DNA of 64,000 nucleotides from NCBI RefSeq assembly GCF_003217095.1, contig NZ_QJSR01000004.1, positions 248,001 through 312,000 of the forward strand, written 5' to 3'. Positions within the stretch are counted from its first letter, which is position 1. The number at the start of each line of letters is the position of its first letter. The position numbers were made by a program, and so were the translations under genes. This stretch comes from Rhizobium sp. PP-CC-3A-592. Its GTDB lineage: Bacteria; Pseudomonadota; Alphaproteobacteria; Rhizobiales; Rhizobiaceae. Of the stretch, positions 1-64,000 are shown one piece after another. Below the pieces are notes generated by a model. The model saw nothing but the letters and a program-made list of their open reading frames with translations, made no database searches and had not been told where the DNA came from.

Positions 1-186
1 CCACATGATCAGGGTCGACGTGACTTCCGTCTTGGAGGAGATCGCGTCGATGATGCGGCCGAACAGGATCGGCTCGGCGATCGTGATGCAGGCCAAAACG
101 ATGTTGGCGACCACGATTGCGGAAACGCGAAGCTTGTGAGCGGCGAGATACTGGAGTGCTCTCGCATAGACCTGGAACAATGACAC
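1..186 (-). CDS. ndvA: NdvA/ChvA cyclic beta-1,2-glucan ABC exporter, N-terminal part
   Basis: The reverse strand reads from a GTG at 186 without a stop to the window edge, giving 62 residues that begin VSLFQVYARALQYLAAHK and continue with a membrane segment and the phrase ITIAEPILFGRIIDAISS. From memory this is the N terminus of rhizobial NdvA/ChvA, the fused membrane/ATPase exporter that moves cyclic beta-1,2-glucan from cytoplasm to periplasm. The GTG start is chosen because the protein match begins exactly there. The ATPase part lies outside the window. The gene is divergent from pyc across about 410 bases. NdvB, the enzyme that makes its substrate, is at the other end of the window. Confidence 0.9.
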   Translation of the reverse strand, partial: MSLFQVYARALQYLAAHKLRVSAIVVANIVLACITIAEPILFGRIIDAISSKTEVTSTLIMW

Positions 187-599
187 TATCTTATCCCTCG
201 TGGGAAAACTCGTTGTCGCGCCAGACCGGCCAACCGGCCCGGCTTGAAAACGAACCGGTGAGAAGACGTGCTTCTCCCTGTTCGATGAGGCCACTATCGC
301 AATCGCAACATGAATGGTCGCTGAACGAGGTATTCATGTTGCGATGCAGCACCGCGGACAGCCTCGAACGTCGTCTTTGCAACGGTCTTTCGATGCCCGC
401 TTGAGAAAAGCGTGTCGGCTTTGTGCAAGCTGGGCTGGACAGGCTGAATAAGCTGGACTTTGCTCGGTCCGGACGGGCGCCAGACCGGCATCATGATTCT
501 GACATTCTTGTGAAATCCGAAATTGAACTTCCTAAAATGAGCGGATAGAACTCATATCGCGGTGCAGCAGAACCGCACGTCAAGGTGTAGGAGGCCAGC
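187..599. other. ndvA-pyc intergenic region
   Basis: These 413 bases separate two divergent genes and hold no convincing coding frame. They contain a perfect 14-bp inverted repeat (listed separately) and, close to pyc, an AT-richer stretch around 505-540 that may carry the pyc promoter; a TTGTGA at 508-513 is a possible -35 box, but no good -10 follows at 17 bases. A ribosome binding site AGGAGG at about 589-594 precedes the pyc TTG start. Confidence 0.5.
302..345. promoter_or_regulatory. perfect 14-bp inverted repeat between ndvA and pyc
   Basis: ATCGCAACATGAAT at 302-315 is repeated exactly in inverted form as ATTCATGTTGCGAT at 332-345, with a 16-base spacer. Neither side is followed by a T run, so it does not look like an intrinsic terminator. 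Its place between two divergent genes suits an operator for a dimeric regulator, or a stem-loop in the leader of one of them. The function is inferred only from position and symmetry. Confidence 0.55.
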
Positions 600-3500
600 T
601 TGTCCATCAAAAAAATTCTCGTTGCCAATCGATCCGAAATCGCGATTCGCGTGTTTCGCGCCGCCGACGAGCTGGGCCTGAAAACCGTCGCGATCTGGGC
701 CGAGGAGGACAAGCTCGCCTTGCACCGCTTCAAGGCCGACGAGAGCTACCAGATCGGGCGGGGGCCCCATCTGGAGCGCGACCTCGGACCGATCGAAAGC
801 TATCTCTCGATCGACGAGATCCTGCGCGTGGCCAAGCTGTCCGGCGCGGATGCGATCCATCCGGGCTACGGCCTGCTGTCGGAAAGCCCCGAATTCGTGG
901 ATGCCTGCAAGGAAGCCGGCATCATCTTCATCGGCCCGACGGGCGACACGATGCGCCGTCTCGGCAACAAGGTCGCCGCACGCAACCTCGCCATCGAGAT
1001 CGGCGTTCCCGTGGTGCCCGCGACCGAGCCGCTGCCGGACGACATGGAGCAAGTGGCGCGCATGGCCGAGGAGATCGGCTATCCGATCATGCTCAAGGCC
1101 TCCTGGGGCGGCGGCGGGCGCGGCATGCGCGCCATTCGCGACCCGAAGGATCTCGCCCGCGAGGTGACGGAAGCCAAGCGCGAGGCGAAGGCCGCCTTCG
1201 GCAAGGACGAAGTCTATCTCGAAAAGCTGGTGGAGCGGGCGCGCCACGTCGAAAGCCAGGTTCTGGGCGATACCCATGGTAATGTCGTGCATCTGTTCGA
1301 GCGCGACTGTTCGGTTCAGCGCCGCAACCAGAAGGTCGTGGAACGGGCTCCGGCACCCTATCTGAACGAGGCGCAGCGCCAGGAGCTTGCAGCCTATTCG
1401 GTCAAGATCGCCCAGGCGACCAATTACGTCGGTGCCGGCACTGTCGAGTACCTGATGGATATGGACACCGGAAAGTTCTACTTCATCGAGGTGAACCCGC
1501 GCATCCAGGTCGAGCACACCGTTACCGAAGTCGTCACCGGCATCGATATCGTCAAGGCGCAGATCCACATTCTCGACGGCCATGCCATCGGAACGCCGGA
1601 ATCCGGTGTGCCGAAGCAGGCGGACATCCGCCTCAACGGCAACGCGCTGCAATGCCGCATCACCACGGAAGATCCGGAGCAGAACTTCATTCCCGACTAT
1701 GGCCGCATCACCGGCTACCGTTCGGCAGCCGGCTTCGGCATTCGTCTCGATGGCGGCACGGCCTATACCGGCGCAGTCATCACGCGCTTCTACGATCCGC
1801 TGCTGGTCAAGGTGACCGTCTGGGCGCCGGGCGCTCCCGAGGCCATCACCCGCATGGAGCGTGCGCTGCGCGAATTCCGTATCCGCGGCGTGGCGACGAA
1901 CCTCACCTTCCTCGAAGCCATCATCACGCACCCGAAGTTCCGCGACAATTCCTACACGACGCGCTTCATCGACACGACGCCGGAGCTCTTCCAGCAGGTC
2001 AAGCGGCAGGACCGGGCGTCGAAGCTTCTCACCTATCTGGCCGACGTGACCGTCAATGGTCACCCCGAGGCCAAGGGACGGCCGCGCCCCTCCGCCGATA
2101 TCGCCAAGCCCGTCGTGCCCTACGTCAAGGGCGACATCTTGCCCGGCACCAAGCAGAAGCTGGACGAACTCGGCCCGAAGAAATTCGCCGAATGGGTGCG
2201 CGCCGAAAAGCGCGTGCTAATGACCGACACCACCATGCGCGACGGCCACCAGTCGCTACTCGCAACGCGCATGCGGACCTATGACATCGCGCGGATCACC
2301 GGCACCTACGCCAAGGCTCTGCCGCAACTGTTCTCGCTGGAGTGCTGGGGTGGAGCGACCTTCGACGTTTCCATGCGCTTCCTGACCGAGGATCCGTGGG
2401 ACCGTCTCGCCCGCATCCGCGAGGATGCGCCGAACCTCTTGCTACAGATGCTGCTGCGCGGCGCGAACGGCGTCGGCTACAAGAACTATCCCGACAATGT
2501 CGTGAAGTATTTCGTGCGCCAGGCGGCCCGCGAGGGGATCGACGTCTTCCGTGTGTTCGACTGCCTGAACTGGGTCGAGAACATGCGCGTGTCGATGGAT
2601 GCCGTGAACGAGGAAAACCGCATCTGCGAGGCAGCGATCTGCTACACGGGCGACATCCTCAATTCCGCGCGTCCGAAATACGATCTGAAATACTACACCG
2701 CGCTTGCAGGCGAGCTGGAACGTGCCGGCGCGCACATGATCGCGCTGAAGGACATGGCAGGCCTCCTGAAGCCGGCGGCGGCCACCGTGCTGTTCAAGGC
2801 GCTGCGCGAAGCGACCGACCTGCCGATCCATTTCCACACCCACGACACGTCGGGAATCGCGGCTGCGACCGTGCTGGCCGCCGTGGATGCGGGCGTCGAC
2901 GTGGTCGATGCGGCCATGGATTCGCTCTCCGGCAACACCTCCCAGCCCTGCCTCGGCTCGATCGTCGAGGCGCTGAAGGGCTCGGAGCGCGATCCGGGTC
3001 TCGATCCCGAATCCATCCGCCGGATTTCCTTCTACTGGGAAGCGGTTCGCCACCAGTATGCGGCCTTCGAAAGCGACCTCAAGGGGCCGGCATCCGAAGT
3101 CTATCTTCATGAAATGCCGGGTGGTCAGTTCACCAACCTCAAGGAACAGGCGCGCTCGCTCGGTCTGGAAACCAAGTGGCACCGGGTGGCCCAGACCTAT
3201 GCCGACGTCAACCAGATGTTCGGCGACATCGTGAAGGTCACGCCGTCCTCCAAGGTGGTGGGCGACATGGCGCTGATGATGGTGAGCCAGGATCTCTCCG
3301 TCGCCGACGTCGAAAACCCGGCCAAGGACGTGTCCTTCCCGGAATCCGTCGTCTCCATGCTGAAGGGCGATCTCGGCCAGCCTCCGGGCGGATGGCCGGA
3401 GGCGCTGCAGAAGAAGGCGCTGAAGGGCGAGGAAGCCTATACCGACCGTCCGGGCTCGCTGCTTCCCGAAGCCGATCTCGATGCCGAGCGGCAGGAGGTC

Positions 3501-4055
3501 GAAACCAAGATCGGCCGTTCGGTCTCGGATGTCGAGTTCGCCTCCTATCTCATGTATCCCAAGGTCTTCACAGATTATGCGCTGGCTGTGGACACCTACG
3601 GTCCGGTCTCCGTGCTGCCGACGCACGCCTATTTCTACGGGCTAACGACGGGCGAGGAGCTTCTGCCGGAGATCGAGCGCGGCAAGGCGCTGGTCATCCA
3701 GCATCAGGCCAAGAGCGAGCCGGACGAGCAGGCCATGGTCAAGGTCTTCTTCGAACTGAACGGCCAGGCCCGCATGATCAAGGTGCCCGACCGCAACCGC
3801 GCGGCGACCGCCGCCGTTCGTCGCAAGGCCGAAGCCGGCAATGTCGCCCATCTCAGCGCGCCCATGCCGGGCGTCGTCTCGACCGTCGCCATATCCGCCG
3901 GCCAGACGGTCAAGGCGGGCGACGTCCTGCTGTCGATCGAAGCCATGAAGATGGAAACGGCGCTGCACGCCGAAAAGGACGGAACGATAGCGGAGGTGCT
4001 GGTGAAGACCGGCGACCAGATCGACACTAAGGACCTGCTCGTCGTCTTCGGCTGA
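600..4055 (+). CDS. pyc: pyruvate carboxylase
   Basis: This 1151-residue protein carboxylates pyruvate to oxaloacetate using ATP, bicarbonate and biotin, refilling the TCA cycle in the cytoplasm. All domains are present in the usual single-chain order: biotin carboxylase (ILVANRSEIAIRVFRA at 5-20, glycine-rich ATP-grasp loop SWGGGGRGM near 167-175), carboxyltransferase (begins near 540 with TDTTMRDGHQS; HFHTHDTSG near 744), and a C-terminal biotinyl domain with EAMKMET near 1113-1119, where the lysine is biotinylated. Length is standard. The start is TTG, preceded by AGGAGG at proper spacing, and the family N terminus (MSIxKILVANRSEIA) fits it. A hairpin with a T run follows. The gene appears monocistronic. 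Confidence 0.98.
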   Translation: MSIKKILVANRSEIAIRVFRAADELGLKTVAIWAEEDKLALHRFKADESYQIGRGPHLERDLGPIESYLSIDEILRVAKLSGADAIHPGYGLLSESPEFVDACKEAGIIFIGPTGDTMRRLGNKVAARNLAIEIGVPVVPATEPLPDDMEQVARMAEEIGYPIMLKASWGGGGRGMRAIRDPKDLAREVTEAKREAKAAFGKDEVYLEKLVERARHVESQVLGDTHGNVVHLFERDCSVQRRNQKVVERAPAPYLNEAQRQELAAYSVKIAQATNYVGAGTVEYLMDMDTGKFYFIEVNPRIQVEHTVTEVVTGIDIVKAQIHILDGHAIGTPESGVPKQADIRLNGNALQCRITTEDPEQNFIPDYGRITGYRSAAGFGIRLDGGTAYTGAVITRFYDPLLVKVTVWAPGAPEAITRMERALREFRIRGVATNLTFLEAIITHPKFRDNSYTTRFIDTTPELFQQVKRQDRASKLLTYLADVTVNGHPEAKGRPRPSADIAKPVVPYVKGDILPGTKQKLDELGPKKFAEWVRAEKRVLMTDTTMRDGHQSLLATRMRTYDIARITGTYAKALPQLFSLECWGGATFDVSMRFLTEDPWDRLARIREDAPNLLLQMLLRGANGVGYKNYPDNVVKYFVRQAAREGIDVFRVFDCLNWVENMRVSMDAVNEENRICEAAICYTGDILNSARPKYDLKYYTALAGELERAGAHMIALKDMAGLLKPAAATVLFKALREATDLPIHFHTHDTSGIAAATVLAAVDAGVDVVDAAMDSLSGNTSQPCLGSIVEALKGSERDPGLDPESIRRISFYWEAVRHQYAAFESDLKGPASEVYLHEMPGGQFTNLKEQARSLGLETKWHRVAQTYADVNQMFGDIVKVTPSSKVVGDMALMMVSQDLSVADVENPAKDVSFPESVVSMLKGDLGQPPGGWPEALQKKALKGEEAYTDRPGSLLPEADLDAERQEVETKIGRSVSDVEFASYLMYPKVFTDYALAVDTYGPVSVLPTHAYFYGLTTGEELLPEIERGKALVIQHQAKSEPDEQAMVKVFFELNGQARMIKVPDRNRAATAAVRRKAEAGNVAHLSAPMPGVVSTVAISAGQTVKAGDVLLSIEAMKMETALHAEKDGTIAEVLVKTGDQIDTKDLLVVFG

Positions 4056-4078
4056 ATCGGCGATCCCGACGATATGAG

Positions 4079-4113
4079 AAACACCGGCTGGCAACGGCCG
4101 GTGTTTTGCGTTT
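4079..4113 (+). terminator. intrinsic terminator after pyc
   Basis: AAACACCGGC at 4079-4088 pairs perfectly with GCCGGTGTTT at 4097-4106, followed by TTTGCGTTTG. It lies 24 bases past the pyc stop, between pyc and the convergent lrgB, and can serve both directions because the upstream arm begins with AAA. Confidence 0.85.
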
Positions 4114-4153
4114 GAAGAGCCCGCACGCCGGTATCCGCCCTGGCGCGTTCTCC

Positions 4154-4924
4154 CTACAAAAACAGCGGCACGATCAGCGCCGTCACCAGCGCGTTCAGCG
4201 CCATGGCGATGCCGGCAAAGAGGCCGGCGACGGGATCGACCTGGAAGGCGCGGGCGGTGCCGATACCGTGCGAGGCAAGACCCGCCGCAAAGCCGCGGGC
4301 AGCATAGTCGGTGATCCGCATGCGGTTCATCAGACCGGTGACGATGACCGCACCGGTAATGCCGGTCAGGATCACGAAAACGGCGGTGAGGCCGGGATCG
4401 CCGCCGAGACCCTTCGATATCGCCATGGCAACGCCGGCCGTCGAGGACTTCGGCGCCATGGAGACGGTGAGCGCTTCCGGAAAGCCGAAGAGCGCGCCGA
4501 GCGCGAGAACGCTCAGGACCGCCGTGACGCTGCCGGCGGCGAGCGCTGCCAGCATGGGCAGGAAATTGGCGACCACCAGCTTGATCTGCCGCACGAGCGG
4601 CACCGCCAGCGCCACGGTTGCCGGACCCAGCAGGAAATGGATGAACTGCGCGCCCTCGAAATAGGCGGGATAGGCGACGCCACCAAGCGTCAGGCCGAGA
4701 CCGATGACGACGACCGAGATCAGCACCGGATTGACCAGCGGATGGCCGTTCGCCCTGCGCGCCGCTGCATTGGCAAGCAGCCAGACGACGAGCGTCGCCG
4801 TCAACCAGAAGAGCGGCGTTGCCGAGAGGTAGACCCAGAGGCTGGACGGCAAGGCCGGCACGGACTGCGCCTGATCGGTGGCGGCCTGTGCCGCAATCTG
4901 CCCCAGGTTCGACATCTCGGTCAT
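4154..4924 (-). CDS. lrgB: LrgB family membrane protein
   Basis: The 256-residue product is an integral membrane protein of the LrgB/CidB family, with many hydrophobic segments and the family phrases TPLFWLTATLVVWLLAN and MAPKSSTAGVAMAISKGLGG. LrgA/LrgB pairs were first described as holin/antiholin-like; later work in Bacillus subtilis (PftAB) and Streptococcus mutans ties them to pyruvate uptake. The start MTEMSNLG at 4924 is chosen because its ATG overlaps the lrgA stop in an ATGA arrangement; the frame stays open further upstream but runs into lrgA. It is convergent with pyc. The real substrate in this organism is not shown by the sequence. Confidence 0.88.
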   Translation of the reverse strand: MTEMSNLGQIAAQAATDQAQSVPALPSSLWVYLSATPLFWLTATLVVWLLANAAARRANGHPLVNPVLISVVVIGLGLTLGGVAYPAYFEGAQFIHFLLGPATVALAVPLVRQIKLVVANFLPMLAALAAGSVTAVLSVLALGALFGFPEALTVSMAPKSSTAGVAMAISKGLGGDPGLTAVFVILTGITGAVIVTGLMNRMRITDYAARGFAAGLASHGIGTARAFQVDPVAGLFAGIAMALNALVTALIVPLFL

Positions 4925-5298
4925 GGCTTGCGCCTCCACCGTTGTTCCAGATGCTTGGCCAGGGTGAACGCCCAGACGGTCACGACAAGTGTGACGACCG
5001 TGGAGACGAGAATGGCGGCGAGGATCGGCAGCCCTAGGGATATCACGAGATCGAGGTGTTGGACGATGCCGACACCGGCCGGCACGAACAGGATGCCGAG
5101 ATTGGCGAGCAACCCATCGGCGACCTTGCCGGTGGATTGCTCCATGGCGGCAGCAGCGGATAAGCGTCGGGTCGCAAGCAGAAAGAGCGCGAGCAACGCA
5201 AGCCCGATCACAGGTCCCGGAACCTGGCCGCCGCTCGCATAGGAAAGGGTCTCCCCGACGAGCTGGAAGCCGAGCAGCCACGTGATGCCCTGGATCAT
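4921..5298 (-). CDS. lrgA: CidA/LrgA family holin-like membrane protein
   Basis: This 125-residue protein has about four membrane segments and the LrgA signature (QLVGETLSY, VPGPVIGLALLALFLL, DGLLANLGILFVPAGVGI). It should form one membrane complex with LrgB, encoded immediately downstream with a 4-base overlap. The start at 5298 has AGGAG nine bases upstream and gives the usual family length. It faces a DeoR-type regulator across a 158-base divergent region, so that regulator could control the pair, although no experiment is implied by the sequence. Confidence 0.88.
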   Translation of the reverse strand: MIQGITWLLGFQLVGETLSYASGGQVPGPVIGLALLALFLLATRRLSAAAAMEQSTGKVADGLLANLGILFVPAGVGIVQHLDLVISLGLPILAAILVSTVVTLVVTVWAFTLAKHLEQRWRRKP

Positions 5299-5327
5299 GC
5301 TGGGTGTCTCCTGTCGATGTTGGAGAT

Positions 5328-5348
5328 GCGTCTCGTGTCGAGAGACGC
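5328..5348. promoter_or_regulatory. inverted repeat in the lrgA/deoR divergent region
   Basis: GCGTCTC at 5328-5334 and GAGACGC at 5342-5348 form a perfect 7-bp inverted repeat with a 7-base spacer, 30 bases upstream of the lrgA start. It could be an operator or a hairpin in the lrgA leader. Role inferred from position only. Confidence 0.4.
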
Positions 5349-5456
5349 CTTGTGAACCCCTCTTTTGCGGAGGGTCAAGCCCGGCGGATAGAAATCCCTT
5401 TGCACCTCGGCCGAAATTGTTTATGCACGTTCTTACCGATTCATGCATGATTTGGA

Positions 5457-6242
5457 ATGAAAATGGCAAGCGACCTGCTGTCGCGCGAGAGACAGGATGC
5501 GATCCGGGCCCAACTCCGCCAGTCCGGCCGGGTGCTGGCCGGCGATCTCGCACGCGCGTTCAAGGTCTCGGAAGACACGATAAGACGCGACCTGCGCGAG
5601 ATGGCAGCGGCAGGCCTCTGCGAGCGCGTTTATGGCGGCGCGCTGGCACTGCCCGCCGAGCAGCCCTTCTCGGTGCGGACCGGCATCTCGCGCGGGCGCA
5701 AGCAGGTGCTGGCCGCAGCGGCCGTCTCCTGCCTCAAGGATGGTATGACGGTGTTCGTCGATGCCGGATCGACCAATCTCGCCATCGTCCAGGCGCTTCC
5801 ACCCGGGCTCTCCCTCACGCTTGCGACCAACATGCCGGCCATCGCCGTTGCAGCACTGGAACACGCCAGGATCGAGGTCATCGCCATCGGCGGCCGGATC
5901 GACCGTCATGTCGGCGCGGCGATCGGCGCGCAGGCGGAGCGGGATCTGGACATGCTGCGGCCCGACCTCTGCATTCTCGGCGCCTGCGGCCTCGATGCGA
6001 GAGCAGGCCTAACGGGCCTCGTCTATGACGACGTCGCCTTCAAGAAGATCGCCGCCGCGCGCGCGGCTGCCGTGCTCGTCGCCTGCACCAGCGACAAGCT
6101 GGAAGCGGTGCACCCCTTCGTCATCGCCAGCCTGAGCGACCGGATGACGCTGACCCTCGAGGCGGACGCACCTGACGCGATCGCGACCGGGCTGAAGGAA
6201 ACAGGTGCGACAATCCTGCGGGCCGAGCCGGTCGCCGGCTGA
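5457..6242 (+). CDS. DeoR/GlpR family transcriptional regulator
   Basis: The 261-residue product has a DeoR-type winged helix at about 8-60 (RERQDAIRAQLRQSGRVLA, then VSEDTIRRDLREM) and a C-terminal sugar-phosphate-isomerase-like sensor domain (DAGSTNLAIVQAL near 100, CILGACGLDARAGLT near 180). Such repressors sense a phosphorylated sugar or related metabolite. The start may be 5457 or the ATG two codons later. It is transcribed divergently from lrgAB and just upstream of an MFS transporter, so either neighbour may be its target. Its effector cannot be named from sequence. Confidence 0.9.
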   Translation: MKMASDLLSRERQDAIRAQLRQSGRVLAGDLARAFKVSEDTIRRDLREMAAAGLCERVYGGALALPAEQPFSVRTGISRGRKQVLAAAAVSCLKDGMTVFVDAGSTNLAIVQALPPGLSLTLATNMPAIAVAALEHARIEVIAIGGRIDRHVGAAIGAQAERDLDMLRPDLCILGACGLDARAGLTGLVYDDVAFKKIAAARAAAVLVACTSDKLEAVHPFVIASLSDRMTLTLEADAPDAIATGLKETGATILRAEPVAG

Positions 6243-6295
6243 TCCGCACACACACAAAGACGACATGATCCGGTCGCAGGGCCGGGAGGAGATAG

Positions 6296-7516
6296 ATGAT
6301 GGACCACCACACGACCACTGGAGCACCGGACGGGCCAGCGCACGCAGCAGCGGAGATGGCGCCGCGAGGCTACATGCCGAGGATCAGGCTCGCCGTGTCG
6401 CTGCTGTTCCTGATGAACGGCTTCATGATGGGCAGCTGGGCGCTGAAAATTCCGGTGCTGAAGGATCGGCTCGGCATCAGCGAGGGCACGCTCGGCCTCT
6501 TGATCCTCACCTTCGGCATCGGCTCCCTGCTGATGATGCCGGTGGCGGGTGGGCTGATCTCGCGGCTCGGCTCACGGCAGATCTCTAACCTCATGGCCGC
6601 CTGCCTGGCGCCTATTCTGCTCCTGCTCAGCCTCGTGCCGGGCCTCCCCCTCGCCTTCGTCGTCCTCTTCCTGCTCGGCGGCTTCATCGGCGCCATGGAC
6701 GTGGCGATGAACGCCAATGCGGTGGCCGTGGAAAAACGCATGCGGCGGGCGATCATGTCGTCCTGCCACGCCTATTGGAGCCTCGGCGCGCTGTTCGGTG
6801 CAGCGCTCGGCGGCCCGGCGCTCGCCCATTTCGGCGAGGTCACCCATGCCGTGCTGGTCACGATCACCGGCCTTGCGATCCTCGCGGTTGCCTGGCCCAT
6901 GGTGATGGCGGATCACCCGCATCCCGAGGCCGAAAAGGAAAAGCTGGCCTTGCCACGCTCGTCCCTTCCCTGGCTGATCGGCATCGTCGCCTTGTTCTCG
7001 ATGATCCCCGAGGGCTCGGTCATCGACTGGAGCGCGCTTTACATGCGCAACGAACTCGGCGCTTCCGTCGCCTTGTCCGGCTACGGCTTTGCCGCCTTCT
7101 CCGCCACCATGGCCATCATGCGCTTTGCCGGCGATCATGTCCGCGATCGCTTCGGCGCGGTGAGGACGCTGCGCGTCTGCACGCTGCTTGCTCTCCTCGG
7201 ACTGGCGACGGCAGGGCTTGCACCCAGCCCAACCGTCGCGATCATCGGCTTTGCCGTCGCCGGCATCGGGATTTCCAACATGGTACCGATCGCCTTTTCG
7301 GCGGCTGGCAACCTGCCGGGGCTCGCGCCGGGCATCGGCCTCTCGGTCGTCACCTTCATGGGCTATTCCGGCATCCTGGTTGCTCCGTCCCTCATCGGCT
7401 TCATTGCCGAGCATGTCGGCTTCTCCCTCGTCTTCACCTCCATCCCGCTGCTCTTCCTCGTCGTTCTTCTGCTGTCGGGCCATGCGGTTCATGCGGATGC
7501 GGCAAAGAACGGATAG
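6296..7516 (+). CDS. MFS transporter
   Basis: A 406-residue membrane protein with about twelve hydrophobic segments. The first half holds MNGFMMGSWALKIPVLKDRLGIS and the glycine-rich helix LILTFGIGSLLMMPVAGGLISRLGSR, the pattern of the sugar/YbjJ-like branch of the major facilitator superfamily. GGAGGAG lies seven bases before the first ATG at 6296. It follows the DeoR-type regulator by 53 bases in the same direction and may be co-transcribed and controlled by it. The substrate is not evident. A 178-base gap separates it from ispG. Confidence 0.88.
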   Translation: MMDHHTTTGAPDGPAHAAAEMAPRGYMPRIRLAVSLLFLMNGFMMGSWALKIPVLKDRLGISEGTLGLLILTFGIGSLLMMPVAGGLISRLGSRQISNLMAACLAPILLLLSLVPGLPLAFVVLFLLGGFIGAMDVAMNANAVAVEKRMRRAIMSSCHAYWSLGALFGAALGGPALAHFGEVTHAVLVTITGLAILAVAWPMVMADHPHPEAEKEKLALPRSSLPWLIGIVALFSMIPEGSVIDWSALYMRNELGASVALSGYGFAAFSATMAIMRFAGDHVRDRFGAVRTLRVCTLLALLGLATAGLAPSPTVAIIGFAVAGIGISNMVPIAFSAAGNLPGLAPGIGLSVVTFMGYSGILVAPSLIGFIAEHVGFSLVFTSIPLLFLVVLLLSGHAVHADAAKNG

Positions 7517-7694
7517 GACGGGAGCCTGATGCCAGGCGGCGGATATGCGTCATGAATTCGCCGCCAAGACCTGCTGGAGCACGCGTGCTGCCGGGTGCGC
7601 CTTTTCGACCTGGAAGGCGCGGCGTCAGTTGACACCGCGTCGATCCTCCTGCACCTCAGGGGCGCCGATCGACCGGGAATGCACGAGGCCCACC

Positions 7695-8948
<1,254 letters not shown>

Positions 8949-9175
8949 GACCGCGCTGTCGATACAGCCCCGCATGGCGAAGGCGCATGGCAATCATCTT
9001 ATAGCCGGACGACCTGGCGCGTGATTCGCACAACGATGATGGCTTCGGATCGTTGATTTCCATAGGGAATGTATGCTGATGGGTCAGCCCGAGATCCGTC
9101 TCCGCCAACCGACAAGAGCGGATGCGTACATGTGCCGAAGATCAGCAATAATTCGTGACTGAATCATCAGACGAA

Positions 9176-9265
9176 TGGCGGAGAGGGTGGGATTTGAACC
9201 CACGATGCCCTTGCAGGCATGCCGCATTTCGAGTGCGGTGCATTCGACCACTCTGCCACCTCTCC
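9176..9265 (-). tRNA. tRNA-Ser (anticodon CGA)
   Basis: The reverse strand folds as a class II tRNA: acceptor arms GGAGAGG and CCTCTCC, discriminator G, an encoded CCA, T-arm GGGTTCAAATCCC, and an anticodon stem CCGCA/TGCGG around the loop CTCGAAA, giving anticodon CGA (reads UCG serine codons). The long variable arm between GCATGCC and GGGCATC fits a serine tRNA. Confidence 0.96.
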
Positions 9266-9582
9266 GCGGGGTCAGAAGGCGCTTTGGAGCGCGAGGCGGT
9301 TCATAGCGGCAGTTCGGGGGGATGGCAAGAGGGGGAAAGGCTTCAATTTGAGGGATTTCAGGGGTTTTACCTTGACAGTTTTCTAAAGTTCACGTAACGG
9401 GCGCGTCTGAAGTGGTGCGAACTCCGTCATGGGGTTGCGACACCGCGTCAGGCCGGATGTCCACAAGGGTATTCGTTTCGTCGGCCGGGGAGAACCTTCC
9501 CTTGGCCATTCCGACTGATAAAAAGACGGCCGTTCTCTTCGTTTGAAGAGGCAGAGCCGGACCGAACAGACAAGGACAAGAC
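9266..9582. other. tRNA-Ser to rplU intergenic region with long rplU leader
   Basis: These 317 bases hold the rplU promoter (listed separately) and a leader of roughly 180 bases. The leader includes a small hairpin CTCTTC-GTTT-GAAGAG near 9535-9550, shortly before the rplU start. Leaders of ribosomal protein operons often carry autogenous control structures; no named motif was recognised here. Confidence 0.4.
9372..9400 (+). promoter_or_regulatory. probable rplU-rpmA promoter
   Basis: A consensus -35 box TTGACA at 9372-9377 is followed after 17 bases by TAACGG at 9395-9400, a weak -10. The surrounding stretch is AT-rich for this genome. It lies 183 bases before the rplU start. Confidence 0.5.
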
Positions 9583-9900
9583 ATGTTCGCAGTCATCAAG
9601 ACCGGCGGTAAGCAGTACCGCGTAGCCGCAAACGACGTCATCACCATCGAAAAGCTGGATGGCGCCGAGGGCGACAAGATCGAATTCACCGAGATCCTGA
9701 TGGTCGGCGTCGGCGCCGACGCCACGATCGGCCTTCCCTTCGTCGAAGGCGCCATCGTCAGCGCGGAAGTCGTCAGCCACGGTCGCGCCAAGAAGGTCAT
9801 CGCCTTCAAGAAGCGCCGTCGCCAGAACTCCAAGCGCACGCGCGGCCATCGCCAGCACCAGACGACTGTCCGTATTCTGGACATCGCAGGCGCCAAGTAA
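9583..9900 (+). CDS. rplU: 50S ribosomal protein L21
   Basis: The 105-residue protein begins [25 protein letters not shown] and has the L21 core [17 protein letters not shown] and the basic C-terminal stretch [22 protein letters not shown] that contacts 23S rRNA. Length is typical. It is the first gene of the usual rplU-rpmA pair, 30 bases upstream of rpmA. Confidence 0.98.
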
Positions 9901-9930
9901 GATCGATCGAAGGTTTAAAGGAGAAGACCC

Positions 9931-10200
9931 ATGGCACACAAAAAAGCTGGCGGTTCGTCGCGTAACGGTCGCGATTCGGAATCCAAGCGCCTTGGCGTGA
10001 AGAAGTTCGGCGGCGAAGCCGTCATTCCAGGCAACATCATCCTGCGCCAGCGCGGGACGAAGTGGCATCCGGGCGCCAATGTCGGCCTCGGCAAGGACCA
10101 CACCATTTTCTCGCTGACGACAGGCAACGTGGACTTCCGCACGAAGGCCAATGGCCGCGTGTACGTCTCGGTGATGCCGAAAGCAGAAGCAGCGGAATAA
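9931..10200 (+). CDS. rpmA: 50S ribosomal protein L27
   Basis: The 89-residue protein starts [19 protein letters not shown], the conserved N-terminal tail that reaches the peptidyl-transferase centre, followed by [19 protein letters not shown] and [20 protein letters not shown] lies just before the ATG. It is co-transcribed with rplU and followed by a strong hairpin terminator. Confidence 0.98.
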
Positions 10201-10268
10201 GCCGGTAGCGCTCTAAAACAGCCGGCGTCTCATCGACCCGGCTGGCCGTTTCAGGTTCAGACCACGAC

Positions 10269-10305
10269 AAAAGGGGAGATGGGGCAAGACCCAACTCCCC
10301 TTTTT
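10269..10305 (+). terminator. intrinsic terminator after rpmA
   Basis: AAAAGGGGAG at 10269-10278 pairs with CTCCCCTTTT at 10295-10304, with an inner TGGG/CCCA pair and a six-base loop, ending in a run of five T. A classic strong rho-independent terminator. Confidence 0.92.
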
Positions 10306-10324
10306 CACGTCTGGAGGACGAGAC

Positions 10325-10957
10325 ATGCAGAGCGAATTGTTACGGGAAGACCGGCCGAGGTCTCCCGAAGAGCGGCTGAGGCCGCAACGGTCAAGGACCG
10401 ATTGCCCGATATTATTGTCACCGAGGCTCGTGCTGCGCGCGCCCCATGAAGACGATATCGACGCCCTTGCCCATCTTGCCAACAACGCCAACATCGCCAC
10501 CATGGTTTCGCGCATGCCGCATCCCTACACGGTGGCGGATGCCGCGGATTTCGTGCGACGTACGAATGCCGGCACGATTGGCAAGTGCGTCTATGCCATC
10601 ACCAAAGCGGACACGGGCGCCTTTCTCGGGTGCTGCGGTGTCGAGCCGCATGAGGATGGACGCACGGCCGAACTCGGCTACTGGCTGGGCGAACCGCATT
10701 GGAACAAGGGCTATGCGACGGAAGCCGCCCAGGCGCTGATCGACATGGCTTTCCGCACACGCGAGATCGCGCAGCTGGATGCACGCTGCCGGGTGATGAA
10801 CGTCGCCTCGCGGCGGGTCATCCAGAAATGCGGCTTCCAGTATCAGGGCGGCGGCATGGTCGGCAGCCTTGCGCTCGGCGGCATGGTGCCGGTCGAGTGG
10901 TTCCGGCTGGACCGCAAGACCTGGATCTCGCTCAGAAGCTGGGGAGGCGGACGATGA
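10325..10957 (+). CDS. GNAT family N-acetyltransferase, RimJ/RimL type
   Basis: This 210-residue protein has a RimJ/RimL-type GNAT fold: RLVLRAPHEDDIDALAHLANN near the N terminus, AELGYWLGEPHWNKGYATEAAQALIDMAF in the acetyl-CoA binding region, and VMNVASRRVIQKCGFQYQG near the end. Such enzymes acetylate the N terminus of a ribosomal or other protein, or a small molecule; the substrate is not visible. It stands between rpmA and obgE, a common position for these genes in rhizobia, and overlaps the next GNAT gene by an ATGA. The first 25 or so residues have no family match, so a later start is possible. Confidence 0.87.
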   Translation: MQSELLREDRPRSPEERLRPQRSRTDCPILLSPRLVLRAPHEDDIDALAHLANNANIATMVSRMPHPYTVADAADFVRRTNAGTIGKCVYAITKADTGAFLGCCGVEPHEDGRTAELGYWLGEPHWNKGYATEAAQALIDMAFRTREIAQLDARCRVMNVASRRVIQKCGFQYQGGGMVGSLALGGMVPVEWFRLDRKTWISLRSWGGGR

Positions 10958-11562
10958 CGCTCGACTTGGAAATGCCGGCACGGCGCAAGCCTGAGGTGTC
11001 TGGCGCCAGGAGCCCGGCTTCCGGAAGCCTGCCGCCCTGCCCGGTCATCCGGACGCCTCGGCTGACCTTGCGGCCGCACGCCCTTTCCGATGCGGAGGCC
11101 ATCACCGCCTCGCTCTGCGACTTCGGCGTTGCCCGCATGCTTCTGCGCGTGCCGCAGCCCTATCATCTGGGCGATGCACGGGAATGGCTTGAGACGGAAG
11201 CGAATGCCGGCACTGCATGGAACGCGGCCATCACCGAGACGGACGATGTCCATATCGGCGTGGTCTCGATCGAGAAGCTGCGGAACGGCTGGCACCTCGG
11301 CTATTGGCTGAACCGCCAGGCCTGGGGCCGCGGCATCATGAGCGAAGCCGCCTGGGCCCTCATCGCGGCATTCTTCCAACAGAGGCCCGATGGCACAGTG
11401 CTATCCGGCGTCTTTGCCGACAACACGGCCTCGCTGAAGGTTCAGGCAAAGCTCGGCTTCGCGATCTCGGGCATTGCGGATGTCTATGTCCCGGCGCGCG
11501 GCGCAACGGTGAACCGGATCGAGACGCGGCTGACGCGGGATGCCTTTGCGTCCGCCGCATAA
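10954..11562 (+). CDS. second GNAT family N-acetyltransferase
   Basis: A 202-residue paralogue-like neighbour of the preceding gene, with CPVIRTPRLTLRPHALSDAEAI near 30, HLGYWLNRQAWGRGIMSEAAWALIAAFF (acetyl-CoA loop) and NTASLKVQAKLGFAISG. The start ATG at 10954 overlaps the previous stop as ATGA, which indicates translational coupling. The two proteins share fold and motif order but differ in most residues, so any duplication is old. The substrate is unknown. An inverted repeat follows the stop. Confidence 0.86.
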   Translation: MTLDLEMPARRKPEVSGARSPASGSLPPCPVIRTPRLTLRPHALSDAEAITASLCDFGVARMLLRVPQPYHLGDAREWLETEANAGTAWNAAITETDDVHIGVVSIEKLRNGWHLGYWLNRQAWGRGIMSEAAWALIAAFFQQRPDGTVLSGVFADNTASLKVQAKLGFAISGIADVYVPARGATVNRIETRLTRDAFASAA

Positions 11563-11569
11563 CGACATT

Positions 11570-11605
11570 GCGGGCGGCTTCGGCATCAAAGCTGGAGCCG
11601 CCCGC
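11570..11605 (+). terminator. hairpin after the GNAT pair
   Basis: GCGGGCGGCT at 11570-11579 pairs perfectly with AGCCGCCCGC at 11596-11605 over a 16-base loop. There is no clear T run after it, so termination may be partial or the hairpin may stabilise the mRNA end. Confidence 0.5.
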
Positions 11606-11622
11606 ACGAAGGATTTCTTTGA

Positions 11623-12695
<1,073 letters not shown>

Positions 12696-12696
<1 letters not shown>

Positions 12697-13871
12697 TGCG
12701 CTCAGCCCGCAAGCCGCTTTCGACCTATCGCCGGATCGTCATCAAGATCGGATCGGCCCTGCTGGTCGATCGCGCAAGCGGGCTGAAGACGGCATGGCTT
12801 CATGCCATCTGCGCCGATATCGCCGCTCTGAAGGCAAAGGGCGTCGATGTCCTCGTGGTCTCCTCCGGTGCCATTGCGCTCGGCCGCTCCGTGCTGAAGC
12901 TGCCGGGCGGCGCTCTGAAGCTCGAGGAAAGCCAGGCGGCCGCGGCCGTCGGGCAGATCGCGCTGGCACGTGCCTGGTCGGAAAGCCTGTCGCGGGATGA
13001 CATCATCGCCGGACAGGTGCTGCTGACGCTCGGCGATACGGAAGAGCGGCGCCGCTATCTCAATGCCCGCGCGACGATGACGCAGCTTCTGAAGATGGGC
13101 GCGATTCCCATCATCAACGAGAACGACACGGTCGCGACCAGCGAAATCCGCTATGGCGACAATGACCGGCTGGCTGCGCGCGTGGCTACCATGATCGGTG
13201 CCGATCTCCTGATTCTCCTCTCCGATATCGACGGCCTCTACACGGCGCCGCCGCATCTCGATCCGCAGGCACAGTTCCTCGAGATCATCCCCTCCATCAC
13301 GCCCGAGATCGAGGCGATGGCCGGCGGGGCCGCATCGGAACTGTCGCGTGGCGGCATGCGCACCAAGATCGACGCGGGCAAGATGGCGACCGGCGCCGGC
13401 TGCGCCATGATCATCGCCTCCGGCAAGGTCGATCACCCCTTGAGCGCGCTCGGTGAAGGCGCCCGCTCCTCGTGGTTTGCGCCCTCCACCACGCCGGTGA
13501 CCGCACGCAAGACCTGGATCGCCGGGCAATTGCTGCCCTCCGGCAGCCTCACCATCGATGCTGGCGCCGAAACGGCGCTGCGCTCCGGCAAGAGCCTGCT
13601 GCCGGCTGGGGTGCGCGATGTCACCGGTTCCTTCAGCCGCGGCGATACGATCGCGATCCTGAGTGCGAACGGGCGCGAGATCGCCCGTGGCCTTGCCGGC
13701 TACGATGCCGACGAAACGCGGCAGATCGTGGGACGAAAATCGGGGGAGATCGCGGCGATTCTCGGTTATGCCGGGCGCGCCGCCATGGTGCACCGCGATG
13801 ATCTGGTCATGACCGGCGCGACGCAGCACCTCATGACTGAGGATACCGAGAGGAGCGACATCCATGCTTGA
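12696..13871 (+). CDS. proB: glutamate 5-kinase
   Basis: ProB phosphorylates glutamate to glutamyl-5-phosphate, the first and feedback-regulated step of proline synthesis. The 391-residue protein has an amino acid kinase domain ([14 protein letters not shown] near 12-25, [14 protein letters not shown] near 50-63, [37 protein letters not shown]) and a C-terminal PUA domain from about 285. The TGATG junction with obgE and an 8-base overlap with proA point to one operon: obgE-proB-proA-nadD. Confidence 0.97.
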
Positions 13872-15144
13872 CGATCCCCGCAAGCGCGAAATTCAGGACC
13901 TGATGGCGACCATCGGCCGGCAGGCGAAGGCGTCGGCCCGGGCGCTCGCCATGGCGTCGCCGGAGCAGAAGACCGCAGCCCTCCTGGCCATGGCGGATGC
14001 GATCCTGAAACGGACCGTCGAGATCCTTGCCGCCAACGTGCTGGATCTGGAAAACGCCCGGGAAACCGGCGTTGCCGCCTCCTTCATCGACAGGCTGACG
14101 CTCAGCGAAGCGCGGATTGCGGACATGGCGAGCGCCATCCGCGATATCGCCGCCCTGCCGGATCCGGTCGGCGACGTCATCGCCGAATGGGACCGGCCGA
14201 ACGGCCTCCGCATCCAGCGCGTCCGCACGCCGCTCGGTGTCATCGGCGTCATCTACGAAAGCCGGCCGAACGTGACGGCGGACGCGGGTGCGCTGTGCCT
14301 CAAGGCCGGCAATCCGGTGATCCTGCGCGGCGGTTCCGACAGTCTCCATTCCTCGCAGGCGATCCATGCCTGCCTGCTCGAAGGCCTGGCCGAAGCCGGC
14401 CTTCCCGAACATGCCATCCAGATGGTCCCGGTTGCCGATCGCGCGGCCGTGGGCGCCATGCTGACCGGCCTGAACGGCACGATCGACGTCATCGTGCCTC
14501 GCGGCGGCAAGAGCCTTGTCGCCCGGGTGCAGAACGAGGCGCGCGTGCCCGTGTTTGCGCATCTGGAAGGCCTCTGCCATGTCTATGTCGACGCATCGGC
14601 CGATCTCGAGATGGCACGCGCCATCATCGTCAATGCCAAGATGCGCCGCACCGGCGTTTGCGGCTCGGCGGAAACGCTGCTGATCGACAAGGCCGGAGCG
14701 GCGCGTTTCGTCGAGCCATTGATCACGGCCTTGAAGGCTGCCGGATGCGAGGTGCGCGGCGACGACGCGGTTCGTGCCATCGTTCCCGGCCTCATCGCTG
14801 CCACGGAAGACGATTGGGCGACGGAATATCTCGACGCCATCATCGCCGTGCGGATGGTTGAGGGCATTTCTGGAGCGATTGAGCATATCGGCCTCTGGTC
14901 GTCCTCGCACACGGAAGCGGTCATCGCCGAGGATCCCGACGTCGTCGGCCGCTTCTTCACCGAGATCGATTCCGCCATTCTCCTGCACAATGCCTCGACC
15001 CAGTTTGCCGATGGCGGCGAGTTCGGCATGGGCGGCGAGATCGGCATCTCCACCGGCAAGATGCATGCGCGCGGTCCCGTGGGCGTCGAGCAGCTGACCT
15101 CCTTCCAGTATCGCGTGCACGGCACCGGCCAGGTTCGGCCCTAG
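13864..15144 (+). CDS. proA: gamma-glutamyl phosphate reductase
   Basis: ProA reduces glutamyl-5-phosphate to glutamate-5-semialdehyde with NADPH, the second step of proline synthesis. The 426-residue aldehyde-dehydrogenase-like protein shows [44 protein letters not shown], and the catalytic cysteine in [15 protein letters not shown] near 264. The C-terminal [17 protein letters not shown] is typical. The start lies inside the end of proB. Confidence 0.97.
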
Positions 15145-15777
15145 GTGACGCGAAACGAAGCCGTCGCCGACCGCTATCTCCGGATGCCGCATGTCGAGCC
15201 AGGCATGACGGTCGGCCTGTTCGGCGGCTCGTTCAACCCGCCGCATGACGGGCATGTTCTGGTGGCCGATATCGCCCTGCGTCGGCTGCGGCTCGACCAG
15301 CTCTGGTGGATGGTGACGCCCGGCAACCCCCTGAAGAGCCGGCGCGAACTTGCGCCGCTTGCCGATCGCATCGCGCTCAGCGAGGCGATCACGGAAAACC
15401 CGCGCATCAAGGTGACGGCCTTCGAGCAATCGCTCGGGCAGAGCTACACGGCACGGACGCTGGAGAAGATCCGCGCGCGCAACCCGGCCATTCATTTCGT
15501 CTGGGTCATGGGTGCCGACAACCTGAAAACGTTCGACCGTTGGCAGCGCTGGCAGGAGATTGCCCGCAGCGTACCCATCGCCATCGTCGATCGCCCGGGC
15601 GCCACGCTTGCCTATCTCTCCTCGAAGATGGCGCAGACCTTCGACTATGCCCGTGTGGACGAGGAGGATGCCGCTCTTCTCGCGCGCAGACCCGCACCGG
15701 CCTGGACGTTCCTCCACGGTCCGCGCTCGCGTTTAAGTTCCACAGCGCTTCGGGCAGGCAAGTCTGTGCGAGGCTGA
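15145..15777 (+). CDS. nadD: nicotinate-nucleotide adenylyltransferase
   Basis: NadD adenylates nicotinate mononucleotide in NAD synthesis. The 210-residue protein has the nucleotidyltransferase signature GLFGGSFNPPHDGHV near 27-41, RTLEKIRARNPAIHFVWVMGADNL in the middle, and SSTALRAGK at the end (the SSTxIR motif). The GTG at 15145 directly follows the proA TAG; an in-frame ATG 13 codons later is a possible alternative. It is the last gene of the obgE-proB-proA-nadD run. Confidence 0.94.
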   Translation: MTRNEAVADRYLRMPHVEPGMTVGLFGGSFNPPHDGHVLVADIALRRLRLDQLWWMVTPGNPLKSRRELAPLADRIALSEAITENPRIKVTAFEQSLGQSYTARTLEKIRARNPAIHFVWVMGADNLKTFDRWQRWQEIARSVPIAIVDRPGATLAYLSSKMAQTFDYARVDEEDAALLARRPAPAWTFLHGPRSRLSSTALRAGKSVRG

Positions 15778-15865
15778 CGATCTTTTTAGCGGCGTCTTGA
15801 AACCTTAAGGCTTTGATGACTACATTTATAAGCGCGACTGTTCGACAAGCGGTTGCCCGGCACGC

Positions 15866-15916
15866 CTGCAGAATTTCTTAAATCGGAATCGATTTCAGGA
15901 TAAAATCATGCGGCAG
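15866..15916. repeat. intergenic palindromic repeat, short copy
   Basis: This stretch carries CTGCA and CGGCAG near its two ends around an AAATCG-GAAT-CGATTT core. Bases 15878-15903 are identical, in inverted orientation, to 46709-46734 (26 of 26), where a larger element occurs. Elements with this core are, from memory, common in rhizobial intergenic regions. It ends only two bases before the annotated rsfS start. Confidence 0.75.
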
Positions 15917-15918
15917 GT

Positions 15919-16374
15919 ATGTCGAACGTGCATGTTCTGGTCACTGGGAAAGGAAAAACTCTGACAACAGTACACGCCAAGGGAAATGTCACCCGCATCT
16001 TCCCTAAAAGCACGGAACGTGGCGACGATGCCGCCGACCGGGCGCTTCAACTGGTTCTCGCAAGCCTCGAGGACTCAAAGGCAGAAGATATTGTCACGAT
16101 CAACATTGCCGGGAAATCGGCGCTGGGCGACTACATGGTTGTAGTCTCCGGGCGATCGAGCCGCCATGTTGCAGCGATCTCCGACCACCTGATGTCCGAC
16201 CTGAAGGACGAAGGCCTGGGCTCTCCCCGGGTCGAAGGCCTCGAGACGGCAGACTGGGTGCTGATCGACGCCGGCGATATCATCATCCATGTGTTCCGTC
16301 CTGAAATCCGCGAATTTTACAATATCGAGCGGATGTGGGCGGCGCCAGAAATGGATGACGGCACGCGCCACTGA
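15919..16374 (+). CDS. rsfS: ribosomal silencing factor RsfS
   Basis: RsfS (Iojap/DUF143 family) binds ribosomal protein L14 and blocks subunit joining when nutrients run out. The 151-residue frame has the core ALQLVLASLEDSKAEDIVTINIAGKSALGDYMVVVSGRSSRHVAAISDHL and the late ADWVLIDAGDIIIHVFRPEIREFYNIERMW. The first 16 residues after the ATG at 15919 come from sequence at the edge of a repeat and are not obviously conserved; the family-like part begins around LTTVHAKG, encoded from a CTG near 15961 that follows AAAGGA, so the true start could be later than given. Confidence 0.93.
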   Translation: MSNVHVLVTGKGKTLTTVHAKGNVTRIFPKSTERGDDAADRALQLVLASLEDSKAEDIVTINIAGKSALGDYMVVVSGRSSRHVAAISDHLMSDLKDEGLGSPRVEGLETADWVLIDAGDIIIHVFRPEIREFYNIERMWAAPEMDDGTRH

Positions 16375-16528
16375 CCCTTTGATATCAGGCTTTCGGCGAC
16401 ACCTCCCAAGGGTTCGTCGAAGGCTGTACCTTGCGCGGCTTTAAGGACGCGTCGTCGCTGCGGATCGTCCGGCCGAATGCCGGCGGAAGACGTCGGTCGA
16501 AATCACAGCTACGCCGGAGGCCAGAGGG

Positions 16529-17011
16529 TTGAAAATCGGACTTTTTGCTGTCGGGCGCCTGAAAGCCGGCCCGGAGAGGGATCTTGCGGCGCGTTATCTC
16601 GACCGCTTCGCCAAGGCTGGCCCCGCTATCGGCCTTGAAGCCGGGCGGATGACGGAAATCGCCGAAAGCCGCGCCTCCTCCAGCGACACCCGCAAGCGCG
16701 AAGAGGGAGCCCAGCTTCTAAAAACTCTCCCCGACGCGGGTCTTCTCATCCTTTTGGACGAACGCGGCAAACACCTGGACTCACCCGATTTCGCCAACCT
16801 CATCGGCGGCTTTCGCGACCAAGGCAAACGCGACATGACCATCGCAATCGGCGGCGCCGATGGCCTCGACCCCGAGCTACACGCCCGCGCGGACGCCGTG
16901 ATCTGCCTCGGCCGTATGACATGGCCGCATCAGCTCGTGCGCATCCTGATTGCCGAGCAGCTCTACCGCGCCGTCACCATCCTCTCCGGACATCCCTATC
17001 ATCGCGTCTGA
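16529..17011 (+). CDS. rlmH: 23S rRNA pseudouridine-1915 N3-methyltransferase
   Basis: RlmH is a SPOUT-fold enzyme that methylates pseudouridine 1915 of 23S rRNA in the 70S ribosome. The 160-residue protein begins MKIGLFAVGRLKAGPERDLAARYLDRF and ends with the knotted SAM site IAIGGADGLDPEL, CLGRMTWPHQLVRILIAEQLYRAVTILSGHPYHR. The start is TTG at 16529 with GGAGGCC upstream. It lies 154 bases after rsfS, the common rsfS-rlmH pairing. Confidence 0.96.
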   Translation: MKIGLFAVGRLKAGPERDLAARYLDRFAKAGPAIGLEAGRMTEIAESRASSSDTRKREEGAQLLKTLPDAGLLILLDERGKHLDSPDFANLIGGFRDQGKRDMTIAIGGADGLDPELHARADAVICLGRMTWPHQLVRILIAEQLYRAVTILSGHPYHRV

Positions 17012-17142
17012 TCTCCCGAAGGCACCATCAACCTTGCGTCATCAGGCAGACAGGCCACGCGTCTGCCGCATTTGTGACAAAAGGCTTTGACCTTCACTTC
17101 ACGCACAAGCTTCGGGCAAGGCGGACGACGGCAGATGGCGGG

Positions 17143-18591
17143 ATGACCAAAAGGGGGCAGACCAGACGCGGGAAAGCCGGGGCAGGCGACCGGACGATGC
17201 CGCATGGCTGCAGCTTCCGTCACATTCTCCTGATGTCCACGATTCTCGCCGCCTCAGCCCCCATCGGTATGCCTGCTCATGCGCAGGAAGCCGAGCGTGG
17301 TGATCGCCCCGCTGCTGCTGCTGCATCGGAAGATCCCGCTGCCGCGCTTTCCCAGCGGCGCAACAACACCCGCATCGAACTCGAAGCCCTGTCGAAGACG
17401 ATCGGCGTCTCGCAGGAGCGCGCGCTTGCGCTCCAGTCCGAGATCGCCGACATCGAAAAGACCAATGAATCTCTGCGTCAGGCTTTGGTTGATTCCGCCG
17501 GCAAGCGTCAGGCGCTCGAACAGCAGATCGCCGATGGCGAGACGAAGCTTACCGATCTGCGCGTTCGCGAGGACACCGTGCACCAGTCGCTAAAGGCGCG
17601 ACGCGGCGTGCTGGCGGAAGTTCTCGCCGCCCTCCAGCGCATGGGCCGCAACCCGCCGCCTGCCCTCCTCGTCACGCCGGAAGATGCGCTCGGCTCCGTC
17701 CGCAGCGCCATCCTGCTCGGCGCCGTCGTGCCCGGCATCCGCCACGAGACGGAAAACCTTGCCGCCGACCTTCAGGCGCTGGCAGGCCTGCGCACCGAGA
17801 TCGTCAACCAGAAGCAGGCGCTCGGCAACGACATGACCGCCCGGCTCGAGGAAGAGCGGCGGATGAACATGCTGGTGGCCGAGAAGGAAAAGCTCAAAGA
17901 CCGCAACGCCACCGAGCTTGCTGCGGAACGGCGCAAGGCCGAACAGCTGGCCTCGCAGGCAACGAGCTTGCAAGGCCTGATCGGCTCGCTCGAGACCGAG
18001 ATCGGCTCCGTCAGGGCCGCCGCAGACGCGGCACGCGCGGAGGAGGAAGCCCGCGCGCGTCTGTCGGAGTCCGAACGCGAGGCCGCGCGCGAGCTGGCGC
18101 GCAACGCGGTGCCCGACAAAAACCGCATTGCCCCGGCATATGAATTTTCCGAGTTGCAGAAGAAACTCGCCTTTCCCGTCGCCGGTTCCGTCCTGCGCCG
18201 CTACGGCGAAGACGACGGCACCGGGCATTCCTCGCAAGGCATGATGCTGCGCACCGAAGCAGGCGCGCTGGTCACGGCGCCTGCGGACGGATGGGTCATG
18301 TTCGCAGGCGCGTTCCGCAGCTACGGGCAGATGATCATCCTCAACCCGGGCGACGGCTATCTCGTTGTTTTGTCGGGGATGGAGACGGTCGCCGTCCAGC
18401 CGGGCCAGTTCGTCGTCGCGGGCGAACCGCTCGGCCAGATGGGGGCGAAAAGAGTGGCGAGTGCTGCGGCTTTGGCGCTGGAAACAGATCGACCAACGCT
18501 TTACATTGAATTCAGAAAAGACGGTAAACCGGTTGATTCTCGACCCTGGTGGACCGCCTCAGATACCGGAAAGGGTCGAAATGATTCGTAG
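17143..18591 (+). CDS. EnvC-like murein hydrolase activator, M23 family
   Basis: An exported protein of up to 482 residues: a signal-like hydrophobic stretch (HILLMSTILAASAPIGMPAHA, given here in part), a long coiled coil from about 50 to 340 rich in E, R, A and L, and a C-terminal LytM/M23 domain (FPVAGSVLRRYGEDDGTGHSSQG; VTAPADGWVMFAGAFRSYGQM). The M23 HxxxD and HxH zinc ligands are not clearly kept, as in EnvC, so it more likely activates amidases in cell separation than cuts peptidoglycan itself. The start could be 17143 or 17197. It overlaps ctpA by 11 bases, and the rlmH-envC-ctpA order is usual in rhizobia. Confidence 0.88.
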   Translation: MTKRGQTRRGKAGAGDRTMPHGCSFRHILLMSTILAASAPIGMPAHAQEAERGDRPAAAAASEDPAAALSQRRNNTRIELEALSKTIGVSQERALALQSEIADIEKTNESLRQALVDSAGKRQALEQQIADGETKLTDLRVREDTVHQSLKARRGVLAEVLAALQRMGRNPPPALLVTPEDALGSVRSAILLGAVVPGIRHETENLAADLQALAGLRTEIVNQKQALGNDMTARLEEERRMNMLVAEKEKLKDRNATELAAERRKAEQLASQATSLQGLIGSLETEIGSVRAAADAARAEEEARARLSESEREAARELARNAVPDKNRIAPAYEFSELQKKLAFPVAGSVLRRYGEDDGTGHSSQGMMLRTEAGALVTAPADGWVMFAGAFRSYGQMIILNPGDGYLVVLSGMETVAVQPGQFVVAGEPLGQMGAKRVASAAALALETDRPTLYIEFRKDGKPVDSRPWWTASDTGKGRNDS

Positions 18592-19903
18592 GGCTTCACT
18601 AGTTCTGGTCGGGGCGTTGATGGGCGCGACGGCGATGAGCGTCGTCTACTCCGCAGTCGTTCCGGCCGTTGCGGCCAATCCGTCCACCTATCGCGAACTG
18701 TCGATCTTCGGCGATGTCTTCGAGCGCGTCCGCGCCCAATACGTCACGCCGCCGCAGGACGACAAGCTGATCGAAAACGCCATCAACGGCATGCTCTCCT
18801 CCCTCGATCCGCATTCGAGCTACATGAATGCGACCGACGCCGAAGACATGCGCACCCAGACCAAGGGTGAATTCGGCGGTCTCGGCATCGAAGTCACGAT
18901 GGAAGACGAGCTGGTCAAGGTGACGAGCCCGATCGACGACACGCCCGCCGCCAAGGCCGGTGTTCTCGCCGGTGACTTCATTTCCAAGATCGATGGCCAG
19001 GACGTTCGCGGCCTGAAGCTCGAGGAAGCGGTCGACAAGATGCGTGGCGCCGTCGGCAAGCCGATCAAGCTCACCATCCTGCGCAAGGGCGCCGACAAGC
19101 CGATTGAACTGACGATCGTGCGCGACGTCATCGCCGTACGGGCCGTCAAGTCGCGCGTCGAAGGCGATGTGGGCTATGTCCGGGTCATCTCCTTCACGGA
19201 GAAGACCTATGACGACCTGAAGAACGCGATCGAGAAGATCAAGAAGGACGTGCCGGCCGACAAGCTGAAGGGCTATGTGCTCGACCTGCGCCTCAACCCG
19301 GGTGGCCTGCTCGACCAGGCAATCAACGTCTCCGACGCCTTCCTGGAACGCGGCGAAGTCGTTTCCACCCGCGGCCGCAATGCCGACGAGACCCGCCGTT
19401 TCAACGCCACACCGGGCGACCTGACGGACGGCAAGCCGGTCATCGTGCTCGTCAATGGCGGCTCGGCTTCGGCATCCGAAATCGTCGCCGGCGCCCTGCA
19501 GGACCTGAAGCGTGCCACCGTTCTCGGCACGCGATCCTTCGGCAAGGGCTCCGTTCAGACGATCATTCCGCTCGGCGAAGCCGGTGCGCTCCGCCTGACG
19601 ACGGCGCTCTATTACACGCCGTCGGGCAAGTCGATCCAGGGCACCGGCATCTCGCCGGATATCAAGGTCGATCAGCCGCTGCCGCCGGAACTTCTCGGCA
19701 AGGTCGAGAACACCAGCGAATCCAGTCTGCGTGGCCATATCCAGGGCCAGAACGAAACGCAGGAGGGCTCCGGCTCCGTCGCCTACGTTCCGCCGGAACC
19801 CAAGGACGACATCCAGCTGAACTATGCGCTGGACCTGCTGCGCGGCAAGAAGAGCGACCCGAGCTTCCCGGCCAACCCGCAGAAGGCCGAACTCGCACCG
19901 TAA
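18581..19903 (+). CDS. ctpA: carboxy-terminal processing protease CtpA (S41)
   Basis: A 440-residue exported serine protease. It has an N-terminal hydrophobic signal (RASLVLVGALMGATAMSVVYS), a PDZ domain at about 95-175 (GGLGIEVTMEDELVKVTSPIDDTPAAKAGVLAGDFISKIDG spans its start), and the S41 catalytic core with serine in GGSASASEIVAGAL (near 294-298) and lysine in SFGKGSVQTI (near 320). Such proteases trim periplasmic and envelope proteins. The ATG at 18581 lies in the last codons of the upstream EnvC-like gene. A terminator follows at once. Confidence 0.95.
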   Translation: MIRRASLVLVGALMGATAMSVVYSAVVPAVAANPSTYRELSIFGDVFERVRAQYVTPPQDDKLIENAINGMLSSLDPHSSYMNATDAEDMRTQTKGEFGGLGIEVTMEDELVKVTSPIDDTPAAKAGVLAGDFISKIDGQDVRGLKLEEAVDKMRGAVGKPIKLTILRKGADKPIELTIVRDVIAVRAVKSRVEGDVGYVRVISFTEKTYDDLKNAIEKIKKDVPADKLKGYVLDLRLNPGGLLDQAINVSDAFLERGEVVSTRGRNADETRRFNATPGDLTDGKPVIVLVNGGSASASEIVAGALQDLKRATVLGTRSFGKGSVQTIIPLGEAGALRLTTALYYTPSGKSIQGTGISPDIKVDQPLPPELLGKVENTSESSLRGHIQGQNETQEGSGSVAYVPPEPKDDIQLNYALDLLRGKKSDPSFPANPQKAELAP

Positions 19904-19931
19904 AGGTCGAGAGATGATCGCTATGGCTTTC

Positions 19932-19964
19932 AAACGCCGTCCGGTCCCCCGGGCGGCGTTTTTG
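19932..19964 (+). terminator. intrinsic terminator after ctpA
   Basis: AAACGCCG at 19932-19939 and CGGCGTTT at 19954-19961 form the outer stem, CCGG/CCGG pairs lie inside, and TT-GCGTG follows a run of five T. Located 28 bases past the ctpA stop. Confidence 0.85.
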
Positions 19965-20236
19965 CGTGTAAGGCGTCGGTGGCGCGCAAGCTTCAGCCGG
20001 TAACAAGGTCGGCAGAGGCGATGGCAGATGACTGTGTTACCACGGGCCTCACCCGGCCCAATCGCTTGAGGGCACGGCTGAAGACATCGCTGCGATATTC
20101 CGGTCGGGATGCGCTAAAGTTTGTCAGGGAAAGTGGAAACCGGTTTTCCCGAAAAGACAAACGAAAACAAGAAAACCGAGCGTCTGTCTGGTTCAGAATG
20201 AACCTGACAGACTCTTGCTACCAGTGCAGGACGACT
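19965..20236. other. upstream region of the deacetylase gene
   Basis: Together with the terminator this forms a 333-base gap between ctpA and the next gene. A frame in phase with the deacetylase stays open through most of it, but it is rich in Arg and Lys, has no family match and lacks a good start, so it is treated as non-coding. An AT-rich patch around 20145-20210 may hold the promoter. Confidence 0.4.
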
Positions 20237-21427
20237 TTGGGGACGGATCTCAACGCACCGCTTGGCCAGAACAGGCGACCGGCAAAGACGAAGACGCCGC
20301 TCCGCAAGGGGCAGGCGGCACTTGGTCTCTTCGCGGCGGCCATTGCTGGCGTGACCGTCTTTGCACTGGTGTCGCCCACGGGCCTTCTTCCTCCAAAGCC
20401 AGACGTCGTTGCCGTCGCGCCGGCCGGCGAAAAGCCCGAGGAGACCACACAAGACGCGGCGAAGGCGACAGCCCAGCCGACCCGCGAAACATCGTCGTCG
20501 GGCGCGACCGTCAACCGGACGCTCCTCAACGACGGCAATGTGGTGACGACCTATTCGCCCGGCAAGCGCGGCAAGGACGGCCCCGCCATCATCGAGGTCG
20601 GCCCGGTGCGGGGCCAGGATCCGCGCATGGCGGCACAGCCGAACGACCTCCTGCTGGAGGACGCGCCCGAGGGCCGCCTGCCGGTCGTCGGACCGGATGG
20701 ATTGCGGCCGATGGATCAATATGCAAGGCCCTGGTCGGGCGCGCGCGGCACGCGGATCGCGCTTGTCGTCGGCGGCCTGGGGATGAGCCAGACGGGGACG
20801 CAGAACGCCATCCGCACGCTTCCCCCCGCCACCACCCTTGCCTTCGCCGCCTCGGGCAACAGCCTCCAGCGCTGGATGCAGGAAGCACGGCGGACGGGTC
20901 ACGAGATCTTGTTGCAGGTGCCGTTCGAACCTTTCGACTACCCCGCAAACAATCCCGGGCCACAGACCCTGCTGGTCGGAGATAGCGCCAAGCAGAACCT
21001 GGCGCAGCTACGCGACGCGCTCGGCAAGATCACCAACTATACCGGCATCATGAACTTCCTCGGCGGCCGTTTCCTGTCCGACTCCGGCGCACTCGAACCC
21101 GTGATGCGCGATCTCAAACGCCGCGGACTGCTGTTCCTCGATGACGGCACTTCGGCACAATCGCTGACATCAACGCTCGGCGACGCGCTGGACGTGCCCT
21201 ATGCGTTCGGCGACGTCGTGGTGGATACGCAGCTCGACCGCACCGCCATTCTCCACAAGCTCGACGATCTCGAGCGGATCGCCCGGCGCAACGGCACGGC
21301 GATCGGTACGGCATCCGCCTTCGACGAAAGCGTTTCGGCCATTGCGCAATGGATGGAAGAGGCAGAGAAGCGCGGCATCGAATTCGTCGGCGTCTCCGCG
21401 CTGGTGAAGGACACGAAGCGAAACTGA
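20237..21427 (+). CDS. divergent polysaccharide deacetylase family protein
   Basis: The 396-residue product has a membrane anchor near 30-55 (LGLFAAAIAGVTVFALVSPTG, N-in), a proline- and threonine-rich linker, and a C-terminal domain of the divergent polysaccharide deacetylase family (PF04748): RIALVVGGLGMSQTGTQNAI, EILLQVPFEPFDYPANNPGP, GIMNFLGGRFLSDSGALEPVM, LLFLDDGTS. The family is thought to act on cell-wall or surface polysaccharide in the periplasm; its activity is poorly proven. The start is the TTG at 20237 (LGTDLNAPLGQN), with AGGA upstream. It commonly follows ctpA and precedes rppH in rhizobia. Confidence 0.88.
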   Translation: MGTDLNAPLGQNRRPAKTKTPLRKGQAALGLFAAAIAGVTVFALVSPTGLLPPKPDVVAVAPAGEKPEETTQDAAKATAQPTRETSSSGATVNRTLLNDGNVVTTYSPGKRGKDGPAIIEVGPVRGQDPRMAAQPNDLLLEDAPEGRLPVVGPDGLRPMDQYARPWSGARGTRIALVVGGLGMSQTGTQNAIRTLPPATTLAFAASGNSLQRWMQEARRTGHEILLQVPFEPFDYPANNPGPQTLLVGDSAKQNLAQLRDALGKITNYTGIMNFLGGRFLSDSGALEPVMRDLKRRGLLFLDDGTSAQSLTSTLGDALDVPYAFGDVVVDTQLDRTAILHKLDDLERIARRNGTAIGTASAFDESVSAIAQWMEEAEKRGIEFVGVSALVKDTKRN

Positions 21428-21481
21428 ACCGATCCCTTGTGCGCGCTGCAGGACAGCCGCCACACGTCTTGAGGACACCCG

Positions 21482-22030
21482 ATGAGCAAGACCGGCAAGA
21501 ACCCTCCACTTCGCGCTGAAGACCTCCCCTACCGGCCCTGCGTCGGCATTATGGTGCTGAATAGCGAAGGCCTTGTCTGGGCCGGGCGCCGCATCCCGCT
21601 GGGGAATTCCGAATATGACGGTTCGAGCCAGCTCTGGCAGATGCCGCAGGGCGGCATCGACAAGGGCGAGGACCCGCTGGAGGCCGCAAAGCGGGAGCTT
21701 TACGAGGAAACGGGCATGCGCAGCGTATCGCTGTTGATGGAAGCGCCCGACTGGATCAACTACGATCTGCCGGCCCATCTGATAGGCATCGGCCTGAAGG
21801 GCAAGTTTCGCGGGCAGACCCAGCGCTGGTTCGCGTTCCGCTTCGAAGGCGATGACGGCGAGATCGCTATCAACCCGCCGCCGGGCGGGCATGAACCGGA
21901 GTTCGAGGAATGGGCGTGGAAGCCGATGACCGACCTTCCCGGCCTCATCGTGTCCTTCAAGCGGGAGGTCTACGACACGGTGGTCGCCACCTTCGCTCAT
22001 CTGGCAACGGAAGCGGCCCGCAAGGGCTGA
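21482..22030 (+). CDS. rppH: RNA pyrophosphohydrolase
   Basis: RppH removes pyrophosphate from 5'-triphosphorylated RNA and so starts mRNA decay. The 182-residue protein has the Nudix box [20 protein letters not shown] with TGM, at about 57-79, after QLWQMPQGG, and the RppH-type phrases [21 protein letters not shown] and [16 protein letters not shown] 54-base gap separates it from the deacetylase gene. A repeat element follows. Confidence 0.95.
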
Positions 22031-22145
22031 ACACGCTAAAGCGTGTCGCGATCCTTCGGATTCGCTTGGTACGCTTTAAGCTTTTGTTTTTATGCATGTC
22101 GTTATCGCAAAACCGCTGCACACTTTTGCGCGACATGCATTAGCG
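22031..22145. repeat. rhizobial-type intergenic repeat with large stem-loop
   Basis: Directly after rppH lies an element that starts ACGCTAAAGCGTGTCGCG and ends in a long stem-loop: ATGCATGTCG at 22092-22101 pairs with CGACATGCAT at 22131-22140, and CGCAAAA at 22106-22112 pairs with TTTTGCG at 22124-22130. The wording resembles a repeat I recall as frequent in Rhizobium and Agrobacterium intergenic DNA. It may also end rppH transcription. Confidence 0.65.
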
Positions 22146-22186
22146 TAGCGGTCGATGCTGGATGGTGCCGGCCTGGATGCTGCGAG

Positions 22187-22220
22187 AAAAAAAGGATGCG
22201 GCGAGAAAGCCGCCGCATCC
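22187..22220 (-). terminator. intrinsic terminator after bfr
   Basis: On the minus strand GGATGCGGCG (22220-22211) pairs with CGCCGCATCC (22203-22194), followed by a run of seven T (22193-22187). It lies 14 bases past the bfr stop. Confidence 0.92.
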
Positions 22221-22234
22221 GATCAAAGCCTGTA

Positions 22235-22738
22235 TCAGGCGTCTTCGCTGCCGACTTCGGCCTTGTCGGCGGAGGTCGCGTTCAGCTGGCCGTACTTCTC
22301 GGCGCCGATCGAATTGAACAGCTGCAGCTGCGTTTCGAGGAAGTCGATATGGCCTTCTTCATCGATCAGCAGCTGTTCGAACAGCTTCATGGACACGTAG
22401 TCGCCAGCCGCGTGACAGATGTCGCGCGATTCCTTGTAGGAACTGCGGGCGTCGTATTCGCCGGCGAGATCTGCTTCGAGGACTTCCTTGACGTTCTGCC
22501 CGATGCGCAGCGCACCGACGGTCTGCAGGTTGGGATGACCGTCGAGGAAGATAATGCGCGCGATAATCTTGTCGGCGTGATGCATTTCCTCGATGGATTC
22601 GGCCCGTTCCTTCTTGGCCAGGAGCGTATAGCCCCAATCCTCGAGCAGCCGGAAGTGCAGCCAGTACTGGTTGACCGCTCCGAGTTCGAGATAGAGGGCT
22701 TCGTTAAGCCGCTCTATGACCCTTGTGTCGCCTTTCAA
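22235..22738 (-). CDS. bfr: bacterioferritin
   Basis: Bacterioferritin stores iron in 24-subunit shells with bound haem and an oxidising di-iron site. The 167-residue protein has [29 protein letters not shown], the ferroxidase phrase [21 protein letters not shown], and [24 protein letters not shown]. The first AUG is far upstream; the conserved start [11 protein letters not shown] begins at a TTG at 22738 with AGGAGAG seven bases before it, which decides the start. It overlaps the end of bfd by 35 bases, so the two are coupled. The C-terminal ten or so residues extend beyond the usual end. Confidence 0.95.
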
Positions 22739-23015
22739 GATCCGCTCTCCTGTTTTCTTCATGGAAATTTTTGAGACGGGTCATGAAATCAAATATTTGG
22801 TCATCCGTCGAGTGCCGCAGGGCATGATAGCGCTCGGTGGTCCGGATAATCAGGTCGACGACATTGGGGAAACAGCCACAGCAGCGGCCGCGCTTGGCCA
22901 TGGCATGATAGACCTTCGCAGGCACGATCAGCTGCCAACAGTCCTCATCGAGAAGGGCGGTGATCGTGTCCTCGATCTCCTTTTCGGAGATGAAATTGCA
23001 ACTGCAAACCAGCAT
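22704..23015 (-). CDS. bfd: bacterioferritin-associated ferredoxin, extended
   Basis: Bfd donates electrons to release iron from bacterioferritin. The 103-residue protein starts [18 protein letters not shown] and carries the 2Fe-2S ligand pattern C4, C6 and then C45/C46 and C48 in [10 protein letters not shown]. Classic Bfd is about 64 residues, so roughly 35 charged C-terminal residues ([20 protein letters not shown]) are extra, and their coding sequence carries the bfr ribosome binding site and start. It is the promoter-proximal gene of the bfd-bfr pair, with an Irr-like box upstream. Confidence 0.9.
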
Positions 23016-23455
23016 GGCGTCTTGCCTGTTTTCGCATCCTCGCTGAGGCCAGCAGTAAACAAACAAGATAATTCGTGTCAAGAAAAAACCCCGTGAGGAG
23101 AGCCGGTCTAGTTTAGAACAATTCCAAAGAGATAGAGAAGGAGAAACGGAAGCCGGATCCCCCCATAGGCTGACGCTAACGGCGGGAGGTCGATGCGATC
23201 TCTTACCTTCGCGAACAGGCGGGCAATCAAAAAGTCGATCCCGGACACTTTGCGCAAGCGTTCCCGCCCAGACGCGGGCAACCCATCCAATGACATCCGC
23301 AGCACCTTGCCGACGGGAATATTTTCAAAAGATTTCGGGCGTCTCGAAAGAGATCTCAGGCCATTTTGGATGAAGCAAATGACGATATGCGCCCCATCTA
23401 AAATAAATATGGGGACGCGCGTTTTTTCTCTCCGGAGCACCTCCGAAAATAGGTC
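23016..23455. other. bfd-dnaE2 intergenic region
   Basis: These 440 bases are AT-richer than their surroundings. They hold a likely bfd promoter (TTGACA on the minus strand at 23081-23076) and an Irr-like box. Two open frames exist, 23108-23440 minus (110 codons) and 23193-23462 plus (89 codons); neither has recognisable domains, a good ribosome binding site or the codon pattern of nearby genes, so neither is called. One could be a decayed gene. Confidence 0.5.
23112..23128. promoter_or_regulatory. Irr-type iron control element upstream of bfd-bfr
   Basis: TTTAGAACAATTCCAAA matches the inverted-repeat ICE motif (TTTAGAA-N3-TTCTAAA) bound by the rhizobial iron regulator Irr with a single mismatch. 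It lies 97 bases upstream of the bfd start and about 30 bases upstream of a TTGACA -35 box. Bacterioferritin genes are known Irr targets in related bacteria. Confidence 0.65.
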
Positions 23456-26400
23456 TCAGTGAAAATTCCGGCCCTTCGGCATGACCTGCGCCGTCTCCAT
23501 AAGGCCGGATTTGATTCGCGCCTCGCGGCGCGCGCGCTCCCGCTGGGCCTGATCCACCGCATTGCCCTTCTGCCGCGCATCGACGGTCGCACGCAGCACC
23601 TCGTCCGCCCGTTCGTTGACGGCAAAGCGCCGGGCCTCGCCCTTGAGAAGACCCAGAGCCTCGGTCATGTCCGTCATGCTCTCGGCAACGACGTGGATGA
23701 CTCCGTTCTGGCTTTGCAGGCGGCCGGTGACCTTGACCAGCCTTGCCCCCATGACGACGGCGCGGAACGTCTCGAAAACGGCCTTCCAGACGATGATGTT
23801 GGCAACGCCCGTCTCGTCCTCCAGCGTCATGAAGATCACGCCCTTGGCGGACCCCGGCCGCTGCCGCACGAGAACGAGGCCGGCCACCGTGACGCGTCGC
23901 CCGGGACGCAGGCCCGACAGCCCACGGCTCGCCACCACACCGTCCCGGGCAAAGGCCTCCCGCATGAAGGAAACCGGATGGGCCTTGAGCGACAGAGACA
24001 GCGCCCTGTAATCGTTGACCACCTCTTCACCGGCCGGCATGGTCGGCAGGCGCATGGCCGGATCCGCCCGGAGGTCCGCCTCTCCCGCTGCGGCAAAGAG
24101 CGGCAGGCGCTCGGCCGGTGCCCGCTCGTCGAGCGCCTTGATCGCCCAGAGCGCCCGGCGGCGATCGAGCCCGATCGAACCGAAGGCATCCGCATCCGCC
24201 AGCCGCTCCAGCACGCTGCGCGCCAGTCCGGATCGCAGCCAGAGATCGTAGATCGAGGCATATCCCGCACCCCGTCCGGCAACGAGCTGCTGCATATCGT
24301 TTTCCCGCAGACCCTTCACCAGGCGAAAGCCGAGGCGGACGGCGTATCTCGTGCAGATGACATTACGCATGTCGCGATGCCGCGGATCGATCGCCCGCCG
24401 GTCGAAGGCGCTTCCCCGCGCACCATTCTCATCGTCCTGCCCTTGCGAGCCGCCGCCCTCCAGGATCGTTTCCCAGTCGGAGCGGTTGATATCGACGGCC
24501 CGCACCTGCACCCCGTGCTCGCGGGCGTCGCGCACCAGCTGCGCCGGAGCGTAAAACCCCATGGGCTGGGCGTTAAGGAGCGCCGCGCAGAAAACGTCGG
24601 GATAGAAGGTCTTGAACCAGCAGGAGGCATAGACGAGCAGGGCAAAGGAGGCCGCATGGCTTTCGGGAAAGCCGTACTCGCCGAACCCCTTGATCTGGTT
24701 GAAGCAGCGGACGGCGAAATCGCGGCTGTAACCGTTGGCGACCATGCCCTCGATCATCTTGGTCTCGAAATTCGCGACCAGCCCGGACCGCCGGAAGGTG
24801 GCCATGGCGCGGCGCAGCTGGTCGGCCTCGGCCGCCGAGAACCGCGCGGCCGTCATGGCGATCTGCATGGCCTGCTCCTGGAACAGGGGCACGCCCAGCG
24901 TCCGCTGCAGCACCGCCTCCAGCTCCAGACTTTCATAGGGGATCGCCTCGCCCCGCAGCCGGGCCTCCCGGCGCTTGAGATAGGGATGCACCATATCGCC
25001 CTGGATCGGGCCCGGCCGCACGATCGCGACCTCGATGACGAGATCGTAGAACTCCCGGGGTCTCAGCCGCGGCAGCATGCTCATCTGCGCCCGGCTCTCA
25101 ATCTGGAACACCCCGACCGTATCGGCCCGGCAGATCATGTCGTAGACCGGATTGTCGTCGTTCCCATAGTCGAGCTCGGTGTCGTAGACTTGCGAGAGCA
25201 GCATCTGCTTGCCGTAATGGGTCTCCAGCATGCGAAACGCCTTGGCGAGACAGGTGAGCATGCCAAGTGCCAGCACATCGACCTTGAGGATCTTCAGCGT
25301 ATCCAGATCGTCCTTATTCCACTCGATCATGTAGCGGCCGGGCATGGCCGTCGGCATGATCGGCACCACCTCGTCCAGCCGGTCCTTCGTGATGACGAAG
25401 CCGCCGACGTGCTGGGAGAGATGCCGCGGCATGTCCATCAGCCGCCCGGCATAGGTGAACATGCGCATCACGGTCGAGTCGGTGAGATCGAGCCCGGCGG
25501 CTTTTGCCTGCTCGTCGGTAAACGACGACGTCCACCAGCCCCAGATGGAAGCAGCAAGCGCCGTCTGCACATCCTCGGAAAAGCCGAACACCTTGGCCAC
25601 CTCGCGCCCGGCCGAGCGCGCCCGATAGCTGATGGCGGCCGCCGCGATGCCGGCATGCTCCTTGGTATAGGTATCGTAGATGAACTTGATCACCTCATCG
25701 CGCCGGGCATGCTCGAAATCGATGTCGATATCCGGCGGCTCGTCGCGGTCCATCGACAGGAAGCGATCGAAAAGAAGGGTGAACTTGACCGGATCGACCT
25801 CCGTCACGTGCAGGCAGTAGCAGACGGAGGAGTTCGCCGCGGACCCCCGGCCCTGACAGAGGATGCCCTTCGACCGCGCAAAGGCCACCAGCCGGTGGAC
25901 GGTCAGAAAATAGGGCTCGTACTGCTTCTTATGGATAAGATCGAGCTCATAGGCGATCTTCGTCTCCACGGCCTCCGGCACGCCTTGCGGATATCGCCGC
26001 GCAGCCCCTTCCCGCACCAGCCGTTCGAGCGTCTGTGCCGACGTCTCACCCGGTCCGGACTCATCGGGATAATTGTGCTTCAGCTCGTCGAGCGTGAAAT
26101 CGAGCGTCCGGAAGAAGCGTTCGGTATTGGCGACCGCTTGCGGGTAGCGGCGGAAGATGCGGACCATCTCGCCCGGCGCCTTGAGGAAGCGCTCGGCATT
26201 GGCCTGAAGCCGGAAGCCTGCCTCCGCAATCGTCACATGCTCGCGAATGGCCGTCATGACATCGGCAAGCGGTCGGCTGTCGGGGGAATGGTAGAGCACG
26301 TCGTTCGTGGCGATGAGACGCACGCCCGTGCTGTCGGCAAGGGCTGCGAGAGCTGCGAAATCCTGCGCATCGAACCCGTCATAGCGCGGCGTCATGCCGA

Positions 26401-27049
26401 GGAAGAGCCGGCCCTTCATGAGAGGCTGTAGCGACCGCAAGGTATCCCCGAGCGTCTTCCAGGCACGGACCTCCGTCTCGTCAAGGCCATCCTCCGTTCC
26501 TGCGTCGGATGGCGCTGCATGGGGTCCATCCGACGCTTCCCCCGGTCGGTCGGCCCCCTGTAGATCGGCCTGAACGCTCTCATGCCCGTTCTCATGGGTG
26601 CAGCGCTTCATCACGATCACCTGCAGGTGTTCCTGCCATGTCAGGAGATCGGAGAGGAAGAGGGTACAGGTGCCCTTATGGTCGGCACGCAGGTTGCCGG
26701 CGCTCAGCAACCGGCAGAGATGCGCCCATCCCTGCCGGTTGCGCGGATAGGCCAGCATGTCGGGCGAACCATCGGCAAAGACGAGGCGTGCGCCCGGCTG
26801 GAAAGGAAATTTTTCCTCGCGCGCCTCGGCATGGACCCGAACGACACCGGACAGCGTGTTGCGATCGGCGATCCCCAGGCCCCTGAGACCGATCCGCTTG
26901 GCCGTGACAACCATCTCCTTGGCGCCCGAGGCGCCGCGCAGGAAGGAGAAATTGGTACAGGCGCCCAGCTCGAAAAAGGTCGGCGGCTGGGCTTTGGGCG
27001 GCCCGCTACCTGGCTCTACCGAACCTCTGCCGGGTTCACGGCCGGTCAT
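23456..27049 (-). CDS. dnaE2: error-prone DNA polymerase DnaE2 (ImuC)
   Basis: DnaE2 is the C-family polymerase of the ImuA-ImuB-DnaE2 mutasome, used for translesion synthesis after DNA damage. The protein of 1197 residues has an N-terminal PHP region ([23 protein letters not shown]), the catalytic palm with [18 protein letters not shown] near 436, [19 protein letters not shown], the fingers, and a C-terminal OB region ([31 protein letters not shown]). It is about 100 residues longer than usual because of charged insertions near 150-190 and 830-860. The ATG at 27049 overlaps the imuB stop as ATGA. Last gene of the SOS-controlled imu operon. Confidence 0.96.
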
Positions 27050-28671
27050 GCGAAAATGCCGTGCATGAACCAGTCGGGATGCATCCGCTCGCGCTGGAAG
27101 AGGCCGTTGCGGAACATCCAGAAACGGCGCCCCGTCTCGTCCTCGATGCGAAAATAGTCGCGCGTCGGCGCGTCCTCGCCGTCGATCCACCACTCCGCGG
27201 CAATGCGCTCCGGCCCTTCCGCTCGGGCGACCCTGTAGGCTGTGCGCCGCCAGAAGAACCGCTCCGGCGCACCGTCGGGAACATCGGCAGCGGGAACCTC
27301 CACCCGTTCGGGATGGGTCAGAAGACGCAGGGGTCGCACGGGCATGACCGGCCATTCCTCCGCCTGCAGCATTTTCCCGGCTGGAAAGACGGCATCGCCT
27401 GCCGGCTGTAGGCTTGCCGCCCGCTCGGGGATATAGCTTGCGGCAAGAACCGCGATGGAGAGCACATCCTCCCCGAAACGGGCGATGACGCGATCGGTGA
27501 AATCGGCAAGCGCCCGGCTCTGGTCCGGCCTTCCGGAAAAATCATCCTGGACGGATTTGATCGGCTCGGTCTTGAGGACACAGAGCCGCAGGATCTCGAA
27601 ACCGAAACCGGCATCCAGATCGTCATGCACCGCGGCAAGCCGCTCCTTATAGAGTGCTGCGATGCGCTGCGGATCCCGCAACGGGGACGATGTACCGGCG
27701 AGCAGCCGGAACACTTTGCCGTCGACCCGAAAGAGCAGGAGCTCGAACTGGCGCCCGCCCTCTCCCCGCTCCTCCAGCGTGGTCTTGAGGCCCGTGGCAA
27801 GCTGCAGCGCCAGCCCGAGAATATCGTCTTCGCCGGAAACCGGCGAGATCAGCCGGCGCTCGACCGAAAGCTCGGCCACCGGGCGGCGCGGCGACAACGG
27901 CTCATCGTCATGCCCGAGTGCCTGGTCGAGCCGGAGGAAGACGAGCGGACCGAAGCGGCGCGCGAGCGCTGCCCGGGGTGCTTCCATGAGATCGGCGACA
28001 TGGGTCAGCCCCAGCCGGATCAGCGTGTCCGTCAACGTCTCCGGCAGCCGAAGCGCCGTCACGGGCAGGGGGCCGAGCGCAGCGGCCTCCTCTCCCGCCT
28101 CGATCACGCTATCGTCAGACAATCGTGCAGTGGAAAATCGTGCAAGGGCCCAGGCAAGACCGGGAGATGCGGCAATCGCCCCGCGCGCCTCGACGCCGAG
28201 CTGGAATAGGCGCGACAGGACATCGTCGAGCAGCGCCTTTTCCCCGCCATGCAGATGCGTGCAGCCGGTAATGTCGAGCGCCAGACCGTCGGCACCCGCA
28301 TAGGCGACCAGCGGCGTATAGCGATCGCACCAGTCGGCCAAGGCCGAAAGAAAGGCCTGGTCGGCAGCGGGATCGGCCGGCAGCACGTCGAGCTGCGGAT
28401 GCATGGCGCGGGCTTCGGCCACGCCCTGCCCCCGCTTCAGCCGCAGGCGATCGGCCACGCTGTCGAGCGCCACGATCCGCATGGCATTCTCGACCTTATC
28501 GGAAAACACCACCGGCGGGTGATCAGGACGCCCGCTTGAAAGCCATGACGCGCCCCAGCGTCGGCGCGCCACCCGGTCGGCCGACAGATGCGGAAAGGAC
28601 AGTGACAGGATCCGCTGCGTTTGCCGGAAGAGGGACGGCGACGGGGTCGAGAGGATGGAACCGGCGCGCAT
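27046..28671 (-). CDS. imuB: ImuB, inactive Y-family polymerase of the mutasome
   Basis: ImuB is a Y-family polymerase relative that lacks catalytic carboxylates and bridges DnaE2, ImuA and the beta clamp. The 541-residue protein has [18 protein letters not shown] near the N terminus, [39 protein letters not shown] (where active enzymes have an acidic pair), helix-hairpin-helix-like [25 protein letters not shown], and the little-finger region. The nearest ATG at 28671 is used, which makes a 149-base out-of-frame overlap with imuA; no ATG, GTG or TTG lies between it and the conserved ILSLSFPHL, so this or a non-standard start must serve. Confidence 0.9.
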
Positions 28672-29491
28672 GGGAACTCCATTCAAGGTAGGCATCGACA
28701 GGGGAAAAGGCCCGTGTCTTCTCGGCAATGACGTGAAAGGCGGGATGCCCGATGCCGGTCGTGAGCATTGTGCCATCGGGCAGCATGAACGGGGCTGCGG
28801 GCGCGGGACGCACGAGAAGACGCAGGTGCGCGCTGCTCGCCTCCTCCTCGCCCGCCTGCCGCAGAAGAAAGATCGGGACGCCGCTGCCCATCGACCGCAA
28901 TTGCAGCCGCCGGCTTTCCGGAAGGCCGAGACGCGCCGGATTGCCGCGGATCTCCAGAATGACGGCGGAAAACACGGAAAAGCCGAGTGCCGCCTCGGCA
29001 ATCCACAACGCCTGCTGCAGATTGCGAGGCCGGGAGAAGAGGGCGGCACGCAGATCGATCCCGAGAAGCGACAGGCCGACACCATAAGGCTCGCCCGCCT
29101 CCTGTCCGGCCATCGTCTCGGAGATCCAAAGGATCGGCCCGAGCTCGCCCCGCGCCTTGCGCCGCGCCTGGCAGAGGGCGGCAAGTCCCAGCGTAAACCC
29201 CGTGGCGGCACCGGCATCGCGCGTTTCCGCCACCCGGATTTCGCTCAACCCCTTGAGCGGCAGGCCGCCAGACATGGCATGGTCGAGCGCGGGAACGCCG
29301 AGCGGCAGCACGTCTTCCTGCCTGGTGACGTCCTGCCCGGGGAGAGACCGTCCGGACGCGGAAAATCCCGCACGTTCGCCCTCCGTCTCCAAGCTGGGAA
29401 GACAGGAACCGGATGGCCTGTCTCGTTCCAGTCGGGCAATGGCATCGCGCAGGGCGAGCACCGTCTCCCGCGGCACAGCGTTTTCAGCCAT
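28523..29491 (-). CDS. imuA: ImuA, RecA-like mutasome subunit
   Basis: ImuA is a RecA/SulA-like partner needed for DnaE2-dependent mutagenesis. The 322-residue protein has LPLGVPALDHAMSGGLPLKGLSEI (substrate strand before a degenerate P-loop), GPILWISETMAGQEAGEPYGVGLSLLGID, NLQQALWIAEAALGFSVFSAVILEIRG and LRSMGSGVPIFLLRQAG, matching the family. AGGAG precedes the ATG at 29491. It is the first gene of imuA-imuB-dnaE2, with a perfect SOS box just upstream, and its last 50 codons overlap imuB in another frame. Confidence 0.92.
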   Translation of the reverse strand: MAENAVPRETVLALRDAIARLERDRPSGSCLPSLETEGERAGFSASGRSLPGQDVTRQEDVLPLGVPALDHAMSGGLPLKGLSEIRVAETRDAGAATGFTLGLAALCQARRKARGELGPILWISETMAGQEAGEPYGVGLSLLGIDLRAALFSRPRNLQQALWIAEAALGFSVFSAVILEIRGNPARLGLPESRRLQLRSMGSGVPIFLLRQAGEEEASSAHLRLLVRPAPAAPFMLPDGTMLTTGIGHPAFHVIAEKTRAFSPVDAYLEWSSHARRFHPLDPVAVPLPANAADPVTVLSASVGRPGGAPTLGRVMAFKRAS

Positions 29492-29509
29492 GGCAGTCAG
29501 CTCCTATCC

Positions 29510-29524
29510 GTTCTTGATATGTTC
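29510..29524 (-). promoter_or_regulatory. SOS box (LexA site) of imuA-imuB-dnaE2
   Basis: GTTCTTGATATGTTC is an exact match to the alphaproteobacterial LexA motif GTTC-N7-GTTC (GAAC-N7-GAAC read toward imuA). It ends 19 bases before the imuA ATG and overlaps the probable promoter (TTGACT at 29556-29551, AT-rich TATAAG near the box), so LexA would block transcription until DNA damage. Confidence 0.92.
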
Positions 29525-29662
29525 TTATAGATTCCAGAGCTTCAAAAAAGAGTCAACGCAGTTGGGAAAAGATTCCGCAGATTCTGCACAATTGCCTTAC
29601 CAAACGAATTGCTTCTCGAAATGAACCGGAAAATGGCTATATAAAAAGGACAAGGAGTATCC

Positions 29663-30097
29663 ATGGCCCGGATTGACCAAAGCGACGATTGGCGGGAACG
29701 CCATGCGCCGACCATCAGCACGTTCGAATCCCTGACGCTGGAGGCCTATGGGCATCTTCCCGAGGAATTCCGGCTGCTGGCCACAGACCTCATCATTGTG
29801 ATCGAAGATTTTCCGGATGACGACGTGTTCGAAGACATGGCACTGGAAACGCCATTCGACCTGTTGGGCCTGTTCGAAGGGCGCGGCATCGGCGAGCGGT
29901 TCACCATGGAAACCGGCACGATGCCGAACCGGATCACGCTCTATCGCCGACCGATCCTCGATTACTGGGCCGAAAACGACGAAACGCTGGGCGACATCAT
30001 CACCCATGTGCTGATCCACGAGATCGGCCATCATTTCGGCCTGTCGGATGACGACATGGAGCGCATCGAAGCGAGCGTGGAGCATGTCGGCGGCTAA
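29663..30097 (+). CDS. metallopeptidase family protein (zincin-like, DUF1025)
   Basis: The 144-residue protein carries a zinc protease motif HEIGHHFGLSDDDM with H119, E120 and H123, plus a candidate third ligand in the downstream aspartate, as in the small bacterial zincin-like family (PF06262). FESLTLEAYGHLPEEFRLL and the LGLFEGRGIGERF region are also typical. AAGGAG precedes the ATG. No signal peptide is seen, so it acts in the cytoplasm. The substrate is unknown. It is divergent from imuA, with 171 bases shared between them, so the SOS box could also influence it. Confidence 0.88.
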   Translation: MARIDQSDDWRERHAPTISTFESLTLEAYGHLPEEFRLLATDLIIVIEDFPDDDVFEDMALETPFDLLGLFEGRGIGERFTMETGTMPNRITLYRRPILDYWAENDETLGDIITHVLIHEIGHHFGLSDDDMERIEASVEHVGG

Positions 30098-30169
30098 GAG
30101 CCTGCCAGGGCAGGCGCACCTAGCGGGGTAGAAAACCCGCCGCACGAGAGATTCACGACCTGGCTTCGC

Positions 30170-30376
30170 CTATTGCTCGGACAGCTTCATCTCCGGCACG
30201 TAGTCCTTGCCCTCGACATCCTTCACCACGGCCTGGCCGCACTGCATGACTTGGCTATCGGCATTGAAGGTGTAGGTCGGCGAACCGTGGAGATCCCAGC
30301 CCTTGTTGAGGGCGGCCGTTACCTTGTGACAGAAGCTCGCATCGTCGGGGCCAGTGAGAAAGCGGTAGAGTTTCAT
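30170..30376 (-). CDS. DUF1737 domain protein
   Basis: This 68-residue protein starts MKLYRFLTGPDDASFCHKVTA and includes LNKGWDLHGSPTYTFN, the pattern of the small DUF1737 family, which has no known function. Its ATG overlaps the stop of the upstream CitE-like lyase gene, so the two form a coupled pair. The gene is convergent with the metallopeptidase gene. Confidence 0.85.
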   Translation of the reverse strand: MKLYRFLTGPDDASFCHKVTAALNKGWDLHGSPTYTFNADSQVMQCGQAVVKDVEGKDYVPEMKLSEQ

Positions 30377-31278
30377 GGCTGCGTTCCTTTGTTCCTAATG
30401 GCCTCGACCTTCGCAAGGCAGGCGATCGCCTGTTCGAGATGCAGGGCCTCGACCATTTTTCCCTTGTGGACGATGACCGACCTGCCCGTATTGTCGGGGT
30501 GAGCAAAGGCGGCGACGATCTCCAGCGCCTCCGCCTCATCCTGCACCGAGGGGCCGAAGGCGGAATTGGCCGGTGCGATCTGCTGCGGATGGATCAGCAT
30601 CTTGCCGTCGAACCCCATGTCGCGGCCGGCGGCGCATTCCTGTGCGAATCCTTCGGCATCGCCGATATCGTTGAAGACGGCGTCGAGAACGTCGAGCCCG
30701 CTGCCGCGCCCGGCAAGAAGGATCTGCATGAGCCAGGGCACGAGATAGGTGCGCCCGGAGAGAGCCGCAACGCCGGTTTCCTTGCGCAGATCGTTGAGGC
30801 CGGGAATGAGGCAATCGAGCCGGCCGCCGCGGGTCCGTCCGGTCTCGGCGATCGCCGCCACGTTGAGAACGCCCCTTGGCGTCTCGATCATCGCCCAAAG
30901 CCGCAGGTCTTCCAACCCGTCGCCCTCGTCCATCCCTTCGGCAATGTCGAGAATGTCGCGCGGCCCTTCCACCTTGGGCACCAGCACCGCATCGAACCGG
31001 CAGACGGACAGCGCTTCGAGATCAGCTTCGCCGAAACCGGAGGCAAGGGTGTTGATCCGGACGATCCGCTCGACACCCGGCGTGGCCTGCGCCAGATGAT
31101 GCACCAGCGCTTCGCGCGCATCGGCTTTGCGCTCCGGAAGCACGGCATCCTCCAGATCGTAGATCACCGCATCGGTTGAAAGGCTCGCCACCTTCGCGAG
31201 CGCGCGCTCGTTGTCGGCGGGTACGCAGAGCACCGAGCGACGAATGCAGTGGGGATGGCGATCGGACAAGGACATCAT
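30373..31278 (-). CDS. HpcH/HpaI aldolase / CitE-like CoA ester lyase
   Basis: A 301-residue TIM-barrel protein of the CitE-like family. The signatures are RRSVLCVPADNERALAKVASLSTDAVIYDLEDAV near 13-46 (metal-binding acidic pair ED), ERIVRINTLASGFGEADLEAL (substrate arginine), DAVLVPKVEGPRDI, and DGKMLIHPQQIAPANSAFGP. Family members cleave or form malyl-CoA, citramalyl-CoA or related CoA esters; the exact substrate cannot be set here. The start may be the first or second Met (31278 or 31275). It is followed by and coupled to the DUF1737 gene. Confidence 0.88.
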   Translation of the reverse strand: MMSLSDRHPHCIRRSVLCVPADNERALAKVASLSTDAVIYDLEDAVLPERKADAREALVHHLAQATPGVERIVRINTLASGFGEADLEALSVCRFDAVLVPKVEGPRDILDIAEGMDEGDGLEDLRLWAMIETPRGVLNVAAIAETGRTRGGRLDCLIPGLNDLRKETGVAALSGRTYLVPWLMQILLAGRGSGLDVLDAVFNDIGDAEGFAQECAAGRDMGFDGKMLIHPQQIAPANSAFGPSVQDEAEALEIVAAFAHPDNTGRSVIVHKGKMVEALHLEQAIACLAKVEAIRNKGTQP

Positions 31279-31365
31279 GCCATGTTGTGCCTTTCCCGTC
31301 CCGTCTTCGCAAGCCCCATGCTTCCAGAGGCTCGCCTATCAGCAACGCACCCGCAGACGGTCATC

Positions 31366-31397
31366 AAAAAACCGGCTCCATCTTTCGATGGAGCCGG
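31366..31397 (-). terminator. intrinsic terminator after the PfpI-type gene
   Basis: CCGGCTCCATC at 31397-31387 (minus strand) pairs with GATGGAGCCGG at 31382-31372 over a four-base loop, followed by a run of six T. It sits 27 bases past the stop of the PfpI-type gene, before the next minus-strand gene. Confidence 0.92.
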
Positions 31398-31424
31398 CTG
31401 ATATGTTTGGAAGAATAATGGACC

Positions 31425-31985
31425 TCAGGCGGCCTTGCGGTCGTGACGGCCTTCTTCCACTTCCTCGACGATCTTCGCCACGAAGGCATCGAGATCGTTG
31501 GGGTTACGGGAGGTGATGATACCCTTGTCGGTCACCACAGCCTCATCCGACCACAGGCCGCCGGCATTGACGACGTCCGTCTTGATCGACTTGAAGGATG
31601 TAACCTTCCGGCCCTTGACTGCACCGGCCTCGACCAGCAACCACGGCGCATGGCAGATGGCGGCCACGACCTTGCCGGAGGAGACGAATTCGCGAACGAT
31701 CCGGAGCGCCTCGTCCTCGACGCGCAGCTTGTCGGGATTGATCTGACCGCCCGGCAGAATGAGCGCATCGAAATCCTCGATCTTGACGTCTTTCGCCTCG
31801 AGATCGACGTCGATGCTGTCGCCCCAATCCTTTTCGTCCCAGCTCTTGATGCTGGTCTTGCCGATCGAGGCGATCTTCACGGTCGCACCCTGCTTCTGCA
31901 AGTCGTCATAGGGCACGCGCAGTTCGGACCGCTCGTAGCCGTCCGTTGCGAGAATGAGGATTTTGGATTCCTTGATGGAAGGCAT
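31425..31985 (-). CDS. PfpI/DJ-1 family protein (type 1 glutamine amidotransferase-like)
   Basis: The 186-residue protein has the DJ-1/PfpI fold: KILILATDGYERSELRVPYDDL with the conserved E19 region, FDALILPGGQINPDKLR, and the nucleophile elbow AAICHAPWLL with C111 and H112. Members act as stress-linked peptidases, chaperones or deglycases; the sequence does not choose between these. AGGAG lies seven bases before the ATG. It stands alone, with its own terminator, divergent from the radical SAM gene across about 250 bases. Confidence 0.92.
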   Translation of the reverse strand: MPSIKESKILILATDGYERSELRVPYDDLQKQGATVKIASIGKTSIKSWDEKDWGDSIDVDLEAKDVKIEDFDALILPGGQINPDKLRVEDEALRIVREFVSSGKVVAAICHAPWLLVEAGAVKGRKVTSFKSIKTDVVNAGGLWSDEAVVTDKGIITSRNPNDLDAFVAKIVEEVEEGRHDRKAA

Positions 31986-32215
31986 GAGCCTGCTCCTTGT
32001 TGTCTTTCGATGTCTTGCCTCCGATCATTCCGGGCCGTTTGGCCAGCGGATATCAGAGGCGAATGTCACAACGGGTTCTCCCTGTTAACGAGGCGCTTCA
32101 CCGATCGTTCCGAAAAACATCCGCATCATTCGAAACCAGCTTGCACCTTTATGGAGACGATCAGTGTCGAAATATGAAACCGGTCACGCACACAACATTG
32201 ACGCGAGCGGCAAAA

Positions 32216-32230
32216 GAACATATGTAGAAC
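32216..32230 (+). promoter_or_regulatory. SOS box (LexA site) of the radical SAM-UdgX operon
   Basis: GAACATATGTAGAAC is an exact GAAC-N7-GAAC LexA motif. It ends only three bases before the ATG at 32234, so it lies where a ribosome binding site is expected. That placement means either transcription starts inside or very near the box and the mRNA has a minimal leader, or translation begins further downstream. Confidence 0.88.
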
Positions 32231-32233
32231 ATC

Positions 32234-33466
32234 ATGAAAAAGTCGCTGAAAGAGCGTTTGGCTATCCTCTCGGATGCCGCCAAATACGATGCGTCCTGTG
32301 CCTCCAGCGGAACGACGAAACGCAATTCGTCGGCCAGCGGCGGCCTTGGCTCCACGGAGGGATCCGGCATCTGTCATGCCTATGCGCCGGACGGACGATG
32401 CATTTCGCTGCTCAAGATCCTGATGACGAACTTCTGCATCTACGACTGCGCTTATTGCATCAACAGGTCGTCGAGCAATGTCGAGCGCGCACGCTTTTCG
32501 GTCGAGGAAGTGGTCTGGCTGACGCTCGAATTCTATCGGCGCAACTATATCGAAGGCCTGTTCCTGTCGTCCGGCATCATCCGCTCGTCCGACCATACGA
32601 TGGAGGAGATGGTGCGCATCGCGCGCGAGCTGCGCGTCACGCATAATTTCCGCGGCTACATCCATTTGAAATCGATCCCCGAGGCGTCTGCCGCGCTGAT
32701 CGAGGAGGCCGGGCTTTATGCGGACCGCCTGTCGATCAACATCGAACTGCCGACCGATGCCGGCCTGACGCGCTATGCGCCGGAAAAACGGCCGGCCGGC
32801 ATTCGCAAGTCGATGGGCGATCTTCGCCTGAAGATCGAGGAAATGCGCGACCCGACCCTGCAGACCAAGCGCATACGGCGCTTTGCGCCCGCCGGCCAGA
32901 GCACGCAGATGATCGTCGGGGCCGACCAGGCGAACGACAGCGTCATCCTCGGCACCAGTGCCCGGCTTTACGGCAGCTACGGCCTGCGCCGCGTCTATTA
33001 CTCCGCCTTCAGCCCCATTCCGGATGCCTCGCGCAACCTGCCCCTCGTCAAGCCGCCTTTGATGCGCGAGCACCGGCTCTACCAGGCCGACTGGCTCTAT
33101 CGCTTCTACGGCTTCGGCATCGACGAGATCACGCGCGACCAGCCGGATGGCATGCTCGACCTCGATCTCGACCCGAAGCTCGCCTGGGCGCTCGCCAACC
33201 GGCAGCGCTTTCCCGTCGACATCAACAAGGCCGATCGCGAGATGCTTCTCCGCGTGCCCGGTTTCGGCACGAAGATCGTCCGCGCCATCCTCACCGCCCG
33301 TCGGCACCGCACCTTGCGGCTGGAGGATCTCGTCCGCCTCAAGGTCTCATTGAAAAAGGTACAGGCCTTCATCATTGCCGAAGGCTGGACGCCGTCGCGC
33401 CTCATCGACCGGCCGGACCTGCGCACGATGTTCGCGCCGAAACCGGAACAGCTGGTCCTTCTCTGA
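32234..33466 (+). CDS. putative DNA modification/repair radical SAM protein
   Basis: The 410-residue protein has a radical SAM core with cluster cysteines C68, C72 and C75 in FCIYDCAYCINR, followed by LFLSSGIIRSSDHTMEEM and LSINIELPTDAGLTRYAPEK. The C-terminal part holds a helix-hairpin-helix (DINKADREMLLRVPGFGTKIVRAIL near 329-354), implying DNA or RNA binding. It matches the family named 'putative DNA modification/repair radical SAM protein' and is distantly like spore photoproduct lyase. The stop overlaps the UdgX gene start (TGATG). A LexA box lies in front. The reaction is not known. Confidence 0.9.
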   Translation: MKKSLKERLAILSDAAKYDASCASSGTTKRNSSASGGLGSTEGSGICHAYAPDGRCISLLKILMTNFCIYDCAYCINRSSSNVERARFSVEEVVWLTLEFYRRNYIEGLFLSSGIIRSSDHTMEEMVRIARELRVTHNFRGYIHLKSIPEASAALIEEAGLYADRLSINIELPTDAGLTRYAPEKRPAGIRKSMGDLRLKIEEMRDPTLQTKRIRRFAPAGQSTQMIVGADQANDSVILGTSARLYGSYGLRRVYYSAFSPIPDASRNLPLVKPPLMREHRLYQADWLYRFYGFGIDEITRDQPDGMLDLDLDPKLAWALANRQRFPVDINKADREMLLRVPGFGTKIVRAILTARRHRTLRLEDLVRLKVSLKKVQAFIIAEGWTPSRLIDRPDLRTMFAPKPEQLVLL

Positions 33467-35028
33467 TGCAGCCGCTCGGCCTTGAGAGGCAAACGGTCAC
33501 GCTCGACGGGAAGGGCCATTTCGGCGAATGGCGGGAGGCCGCACGCCGGCTTTTGATGGTGGGAACGCTGCCGGCCGCCGTGGACTGGCGGGAAAAGCAT
33601 GGTGCCACCGACCTCTTTGCCGATCCTCCGCCGGCGCGGCTGAACGCAGAAGGAAAACCGGAGGGAGCGCGGCCGGAGATCACCGTTCCCCGCGCCTTCA
33701 TGACGCTGGCCGAAACCGTGATCTGCCACTCCGATCCCGGCCGTTTCGGTCTTCTCTATCGCACGCTCTGGCGCCTGCAGGCCGAGCGCAATCTGCTCGA
33801 CATCGTCTCCGATGCCGATGTCGTCCGGCTCAATGCCATGGAAAAATCCGTTCGTCGCGACAGCCACAAAATGAAGGCCTTCGTGCGCTTCAAGGAGATC
33901 GGCGCCAGCACATCCACAACAAGCACATCGACGACGGACATCATGGAGGTGATCGCCCGTCCCGCCCCTCTGGAGACGAGCGGCATCCCGATCGGCCGCC
34001 GGCGCTTTTTCGCCTGGTTCGAGCCGGACCATTTCATCGTCGCGCGCGCCGCACCTTTCTTCCAGCGGCGCTTCACCGACATGGACTGGATCATCGCCAC
34101 GCCGAAAGGCTCCGCCGCCTGGGATGGAACCGCGCTGACGGTGACGTCCGAGCCAGCGGACGATCCCAAGCTGACCGATGACGCGGACACGCTGTGGCGC
34201 ACCTATTACAGCAACATCTTCAATCCGGCGCGGCTGAAAGTGAAAGCGATGCAGTCGGAAATGCCAAAGAAATACTGGAAGAACCTGCCCGAAGCCGACC
34301 TCATCCCCGGTCTGATCGCCGGCGCGGAAGAGAAGGTGCGGGCCATGGCCGAACAAGCCATGAAGGATCCGCCGGCCTTCCACGCGAAGGTGCGCGAGGC
34401 CGCCATGCCGAAGACCGAGGAGAACACCGCCCGTCCCGGTACGCTGGAGGCCGCACGGGCAGAGGCGCGCGACTGCACCCGCTGTCCGCTCTCCTGCAAG
34501 GCAACGCAGACCGTGTTCGGCGAAGGACCGGACGACGCGAAACTGATGTTCGTCGGCGAGCAGCCGGGCGACCAGGAGGATCTTGCCGGAAGGCCCTTCA
34601 TCGGCCCCGCCGGCAAGATGTTCGACACGATCGCCGGCGAGGTCGATCTCGATCGCAAACATGCCTATGTCACCAATGCGGTGAAGCACTTCAAATACGA
34701 GCCGCGCGGCAAACGCCGCATCCACCAGAAGCCGAACATGGGCGAAATCCGCGCCTGCCGCTGGTGGCTGAAGCTCGAACTCGACCTGATCCAGCCGAAA
34801 CTGGTGGTCGCCATGGGCGCAACGGCGCTGACGTCCGTCATGAACCATGCCGAACGCCTCAGCGACTACCGGAGCCGCAAGGTCGATCTCGACGACGGGC
34901 GCGCGCTCTACACCACGGTCCACCCCTCCTACCTCCTGCGTATCCCCGACGAGGGACGCAAGCGCGAGGAGATCAACCGTTTTCGCGAAGACCTTCAGGC
35001 CATAAAGAGCCTCAGCGACACACTATAG
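33466..35028 (+). CDS. udgX: DUF4130-UdgX fusion: uracil-DNA binding/glycosylase family protein
   Basis: A 520-residue fusion. The first 275 or so residues are a DUF4130 region (MKAFVRFKEI; RRRFFAWFEPDHFIVARAAPFFQRRF; YYSNIFNPARLKVKAMQ), the partner domain found with this radical SAM family. From about 320 comes UdgX: iron-sulfur cysteines C337, C340 and C344 in CTRCPLSCK, motif GEQPGDQEDLAGRPFIGPAG near 364, and the R-loop KRRIHQKP with H420, the histidine that in mycobacterial UdgX bonds covalently to the abasic site after uracil removal. A low-complexity STSTTSTSTT run sits at 148-157. It is in one operon with the radical SAM gene. Confidence 0.93.
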   Translation: MQPLGLERQTVTLDGKGHFGEWREAARRLLMVGTLPAAVDWREKHGATDLFADPPPARLNAEGKPEGARPEITVPRAFMTLAETVICHSDPGRFGLLYRTLWRLQAERNLLDIVSDADVVRLNAMEKSVRRDSHKMKAFVRFKEIGASTSTTSTSTTDIMEVIARPAPLETSGIPIGRRRFFAWFEPDHFIVARAAPFFQRRFTDMDWIIATPKGSAAWDGTALTVTSEPADDPKLTDDADTLWRTYYSNIFNPARLKVKAMQSEMPKKYWKNLPEADLIPGLIAGAEEKVRAMAEQAMKDPPAFHAKVREAAMPKTEENTARPGTLEAARAEARDCTRCPLSCKATQTVFGEGPDDAKLMFVGEQPGDQEDLAGRPFIGPAGKMFDTIAGEVDLDRKHAYVTNAVKHFKYEPRGKRRIHQKPNMGEIRACRWWLKLELDLIQPKLVVAMGATALTSVMNHAERLSDYRSRKVDLDDGRALYTTVHPSYLLRIPDEGRKREEINRFREDLQAIKSLSDTL

Positions 35029-35051
35029 AGCCGGCTATGCAGTAGCCGGTG

Positions 35052-36296
35052 TCAAACAGAGACCAATTCCAATGGCAGGCTGTTCATCACCTCGTGGCCA
35101 TCCGGCATGATCAACAACTGGTTCTCGATGATCATCCCCCCGACGCCATCGATATACCAGGGCGTCTCGAAGGCGACGACCATGCCGGGCTCCAGCACGA
35201 CATTGCTGGTCGCGGAAAAGAACGGCCATTCCTCGCTGCCAAGCCCGGCACCGAGACCATGGCCGAAATGGCCGCGGCTGAAACCCGGAAAGCCCGCTTT
35301 TGCCATTGCAGCACGCGCCGCTTCATGCACCGCCCGCATCTCGACATCCGGCCGGATCTGCGAGAGGCCCGCCTCGAAAGCCTGAGACAGCGCGTCGAAC
35401 AGCCGGCTCTGCAGGGCCGTCGGCGTGCCGCAGACGAAGGTCCGACCGGTATCCGACGTATAGCCCTTGATGAGACAACCGACATCGACCTTGATCAGGG
35501 ACCCCTCCTCCACCACGCCGCCCCGCGACCAGGGATTGGCGCCGACCGACACATATTCCCAATGTCCTGTCAGGTTTCGGATATCCCGCTCCCGCGCCGC
35601 CGCCTGCACGGCAGACGTCCAGACCTGCGCCAGCGCATCGCGCGTCTGCCCGGGAGCGATCGCTCCAGCCAGTGCACCGATTCCGACCTCGGCCAGCGTG
35701 ACAGCCGTTCGCAGATGTTCGATCTCCGGTGCTGATTTCACCATCTTCAGCCGGCGAAGCACATCGCTGCCATCGACAAGGCGGCAACCGGGCAGTGCCG
35801 CCGACAACGCGGCGAAATCCAAAACCGAAAGGCTGTCGAGTTCGACGCCGACACGCGCGCTTCCAAGCTTCCGCGACGCCAGGAGATCGCCGGCGAGGCG
35901 AAACCCGAGCGCTGCATCGAACGTCTCCGGCCGCACGAAGCCAGCCGCCCGACCGGAGCCTGCCCACGCAGCGGCAATAAGATCGGGCACAGGCTGGTTT
36001 GTGTCGTGCGGCCTCACATCCGCCGTCTCGACCCAAAGCGGATGGATACGGATGTCAGTCACGTCGCTCGATGCCCGAAAACTCTCCGCGAAGAGATCGC
36101 TGACGACAGCACCGATGGGAACGCCCGGATCTGCAGGAACGAGGGCCGCGACGGCACCGGCCCGCCGCCACATCGTGCCGACACCGGGGTTTGCACCCGT
36201 CGCATAGGTGAAGCCTTCCGGCGTGAACAGCAGAAGCGCGTCGAGACCGGCCGCTTCCATCAGCCGTGCCGCCCGGTCCCTGTCGAGATACGCCAT
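35052..36296 (-). CDS. M24 family metallopeptidase (Xaa-Pro aminopeptidase-like)
   Basis: The 414-residue protein has the creatinase/aminopeptidase P layout: an N-terminal creatinase-like domain (LLLFTPEGFTYATGANPG) and a pita-bread domain with metal ligands in LIKVDVGCLIKGYTSDTGRTFVCG (two aspartates), FGHGLGAGLGSEEWPF (histidine) and the glutamates in VVAFETPWYIDGVGGMIIENQLLI. The chosen ATG at 36296 has GGAG seven bases upstream; ATG 36308 and TTG 36344 are also possible. It lies downstream of the aldehyde dehydrogenase gene in the same direction. It may split a dipeptide or hydrolyse a small amidino or N-acyl compound. Confidence 0.88.
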   Translation of the reverse strand: MAYLDRDRAARLMEAAGLDALLLFTPEGFTYATGANPGVGTMWRRAGAVAALVPADPGVPIGAVVSDLFAESFRASSDVTDIRIHPLWVETADVRPHDTNQPVPDLIAAAWAGSGRAAGFVRPETFDAALGFRLAGDLLASRKLGSARVGVELDSLSVLDFAALSAALPGCRLVDGSDVLRRLKMVKSAPEIEHLRTAVTLAEVGIGALAGAIAPGQTRDALAQVWTSAVQAAARERDIRNLTGHWEYVSVGANPWSRGGVVEEGSLIKVDVGCLIKGYTSDTGRTFVCGTPTALQSRLFDALSQAFEAGLSQIRPDVEMRAVHEAARAAMAKAGFPGFSRGHFGHGLGAGLGSEEWPFFSATSNVVLEPGMVVAFETPWYIDGVGGMIIENQLLIMPDGHEVMNSLPLELVSV

Positions 36297-36340
36297 ATCG
36301 GTCTCCATTCGCACAGGTCGCTCGCCCGAGGCGACGCGTT

Positions 36341-37810
36341 TCAAATATTGCCCATGCAGAGATATTTCATGTCGAGGTAATCCTCCATGCCGTGCCGCGA
36401 CCCTTCACGGCCGATCCCCGACTGTTTCAGCCCGCCGAAGGGCGCCGCTTCCGACGACATGCGGCCCGTATTGATGCCGATCATGCCGTAGTCCAGCGCC
36501 TCGGCCACCCGCCAGACCTTGCGCAGTTCGGTCGCGTAGAAATAGGCTGCAAGGCCGTAGATCGTATCGTTTGCCTGATGGATCACATCCCCGACCGTTT
36601 CGAACCTTATGACCGGCGCAACCGGGCCGAACGTCTCGTCGCAGGCGACCAGCATGCCGTGATCCACATGGGTCAGCACCGTCGGCGCAAAGAAGGTGCC
36701 GGTCTCGCCGACCCGGCCGCCGCCGCAGAGCACCTGCGCGCCGCGCAACACCGCATCCTCCACATGATGCGCCACCTTGCGCAGCGCTGCCTCGTCGATC
36801 AGCGGGCCGACCGAAACGCTCGGCTCGAAGCCATCCCCGACGCGCAGATCGGCGACATGGGCCGCGAGCTTTTCGGCAAAGGTGTCGTAGACCGCGGACT
36901 GGACATAGATCCGGTTGGCCGAGGTACAGGTCTGTCCGGCATTGCGGAACTTCGCCTGCACGGCGCCATCGACCGCGGCATCGATATCCGCATCGTCGAA
37001 GACGATGAAAGGCGCGCTTCCACCCAGTTCAAGGCTCACCTTCTTGATCTGATCGGCACATTGCCGCATCAAAAGCCGCCCGACCTCGGTGGAGCCGGTG
37101 AAGCTGATCTTGCGCACCTTCGGATGGGTGCAGAGCTCATAGCCCACCGCCTGCCCCTCGCTGGCAAGGACAAGCTGGAACACGCCTTCGGGGAAGCCGG
37201 CCTCGAGCGCCAGCCGATGCAGCGCGACGGCCACCAACGGCGTCTGTTCGGCCGGCTTCAGGATAACGGGGCACCCCACGGCCAGCGCCGGCGCGACCTT
37301 TCGCGCCACCATGGAGGCCGGGAAATTCCACGGCGTGATCGTGCCGACGATGCCGACCGGCTGCTTGATGACGAACATCCGCCGATCCGTGGAAGGTGCC
37401 GGAAACGTCTCGCCGTAGACGCGCTTCGCCTCCTCGGCATACCATTCGATATAGGCTGCGGCATGCTGCACCTCTGAGCGCGCCTCGCCCAGCGGCTTGC
37501 CCATTTCGGCCGTCAGGATCGCGGCGAGATCGTCGATATGCGCGAGAACGAGATCGTGCCAGCGCCGCATGAGCTGGCTGCGGTCCTTGGCGGGAAGCCC
37601 GGCCCAGGCCGGCTGCACCAGCGCCGCCCGCTCGATCGCCGCGCGTGTTTCCGGCACGCCCATATCCGGCAGGGTCGCGAGCAGAACGCCGGAAGAGGGA
37701 TTGCGAACCTCGAACGCCGCACCCGTCACCTCGGCCTCGGCAAGAATCCGCGGATCTCGGAGATGGCGGGTGAGGTCGGATGTGACACGCATGGCAGGCT
37801 CCCGGATCAA
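36341..37810 (-). CDS. succinate-semialdehyde dehydrogenase family, NAD(P)+
   Basis: A 489-residue aldehyde dehydrogenase of the succinate/glutarate semialdehyde type. Visible motifs are IVGTITPWNFPASMVARKVAPALAVGC, KPAEQTPL, ISFTGSTEVGRLLM (Rossmann loop), catalytic Glu in SLELGGSAPFIVFDDAD, catalytic Cys in FRNAGQTCTSANRIYV, and ETFGPVAPVIRF. The C-terminal GGLKQSGIGREGSRHGMEDYLDMKYLC is typical of GabD. The start may also be the Met at 37792. It precedes an M24 peptidase gene on the same strand, so together they may act on an amino compound that gives succinate or a similar semialdehyde; the true substrate is unknown. Confidence 0.9.
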   Translation of the reverse strand: MIREPAMRVTSDLTRHLRDPRILAEAEVTGAAFEVRNPSSGVLLATLPDMGVPETRAAIERAALVQPAWAGLPAKDRSQLMRRWHDLVLAHIDDLAAILTAEMGKPLGEARSEVQHAAAYIEWYAEEAKRVYGETFPAPSTDRRMFVIKQPVGIVGTITPWNFPASMVARKVAPALAVGCPVILKPAEQTPLVAVALHRLALEAGFPEGVFQLVLASEGQAVGYELCTHPKVRKISFTGSTEVGRLLMRQCADQIKKVSLELGGSAPFIVFDDADIDAAVDGAVQAKFRNAGQTCTSANRIYVQSAVYDTFAEKLAAHVADLRVGDGFEPSVSVGPLIDEAALRKVAHHVEDAVLRGAQVLCGGGRVGETGTFFAPTVLTHVDHGMLVACDETFGPVAPVIRFETVGDVIHQANDTIYGLAAYFYATELRKVWRVAEALDYGMIGINTGRMSSEAAPFGGLKQSGIGREGSRHGMEDYLDMKYLCMGNI

Positions 37811-37941
37811 GGCAATTCCCCGTTACGTCAGGCTGATGTCCCCGGGAGAAGGCTCCGGACATTGCCGCGATTGCCCCGACATGACCAATGAAATCCGCTG
37901 ATCGGATGACCACGTCAACGAATGAAAAAGGCGAAGGATCG

Positions 37942-39354
37942 TCAGGCGTCGATGGCTACACCGGGAAACACCACCCGCGCCCTCAGGCCGCGGCCGATCC
38001 CACGCTCATCCATCACGGCCGGCCCGAGCGAGAGACGTCCCTCGAAGCGAACCGCGATTTCCTCGACGATCGGCAGCCCGAGCCCGAGACCCGGCGACTC
38101 GCTTTCGCCGCGGGCAAAGCGCTGGCGCACGGCGGACAATCTTTCCGGCGGAATTCCCGGCCCGTTGTCCTCGACATCGAGCAGCACGATGCCCGGCTCG
38201 CAGCCGACTCTCACCGTCACCTCGGCACCCTGTCCGGCATAGGCGAGGGCGTTTTCCACGAGATTGCGCAGGAGTTCGCCGATCAGCAGCGGTTCCGCGG
38301 CGATGAAGGCGGTTCCCTCGCCTTCGAAGCCGAGATCGATACCGGCGTCGGCCGCGCGGGGCACGTATTCCGCCGTGATCTCCCGCGCAACCATCGTCAG
38401 GTCCATCGGCACTGGAGTGGTCGAAGATCCCGATCCCGTCGCATCGATCTTTGCGAGAAGCAGCAACTGCGTCAGGATCCGCTCCGCATGGCCGACGGCC
38501 TCATCGCTGCGGGCGATGAAGGTCTTGATGTCCTCAGGCTTTTCGGACCGGGCGGCAAGCGCGAGCTGTGTGCGCACTACGGCGAGCGGCGTACGCAGCT
38601 GGTGGCCCGCATTGCCGGAGAAATGCCGCATGGCATCGAGCGCCGATTGCAGCCGCACCATGAAGGAATTGACCGTCTCGACCAGTCCTTCCACCTCCCG
38701 CGGCACGGATTGCCGGATCGGGCGAAGATCGTCCGGGCTGCGCTCGGCAATCGCGTCGCCCAGCCGGTAGAGCGGACGAAGCGACAATGTGACGGCGATC
38801 CAGACGATAGCCGCCGCCCCGAAGATCAGGAGGAACAGGCGCAGTGCGGAGCGAAACAGCAGCGCACGGGCCAACTGCTGCCTCGCCACCGTGGTTTCCG
38901 CCACCGTCACGACAAAGGGTACGGAATTGATCCCCGTCGAGGCGGAGCGTTCCAGCGCGGCAATGCGGATCGGCTCTCCGCGATAATCCGAATCGAGATA
39001 GACGGCCTGCCGCCCCTGCATTTCGGCAATGCCCGGCAGCGTCCGGTAACCGGTGATGAAATGGCCGGGCGGCCCATCGACCCGGTAGAACACCCGGTCC
39101 TGCGCTGCCGAGGTCAGCATTTCCAGCGCGACATAGGGCATGTCGACCTCCAGCGTGCCGTCCTCGGCAACGACCACACGGTCGGCGATCGCCAGCGCCG
39201 ACCCCGCCAGCACGCGATCGGACACGCTGTTGGCCGTTTTCACCGCCTCGCGATACGTGTCGCCGAGCGCGATGATGCCGATCACAGCGGTGGCCGCGAG
39301 CAGCCAGGCCAGGAGCCGCCTGCGCAGCGAATGCGCCGCCCGCACGCCGCTCAT
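37942..39354 (-). CDS. tctE: TctE-like sensor histidine kinase
   Basis: The 470-residue kinase has an N-terminal membrane segment (LLAWLLAATAVIGIIALG near 15-32), a periplasmic 2CSK-type domain, a second membrane segment (LFLLIFGAAAIVWIAVTLSL), a HAMP-like linker, the H-box HQLRTPLAVV with the phospho-accepting histidine near 247, the N-box LLRNLVENALAYA, and G-boxes DVEDNGPGIPPERL and GLGLGLPIVEEIA. This is the layout of TctE tricarboxylate sensors. Its ATG overlaps the regulator stop as ATGA. The divergent binding protein and nearby tctCBA support the role. Confidence 0.9.
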   Translation of the reverse strand: MSGVRAAHSLRRRLLAWLLAATAVIGIIALGDTYREAVKTANSVSDRVLAGSALAIADRVVVAEDGTLEVDMPYVALEMLTSAAQDRVFYRVDGPPGHFITGYRTLPGIAEMQGRQAVYLDSDYRGEPIRIAALERSASTGINSVPFVVTVAETTVARQQLARALLFRSALRLFLLIFGAAAIVWIAVTLSLRPLYRLGDAIAERSPDDLRPIRQSVPREVEGLVETVNSFMVRLQSALDAMRHFSGNAGHQLRTPLAVVRTQLALAARSEKPEDIKTFIARSDEAVGHAERILTQLLLLAKIDATGSGSSTTPVPMDLTMVAREITAEYVPRAADAGIDLGFEGEGTAFIAAEPLLIGELLRNLVENALAYAGQGAEVTVRVGCEPGIVLLDVEDNGPGIPPERLSAVRQRFARGESESPGLGLGLPIVEEIAVRFEGRLSLGPAVMDERGIGRGLRARVVFPGVAIDA

Positions 39355-40049
39355 GCCATGTCCGGAGCAGGGTCGGCCGGCGCCGCCGCCTTGTCGAGAT
39401 AATAGCCGATGCCGCGCGCCGTACGCACCGTCAACCCGTAAGGCGAGAGGCGCTTGCGCAGGCGACTGACATATTGCTCAATGGCATTGGGGCTGAGATC
39501 GTCGTCGAAGGCCGTCAACGACTGCATGATGGCGTCCTTCGCCACCACCTTGCCGGCCCGCATGAATAGGATCTCCAGAAGCCCGGTCTCCCGCAGGGGA
39601 ATATCGATGGGGATGCCGTCGGACGAGAAAGTGCGCGAGGTCAGGTCCAGCGAAACCGAGCCGAAGGTGACCATGGACGAGCGCAGGCCCGCCTGGCGCC
39701 GCAGCAGAACGCGCACGCGCGCCTCGAACTCGCCGATGTCGAAGGGCTTGATCATATAGTCGTCGGCGCCGAGATCGAGCCCGCGCACTTTTTCCTCGGC
39801 ACTCCCCCGCGCGGTGAGGATCAGCACGGCCGACCGGTTCTGCCGCGCCCGCAGGGAGCGCAGCACGTCGAGCCCGTCCATCTCGGGCAGGGTCAGATCG
39901 AGGATCACGAGGTCGAACCGCTCGGTTGCCGCCGCCGCATCGGCCGAAGCACCGTCGCGCACCACATCCACGGCATAGCCGCTGCCGCGCAGGATGGCGG
40001 CAAGCCCTTCCGACAGGACCTTATTGTCTTCGACCAGAAGAATTCTCAA
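39351..40049 (-). CDS. tctD: TctD-like OmpR-family response regulator
   Basis: A 232-residue response regulator with a receiver domain (RILLVEDNKVLSEGLAAIL; phospho-acceptor D51 in VILDLTLPEMDG; ILTARGSAEEKVRGLDLGADDYMIKPF) and an OmpR-type winged helix (DIPLRETGLLEILFMRAGKVVAKDAIMQSL; NAIEQYVSRLRKRL). No ATG fits; a TTG at 40049, preceded by GGAG, gives the canonical RILLVED start, while the open frame further upstream has no family match. It is the first gene of the pair and is divergent from the binding-protein gene. Confidence 0.92.
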   Translation of the reverse strand: MRILLVEDNKVLSEGLAAILRGSGYAVDVVRDGASADAAAATERFDLVILDLTLPEMDGLDVLRSLRARQNRSAVLILTARGSAEEKVRGLDLGADDYMIKPFDIGEFEARVRVLLRRQAGLRSSMVTFGSVSLDLTSRTFSSDGIPIDIPLRETGLLEILFMRAGKVVAKDAIMQSLTAFDDDLSPNAIEQYVSRLRKRLSPYGLTVRTARGIGYYLDKAAAPADPAPDMA

Positions 40050-40201
40050 AACACGGCGGCTCCTCGACCCTCGCAATCCTAGAATAAGTCTCCGCACGGA
40101 CAAAACGATTTCCAGCCATATCGAGCCATCGATTTGGAATTGCAGAGGAAGCCGGCATCCCGACGCTTGTGCGAAGGCCATCGCTGGCGCACACTCCACC
40201 T

Positions 40202-41272
40202 ATGTTTCGCCTCGCCGCAGCCCTCCTCCTGTTTCTTGCCGGTCCGATCGCCGCCGCCGCCGCGCCCGATTTTTTCCCCGCACGATCCGGCCGGACGGAT
40301 GCGCCGGTGCTCAACGTCTATTCCTCGCTGGACGATCCCTTGGCGCAGCCGCTGATCAACGGATTCCAGTCCGCCAATCCCGACATTGCCGTTCGCCATG
40401 AAAACATGCTGACCGGCGAGATCTACGACCGGATCGTCCGGGAAACGGATGCCGGGCAGAAGACGGCGGACTTTGCCTTTTCCTCGGCGATGGACCTGCA
40501 GGTGAAGCTGACCAATGACGGCTATGCCCAGCCGAGCGACCTGCCCCTCACCCGCTCCTGGCCGGCCTGGGCCAACTGGCGCAACACCGCCTATGCCCTG
40601 ACCTTCGAGCCGGCCGTCTTCGTCTACCACAAGCCGAGCTTTGCCGGCCGCAAACCGCCCTCGACCCGCGCGGAGTTCGTGCGCTTCCTGCGCGAGGCGG
40701 GCAGCAAGGCCTTCGGCCGCATCGGCACCTACGATATCGAGCGTTCGGGCGTCGGTTTCCTGTTCATGGCGCGCGATCAGGAGCAGTTCGGCGACATCTG
40801 GTCGGTGATCCGCGCCATGGGCGAAGCGGGGGTCAAGCTCTATGCGACGAGCTCCGATATTCTGGAGCGGGTCGCCGACGGCCGCTTCCTGCTCGGCTAC
40901 AACATCGTCGGTTCCTATGCGGCCGACTGGGCCGAACATCATCCCGATCTCGGCATCATCCTGCCGACCGACTACACCGTGGTCATCTCAAGGATCGGCC
41001 TCGTGCCGGAGGCAGCGTCTGCACCGGAACTCGGACGGCGCTACCTCGAATTCTTCATGTCCGCCGAGGGTCAGTCGATCATGGCGCGCGAGCTTCATAT
41101 CGCCGCCGTCAATCCGGACGTGGCCGGCGACAACACGGCGAGCACGTTGCAGGACATTCTGGGCGCGCAGCTGCGCCCCGTTCCCGTCAGCCCCGGCCTG
41201 ATGGTCTATCTCGACCAGGTGAAGCGCGCGCGCCTGATCGCCCGCTGGAAGGACGTGCTCGGCCTTCCCTGA
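40202..41272 (+). CDS. periplasmic iron/solute-binding-like protein beside the TctDE pair
   Basis: The 356-residue protein has a signal peptide (FRLAAALLLFLAGPIAAAAA) and a type 2 periplasmic binding fold of the Fe(3+)/extracellular solute-binding family: LNVYSSLDDPLAQPLINGFQSANPDI near 37-62, FVYHKPSFAGRKPPSTRAEFVRFL, GRFLLGYNIVGSYAADWAEHHPDL and FFMSAEGQSIMAREL. No permease or ATPase gene is nearby. Genes of this type often stand divergent from TctD-TctE-like pairs, so the protein may present a ligand to the sensor kinase rather than feed an ABC transporter. That role is inferred. Confidence 0.85.
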   Translation: MFRLAAALLLFLAGPIAAAAAPDFFPARSGRTDAPVLNVYSSLDDPLAQPLINGFQSANPDIAVRHENMLTGEIYDRIVRETDAGQKTADFAFSSAMDLQVKLTNDGYAQPSDLPLTRSWPAWANWRNTAYALTFEPAVFVYHKPSFAGRKPPSTRAEFVRFLREAGSKAFGRIGTYDIERSGVGFLFMARDQEQFGDIWSVIRAMGEAGVKLYATSSDILERVADGRFLLGYNIVGSYAADWAEHHPDLGIILPTDYTVVISRIGLVPEAASAPELGRRYLEFFMSAEGQSIMARELHIAAVNPDVAGDNTASTLQDILGAQLRPVPVSPGLMVYLDQVKRARLIARWKDVLGLP

Positions 41273-41349
41273 ACCGCGATGCGTGGAAAGGAAACGCCCC
41301 TCCCGCAAAATCTGACGCGATCTATCCTGAGTTATGCACGGGATGCATG

Positions 41350-41368
41350 GATGTCAGGTTGATGTCAG
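41350..41368 (+). promoter_or_regulatory. tandem direct repeats upstream of tctC, possible TctD site
   Basis: GATGTCAG occurs at 41350-41357 and again at 41361-41368, one helical turn (11 bases) apart. OmpR-family regulators usually bind such tandem repeats. The site lies about 180 bases upstream of the tctC start, within a 278-base gap that otherwise shows no gene. Confidence 0.45.
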
Positions 41369-41550
41369 CTTACTATGGTGGCTTAGTGGTGTTCGTCAGC
41401 CGTGGAGGCGGTGACGAAGCGGTGCGGAGGAGTGTCTCACCCAAAACGGCCCGAGCGAAGATCCCTCGATCTCACGCGCGCCTGTTCCACATACTCCTCG
41501 CGTCAAGAATTGAAACAAAGCGCGCAAACGCGCTGACGGAGGACGTCACC

Positions 41551-42495
41551 TTGAAACAGTTTCTCATTGCATCCCTGATCGCCGGTGCCATAGCGCTTCC
41601 GGCAGCCGCTGCCGACTACACCATCATCGCACCGGCCAACCCCGGCGGCGGCTGGGATCAGACCGCGCGCTCCATGCAGACCGCCCTGCAGCAGGAAAAG
41701 ATCTCCGGCAACGTGCAAGTCCAGAACGTGCCCGGCGCTGGCGGCACGATCGGTCTCGCCCAGTTCGCCAGCCAGTCGGCCGGCAACCCCAATGCTCTGC
41801 TTGTCGGCGGCTACGTCATGGTCGGCGCCATCCTGACGAACAAGTCGCCGGTGTCGCTGAGCGAAGTCGAGCCGATCGCCCGCCTGACCGGCGAATACGA
41901 AGCGATCGTCGTTCCCGCCGAATCGCCGCTGAAGACCATGGGCGACCTCGTCGAGGCGCTGAAGAAAGATCCGGGTTCGGTCTCCTGGGCTGGCGGCTCG
42001 GCCGGCGGCACCGACCATATCGCGGTCGGCCTCATCGCCAAGGCAGCCGGCGTCGATCCGACCAAGATCAACTACATCGCGTTTTCCGGCGGCGGCGAAG
42101 CCCTTGCAGCCATTCTCGGCAATCAGGTCACTGCCGGCATCTCCGGCTACGGTGAATTCGAATCGCAGGTCAAATCCGGCACGCTGCGCCTCCTCGCCGT
42201 TTCCAGCGCCGAGAAGATCGCCGGCATCGAAGCACCGACGCTGAAGGAAAGCGGGCTCGACGTGGTCGTGCAGAACTGGCGCATGGTTGCTGCTGCGCCC
42301 GGCCTGTCCGCCGAACAGAAGGCCGCCGTCACCGCCGACGTCGAAAAGATGGTGAAGTCCGCCTCCTGGCAGGAAACGCTGAAGGCCAAGGGCTGGCAGG
42401 ACACCTACCTCTCGGGCGATGCCTTCAAGGAGCAGCTCGCCAAGGACGTCTCGGCCACCGAAACCATCCTTAAAGACATCGGTCTCGTTCAATGA
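41551..42495 (+). CDS. tctC: tripartite tricarboxylate transporter substrate-binding protein
   Basis: TctC binds citrate or a related carboxylate in the periplasm and hands it to the TctA/TctB membrane complex. The 314-residue protein has a signal peptide cut after about residue 20 (FLIASLIAGAIALPAAA) and the family phrases PANPGGGWDQTARSMQTAL, NVPGAGGTIGLAQFA, WAGGSAGGTDHIAVGLIAKAAG and YIAFSGGGEALAAILGNQV. The start is a TTG at 41551 with GGAGG eight bases before it. tctB overlaps its stop by ATGA. Confidence 0.94.
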   Translation: MKQFLIASLIAGAIALPAAAADYTIIAPANPGGGWDQTARSMQTALQQEKISGNVQVQNVPGAGGTIGLAQFASQSAGNPNALLVGGYVMVGAILTNKSPVSLSEVEPIARLTGEYEAIVVPAESPLKTMGDLVEALKKDPGSVSWAGGSAGGTDHIAVGLIAKAAGVDPTKINYIAFSGGGEALAAILGNQVTAGISGYGEFESQVKSGTLRLLAVSSAEKIAGIEAPTLKESGLDVVVQNWRMVAAAPGLSAEQKAAVTADVEKMVKSASWQETLKAKGWQDTYLSGDAFKEQLAKDVSATETILKDIGLVQ

Positions 42496-42986
42496 GCGAA
42501 CATTTGCGCACACAAAGCGCAACCTCGCGCCGCCCCGACAGGGCGGCGCTTGCCGTTGCGGTCTTCCTCGCCGGCCTTGCCGGCCTGATATTCTGGGATA
42601 GCTCCCGCCTTTCGGCCATGGCCAATTACTCCAAGATCGGCCCTGCCACCGTTCCTTTCGTCATTGCCTGGTGTCTTCTCGGCCTTTCCATCTGGACCGC
42701 CGTTGCCGCCTTCCGCAGCGAGTTCCCGGTGCGCGAGCGCCAGGAAATTCCGCCGGTCGCCTGGATCGTCGCGGGTCTCGTCCTGCAGATGCTGTTCCTG
42801 CGCACCGTCGGCTTCTCCGTCGCCACGGGCCTGCTCTTCGCGTTCACGGCTGCGGGCTTCGGCCGGCGCAAGCTGTGGATCACCATTCCGGTCGGCATCG
42901 TGCTCTGTCTCGCCGTCTGGCTCATCTTCGCCGGTCTCCTGCAGCTGTCGCTGCCGGCAGGGCCGCTCGAACACCTCTTCTTTTAA
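42492..42986 (+). CDS. tctB: tripartite tricarboxylate transporter small membrane subunit
   Basis: The 164-residue protein has four hydrophobic segments (LAVAVFLAGLAGLIFW; IGPATVPFVIAWCLLGLSIW; VAWIVAGLVLQMLFLRTVGF; plus a strong C-terminal helix near 130-155), the TctB layout. The FSVATGLLFAFTAAGFGRRK part is typical. It starts inside the tctC stop codon and lies 9 bases before tctA. It supports the large TctA channel in proton- or sodium-linked uptake. Confidence 0.9.
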   Translation: MSEHLRTQSATSRRPDRAALAVAVFLAGLAGLIFWDSSRLSAMANYSKIGPATVPFVIAWCLLGLSIWTAVAAFRSEFPVRERQEIPPVAWIVAGLVLQMLFLRTVGFSVATGLLFAFTAAGFGRRKLWITIPVGIVLCLAVWLIFAGLLQLSLPAGPLEHLFF

Positions 42987-42995
42987 GAGACCGTC

Positions 42996-44513
42996 ATGTC
43001 GACATTCGAATTCCTGCTCCAGGGCATCGGCATTGCCATGCAGCCGATGAACCTGCTCTACGCGCTGGTCGGCGTGACGCTGGGCACCGCGGTCGGCGTT
43101 CTCCCGGGCATTGGCCCGGCGCTGACGGTCGCGCTCCTGCTGCCCGTGACCTACCGTCTCGATCCCGCGGGATCGCTGATCATGTTTGCGGGCATCTATT
43201 ATGGCGGCATGTATGGCGGCTCCACCACATCGATCCTGCTCAACACGCCCGGCGAAAGCGCCTCCATCGTCACCGCGCTGGAGGGCAACAAGATGGCCCG
43301 CAAGGGCCGGGGCGGGCCTGCGCTTGCCACGGCCGCCATCGGCTCCTTCGTCGCCGGCCTCATCGCCACCATCGGCTTGGCGTTCATCGCACCCTTCGTG
43401 GTCAAGGTGGCCCTCGTCTTCGGGCCGCGCGAATATTTCGCGCTGATGGTTCTCGCCTTCGTCACCGTGTCCTCGGCCTTCGGGGATTCCACGCTGCGCG
43501 GGCTCACCTCGCTCTTCATCGGCTTTGCCCTTGCCATCGTCGGCATCGACCAGCTAACCGGCCAGGCCCGCATGAGCTTCGGCGTGCCGGATCTGCTCGA
43601 CGGCATCGAAGTGACGACGCTCGCCGTTGCCCTCTTCGCCATCGGCGAGACGCTCTATATCGCCGCACAGGGCGCGACCGGTCCCGACAAGGTCGAGGCC
43701 GTCAAGGGCTCGGTGTGGATGACCAAGCAGGACTGGTCGCGCTCCTGGAAGCCTTGGCTGCGCGGCACCCTCATCGGTTTCCCGATCGGCGCCATGCCCG
43801 CCGGCGGTGCCGAAATCGGCACCTTCCTCTCCTACGCCACCGAAAAGCGCCTGACGAAGCACCCGGAAGAATTCGGGCACGGTGCGATCGAAGGTGTCGC
43901 CGGACCGGAGGCCGCCAACAACGCGTCCGCCGCCGGCACGCTGGTGCCGCTCCTGACGCTCGGCTTGCCCACGACGGCCACCGCCGCCATCATGCTCGCG
44001 GGCTTCCAGCAATATGGCCTGCAGCCGGGCCCGCTGTTGTTTGCGACCAACCCGCAGCTCGTCTGGGGTCTCATCGCCTCGCTGCTGATCGCCAACTTCA
44101 TGCTGCTGGTCCTCAATCTGCCGCTGGTGGGCCTCTGGGTAAAGCTGCTGACGATCCCGAAGCCATGGCTCTATGCTGGCATCCTGCTGTTTGCGACGCT
44201 CGGCACCATCGGCGCCAATCCGTCCGTCTTCGAACTCGGCATGCTGCTCGGCTTCGGCCTTCTCGGCTACATCATGCGTATCCTCGGCTATCCCATCGCG
44301 CCCGTCGTCGTCGGCCTCATTCTCGGGCCGCTCGCCGAACAGCAGCTGCGCAGGGCGCTGGCGATCAGCCAGGGCGATCCGAGCGTGCTCTTCACCTCGC
44401 CGATCGCCGCCGTGCTGCTGACCATCGCAGCGCTGGCCCTGATCGTACCGTTGATCCTGCGCGCGCGCGGACGCGGACAGGTGCTCTCGCAACTGGCCGC
44501 CAGCGAAGACTGA
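42996..44513 (+). CDS. tctA: tripartite tricarboxylate transporter large membrane subunit
   Basis: TctA is the transport subunit. The 505-residue protein has 10-12 membrane segments and the two conserved loops: [21 protein letters not shown] with [20 protein letters not shown] near 30-90, and [24 protein letters not shown] with [29 protein letters not shown] in the second half (quoted here in pieces). Length is the family standard. It ends the tctCBA operon and is followed by a hairpin. Confidence 0.96.
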
Positions 44514-44540
44514 TCAGAGGCTTCATCGCGCATGACATCG

Positions 44541-44583
44541 AATGGCCGGATGCTCCCGTAGGAGCGTCCGGCCATTTCCATTT
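44541..44583 (+). terminator. intrinsic terminator after tctCBA
   Basis: AATGGCCGGATGCTCC at 44541-44556 pairs, with one G-T pair, with GGAGCGTCCGGCCATT at 44561-44576 over a CGTA loop, and TCCATTT follows. Located 27 bases past the tctA stop. Confidence 0.82.
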
Positions 44584-44787
44584 CCGGCTTTGGACAGCGA
44601 TAATATAATCGATTTAATTCCGACGATACTTGTCTCTGCAAACGTCATAACGGCGCCAGCGAAGTAATATTTTCTTAAGACATCCGTCTTGCTTGCCGCG
44701 CATGGCTGCAATGAACTCTTGTGCATTGTGAAAGGAGCTTGGGAAGCCCATCTTCAGGTCACAGAAGAAGAGCAGGAGACGAAGACA

Positions 44788-44949
44788 ATGACCAGCAAGC
44801 GTAACATTTTCGGCCGTGCCTTTGCCGTCATCGGCGCAGCATCCGCAGCAGCAGCAGCCATCGAAGGCGGCCGTCGCCCGCAGGCCCGCGACCTCAACAC
44901 CCTCGGCATCGACCCGACCAGCTTCCCGGCTCCCTATCGCCGCGGCTGA
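44788..44949 (+). CDS. small conserved rhizobial protein, function unknown
   Basis: A 53-residue protein, MTSKRNIFGRAFAVIGAASA then AAAAIEGGRRPQARDLNTLG and ending IDPTSFPAPYRRG. AGGAG lies nine bases before the ATG. It has a short alanine-rich stretch, too weak for a clear membrane segment, between basic ends. I recall similar short proteins in other Rhizobiaceae with the phrase ARDLNTLGIDP, but no function. It stands alone after tctCBA and is followed by a strong hairpin terminator. The same start is in frame with a longer open frame from 44689, which lacks a good start signal. Confidence 0.75.
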   Translation: MTSKRNIFGRAFAVIGAASAAAAAIEGGRRPQARDLNTLGIDPTSFPAPYRRG

Positions 44950-45016
44950 TACGACGCCGCTGCCGACAGGCTGTCGCAGTGAAAGATTTCGCCTGGGATC
45001 ATTCATCCCGGGCCGC

Positions 45017-45058
45017 AAAAAGCCCGCAGGTCCATGACGGACCGGCGGGCTTTGCTTT
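45017..45058 (+). terminator. intrinsic terminator after the 53-aa gene
   Basis: AAAGCCCGC near 45019-45027 pairs with GCGGGCTTT near 45045-45053, with GGTCC/GGACC inside, then GCTTTTG. It is symmetrical enough to work in both directions. Confidence 0.85.
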
Positions 45059-45124
45059 TGGGGGATAGGCGACAAGCAAGACTTCGGCTCCTGCAACGCT
45101 CGCAGACTCGGTCACATCGCATAG

Positions 45125-45152
45125 AAAACCCGCGATCCTTTCGAACCGCGGG
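45125..45152 (-). terminator. probable terminator after the DUF475 gene
   Basis: On the minus strand CCCGCG (45152-45147) pairs with CGCGGG (45134-45129) over a 12-base loop, followed by TTTTC. It lies 49 bases past the DUF475 stop. Confidence 0.6.
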
Positions 45153-45200
45153 TCTGTCTGCCAGAAAATGGCCGGCGACCTTCGCCGCCAGCCTCGATAA

Positions 45201-46298
45201 TCAATGCGGGGCGACAGCGTCGGCCCCGACCGGATGATGCCTCTTGTTGTACCGAATGGACGACCAGAGGGCGATGCCGATGAGCGTCGCGCCACCGAGA
45301 CCGGTGATGACCTCTGGGATATGCACCAGGGTCTGGACGTACATGATCACCGAGAGGATCAGGATCGCATAGAACGCGCCGTGTTCCAGGTAGCGATATT
45401 CCGCGAGCGTTCCCTTCTCCACCAGCATAATCGTCATGGACCGCACATACATGGCGCCGATGCCGAGGCCGATGGCGATGACGAACAGGTTCTGCGTCAG
45501 CGCGAAGGCGCCGATGACGCCGTCGAACGAGAAGCTGGCATCGAGCACTTCGAGATAGATGAATGCGCCCAGGCCACCCTTCGCCGCTTCGCTCATGGTC
45601 TTCTGCGACGCATCGAGCAGGCCGCCGATCACTTCGACCACGAGGAAGGTGACGAGGCCGTAGATGGCCGAGAAGACGAAGGTCGTGCTCTCGATATCCG
45701 GCGTCGCCGCATCGTCCGGGATCAGCGCCGAGAAGGCGAGGATCAGGACGAGGACGAAAGCGATTTCGACACCCTTGATGCTGGCAGCCGCCGACAGACG
45801 CTTCTCGATGAAGGAGATCCAATGGATCTTCTTGTCATGGTCGAAGAAATAGGAGAGACCGACCATCATCAGGAAGGTGCCGCCGAAGGCTGCGATCGGC
45901 AGGTGGGCGTCGTTCATAATGCGCGCATACTCGTCCGGACGCGCAGCGGCGAGGATGATGGCATCGATTGGGCCGATCCCGGCCGCGATCACCACAATCA
46001 GCAGCGGGAAGACGATCCGCATACCGAAGACGGCAATGAGAATGCCCCAGGTCAGGAACCGCTGCTGCCAGATCGGCGTCATGTCCTTAAGCTTGTTGGC
46101 ATTGACGATGGCATTGTCGAAGGACAGCGAGATTTCGAGCACGGCGAGTACCGTGCAGATGAAGAAGACGGTGGCCATGCCGCCGATTGTTCCGGTCTCG
46201 TTCCAGCCGAGCCAAGCGCCGAGCGCAAGACCGAGGCCGGTGACGATGAAGGCCCAGGTGAAATAGCTGAGCGTCGATGTCTGGGTGGAGGGGTTCAT
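45201..46298 (-). CDS. DUF475 / TerC-like integral membrane protein
   Basis: The 365-residue protein has about nine membrane segments and the two repeated acidic motifs of the TerC-like superfamily: EISLSFDNAIVNANKLKDM near 55-73 and EVLDASFSFDGVIGAFALT near 237-255. TerC relatives are linked to metal ion export and loading of exported metalloproteins, and to tellurite resistance; DUF475 itself is not characterised. A GGGAGG site precedes the ATG at 46298, which lies inside the stop of a 39-codon upstream frame. I looked for a manganese (yybP-ykoY) riboswitch in the leader and did not find convincing conserved loops. Confidence 0.88.
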   Translation of the reverse strand: MNPSTQTSTLSYFTWAFIVTGLGLALGAWLGWNETGTIGGMATVFFICTVLAVLEISLSFDNAIVNANKLKDMTPIWQQRFLTWGILIAVFGMRIVFPLLIVVIAAGIGPIDAIILAAARPDEYARIMNDAHLPIAAFGGTFLMMVGLSYFFDHDKKIHWISFIEKRLSAAASIKGVEIAFVLVLILAFSALIPDDAATPDIESTTFVFSAIYGLVTFLVVEVIGGLLDASQKTMSEAAKGGLGAFIYLEVLDASFSFDGVIGAFALTQNLFVIAIGLGIGAMYVRSMTIMLVEKGTLAEYRYLEHGAFYAILILSVIMYVQTLVHIPEVITGLGGATLIGIALWSSIRYNKRHHPVGADAVAPH

Positions 46299-46414
46299 GC
46301 GCCCGCCCTCCCGTTGGCAGCGACGTTCGCTCCGGTGCTGATCAGATCGGGGGTGGCAAAAAGCGATGCCATGCCCGCACGGGTATGCATCGTCGTAAAG
46401 ACGTTCTTTGTCAT
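46295..46414 (-). CDS. possible 39-aa leader frame coupled to the DUF475 gene
   Basis: On the minus strand an ATG at 46414 opens a 39-codon frame, MTKNVFTTMHTRAGMASLFA followed by TPDLISTGANVAANGRAGA, whose TGA overlaps the DUF475 ATG in an ATGA. The overlap is typical of translational coupling, and the frame contains the DUF475 ribosome binding site. A ribosome binding site for the small frame is weak (GGCGG). It could be a regulatory leader peptide, a small protein, or a chance frame. Confidence 0.4.
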   Translation of the reverse strand: MTKNVFTTMHTRAGMASLFATPDLISTGANVAANGRAGA

Positions 46415-46640
46415 GGGAATTTACATCCGCCGGCTCAGTGTGCTGGCGGTACCGACATCGCGAGAGCGCCGTTAAAACTCTCGCCAGAGGGGCCCGGCAC
46501 CAAATTCGTCCCGCGCGAGTGTCGATGTCGTATGCGCGGGGTTGCTGAACTATCTAGCCATCCTTAATCCCGCGTCAAGATGCCACCCCCATAGCGGGCG
46601 AACTCATTTCCTTTTGTCATGAAGCCATCGTCAACCGGCA
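46415..46640. other. upstream region of the DUF475 gene
   Basis: Non-coding stretch between the leader frame and the repeat. It likely holds the DUF475 promoter and 5' leader; GAGAGTTTTAACGGCGCTCTC on the minus strand near 46462-46482 can form a short GAGAG/CTCTC stem. No coding frame is evident. Confidence 0.4.
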
Positions 46641-46745
46641 CTACAGCGCCGTGCGTCATATATGACGCACTCAGGTTCGCTGTAGCGCTTTATCTCTGCT
46701 GCATAATCTTATCCTGAAATCGATTCCGATTTAAGGATTATGCAG
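46641..46745. repeat. intergenic palindromic repeat, long copy
   Basis: A composite element built of nested inverted repeats. First part: CTACAGCG (46641-46648) and CGCTGTAG (46678-46685) enclose a perfect 18-bp palindrome TGCGTCATATATGACGCA (46652-46669). Second part: CTGCATAATC (46699-46708) and GATTATGCAG (46736-46745) enclose a near-palindrome AAATCGATTCCGATTT. The second part shares 26 identical bases, inverted, with 15878-15903. The design resembles mosaic elements common in rhizobial intergenic regions. Confidence 0.8.
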
Positions 46746-46826
46746 TAGATCGCACCCGCCTTTTATGGCAACAGGCAGAGCCTCTTGCCGCGCCTGATCG
46801 AGCGTGCATCGGCCCCATCTCCGATC

Positions 46827-47777
46827 ATGCGCCCCGATCACGCCGAGCAGCCCGCCATGCCCTCAACCGTCTCTCCGAAACCCTCTGCCATTCAACACGG
46901 TTCAGCCAGCCTGGGCATCGTCTTCATGCTTCTGGGCATGCTGATGTTCTCGCTGAACGACACGATGGGGAAATGGCTGGTTGAGACCTATCCGGTTCTG
47001 CAACTGATGGCGATCCGCAGCGTTGCCGCGCTTCTCGTGCTGCTGCCGCTCGTGCTCCGCCGCGGCATCATGACGGTGGTTCGGGTCGAGCGTCCCGGGC
47101 TGCAGGCCCTGCGCGCGCTGCTCTTCGCCATCGACGCGACCGCCTTCTATTTCGCCGTCGGCTACATGCCGCTGGCCGATGCGATGATCTACTGGCTGGC
47201 GGCCCCCATCTATGTCGCGGCGCTGTCGCCCTTCCTGCTCGGCGAAAAGGTCGGCTGGCGGCGCTGGACCGCGATCCTCATCGGCTTTGCCGGCGTGCTC
47301 ATCGCGCTCGATCCCTCGCGCGAAAGCCTGTCGATACCCGCGCTGGTCGCGCTCTTCGGCAGTGCCTGCTTTGCCTTCGCCATCATACTCGGCCGCACGC
47401 TGCGCACCACGCCGGATACCACGCTGGTGGTCTGGCAGTTCGTCGGCTCGCTGGTCTTCTCGCTCATCGGCATCACGATTGTTCCCGGCAGCTGGGCGCC
47501 GCTCGATCCAGCGACGATCCTGCTTCCGGCCCTTCTCGGCGTCGTCGCCATGCTCGCCCACGTGCTCGTCAGCCGCTCTCTGAAGCTTGCGGATGCGGCG
47601 ACCGTCGTTCCCCTGCAATACACGCTGCTTTTCTGGGCAGTGGTCTTCGGCTGGATCTTCTTCGGAGATACGCCACGCCCGACCGTGATCATCGGCGCCG
47701 CCCTCATCGTCGCCTCAGGCCTCTTCATCTTTTTCCGTGAGCAGACGCTAAAGAAATTTCGGCCAGCCGACGAATAG
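46827..47777 (+). CDS. EamA/DMT family transporter
   Basis: An approximately 316-residue protein with ten membrane segments in two EamA repeats (GIVFMLLGMLMFSLNDTMGKWLVE; PLADAMIYWLAAPIYVAALSPFLLGEKVGWRRW; in the second half VVPLQYTLLFWAVVFGWIFFGDTPRP). This S-adenosylmethionine/amino-acid-exporter-like branch of the drug/metabolite superfamily exports small molecules; the substrate is unknown. The start is uncertain: ATG 46827 or ATG 46857, neither with a strong ribosome binding site. It stands apart from the DUF475 gene and from fba. Confidence 0.85.
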   Translation: MRPDHAEQPAMPSTVSPKPSAIQHGSASLGIVFMLLGMLMFSLNDTMGKWLVETYPVLQLMAIRSVAALLVLLPLVLRRGIMTVVRVERPGLQALRALLFAIDATAFYFAVGYMPLADAMIYWLAAPIYVAALSPFLLGEKVGWRRWTAILIGFAGVLIALDPSRESLSIPALVALFGSACFAFAIILGRTLRTTPDTTLVVWQFVGSLVFSLIGITIVPGSWAPLDPATILLPALLGVVAMLAHVLVSRSLKLADAATVVPLQYTLLFWAVVFGWIFFGDTPRPTVIIGAALIVASGLFIFFREQTLKKFRPADE

Positions 47778-47944
47778 CGGCCTTCTCCGTTGCCAAAACA
47801 GTTGCGATCCTTATGCTGGTCAACCAGACAGTGATCCGGCGGTCGTCGCTCCGAGGGTACCACGACGTCACTTGGGAAGCCCCGCCCGGAGCATGGGAAA
47901 AGAGCAGCCGCAACCAGAGCGGACGGCACAATGGGAGAGAGTGA

Positions 47945-48991
47945 ATGGGACTGATCAGCCTTCGGCAATTGCTGGATCATGCGGCCGAAAACGACTATGC
48001 GGTACCGGCCTTCAACGTGAACAATCTGGAATATGTCCAGGCGGTCATGCGCGCGGCGGACAAGACCGACAGTCCCGTCATCCTCCAGGCCAGCCGCGGT
48101 GCGCGGGCCTATGCCGGCGACGGCTTCCTGCGGCACCTGATCCTCGGCGCGGCCGAGGAATATCCGCACATTCCGATCTGCCTTCATCTCGATCACGGCG
48201 ACCAGCCCTCCACCTGTATCTCCGCCATCACCAACGGCTTCACCTCCGTCATGATGGACGGATCCCTGCTGGCCGACGGCAAGACGGTGGCAAGCTATGA
48301 ATACAACGTCGCTGTCACAGCCGAAGTCGTGAAGATCGCGCATGCGGCCGGCGTCTCGGTCGAAGGCGAACTCGGCTGCCTCGGCAATCTGGAAACCGGC
48401 GCCGGCGAGAAGGAAGACGGGCACGGCTTCGAAGGAAAACTGACGCGCGAGGAACTGCTGACCGACCCGGAACAGGCGCTCGACTTCGTGAGCAAGACTG
48501 GCGTCGATGCGCTCGCCGTCGCCATCGGCACCAGCCATGGCGCCTACAAGTTCACCCGGGCGCCGGATGGGGACATCCTGTCGATCGATACCATCGAGAG
48601 GATCCACAAGGCCCTGCCCAACACCCACCTCGTCATGCACGGCTCCTCCACGGTGCCGCAGGACCTGCAGGACCTCTTCACCGCCTATGGCGGCGAGATG
48701 ACCCAGACCTGGGGCGTGCCGGTGTCGGAAATCCAGCGCGGCATTCCCTTCGGCGTGCGCAAGGTCAATATCGATACCGACCTGCGTCTGGCGATGACCG
48801 GGACAATCCGCAAGTGCTTCAAGGAGAAGCCGGAAAATTTCGATCCGCGCAGCTACCTGAAGCCCGCGACGGCCCTGATGACCGACGTCTGCCTGGAGCG
48901 TTTCGAGGCCTTCCGAACCGCCGGCAAGGCATCGTCGATCCGCATCAAGCGGATGGCCGATATGGCGGCCACCTACACGAAGATGGCCTGA
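47945..48991 (+). CDS. fba: class II fructose-bisphosphate aldolase
   Basis: The 348-residue zinc aldolase cleaves or forms fructose-1,6-bisphosphate (and sedoheptulose-1,7-bisphosphate in the Calvin-cycle subtype). Motifs are [21 protein letters not shown] near 18-38, [13 protein letters not shown] with the zinc histidine, [43 protein letters not shown] and [16 protein letters not shown]. Length fits the CbbA subtype. GGAGAGAGTG precedes the ATG. Gluconokinase follows after 5 bases, so they are probably co-transcribed. Confidence 0.95.
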
Positions 48992-48996
48992 TCCAC

Positions 48997-49587
48997 GTGC
49001 CGGACATCGATAGCAAAAACCGGGGGCCCTCCACCCTCCGCACCGCCCCGCAGGAGGGGACGGTCGTTCACCTGCCCGCACCCGTGGTGGTCATGGGCGT
49101 CAGTGGCTGCGGCAAAAGCTCCGTCGGCGAAGCCATCGCCGCGGCTTTTGCGACCGATTTCATCGAGGGCGACGCCCTGCACCCGCCGGAAAACATTGCC
49201 AAGATGTCGGCGGGCACGCCGCTGACCGATGAGGACCGCTGGCCGTGGCTCGATGCCGTCGGTAAGGCACTGCATCAGGGATCCGACGCAGGCCATGCGG
49301 TCGTGGTGTCCTGCTCCGCGCTGAAGAAGGTCTATCGCGACCATCTGCGCAAAGCGGCGGGCGGCAGGCTCGCCTTCGTCTACCTCACGGGCACGCGGGC
49401 CGTCCTCGAATCCCGCATGGGCCATCGCACCGGCCATTTCATGCCCACCTCCCTGCTCGACAGCCAGTTCAGGACGCTGGAACCCCCGACGGGCGAAGAC
49501 CTCGTCGTCACCGTCGATATCGACCGACCGCTCGACGCCGTCACTGCCGCCGCCCTGGAAGGCCTTGCCGATCTCCGGACCGCGTGA
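48997..49587 (+). CDS. gntK: gluconokinase
   Basis: Gluconokinase phosphorylates gluconate to 6-phosphogluconate. The protein has the P-loop VMGVSGCGKSSVGEAIA, then FIEGDALHPPENIAKMSAGTPLTDEDRWPWLD, VVVSCSALKKVYRDHLR and GHFMPTSLLDSQFRTLE, all diagnostic. The GTG at 48997 gives 196 residues with an N-terminal extension of about 30 residues before the fold; ATG at 49093, just before the P-loop, would trim too much, and a good AGGAGG at about 49053 lacks a standard start after it, so the start is unsettled. Confidence 0.93.
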   Translation: MPDIDSKNRGPSTLRTAPQEGTVVHLPAPVVVMGVSGCGKSSVGEAIAAAFATDFIEGDALHPPENIAKMSAGTPLTDEDRWPWLDAVGKALHQGSDAGHAVVVSCSALKKVYRDHLRKAAGGRLAFVYLTGTRAVLESRMGHRTGHFMPTSLLDSQFRTLEPPTGEDLVVTVDIDRPLDAVTAAALEGLADLRTA

Positions 49588-49967
49588 GAGCCTTCCTGCG
49601 GGAGCTCCTTCGTCTCTGGCACCCGATCTGCGTTATTTTTGTCGCAACCCACTCCTGCTTGCCCCGAAGCGCATGCACCCCGTGACTCCGGCGGCAAAAG
49701 CGCTCTAAGGACGTTCGGTAAGGCGGCACCCGTGATTCTCCACCGCTCGCGGCACCGGGAGGCGCAGCCGAAAGACATGTGAGGTGGTAAGCGCAGGCGA
49801 TGTCATGACGTCGTCACATGAGAATGACACGCGTGCCGCAAACGACGGCAAATGCCACATCCGCTTCGACACGCGTCTCCCGGTGCTCGGACGATGTGGA
49901 ACAGGAACGACCGCCAAGGCTTTGCCGAATGCGCAAAGACCGGAAGCAGGCCATGATCGAGGATGCG
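49588..49967. other. gntK to phosphonate gene intergenic region
   Basis: This 380-base stretch has no convincing gene. It holds a possible Pho box at 49800-49817 (listed separately). The DUF1045 frame stays open upstream to 49818, but that part is unlike the family. Confidence 0.4.
49800..49817 (+). promoter_or_regulatory. possible Pho box upstream of the phn genes
   Basis: ATGTCATGACGTCGTCAC resembles the PhoB tandem site (CTGTCAT-N4-CTGTCAY): the first half matches 6 of 7 bases, the second 4-5 of 7. It lies 150 bases before the DUF1045-phnM-phnN run, whose genes belong to phosphonate use, normally induced by phosphate starvation. Confidence 0.35.
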
Positions 49968-50675
49968 ATGCGCTACGCTCTTTATTTCACCCCACCGAAA
50001 GACGATGCCCTGACGCTGGCTGCTGCGGCATGGCTGTCGCGCGACGCCTTTCTCGATGGCCGGGTGCCGACACCCGAGGTTCCCGGCTTCACGACGGAAG
50101 AGCTCGGCACGCTGACGGCGGAGCCGCGGCGCTACGGCTTCCACGCCACGCTGAAGGCACCCTTCGAGCTTGCGCCCGGCCGCACGGAAACCGAGCTGCT
50201 GGCAGCCCTCGACGAATTCTCCGCCGAAAGCGAACCCTTCGAGATCCCGTCCCTCACGCTCGGCCAGCTTGGCCCCTTCTTCGCGCTCGTTCCCGGCGCG
50301 CCCTCGGATGCGCTCTCACGCTTCGCCGCCGAGACCGTGCGCCGGTTCGAGCCGTTCCGTGCAACCCTGTCGGCGGAAGACATCGCCCGGCGAAATCCGG
50401 AAACGCTTCCCACAGCGCAGCGAGAGAACCTGGAAAACTGGGGCTACCCCTATGTTTTCGACGAATTCCGCTTTCACATGACGCTGACCGGCGCGGTTCC
50501 GCAGGAGCGGCGCCCGACCGTTCGGGCAGCGCTTGAAGAGGCGTTCGCCGGCTTCCTCGGAAAGCCGCTGCCCGTGACCGCGCTCGCGCTCTTCATCGAG
50601 CCGAAGCGCGGCAGCCCCTTTACCGTCCACTCGCTGATGCCGCTGGGCGACGCCGCGACCGAAGGAGACAGATGA
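49968..50675 (+). CDS. DUF1045 phosphonate-associated protein (2H phosphoesterase-like)
   Basis: The 235-residue protein begins MRYALYFTPPKDDALTLAAAAW and has two HxT motifs, H59-A-T61 in GFHATLKAPF and H170-M-T172 in FHMTLTG, the signature of 2H phosphoesterases. It matches the 'putative phosphonate metabolism protein' family found in C-P lyase operons; it may process cyclic ribose phosphate intermediates, but this is not proven. The ATG at 49968 has GAGG five bases upstream and fits the family start; ATG 49953 is an alternative. It directly precedes phnM. Confidence 0.87.
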   Translation: MRYALYFTPPKDDALTLAAAAWLSRDAFLDGRVPTPEVPGFTTEELGTLTAEPRRYGFHATLKAPFELAPGRTETELLAALDEFSAESEPFEIPSLTLGQLGPFFALVPGAPSDALSRFAAETVRRFEPFRATLSAEDIARRNPETLPTAQRENLENWGYPYVFDEFRFHMTLTGAVPQERRPTVRAALEEAFAGFLGKPLPVTALALFIEPKRGSPFTVHSLMPLGDAATEGDR

Positions 50676-51818
50676 ATGGCCCTTGAGCAGATCTTCACCA
50701 ATGCCAGCATTGTCCTGCCGGATGAAATCGTAAAAGGCTCCGTCCTCGTACGCGACGGGCAGATCGCCGATATCTCGACCGGTGCGCTTCACAGCGGCGA
50801 AGACTTCGAGGGCGATTACCTCATTCCGGGCCTCGTCGAGCTGCACACCGACCATCTGGAAACGCATTATTCCCCACGTCCTGGCCTGCGCTGGATGAAG
50901 ATGGCGGCGATCCAGGCGCATGACGCGCAGATCGTCACCTCCGGCATCACCACGGTCTTCGATTGTCTGCGCATGGGCTCTGCAGAGGGCGACGACGGCT
51001 TTGCCACAGGCGAAATGCGCGCCATGGCCGATGCGCTGGCCGAGGCCGAGCGGGAGAACCGCCTGCGTGCCGACCACCGCATTCACCTGCGCTGCGAGGT
51101 CTCGACCGACAACGTGCTCGACCAGTTCGACGCCTTCCGCGACGATCCGAAGGTCGGCCTCGTTTCGCTCATGGACCACGCGCCGGGCCAGCGCCAGTTC
51201 CAGACGATGGATCAGTACATCCTTTACTACAAGATCAAGCGCGGCCTCTCGGACGAGGCCTTCGCGATCTATGTCGAGAAGCAACTCGCGCTGTCAGAGC
51301 GCAACTCGGCCCGCCATCGCATCGCGCTCGCCGACATCTGCGCTGCCCGCGGCATCCCGATCGCGAGCCACGACGATGCGACGGCGGCTCACGTGACGGA
51401 ATCGATCGATCTCGGCGTCAAGCTGGCGGAGTTCCCGACCAGCCTGGAGGCCGCAGACCTCTCCCACCAAGCCGGCCTCAGCGTGCTGATGGGCGCGCCG
51501 AATGTCGTGCGCGGCGGCTCGCACTCCGGCAACATCGCTGCGCGTGATCTCGCCGAGCGCGGCGTGCTCGACGTGCTCTCCTCCGACTACGTCCCCTTCA
51601 GCCTCATCCACGCCCCCTTCCTGCTCGCCGATGCGATCGAAGGCTTCGGCCTGGAAAAGGCGATCGCGCTCGTCAGCGACAATCCGGCCCGCACGGTCGG
51701 TCTTGAGGATCGGGGACGGATCGCGGTCGGCCGCCGTGCCGACCTCGTGCGCGTCGAGCGGCCGAGCGGCGTACCGATCGTCCGCTCCGTCTGGCGCAAC
51801 GGACGGCGTGTCGCATGA
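50676..51818 (+). CDS. phnM: alpha-D-ribose 1-methylphosphonate 5-triphosphate diphosphatase
   Basis: PhnM removes pyrophosphate from the ribose-phosphonate triphosphate made by PhnGHIL, giving the substrate for C-P lyase PhnJ. The 380-residue amidohydrolase-fold protein has GLVELHTDHLETHYSPRPGLRW with metal ligands near H57, H60 and H64, VTSGITTVFDCL, IASHDDATAAHV, VLMGAPNVVRGGSHSGN and DVLSSDYVPFSLIHAPF. AGGAG precedes the ATG at 50676. It overlaps phnN by an ATGA. Confidence 0.95.
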   Translation: MALEQIFTNASIVLPDEIVKGSVLVRDGQIADISTGALHSGEDFEGDYLIPGLVELHTDHLETHYSPRPGLRWMKMAAIQAHDAQIVTSGITTVFDCLRMGSAEGDDGFATGEMRAMADALAEAERENRLRADHRIHLRCEVSTDNVLDQFDAFRDDPKVGLVSLMDHAPGQRQFQTMDQYILYYKIKRGLSDEAFAIYVEKQLALSERNSARHRIALADICAARGIPIASHDDATAAHVTESIDLGVKLAEFPTSLEAADLSHQAGLSVLMGAPNVVRGGSHSGNIAARDLAERGVLDVLSSDYVPFSLIHAPFLLADAIEGFGLEKAIALVSDNPARTVGLEDRGRIAVGRRADLVRVERPSGVPIVRSVWRNGRRVA

Positions 51819-52405
51819 CCCCGGATCACCCGACCGGCGGCACCGGTGCCATGATCGTCGTCGTCGGCCCGAGCGGCGCCGGTAAAGACAGCGTCATCGA
51901 CTATGCGATGGCGCGGCTGAAGGCCCGATCGGCCGAGGTCGAGCTCGTCCGCCGCGTCATCACGCGCGCGCAGGATGCCGGTGGCGAGGATCACGAAGCG
52001 ATCTCGCCTGAGGATTTCCGCGCCCGTGCCGAGCAGGGCGCCTTCGCCGTGCATTGGGAGGCCCACGGCCTTCATTACGGCATCCCCGTCGCGTGCCACG
52101 CGAAGCTCGAGGAGGGACGCACCCTGGTTGCCAATGGCAGCCGCGCCGTGCTCGACCGTTTTCGGGACGCGTTTCCCCGCGTGGCGGTCGTGAATATCGT
52201 GGCATCGCCCGAGGTCATCGCGGCTCGGCTGATCGCCCGCGCCCGGGAGAGCGAAGCCGAGATCCGCAAACGGCTCGCCCGCCAGGTGCCGGACATCGAT
52301 GGCGATCCACATTTGACCACCATCGACAATAGCGGCCCGCTGGAAGAAGCTGGCGAACGCTTCGCGGCCTTCGTGCTATCGCTGGCGAGAGCCGAAGCCA
52401 GTTAG
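51815..52405 (+). CDS. phnN: ribose 1,5-bisphosphate phosphokinase
   Basis: PhnN phosphorylates ribose 1,5-bisphosphate to PRPP, returning the sugar left by C-P lyase to nucleotide synthesis. The 196-residue protein has the P-loop IVVVGPSGAGKDSVIDYA near 14-31, RRVITRAQDAGGEDHEAISPEDF, WEAHGLHYGIPV and RKRLARQVPD, the guanylate-kinase-like fold. It is translationally coupled to phnM. A strong hairpin ends the unit. Confidence 0.94.
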   Translation: MTPDHPTGGTGAMIVVVGPSGAGKDSVIDYAMARLKARSAEVELVRRVITRAQDAGGEDHEAISPEDFRARAEQGAFAVHWEAHGLHYGIPVACHAKLEEGRTLVANGSRAVLDRFRDAFPRVAVVNIVASPEVIAARLIARARESEAEIRKRLARQVPDIDGDPHLTTIDNSGPLEEAGERFAAFVLSLARAEAS

Positions 52406-52411
52406 TTGAGG

Positions 52412-52442
52412 GGAAGGAGGGCGGCAGATGCGCCCTCCTTCC
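52412..52442. terminator. bidirectional terminator between phnN and amaB
   Basis: GGAAGGAGGGCG at 52412-52423 pairs perfectly with CGCCCTCCTTCC at 52431-52442 over a 7-base loop. It lies between two convergent genes, six bases after the phnN stop. T runs are short on both sides. Confidence 0.8.
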
Positions 52443-52450
52443 TTGTCGTC

Positions 52451-53986
52451 CTATTCGATATCGAACGAGACGCCCTGCGCCAGCGGCAGCGCCTTGGAAT
52501 AGTTCACCGTGTTCGTCGCCCGGCGCATATAGGCCTTCCAGGCATCCGAACCGGATTCCCGACCGCCGCCGGTTTCCTTCTCGCCCCCGAACGCACCGCC
52601 GATCTCGGCGCCGGACGTGCCGATATTGACGTTGGCGATGCCGCAATCCGAACCGTCGGCCGATAGGAACCGCTCGGATTCCTGCAGGTCGCGGGTGAAG
52701 ATCGACGAGGAGAGGCCGGCGGCCACGGCATTGTGGGCCGCAATCGCCGTGTCGAAGTCGCTGTACTTCATGACGTAAAGAATCGGCGCGAAGGTTTCCT
52801 CCAGCACCGGTCCTGCCTGCTCCGGCATTTCGACCAGCGCGGGCTTGACGTAATAGGCGTCGGTATGGCCGAGATCGACGCGCTCGCCACCCGTCACGCT
52901 GCCGCCATGGGCCTTGGCCTCCTCGAGCGCTTTCTGCATGCCCTCATAGGCCGGGCGATCGACCAGCGGGCCGACGAGGGCCGTGCTTTCGAGCGGGTTG
53001 CCGACGGACACGCTGCCATAGGCCTTCTTCAGCCGCGGCAGCAGGGCGTCATAGACGCTCTCATGGACGAACAAACGCCGCAGCGTCGTGCAGCGCTGCC
53101 CGGCCGTGCCCATCGCACCGAAGGCGATCGCGCGCAGCGCCATGTCGAGATCCGCAGACGGGCAGACGATGCCGCCATTGTTGCCGCCGAGCTCCAGAAT
53201 GCCGCGCGCAAAGCGCTTGGCAAGCCGCGGGCCGACATCGCGGCCCATGCGGGTGGAGCCCGTTGCCGAAACGAGCGGCACCCTGGGATGATCGACCAGA
53301 ACTTCGCCGATCGTGCGGTCACCGATCAGAACGGAGGAGAGACCGGACGGTGCGTCCTCGCCGAAGCGCTTGATGGCCTTTTCGAGAACGGCCTGGCAGG
53401 CGAGCGCCGTCAGCGGCGTCTTTTCCGAAGGCTTCCAGACCACGGCATTGCCGCAGACGAAGGCAAGCGCCGCGTTCCACGCCCAGACGGCGACCGGGAA
53501 GTTGAAGGCCGAGATGACACCGATGACGCCGAGCGGGTGCCAGGTTTCCATCATCCGGTGGCCGGGGCGCTCGGTCGCAATCGTCAGACCGTAGAGCTGG
53601 CGGGAAAGGCCGACCGCGAAATCGCAGATGTCGATCATCTCCTGCACTTCGCCGAGGCCTTCCGACGGAATCTTGCCCGCCTCCAGCGAAACGAGGCGGC
53701 CGAGATCGGCCTTGTGCGCCCGCAGCTCCTCGCCGAGCAGACGGACGAGTTCGCCACGGCGCGGCGCGGGGATCAGGCGCCAGGCCTTGAAGGCCTCGTG
53801 CGCGGCCTCAATGCGGGCAGCGGTCTCGCCAGCCGAAATGGTCTTGAGGCGCGCGATTTCCTGGCCGGTGACCGGCGAGAAGGACACCATGTCGCCACCG
53901 GTGTAAAGGGCGGGATCGACGCCGAGAAGGCCGAGAAGGCGGCCCGTCTCTGCGACGACGTCGAGCGGCTTGTGGGCGATGTTCAT
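52451..53986 (-). CDS. amaB: L-piperidine-6-carboxylate / aminoadipate semialdehyde dehydrogenase
   Basis: AmaB oxidises the semialdehyde in equilibrium with piperideine-6-carboxylate to 2-aminoadipate in lysine breakdown. The 511-residue ALDH7-type protein shows [68 protein letters not shown], catalytic Glu in ILELGGNNGGIV, catalytic Cys in GTAGQRCTTLRRLF, and the ALDH7 C terminus NIGTSGAEIGGAFGGEKETGGGRESGSDAWK. AGGAG precedes the ATG. It is third in the hglS-D2HGDH-amaB operon, 22 bases after the dehydrogenase. Confidence 0.93.
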   Translation of the reverse strand: MNIAHKPLDVVAETGRLLGLLGVDPALYTGGDMVSFSPVTGQEIARLKTISAGETAARIEAAHEAFKAWRLIPAPRRGELVRLLGEELRAHKADLGRLVSLEAGKIPSEGLGEVQEMIDICDFAVGLSRQLYGLTIATERPGHRMMETWHPLGVIGVISAFNFPVAVWAWNAALAFVCGNAVVWKPSEKTPLTALACQAVLEKAIKRFGEDAPSGLSSVLIGDRTIGEVLVDHPRVPLVSATGSTRMGRDVGPRLAKRFARGILELGGNNGGIVCPSADLDMALRAIAFGAMGTAGQRCTTLRRLFVHESVYDALLPRLKKAYGSVSVGNPLESTALVGPLVDRPAYEGMQKALEEAKAHGGSVTGGERVDLGHTDAYYVKPALVEMPEQAGPVLEETFAPILYVMKYSDFDTAIAAHNAVAAGLSSSIFTRDLQESERFLSADGSDCGIANVNIGTSGAEIGGAFGGEKETGGGRESGSDAWKAYMRRATNTVNYSKALPLAQGVSFDIE

Positions 53987-54008
53987 GGGTTCAACTCCTG
54001 AAAGGGGA

Positions 54009-55445
54009 TCAGCCGAAGCGGACGGTGCCGAGACCGCCGGGCGAGGTGAGGGTGAGAAGGCCGCAGGCCATGTCCTTGATCTTCTGCGGCGTATAAAGAT
54101 CGTAGTAATGCTGGTTCTTGCGGCCGATGGCGTGCTCGGCGCTGAAGCTGCCGGCGAAATCCTCGACCGTCACGGCATAGACCCAGTCGCGCAGTGCCGT
54201 TTCCAGCGAACCGTCGGCAAGCCCCTCCGCATCGCGCGGAAAGACGATGTTGAGATGGACGCCGCCATCGCCGATATGGCCGAAATCGCAGATCCGCCCC
54301 TGCGGAAAGCGCTCCGGCATGTCGCGCTTCATCCGCTCGCAGAACGCCATGATATCGCCGCGACGGAAGGCGACGTCGAAGGCGATGAGGCGACCGGACT
54401 GCTTGACGCCCTCTGACAGGGCATGCCGCAGGGCCCACATCTCGTGCGCCGGACCGATAAACGCATCGGCCAGCGGCGCCGCTTCGGTCTCGAAGATCTC
54501 GGCCAGCACGGATTCAAGCATGTCGCCGAGCGGCTCCTCGCTCTCACGCGCCTGCCACGTCCGGCTGACCTCGGCGAGGATCACATAGTCCGGAATCTCG
54601 CCGTTCTGGAACGGGTTGCGAAGCGACGGCACATGATCGAGGGCCGCCGCGATGGCGTTGCGCGACATGCCCTCGAAGGCCGAAAGCGTCGTACCGAGCC
54701 TCTCCTCCATCAGCCGCAGCAGCGGCATCACGGCCTCGGGCCCCGCCGGCACGAGATAGGCGGTGGCGGTCTGCAGCGGCAGGCGCTCCAGGTTGAGCAC
54801 GCAGCGAGTAACGACGCCGAACGCGCCGGATGTACCGATGAACAGCTGCTTCCAGTCCACGCCTGTATTGTTCTTGCGCAGCGCCTGCCCGAATTCGAGG
54901 ATCGTCCCCTCGGCATCGGCCAGCACCACCGTCAGGCCGAGCACGTTGCGCCTGACATCGCCATATTTCAGAAATCGGGAGCCGCCGGTATTGGTGGCGA
55001 TCATGCCGCCGAGACGCGGATCGGCGCCGAGATCGATCGGAAAGAACAGGCCGGACGCCTCCAGCCGCCGGTTAACGTCCGACAGCAGCAGGCCCGCATC
55101 GGCCTCCAGCGAGCGGTTATCGGCATCGAGCGCGAAATGCCCGGTCATCCGGTCGAGGCTGAGCACCACCTGCCCGCCCGCCGCATCGGGCGTCGAGCCG
55201 GAGACGAGGCCCGTATTGCCCGACTGCGGCACGACGGCAAGGCCGTGACGCACGCAGTAGGAAAGGACAGCGGACACCTCCTGCGTGGTCTGCGGCCGCA
55301 CCACGGCCAGCGCCCGGCCGGCATCATAGCGCGCGCCGGTCTCATAAGCCGTCATGTCGCCGGCATCGGACACGAACCCGCGTTCGCCCAAAAGCGCCTT
55401 CAGCGCCCGCGCATGCTCCTCCCCGATCACGGCGCGAACGGTCAC
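54009..55445 (-). CDS. FAD-linked D-2-hydroxyglutarate dehydrogenase
   Basis: The 478-residue protein has the FAD-binding PCMH domain (VVRPQTTQEVSAVLSYCVRHGLAVVPQSGNTG; GGMIATNTGGSRFLKYGDVR) and the FAD-oxidase C-terminal domain with DFGHIGDGGVHLNIVF and GSFSAEHAIGRKN near the end. This family covers D-2-hydroxyglutarate and D-lactate dehydrogenases; its position between hglS and amaB points to D-2-hydroxyglutarate, the HglS product, giving 2-oxoglutarate. The start is a GTG overlapping the hglS stop (GTGA). Confidence 0.9.
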   Translation of the reverse strand: MTVRAVIGEEHARALKALLGERGFVSDAGDMTAYETGARYDAGRALAVVRPQTTQEVSAVLSYCVRHGLAVVPQSGNTGLVSGSTPDAAGGQVVLSLDRMTGHFALDADNRSLEADAGLLLSDVNRRLEASGLFFPIDLGADPRLGGMIATNTGGSRFLKYGDVRRNVLGLTVVLADAEGTILEFGQALRKNNTGVDWKQLFIGTSGAFGVVTRCVLNLERLPLQTATAYLVPAGPEAVMPLLRLMEERLGTTLSAFEGMSRNAIAAALDHVPSLRNPFQNGEIPDYVILAEVSRTWQARESEEPLGDMLESVLAEIFETEAAPLADAFIGPAHEMWALRHALSEGVKQSGRLIAFDVAFRRGDIMAFCERMKRDMPERFPQGRICDFGHIGDGGVHLNIVFPRDAEGLADGSLETALRDWVYAVTVEDFAGSFSAEHAIGRKNQHYYDLYTPQKIKDMACGLLTLTSPGGLGTVRFG

Positions 55446-56851
55446 TCGGCCGCCTCGGCACGCGATGTCGCCTGTCCCGACGTGCCGGACATGCAGGCCA
55501 CGATCGAGTCCGCTTCGATCGCGGCATAGTGGTCGAATTCGTTCAGCACGGCCTGTCCGAGATCGGACTCGAACTGCTGCTGGCTGGGGCTCGCGGAGAA
55601 ATCCTGCGCGGCAGCATCGCCCAGGTTCGACTGGAAGATGCCGGCAGCACTGACGGGAAGGAAATCCTCATAGACGATCGGGTCGAACCGCACGAGCCCG
55701 TCGCGCAGCAGCGTCTCGAGGTCGCCCGGGATCTCGGCACCCCGGCCCTTGTCCGTCAGGCTGTAGGTGAAATATCCAAGCCCCTCAGCGCGGATACCGT
55801 CCCAGCTGTCCGGAAAGTCCGTGAAGGCATCCGCCAGCGCCTGCTCGTAGGCTGCGGCATTGGAGCCATCAGCGGCCGGGCGGACATGTTTGCGCGACTG
55901 ATCGAGCAACGCATCGTAAAGCGCCCGCCCCTTCGGGGTCAGGGCAATGCCGCGCTGCTCGATCTCGCCGAAGCGGGCCGTGTGCGAACCGGCAACCCAG
56001 TCGCCGTTCTCGTCCTGGAAGGAAACCGGCTCGTCCAGCGCCTTGAACGAAGTCTGGCGCAGGAGGATCGGGCAGGCCCGCGTCGGCGGACCTTCGATGA
56101 CGGCTTTGGGTGCAATGCCTTTTTCCGGCATGCGCGCCTGCACCGCGTCGATGTCGAGCGTGCGCGGCGTCAGGTGGTTGATGTGCGGTCCCTTGAAGGA
56201 GACGACGTCGGCCATCAGGCGATGCGCATCGTGCAGCCGCTTGTAGAGGCCCGCATCCACGATGGCCTTGTCGTGCCAGCGGAACGTCTCCAAGACCGCC
56301 TCTACGAAGGCAGCTGCGTCCTCGGCGTTCAGTCCACCCTCGGCCTCCGCCTTCTCGGTGAGCGCGACGGCACCCGGCGTGAAGATCGCACGCGTCGCCA
56401 GCACGCGCTCGGCCTCCGCCCGCAGGTCCGCATCGTCGATCAAGTCGAGACGCAGCAGCGAGGTGAAGACGCGGAAGGGGTTGCGGCTGAGCGCTTTCGC
56501 ACCGACCGGACGAAACGCCGTGGAATGGACGGGAACGCCCGCCGTGCTGAGGTCGTAATAGCCGACCGGAAACATGCCCATGACCGCGAAGACGCGGCGC
56601 ATCATCGACAATTCCGCAGGCGTGCCGAGCCGGATGGCACCGTGCCGCTCCTGCGAAATCCGCTCCAGCGCATCGGTCTCCGTCAACCGCTCGGCGAGGG
56701 CGGGCTCCGAGGCGAGCACATGCGCATTCACCTCCGAAACGAGATCCATCAGCGTGCCATAGGCCGGCACTTCCGCCCGGTACATGGCCGACATGGCGGC
56801 GGAAAAGGCGGAACGGATATCGTCGTTCTGAACGAAGGTCTTCTCGGTCAT
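55442..56851 (-). CDS. hglS: 2-oxoadipate dioxygenase/decarboxylase (DUF1338, HglS)
   Basis: HglS (YdcJ/DUF1338) turns 2-oxoadipate into D-2-hydroxyglutarate with oxygen and Fe(II), the missing step of the D-lysine/2-aminoadipate route described in Pseudomonas putida. The 469-residue protein keeps the iron and substrate residues: H70 and R74 in QERHGAIRLG, H223/H226 in GPHINHLTPRTLDID, and a glutamate at 296 or 298 in ARFGEIEQRG. It is first in the operon, divergent from a LysR regulator. Confidence 0.92.
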   Translation of the reverse strand: MTEKTFVQNDDIRSAFSAAMSAMYRAEVPAYGTLMDLVSEVNAHVLASEPALAERLTETDALERISQERHGAIRLGTPAELSMMRRVFAVMGMFPVGYYDLSTAGVPVHSTAFRPVGAKALSRNPFRVFTSLLRLDLIDDADLRAEAERVLATRAIFTPGAVALTEKAEAEGGLNAEDAAAFVEAVLETFRWHDKAIVDAGLYKRLHDAHRLMADVVSFKGPHINHLTPRTLDIDAVQARMPEKGIAPKAVIEGPPTRACPILLRQTSFKALDEPVSFQDENGDWVAGSHTARFGEIEQRGIALTPKGRALYDALLDQSRKHVRPAADGSNAAAYEQALADAFTDFPDSWDGIRAEGLGYFTYSLTDKGRGAEIPGDLETLLRDGLVRFDPIVYEDFLPVSAAGIFQSNLGDAAAQDFSASPSQQQFESDLGQAVLNEFDHYAAIEADSIVACMSGTSGQATSRAEAAE

Positions 56852-56977
56852 GGCGGCTTGCCTCGCGATATGGCGTCACGATAGGATGTGTCGCGCTGAT
56901 CATTCTGGTTTCGTATGATACTACCCCGAAATGCGCTTTGATTGCGACGGTTTTGACTATGATCATGCGGGGGCGGA

Positions 56978-57871
56978 ATGAAGTTGAGCCGAAGACTGGT
57001 GCCCGACATCGCCACGCTGCAGGCGTTCGAATGCGCCGCGCGCCATGGCAGCTTCACGCAGGCCGCAGCGGAATTAAGCCTCACCCAGAGCGCCGTCAGC
57101 CGCCAGATCAAGGACCTTGAAGGCCAGCTCGGCGTGCTCCTCTTCGAACGCATCCGCCAGCGCGTCATCCTGTCGGATGCGGGCCAAAAGTTCCTGCCCG
57201 AAGTGCGCCGCCTGCTCCGCCAGTCGGAGGAGCTGATGGTGCGGGCCATGGGGGCGGCCCGCTCCGACAATGCCCTGTCGATCGCGACGCTGCCGACCTT
57301 CGGCAGCCGGTGGCTGACGCCGCGCCTGTCCGATTTTCTCCGCCTTCACCCCGACACCATCCTCAACATCGCCGCCCGGTCGCAGCCGTTCGATTTCGGC
57401 GAGGAGAATTTCGACGTGGCGATCCACTACGGCCAGCCGGTCTGGGCGCATGCGATCTGCGACTATCTCTGCAGCGAGGTCATCGTGCCCGTGGCCAGTG
57501 CAGCTCTTCTGGCGCGCCACCCTGCCCCCGAACCGGCCGACCTCGACGGCGCGCCGCTGCTGCACCTCGCAACCCGGCCGAAAATGTGGGCGGAATGGTT
57601 CGAGGCGAACGGCACGACGGCCGGCAGCGCCTATCGCGGCAGCCGCTTCGACCAATTCGCCATGGTGATCGAGGCGGCGATTGCCGGCCTCGGCTTTGCG
57701 CTCCTGCCGCGCTATCTCATCGAGCACGAGCTTGAAACCGGCCGCTTGGTCGTGGTGTTCGACCGGCCGATGAAGACCGAGAACAGCTATTACCTCGTCG
57801 TGCCCGAGGGCAAGATGGAGAACCGGGCAGGCCTTGCCTTCCGGGACTGGATCATGGGGCAGGTGACGTGA
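56978..57871 (+). CDS. LysR family regulator, GcvA-like
   Basis: A 297-residue LysR regulator with the winged helix at about 5-65 (FECAARHGSFTQAAAELSLTQSAVSRQIKDLE, quoted in part) and a periplasmic-binding-like effector domain (SIATLPTFGSRWLTPRLSDFLRLHP; FDVAIHYGQPVWAHAICDYL). It is divergent from hglS across 126 bases, the classic LysR arrangement, so it most likely controls the lysine operon with a pathway intermediate as effector. The family subtype is that of GcvA-like regulators. Confidence 0.9.
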   Translation: MKLSRRLVPDIATLQAFECAARHGSFTQAAAELSLTQSAVSRQIKDLEGQLGVLLFERIRQRVILSDAGQKFLPEVRRLLRQSEELMVRAMGAARSDNALSIATLPTFGSRWLTPRLSDFLRLHPDTILNIAARSQPFDFGEENFDVAIHYGQPVWAHAICDYLCSEVIVPVASAALLARHPAPEPADLDGAPLLHLATRPKMWAEWFEANGTTAGSAYRGSRFDQFAMVIEAAIAGLGFALLPRYLIEHELETGRLVVVFDRPMKTENSYYLVVPEGKMENRAGLAFRDWIMGQVT

Positions 57872-58373
57872 CGACAGAGCTTGAGGCCTTCACGTTCAAG
57901 ACACGGCTTACGGAACAAAAGGCTGCAAGCCGCGTTTCCGTGGGGAAAGAAATGCCATGCTTTCGCTTTAAGCCCGGGAGGTGGCGGCCATCAAATGTCA
58001 TCCGAAAAAACCTGTAACGACGCTCTGCCTTCCTGCGCTTCACACCCTGCGTCCGACCGCGCCGAAGCTGCGCTTTGCCTTGCAAGCGCACCGGCATCCC
58101 GCTAGAAAACAAAGCCTTTATTTTAGATGCCTCACATCCGATCGGCAATCGCGCTTGTCGGCCACCGGGATGGTGCTTTCCCGCACCCTCTCACGGATCG
58201 GCTGCCGCGATGCCGACGGGGTCCCGAGGCCGGGTTTTCCCGGTAGCGGTCCACTGCAAACGATGCCGGCGCCGTGAAAGCGCCCGATTGAGAGGCCACG
58301 CCTCACGCCGACCGACTGCGCCCCGTGCAGTCGCCTCACTCTTAACTCAACGGTTGGATCCAGAACCCGCTCC
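57872..58373. other. LysR to ndvB intergenic region
   Basis: About 500 bases with no supported gene; short frames here lack start signals and family resemblance. A promoter-like pair, TTGCAA at 58080-58085 and TAGAAA at 58103-58108 with a 17-base spacer, would give ndvB a leader of about 260 bases. ndvB has only a weak ribosome binding site. Confidence 0.4.
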
Positions 58374-61300
58374 ATGGCCCTGCAAGAAACACACACGACC
58401 TCGCCGCGCGGAGCCCAGCCCGCCCTCCTCGACACCAACGACTCGATCCGTTCGACCTATTTCACGAACGAGGAACTTCGGGCCGCAGGTGCCGCACTGG
58501 CACGAGACGGCGCGACGACCCTGCCGAGCTTCTTCCCGTTCGAGTTCCAGCAGCGTCACCGCGAGAACGAAGGCGAGATCTTCCGGGTCTACAAGATCAC
58601 GGCCGCCGATGTGGAAGCCGGCGCCACCATCACGCCGGCGGCGGAATGGCTACTCGACAATCACTATGTCGTGGAAGAAGCAATCCAGGAGGTCCGGCGC
58701 GACTTTCCCCGCAAGTTCTACCGACAGCTGCCCACGATCCCGGTCGCCGGCACGTCCATTCCGCGCACCATGGCGCTGGCCTGGCTCTACACGGCCCACA
58801 CACACTCCACCGTATCGCGCGAAAGCCTGACCGCTATGGTCGAGGGCTTCCACGAGCATGCCACCTTTAAGATCGGCGAGCTCTGGGCGCTTCCCTCCAT
58901 CCTGCGCTTCATCCTCATCGAAAACCTGCGCCGCATCGCCATCCGCGTCGAGCGCTCGCGCGCCATGCGCCACAAGGCCAACGACGTGGCCGACCAGATC
59001 GTCCGCCTGAGCGATCCGGAAAAGGCGTCGACGCTCCTGAAGGATTACGAAGGCCTGACGGCCGACAATTCCTTTGTCGCCCAGCTTCTCTACCGCCTGC
59101 GCGACGGCTCCCAGAGCGGTCGCGTCGTCATCGGCTGGCTTGAGGAGCAGCTGGAGAAGCGCGGCAGCGATGTCGAGGAGGCCCTGGTCGCCGAGCAGAA
59201 CCGCCTCTCGTCCGGCAATGCGACGATGAGCAACATCATCCGCTCGCTGCGCGAAATCGACGACAACGACTGGGCCGTCTGGTTCGAGAGCGTTAGCAAG
59301 CTCGACGCCGAACTGCGCGAGCACTCCGATTACATGGCGCTCGATTTCGGCTCCCGCAACAAGTACCGCACGACGATCGAACGCCTGGCCAAGCGCTCGG
59401 GCCTGACCGAGCTGGAGGTCACCCAGCGCGCCATCGCCATGGCCGCCGAAGGGCAGAATATCGTGCCGATCCGGCCGACAGCCGACGAGACGTCGGTAGA
59501 GGCCGGCACCGAGCCTGTGATCGAAGACGATATCCAGGTCCATGCAACAAATGTCGGCGATTTCCTGGTCGGAAACCAGACCGACGCTTTCGAGGAGGCG
59601 ATCGGCTACCGCCCGACACCCGTTCAGTCGGTGGTGCGCACAGCGCGCCGCATGGGCTGGCTCGCCATCGCTCTGCCCAACCTCATCCTCACGATCCTCG
59701 CCATCGTGCTCGTCTATGATTTCATCAGCCCCATGGACATGCCGACGGGCGCCAAGCTGATCATACTGCTTCTCTTCGCTTTGCCCGCCTCCGAGGGTGC
59801 CGCCGGCCTCTTCAACACGGTCGTGACCTTCTTCCTCACCCCGTCGCGGCTCGTCGGATACGAGTTCCTTTCCGGCGTTCCCGAAGATGCCCGCACGCTG
59901 GTCGTCGTTCCCTGCCTGATCTCCAAGCGTGATCACGTGGACGAACTCGTCCGCAATATCGAGGTCCACTACCTCGCAAACCCGAAGGGCGAGATCTACT
60001 TCGCGCTGGTTAGCGACTGGGCCGACAGCCAGACAGAGGAAACGGCCGCCGACCTCGACGTCCTGGAATATGCCAAGGGCGAGATCGCGACCCTTTCCAA
60101 GCGCTACGCCCATGATGGCCGCACCCGCTTCTACCTCCTGCACCGCCGCCGCCTCTACAACGAGGGTGAAGGCGCGTGGATGGGCTGGGAGCGCAAGCGC
60201 GGCAAGCTGCACGAGCTGAATCTGCTCCTGCGCGGCGACCGCGACACGACCTTCATATCAGGCGCCGACAAGGTACCCGAGAACGTCCAGTACGTCATGA
60301 CGCTCGACAGCGACACGCGTCTGATGCGCGATGCCGTCACCAAGCTCGTCGGCAAGATGTACCACCCCATCAACCGCCCCGTCATCGACGCCAAGAACCA
60401 GAAGATCCTGTCAGGCTATTCGATCCTGCAGCCGCGCGTGACCCCGTCGCTGACGACCGGCAGCGAAGCCTCGTCTTTCCAGCGTATCTTCTCGGCCAAT
60501 CGCGGTATCGATCCCTATGTCTTCACCGTCTCCGACGTCTATCAGGACATCGTTTCGGAAGGCACCTTCACCGGCAAAGGCCTCTACCACGTTGATGCCT
60601 TCGAAGCGGCGATCAAGGGCCGCATCGACGAGAACGCGGTTCTCAGCCACGACCTTCTCGAAGGATCGTTCGCGCGCTGCGCGCTGGTGACCGACGTCGA
60701 ACTCGTTGAGGATTTCCCGATCCGTTACGAAGTCGAGACCTCGCGCCAGCATCGCTGGGCGCGTGGCGACTGGCAGCTCCTCCCCTACATCTTCAGCCCG
60801 TCCAACGGCCTTTCCATGCTCGGCCGCTGGAAGATGTACGACAATCTGCGCCGCTCGCTCATCCCTGTCGCGTGGCTGATCGCCTCCGTGCTCGGCTGGT
60901 ACTACATGGAGCCGACGCAGGCGCTGATCTGGCAGGTCGTGCTGATCTTCTCCCTCTTCGTCGCCCCCACCCTCTCGCTCATTTCCGGCCTGATGCCGCG
61001 CCGCAACGACATCGTCGCCCGCGCGCATTTCCACGCCGTCCTTTCCGAGATCAGCGCCGCCAATGCGCAGGTCGCACTCCGCATCGTCTTCATCGCCCAT
61101 TCCGCCGGCATGATGGTGGATGCGATCGTGCGGGCCGTCTACCGTACCTTCGTCAGCGGCAAGCTGATGCTGGAATGGCGTACGGCAGCACAAGTGCAGA
61201 GCAGCGCCACCGGCACCGTGCTCGACTACTACCGCACCATGTGGATCGCCCCGGTGATCGCCGTGGTGTCACTTGGCCTGGCCGCCGTCTCGGCCACCGG

Positions 61301-64000
61301 CCTGCCCTTCATCGGCATTCCCTTCGCCGTTCTCTGGGCGCTTTCCCCGGCCATTGCCTGGCTCGTCAGCCAGTCGGCCGAAACCGAAGACCAGCTCGAC
61401 GTCTCCGATGAAGTGAAGGCCGAGTTCCGCAAGATCGCGCGCCGCACCTGGCGGTTCTACGAGGATTTCGTCACCGCCGAGCAGCACTTCCTGCCGCCGG
61501 ACAATTTTCAGGAAATCCCGCATCCGATCCTCGCGGAACGGACGTCGCCGACCAATATCGGCGTTTACCTGCTCTCGGTCATGTCGGCCCGCGACTTCGG
61601 CTGGATCGGTTTCGAAGAAACCATCCGCCGTCTCGAGGAAACCGTCGCGACCGTGGATGCCATGCCGAAATATCGCGGCCACCTGTTCAACTGGTACACG
61701 ACCAACCGCCTGGAAACGATGGAGCCGAAATACATCTCGGCCGTCGACAGCGGTAACCTCGCCGGTCACCTCATCGCCGTCTCCTCCATGTGTCGCGAAT
61801 GGGCGGAAGCGCCCTCGGCGCATGTGCAGGGCAGCCTCGACGGCATCGGCGACGTGGTGTCGATCCTTGCCGAAATGCTGGCCGCCCTGCCCGACGACCG
61901 CAAGACGGTCCGCCCATTGCGCCGCCGCATCGAGGAACGCCTGATCGGCTTCCAGAGCGCGCTGCAGGCGGTCAAACGCGAGCATGAATTCGCCTCGATC
62001 CGCGTCATCAACCTCTCGGTCCTCGCCCGCGACATCCAGAAGCTGTCGCTCAACCTCGACCACGAGGTGAAAAGCGGCGCCAGCGGCGAAGTCGTCAAGT
62101 GGTCGGGCCTGCTCGTCCAGACCTGCGAAGCGCACATCGCCGACAGCGTCTTCGACCTCGGCGCCATCGACGCGCTGCGCCAGCGCCTCATCGTGCTGCG
62201 CGACCGCAGCCGCGACATCGCCTTCTCGATGGACTTCACGTTCCTTTTCCGCAAAGAACGTCGCCTGCTCTCGATCGGCTACCGCGTCAACAGTGGTGAG
62301 CTCGACGAAGCCTGCTACGACCTTCTCGCCTCGGAATGCCGCCTGACCAGCCTGTTTGCCATCGCCAAGGGCGACCTGCCGACGGAGCACTGGTACAAGC
62401 TCGGCCGTCCGGTCGTGCCGATCGGCGCGCGCGGTGCGCTGGTCTCCTGGTCCGGCTCGATGTTCGAATATCTGATGCCCCCGCTCGTCATGCAGGAGCG
62501 CCAGGGCGGCATTCTCAACCAGACGAACAATCTGATCGTGCGCGAGCAGATGAACCATGGCCGTCGTCTCGGAACCCCGTGGGGTATCTCCGAAGCCGCC
62601 TTCAACGCGCGCGACCATGAGCTGACCTACCAGTACACCAACTTCGGCGTGCCATCGCTCGGCCTGAAGCGCGGTCTTGGCCAGAACGCCGTCATCGCGC
62701 CCTACGCCTCGATCCTCGCCAGCATGTACGATCCGAAAGCCGCGCTTGCCAACCTCGATCGTCTGCGTGGCTTCGGAGCGCTGGGCGTGTACGGCTTCTA
62801 CGACTCGGTCGACTTCACGCCGACCCGCGTTCCCGAAGGCAAGACCTGCGCGGTCGTGCGCAACTACTATGCGCACCACCATGGCATGTCGATCGCCGCG
62901 GTCGCCAACGTGGTCTTCAATGGCCGCCTGCGCGAGTGGTTCCACGCCGATCCGGTCATCGAGGCCGCCGAACTCCTGCTGCAGGAAAAGGCGCCGCGCG
63001 ATATCCCGATCATAAACGCCAAGCGGGAGCCGGAAGCTCTCGGCAAGGGCCAGGAAGACTTGCTCCGCCCCGAAGTCCGCGTCGTCAAGAACCCGCTCGC
63101 CAAGGACCGCGAGACCGTGTTCCTGTCGAACGGCCATTATGCAATCATGCTGACCGCCGTCGGCTCCGGTTACTCGCGCTGGAACGGCCAGACCGTCGTA
63201 CGCTGGAAGCCGGATCCGGTTGAGGATCGCACCGGCACCTTCATCTTCCTGCGTGACACCGCAACCGGTGACTGGTGGTCCGCCACCGCCGAGCCGCGCC
63301 GTGCGGAAGGCGAGAAGGCAACGACCCGCTTCGGTGACGACAAGGCCGAGTTCATCAAGATCGTCGGCGACCTCACCAGCGAGGTCGAGGTCATCGTCGC
63401 GACGGAGCACGACGCCGAAGGCCGCCGCGTGACGCTCGTCAACACCGGCTCGGAGGACCGCTTCATCGAAGTGACTTCCTATGCCGAACCGGTGCTGACA
63501 ACGGACGACACGGATAACGCGCATCCGCTCTTTGCCAAGATGTTCCTGAAGACGGAAATCGACGCCAAGGGCGACCTTATTCGCGTGATGCGCAACAAAC
63601 GCACGCCAAGCGAGCCCGACATGCAGGTCGCGCACCTGATCGTCGACAATGCCGGCACCGACCGTCCGACGGAGGTCGAGACCGATCGCCGCCGCTTTAT
63701 CGGCGAAGGCCGCACGCTGGCGGAGGCCCGCGCCTTCGACGGCGATGTCAGCCTCTCCGGCACATCGGGCTTCACGCTCGATCCGGTCATGGCGCTGCGC
63801 CGCACCGTACGCGTGCCCGCCGGCAAGAAGGTGAGCGTCATCTTCTGGACGATCGCTGCACCCAACCGCGCAGACATCGATCGCGCCGTCGAGCGCTACC
63901 GCCACCCGGACAGCTTTAGCCATGAGATGATCCATGCGTGGACGCGCAGCCAGGTGCAGATGCGCCATGTCGGCGTGACCTCGCAGGAAGCCGCCAGCTT
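58374..64000 (+). CDS. ndvB: NdvB/ChvB cyclic beta-1,2-glucan synthase, N-terminal two thirds
   Basis: NdvB is a very large inner-membrane enzyme (about 2,830 residues) that starts, lengthens, trims and closes cyclic beta-1,2-glucans needed for osmoadaptation and plant or host interaction. The window holds about 1,875 codons, still open at the edge. An N-terminal initiator-like region is followed by membrane segments near 430-480, the glycosyltransferase core with MTLDSDTRLM near 641-650 (DxD) and RQHRWARGDW near 792 (QxxRW), more membrane segments near 820-980, and the start of the C-terminal phosphorylase-like part (GVYGFYDSVDFTP; YYAHHHGMSIAA). The ATG at 58374 begins MALQETHTTSPRG. Confidence 0.96.
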   Translation, partial: MALQETHTTSPRGAQPALLDTNDSIRSTYFTNEELRAAGAALARDGATTLPSFFPFEFQQRHRENEGEIFRVYKITAADVEAGATITPAAEWLLDNHYVVEEAIQEVRRDFPRKFYRQLPTIPVAGTSIPRTMALAWLYTAHTHSTVSRESLTAMVEGFHEHATFKIGELWALPSILRFILIENLRRIAIRVERSRAMRHKANDVADQIVRLSDPEKASTLLKDYEGLTADNSFVAQLLYRLRDGSQSGRVVIGWLEEQLEKRGSDVEEALVAEQNRLSSGNATMSNIIRSLREIDDNDWAVWFESVSKLDAELREHSDYMALDFGSRNKYRTTIERLAKRSGLTELEVTQRAIAMAAEGQNIVPIRPTADETSVEAGTEPVIEDDIQVHATNVGDFLVGNQTDAFEEAIGYRPTPVQSVVRTARRMGWLAIALPNLILTILAIVLVYDFISPMDMPTGAKLIILLLFALPASEGAAGLFNTVVTFFLTPSRLVGYEFLSGVPEDARTLVVVPCLISKRDHVDELVRNIEVHYLANPKGEIYFALVSDWADSQTEETAADLDVLEYAKGEIATLSKRYAHDGRTRFYLLHRRRLYNEGEGAWMGWERKRGKLHELNLLLRGDRDTTFISGADKVPENVQYVMTLDSDTRLMRDAVTKLVGKMYHPINRPVIDAKNQKILSGYSILQPRVTPSLTTGSEASSFQRIFSANRGIDPYVFTVSDVYQDIVSEGTFTGKGLYHVDAFEAAIKGRIDENAVLSHDLLEGSFARCALVTDVELVEDFPIRYEVETSRQHRWARGDWQLLPYIFSPSNGLSMLGRWKMYDNLRRSLIPVAWLIASVLGWYYMEPTQALIWQVVLIFSLFVAPTLSLISGLMPRRNDIVARAHFHAVLSEISAANAQVALRIVFIAHSAGMMVDAIVRAVYRTFVSGKLMLEWRTAAQVQSSATGTVLDYYRTMWIAPVIAVVSLGLAAVSATGLPFIGIPFAVLWALSPAIAWLVSQSAETEDQLDVSDEVKAEFRKIARRTWRFYEDFVTAEQHFLPPDNFQEIPHPILAERTSPTNIGVYLLSVMSARDFGWIGFEETIRRLEETVATVDAMPKYRGHLFNWYTTNRLETMEPKYISAVDSGNLAGHLIAVSSMCREWAEAPSAHVQGSLDGIGDVVSILAEMLAALPDDRKTVRPLRRRIEERLIGFQSALQAVKREHEFASIRVINLSVLARDIQKLSLNLDHEVKSGASGEVVKWSGLLVQTCEAHIADSVFDLGAIDALRQRLIVLRDRSRDIAFSMDFTFLFRKERRLLSIGYRVNSGELDEACYDLLASECRLTSLFAIAKGDLPTEHWYKLGRPVVPIGARGALVSWSGSMFEYLMPPLVMQERQGGILNQTNNLIVREQMNHGRRLGTPWGISEAAFNARDHELTYQYTNFGVPSLGLKRGLGQNAVIAPYASILASMYDPKAALANLDRLRGFGALGVYGFYDSVDFTPTRVPEGKTCAVVRNYYAHHHGMSIAAVANVVFNGRLREWFHADPVIEAAELLLQEKAPRDIPIINAKREPEALGKGQEDLLRPEVRVVKNPLAKDRETVFLSNGHYAIMLTAVGSGYSRWNGQTVVRWKPDPVEDRTGTFIFLRDTATGDWWSATAEPRRAEGEKATTRFGDDKAEFIKIVGDLTSEVEVIVATEHDAEGRRVTLVNTGSEDRFIEVTSYAEPVLTTDDTDNAHPLFAKMFLKTEIDAKGDLIRVMRNKRTPSEPDMQVAHLIVDNAGTDRPTEVETDRRRFIGEGRTLAEARAFDGDVSLSGTSGFTLDPVMALRRTVRVPAGKKVSVIFWTIAAPNRADIDRAVERYRHPDSFSHEMIHAWTRSQVQMRHVGVTSQEAAS

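Follow-up and report, generated by a model that had tools for sequence, protein, structure and literature searches.

A predicted LexA-controlled operon pairs a radical SAM protein bearing a clamp-type tail with a DUF4130-UdgX fusion in Rhizobium sp. PP-CC-3A-592

The window analyzed here is a 64,000-nucleotide stretch of the Rhizobium sp. PP-CC-3A-592 genome (contig NZ_QJSR01000004.1, positions 248,001 to 312,000). It contains a perfect LexA box that ends 3 nt before the ATG of a radical SAM gene at 32234; that gene shares one base (TGATG) with a downstream gene for a DUF4130-UdgX fusion in the ORF list of the window. The positions, reading frames and families that the initial annotation assigned to this two-gene operon were all confirmed. 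The features of the locus are as follows.

23456..29491, minus strand: imuA-imuB-dnaE2 cassette, 2.7 kb from the radical SAM pair (profile matches and place)
29510..29524, minus strand: second LexA box, GAACATATCAAGAAC, before imuA (pattern search)
32198..32203, plus strand: -35-like TTGACG (read from the sequence), with the -10 expected inside the LexA box
32216..32230, plus strand: LexA box GAACATATGTAGAAC of the alphaproteobacterial GAAC-N7-GAAC type (pattern search; conserved upstream of relatives)
32234..33466, plus strand: radical SAM gene, TIGR03916 / COG4277 type, 410 aa (ORF call and profile match)
32297..32401, plus strand: codons of C22, C47 and C56, extra cysteines and candidate auxiliary Fe-S ligands (116/116 nonredundant sequences)
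32435..32458, plus strand: radical SAM CxxxCxxC (C68, C72, C75; 116/116 nonredundant sequences)
33212..33304, plus strand: helix-hairpin-helix (HhH), aa 327-357 (HHH_3, E value of 2.1e-4, 21.8 bits, under the curated cut-off of 27)
33449..33463, plus strand: QLVLL at the C terminus, a motif of the beta-sliding-clamp-binding type (Q406 in 116/116, L409 in 113/116)
33466..35028, plus strand: DUF4130-UdgX gene, 520 aa (ORF call and profile matches)
33466..34296, plus strand: DUF4130 domain (TIGR03915), aa 1-277 (profile match)
33904..33990, plus strand: Ser/Thr-rich insertion inside DUF4130, aa about 147-175 (columns that are gaps in ~154/159 aligned sequences)
34300..35028, plus strand: UdgX domain, aa 279-513, plus the C terminus, stop included (TIGR03914)
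34711..34725, plus strand: R-loop KRRIH, residues 416-420, with H420 equivalent to H109 of Mycobacterium smegmatis UdgX (MsmUdgX) (alignment)

The radical SAM protein matched TIGR03916 at 569.4 bits (curated cut-off, 343.5), its sole match in the NCBIfam profile search; we take COG4277 to be the same radical SAM family. Its partner matched TIGR03915 (DUF4130; 211 bits, cut-off 112.25), PF13566 (129 bits, cut-off 27) and TIGR03914 (UdgX; 332.8 bits, cut-off 189.95). The closest named record among the matches listed is Ferranicluibacter rubi CRRU44 (99.8% identity). A sequence-profile search found no solved structure of either protein; the structure chains that did match by sequence were RuvA and ComEA for the HhH, other radical SAM enzymes over short stretches, and chains for the UdgX domain. 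The matches of DUF4130 to solved structures were insignificant.

The placement of the box suggests how it might act. At 133 loci, a GAAC box in forward orientation lies no more than 120 nt upstream of the radical SAM gene. The start codon is 2 to 7 nt past the box at 112 of these, and TTG[AT]C precedes the box by no more than 35 nt at 86, at exactly -16 in 65 of them and at -18 in the window. A consensus promoter scan of the window returned no promoter at its threshold. From this spacing we infer that the LexA box covers the expected -10 element of the radical SAM gene promoter. Since the ATG follows directly, the radical SAM-DUF4130-UdgX message may be leaderless. A lexA gene was found in the same genome by profile search (177.6 bits, over the cut-off), with a GAACN7GAAC site ~50 nt before the start of the match. 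A search of this genome for an AT-rich variant of the box, GAACAWWN4GAAC, gave 12 sites, versus 2 for the reversed pattern. Among the 12 are the sites before imuA and before the radical SAM pair and one flanked by ssb- and uvrA-like ORFs; several have no repair-like gene after them.

The box could in principle have arisen by chance upstream of a housekeeping pair: the window has 4 GAACN7GAAC sites where 1.77 are expected, and 11 of 100 shuffles reach that count. A single box thus proves little, and conservation decides. Three samples were used: a close-kin set made up of the best 80 of 583 confirmed stretches (81-100% identical to the radical SAM protein of the window), a class sample of 385 genomes, 25 of which encode a radical SAM protein over the cut-off, and a phylum sample of 398 genomes, of which 84 do. 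The class and phylum samples share genomes and were pooled with each locus counted once; genome G045 is absent from the pool and also has the LexA box upstream of a radical SAM gene whose product is over the cut-off. A locus was called alphaproteobacterial if its kinship was the same class or nearer. The 68 pooled alphaproteobacterial loci include the window's own and leave out L247, a fragment below the cut-off that has the box and falls within totals of 69 and 178 and outside those of 68 and 177. Loci L249 to L253 lie outside all counts, and L106 to L110, which have weak matches only, were uncounted; the genome of L106 is that of L247.

GAAC-N7-GAAC precedes the radical SAM gene in 80/80 loci of the close-kin set (best 80 of 583), versus 35/5035 for the remaining 250-nt windows at these loci and 0/80 for the reversed pattern. 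It lies within 300 nt in 24/25 class-sample genomes (reversed pattern, 0/25) and within 250 nt upstream in 67/68 pooled alphaproteobacterial loci, versus 21/3291 other 250-nt windows of those loci; the reversed pattern was found in 1/69, a total that includes L247. The close-kin set and the pooled 68 overlap in part (e.g., L054 and L157), so these counts are not independent. GAAC-N7-GAAC is the LexA box type of the alphaproteobacteria, and CTGT-N8-ACAG is that of the beta- and gammaproteobacteria. CTGTN8ACAG was found upstream in 19/29 nonalphaproteobacterial loci versus 6/1359 background windows; it was found in 0/68 alphaproteobacterial loci, and the GAAC box was found in 0/29 of the others. 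Of the 10 nonalphaproteobacterial misses, 5 have a CTGT-type box with one mismatch, and 3 more, all from one family, have a palindrome ~40 nt upstream, which reads GGTCTCAT-N3-ATGAGACC in two and takes a shorter form in the third.

That the box type switches with the LexA specificity of the lineage is hard to account for without LexA control, and we consider it almost certain from these patterns that LexA represses the operon. The conservation counts and the lineage-matched swap lead us to reject a chance box before a housekeeping pair, which is hardly credible. The initial annotation had favored SOS control over housekeeping and had suggested surveying the box upstream of orthologues; the survey supports SOS control, as does the clustering with imuA-imuB-dnaE2 in part of the loci.

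DUF4130 is encoded downstream of the radical SAM gene on the same strand in 178/178 loci, no more than 60 nt away in 172/178 (a spacing that uses start codons chosen by script). UdgX is fused to DUF4130 in 148/178 loci and was not found in 30/178; at one locus, L049, radical SAM, DUF4130 and UdgX form one 897-aa ORF. The initial annotation had argued from the linker and full fusion that the three activities act on one DNA substrate. L049 does unite all three, but in the window the radical SAM protein is separate, and the argument is not supported.

The radical SAM protein ends in a peptide that resembles those of sliding-clamp clients. Such clients carry a QL[S/D]LF-type pentapeptide or a QLxLxL/F hexapeptide. 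A clamp-type motif was found inside the last 12 aa of 175/177 radical SAM proteins (examples are QLSLL, QLSLF, QLELF, QMALW and QLSLAL), and the same regular expression matched 51/5776 windows elsewhere in those proteins. The 175 tails comprise 155 of the form Q[LM]xL[FLWI], 13 hexapeptides, and 7 looser forms. The two exceptions have related peptides at the same place, QQMALF ahead of an extension in L007 and QLTLM running straight into DUF4130 in L049. Q406 is invariant (116/116) while most neighboring columns vary, and the tail is kept in Bacteroides (QLLLDF), Subdoligranulum (QLSLF), and a gut phage contig (QLSFF). The QLVLL of the window fits the QMSLL type of clamp motif; it is a less canonical, leucine-ending form rather than a strict QLxLF. 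In a structure model of the protein, the last 5 residues have a pLDDT below 50. On the strength of this conservation, the radical SAM protein very probably docks on the DnaN clamp via its C-terminal peptide. Our search of the open-licence literature found no description of a clamp-binding motif with radical SAM, nor of the clamp-type C terminus and extra cysteines of this family.

C22, C47 and C56 were also invariant in a separate alignment of 40 sequences, and it is likely from their invariance that they hold an auxiliary Fe-S cluster. Their spacing, CX24CX8C, is not the N-terminal auxiliary motif CX4CX5C of lipoyl synthase. The protein differs from lipoyl synthase and TYW1 in cysteine spacing and in adding an HhH and a clamp-type tail. 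A Gemmatirosa relative with 38% identity (L251) is without the three extra cysteines yet keeps a QLSLW tail; it is probably a paralogue. The structure model recovers the radical SAM fold, and its N-terminal part has a pLDDT below 50. SplB was absent among the 50 structure matches listed for the model. The radical SAM assignment of the initial annotation is confirmed (569 bits); the HhH that it also named is a subthreshold match with weak profile similarity to RuvA and ComEA chains.

Within DUF4130, R141, F142, P187, F199, R202 and R256 are identical in all 161 aligned rows. The DHH-DHHA1 (RecJ-like) superfamily has conserved Asp/His metal ligands. No such set was found in DUF4130: of the Asp/His columns conserved to at least 95% (D116, H134 and D238), none persists across the four distant rows shown. 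RecJ homology was also rejected by sequence, since hhalign gave a probability of 0.2% against 30 RecJ sequences and 0.1 and 0.2% for two unrelated pairs; L049, with its single ORF, was dropped from the DUF4130 profile for this comparison. The Ser/Thr-rich stretch, originally taken for a low-complexity linker between domains, is really an insertion inside DUF4130 that, judged by the alignment, is particular to the clade of the window. This insertion aside, the pair shows no difference in kind from the TIGR03916, TIGR03915 and TIGR03914 families.

The UdgX domain contains GEQPG, KRRIH and HPSxLLR and shares them with MsmUdgX (PDB 6AJO, 8IIE and others; profile match of 210 bits). In MsmUdgX, these correspond to motif A, the KRRIH loop, and an HPSxLLR-type motif B, as described in passages of PMC10359453. 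The solved MsmUdgX chains (205 to 229 residues) are UdgX alone, whereas here the domain follows DUF4130 in one polypeptide, with a radical SAM gene as the partner in the operon. Histidine occupies the H420 column in 131 of the 132 sequences with a residue there, and R418 is kept in 132/132. The alignment supports intact crosslinking residues of the UdgX type, as first reported for H420 and its loop, and the DUF4130-UdgX protein is probably able to attach itself covalently to DNA with uracil damage.

The company of imuA-imuB-dnaE2 varies among the loci. In the window, the DnaE2-type polymerase scores 1326 bits, over its cut-off; ImuA scores 50 bits, under the cut-off of 150, and is named partly from its place, and the name ImuB rests on position and weak Y-family matches. 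In fetched flanks of 6 to 8 kb, shorter at contig ends, imu genes were found at 15/178 loci in three arrangements. The window and two close relatives have them 2.7 kb away and divergent. In one family (f3), 7/8 loci are divergent from imuA, and the two read in detail (L171 and L173) share a single box. In another (f15), the dnaE2 match starts 49 to 86 nt past the DUF4130-UdgX gene in 5/13 loci, with imuA and imuB upstream on the same strand in 4 of the 5 and dnaE2 alone in L169; in L161, ~60 nt separate the end of imuB from the radical SAM gene downstream, and the gap is 0.9 to 2.5 kb in the other three. With a match printed as E = 0 serving as a proxy for DnaE2, 72/84 pair-bearing genomes have one; overall, 170/398 genomes are over the DnaE2 cut-off, with kinship uncorrected. 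Strict dependence on DnaE2 is rejected, because 12/84 pair-bearing genomes lack an E = 0 match and the pair can therefore work without DnaE2. The pair resembles the ImuA-ImuB-DnaE2 mutasome in its LexA box type and, in some relatives, in a shared locus or a single divergent box, but unlike the mutasome it is not a polymerase and is found in genomes without an E = 0 match.

The operon was initially put forward as a candidate for an undescribed system, a claim that published work does not support. Passages of PMC8565304 predict SOS regulation of a COG1573-COG4277 operon in Bacteroidetes and cite earlier work, on Caulobacter and Verrucomicrobia, for such regulation in Verrucomicrobia and Alphaproteobacteria (Erill 2016, da Rocha 2008), and a 2013 figure legend ties DUF4130 to radical SAM and UDG proteins (PMC3765255). 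The COG1573-COG4277 operon likewise has two genes, one of the UDG family and one of COG4277, under predicted LexA control; those passages of PMC8565304 treat it as putative base excision repair and mention neither a clamp motif nor auxiliary cysteines nor DUF4130. UdgX is described as scattered, with three copies in Rhizobium leguminosarum, in part of PMC10776899, and four UDG-family genes are noted for Caulobacter in part of PMC1839093. The open-licence literature that we searched held no paper on UdgX and radical SAM together and no description of a reaction for the radical SAM-DUF4130 pair. The pair of the window is a known but unexplained SOS operon, to which the clamp hook is an added, testable feature. 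SRAP/YedK/HMCES proteins shield abasic sites covalently, with a fold and chemistry that differ from those of UdgX. They are alike in function, yet the pair is not a member of that group; a passage of PMC3765255 associates SRAP with SOS mutagenic operons.

We lean toward an SOS-induced radical SAM complex, tethered to the clamp, that would process lesions in DNA alongside translesion synthesis. LexA would sit over the core promoter, given the place and conservation of the box, and keep the operon repressed; after damage, both proteins would probably be made together, as the gene overlap implies. The radical SAM protein would be held on DnaN by its QLxLF-type tail and on DNA by its HhH, as motif and family suggest. 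Its CxxxCxxC cluster would make the 5'-deoxyadenosyl radical, as is known for the family, with a second Fe-S cluster probably on C22, C47 and C56. Its obligate partner would be DUF4130, which most likely serves as a scaffold that binds nucleic acid and has a fold like that of RecJ/DHH proteins, without conserved metal ligands. The fused UdgX would find and excise uracil, and H420 would bond the abasic sugar, by analogy with the MsmUdgX bond, and shield the site at the fork. The radical SAM-DUF4130 core would then repair or process the lesion, or one met by ImuA-ImuB-DnaE2; that this core processes lesions near the fork is, on present patterns, fairly probable. A narrower form is possible but doubtful: a two-cluster radical SAM protein and a catalytically dead RecJ-like partner would belong to the SOS mutasome as an accessory arm tethered to the clamp and would act there on lesions or abasic sites, with the site held by UdgX through a covalent bond. 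We know of no precedent for the repair chemistry of such an arm.

Other readings place the chemistry elsewhere. UdgX may be the center of the system, trapping uracil-derived abasic sites in single-stranded DNA while radical SAM-DUF4130 undoes or processes the His-C1' bond. The crosslinking residues are near-invariant wherever the UdgX domain is present, the UdgX-DUF4130 fusion is found at 148/178 loci, and L049 joins all three in one ORF. However, radical SAM and DUF4130 persist without UdgX at 30/178 loci and on a Bacteroides plasmid. Unless UdgX is encoded elsewhere in these cases, breaking the UdgX-DNA bond is therefore disfavored as the central chemistry of the pair, and we regard this shield-and-release scheme as quite improbable. 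It is slightly easier to entertain, but still unlikely, that the system acts as SplB does and directly reverses a base lesion of the UV or oxidation type, deaminated bases being left to UdgX as a module of its own. Passages of the 2013 analysis name SplB-like radical SAM photolyases beside DUF4130 (PMC3765255). The fold recovered by the model and the SOS control are consistent with such an activity. Against it stand the three extra invariant cysteines and the obligate DUF4130 partner, which to our knowledge are not among the features of SplB. It is more improbable still that the system marks DNA rather than repairing it, the radical SAM protein adding a group to DNA, perhaps sulfur from a sacrificed auxiliary cluster.

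If the complex that we favor has DNA as its substrate, many bacteria would possess an SOS-induced repair activity based on radical chemistry. The families are widespread, with 84/398 sampled genomes of the phylum over the cut-off. The clamp-type tail on nearly all radical SAM members examined puts the enzyme, by prediction, at the replication clamp and can be tested by mutation, and the proximity of imuA-imuB-dnaE2 in some lineages hints at the process worth examining. Members also occur in Bacteroidota and Bacillota, and 158 plasmid records match. Virus-encoded relatives were found at 2 loci in IMG/VR and in 10 records of a phage collection, 8 of which are unannotated human-fecal "Bacteriophage sp." scaffolds.

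The predicted LexA box ahead of imuA (29510-29524) is located between imuA and a divergent metallopeptidase gene, and because of this placement both genes might be SOS regulated.

29663-30097 of the window, + strand: gene for a Zincin_1 (PF06262) metallopeptidase, oriented divergently to imuA

Two DnaE2-type polymerase matches exceeded the cut-off in the strain's own genome (G000), one in the window and the other on contig C13.

G000:C4:271624-274983: DnaE2-type match, window copy
G000:C13:16132-19242: DnaE2-type match, second copy

Short uncharacterized ORFs preceded by AT-rich LexA-like boxes were found at three sites in the same genome, and these ORFs are possible further SOS genes. The window also contains two further GAAC-N7-GAAC matches with GC-richer spacers, which probably occur by chance.

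G000:C4:12321: AT-rich box before short ORF (L116)
G000:C9:59369: AT-rich box before short ORF (L119)
G000:C13:38370: AT-rich box before short ORF (L120)
10691-10705 of the window, + strand: GAAC-N7-GAAC match, GC-richer spacer
46189-46203 of the window, - strand: GAAC-N7-GAAC match, GC-richer spacer

Among relatives carrying the pair, three loci of family f196 have, in place of a known LexA box, the palindrome GGTCTCAT-N3-ATGAGACC ∼40 nt upstream of the radical SAM gene, in full form in L188 and L192 and in a shorter form in L187. This palindrome is perhaps a LexA site peculiar to the f196 lineage.

Gene arrangement differs in two relatives. A single 897-aa ORF of Candidatus Phyllobacterium onerii (L049) holds the radical SAM, DUF4130, and UdgX domains, reflecting either a natural fusion or an assembly error. 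In L186, the radical SAM gene is separated from the DUF4130-UdgX gene by a gene of the cytidine/deoxycytidylate deaminase type (PF00383, 48 bits); in this single relative a deaminase-type gene thus neighbors the gene for a uracil-trapping protein. A radical SAM relative on Gemmatirosa kalamazoonensis plasmid 1 (L251; 38% identity) has a QLSLW tail and lacks the three extra cysteines.
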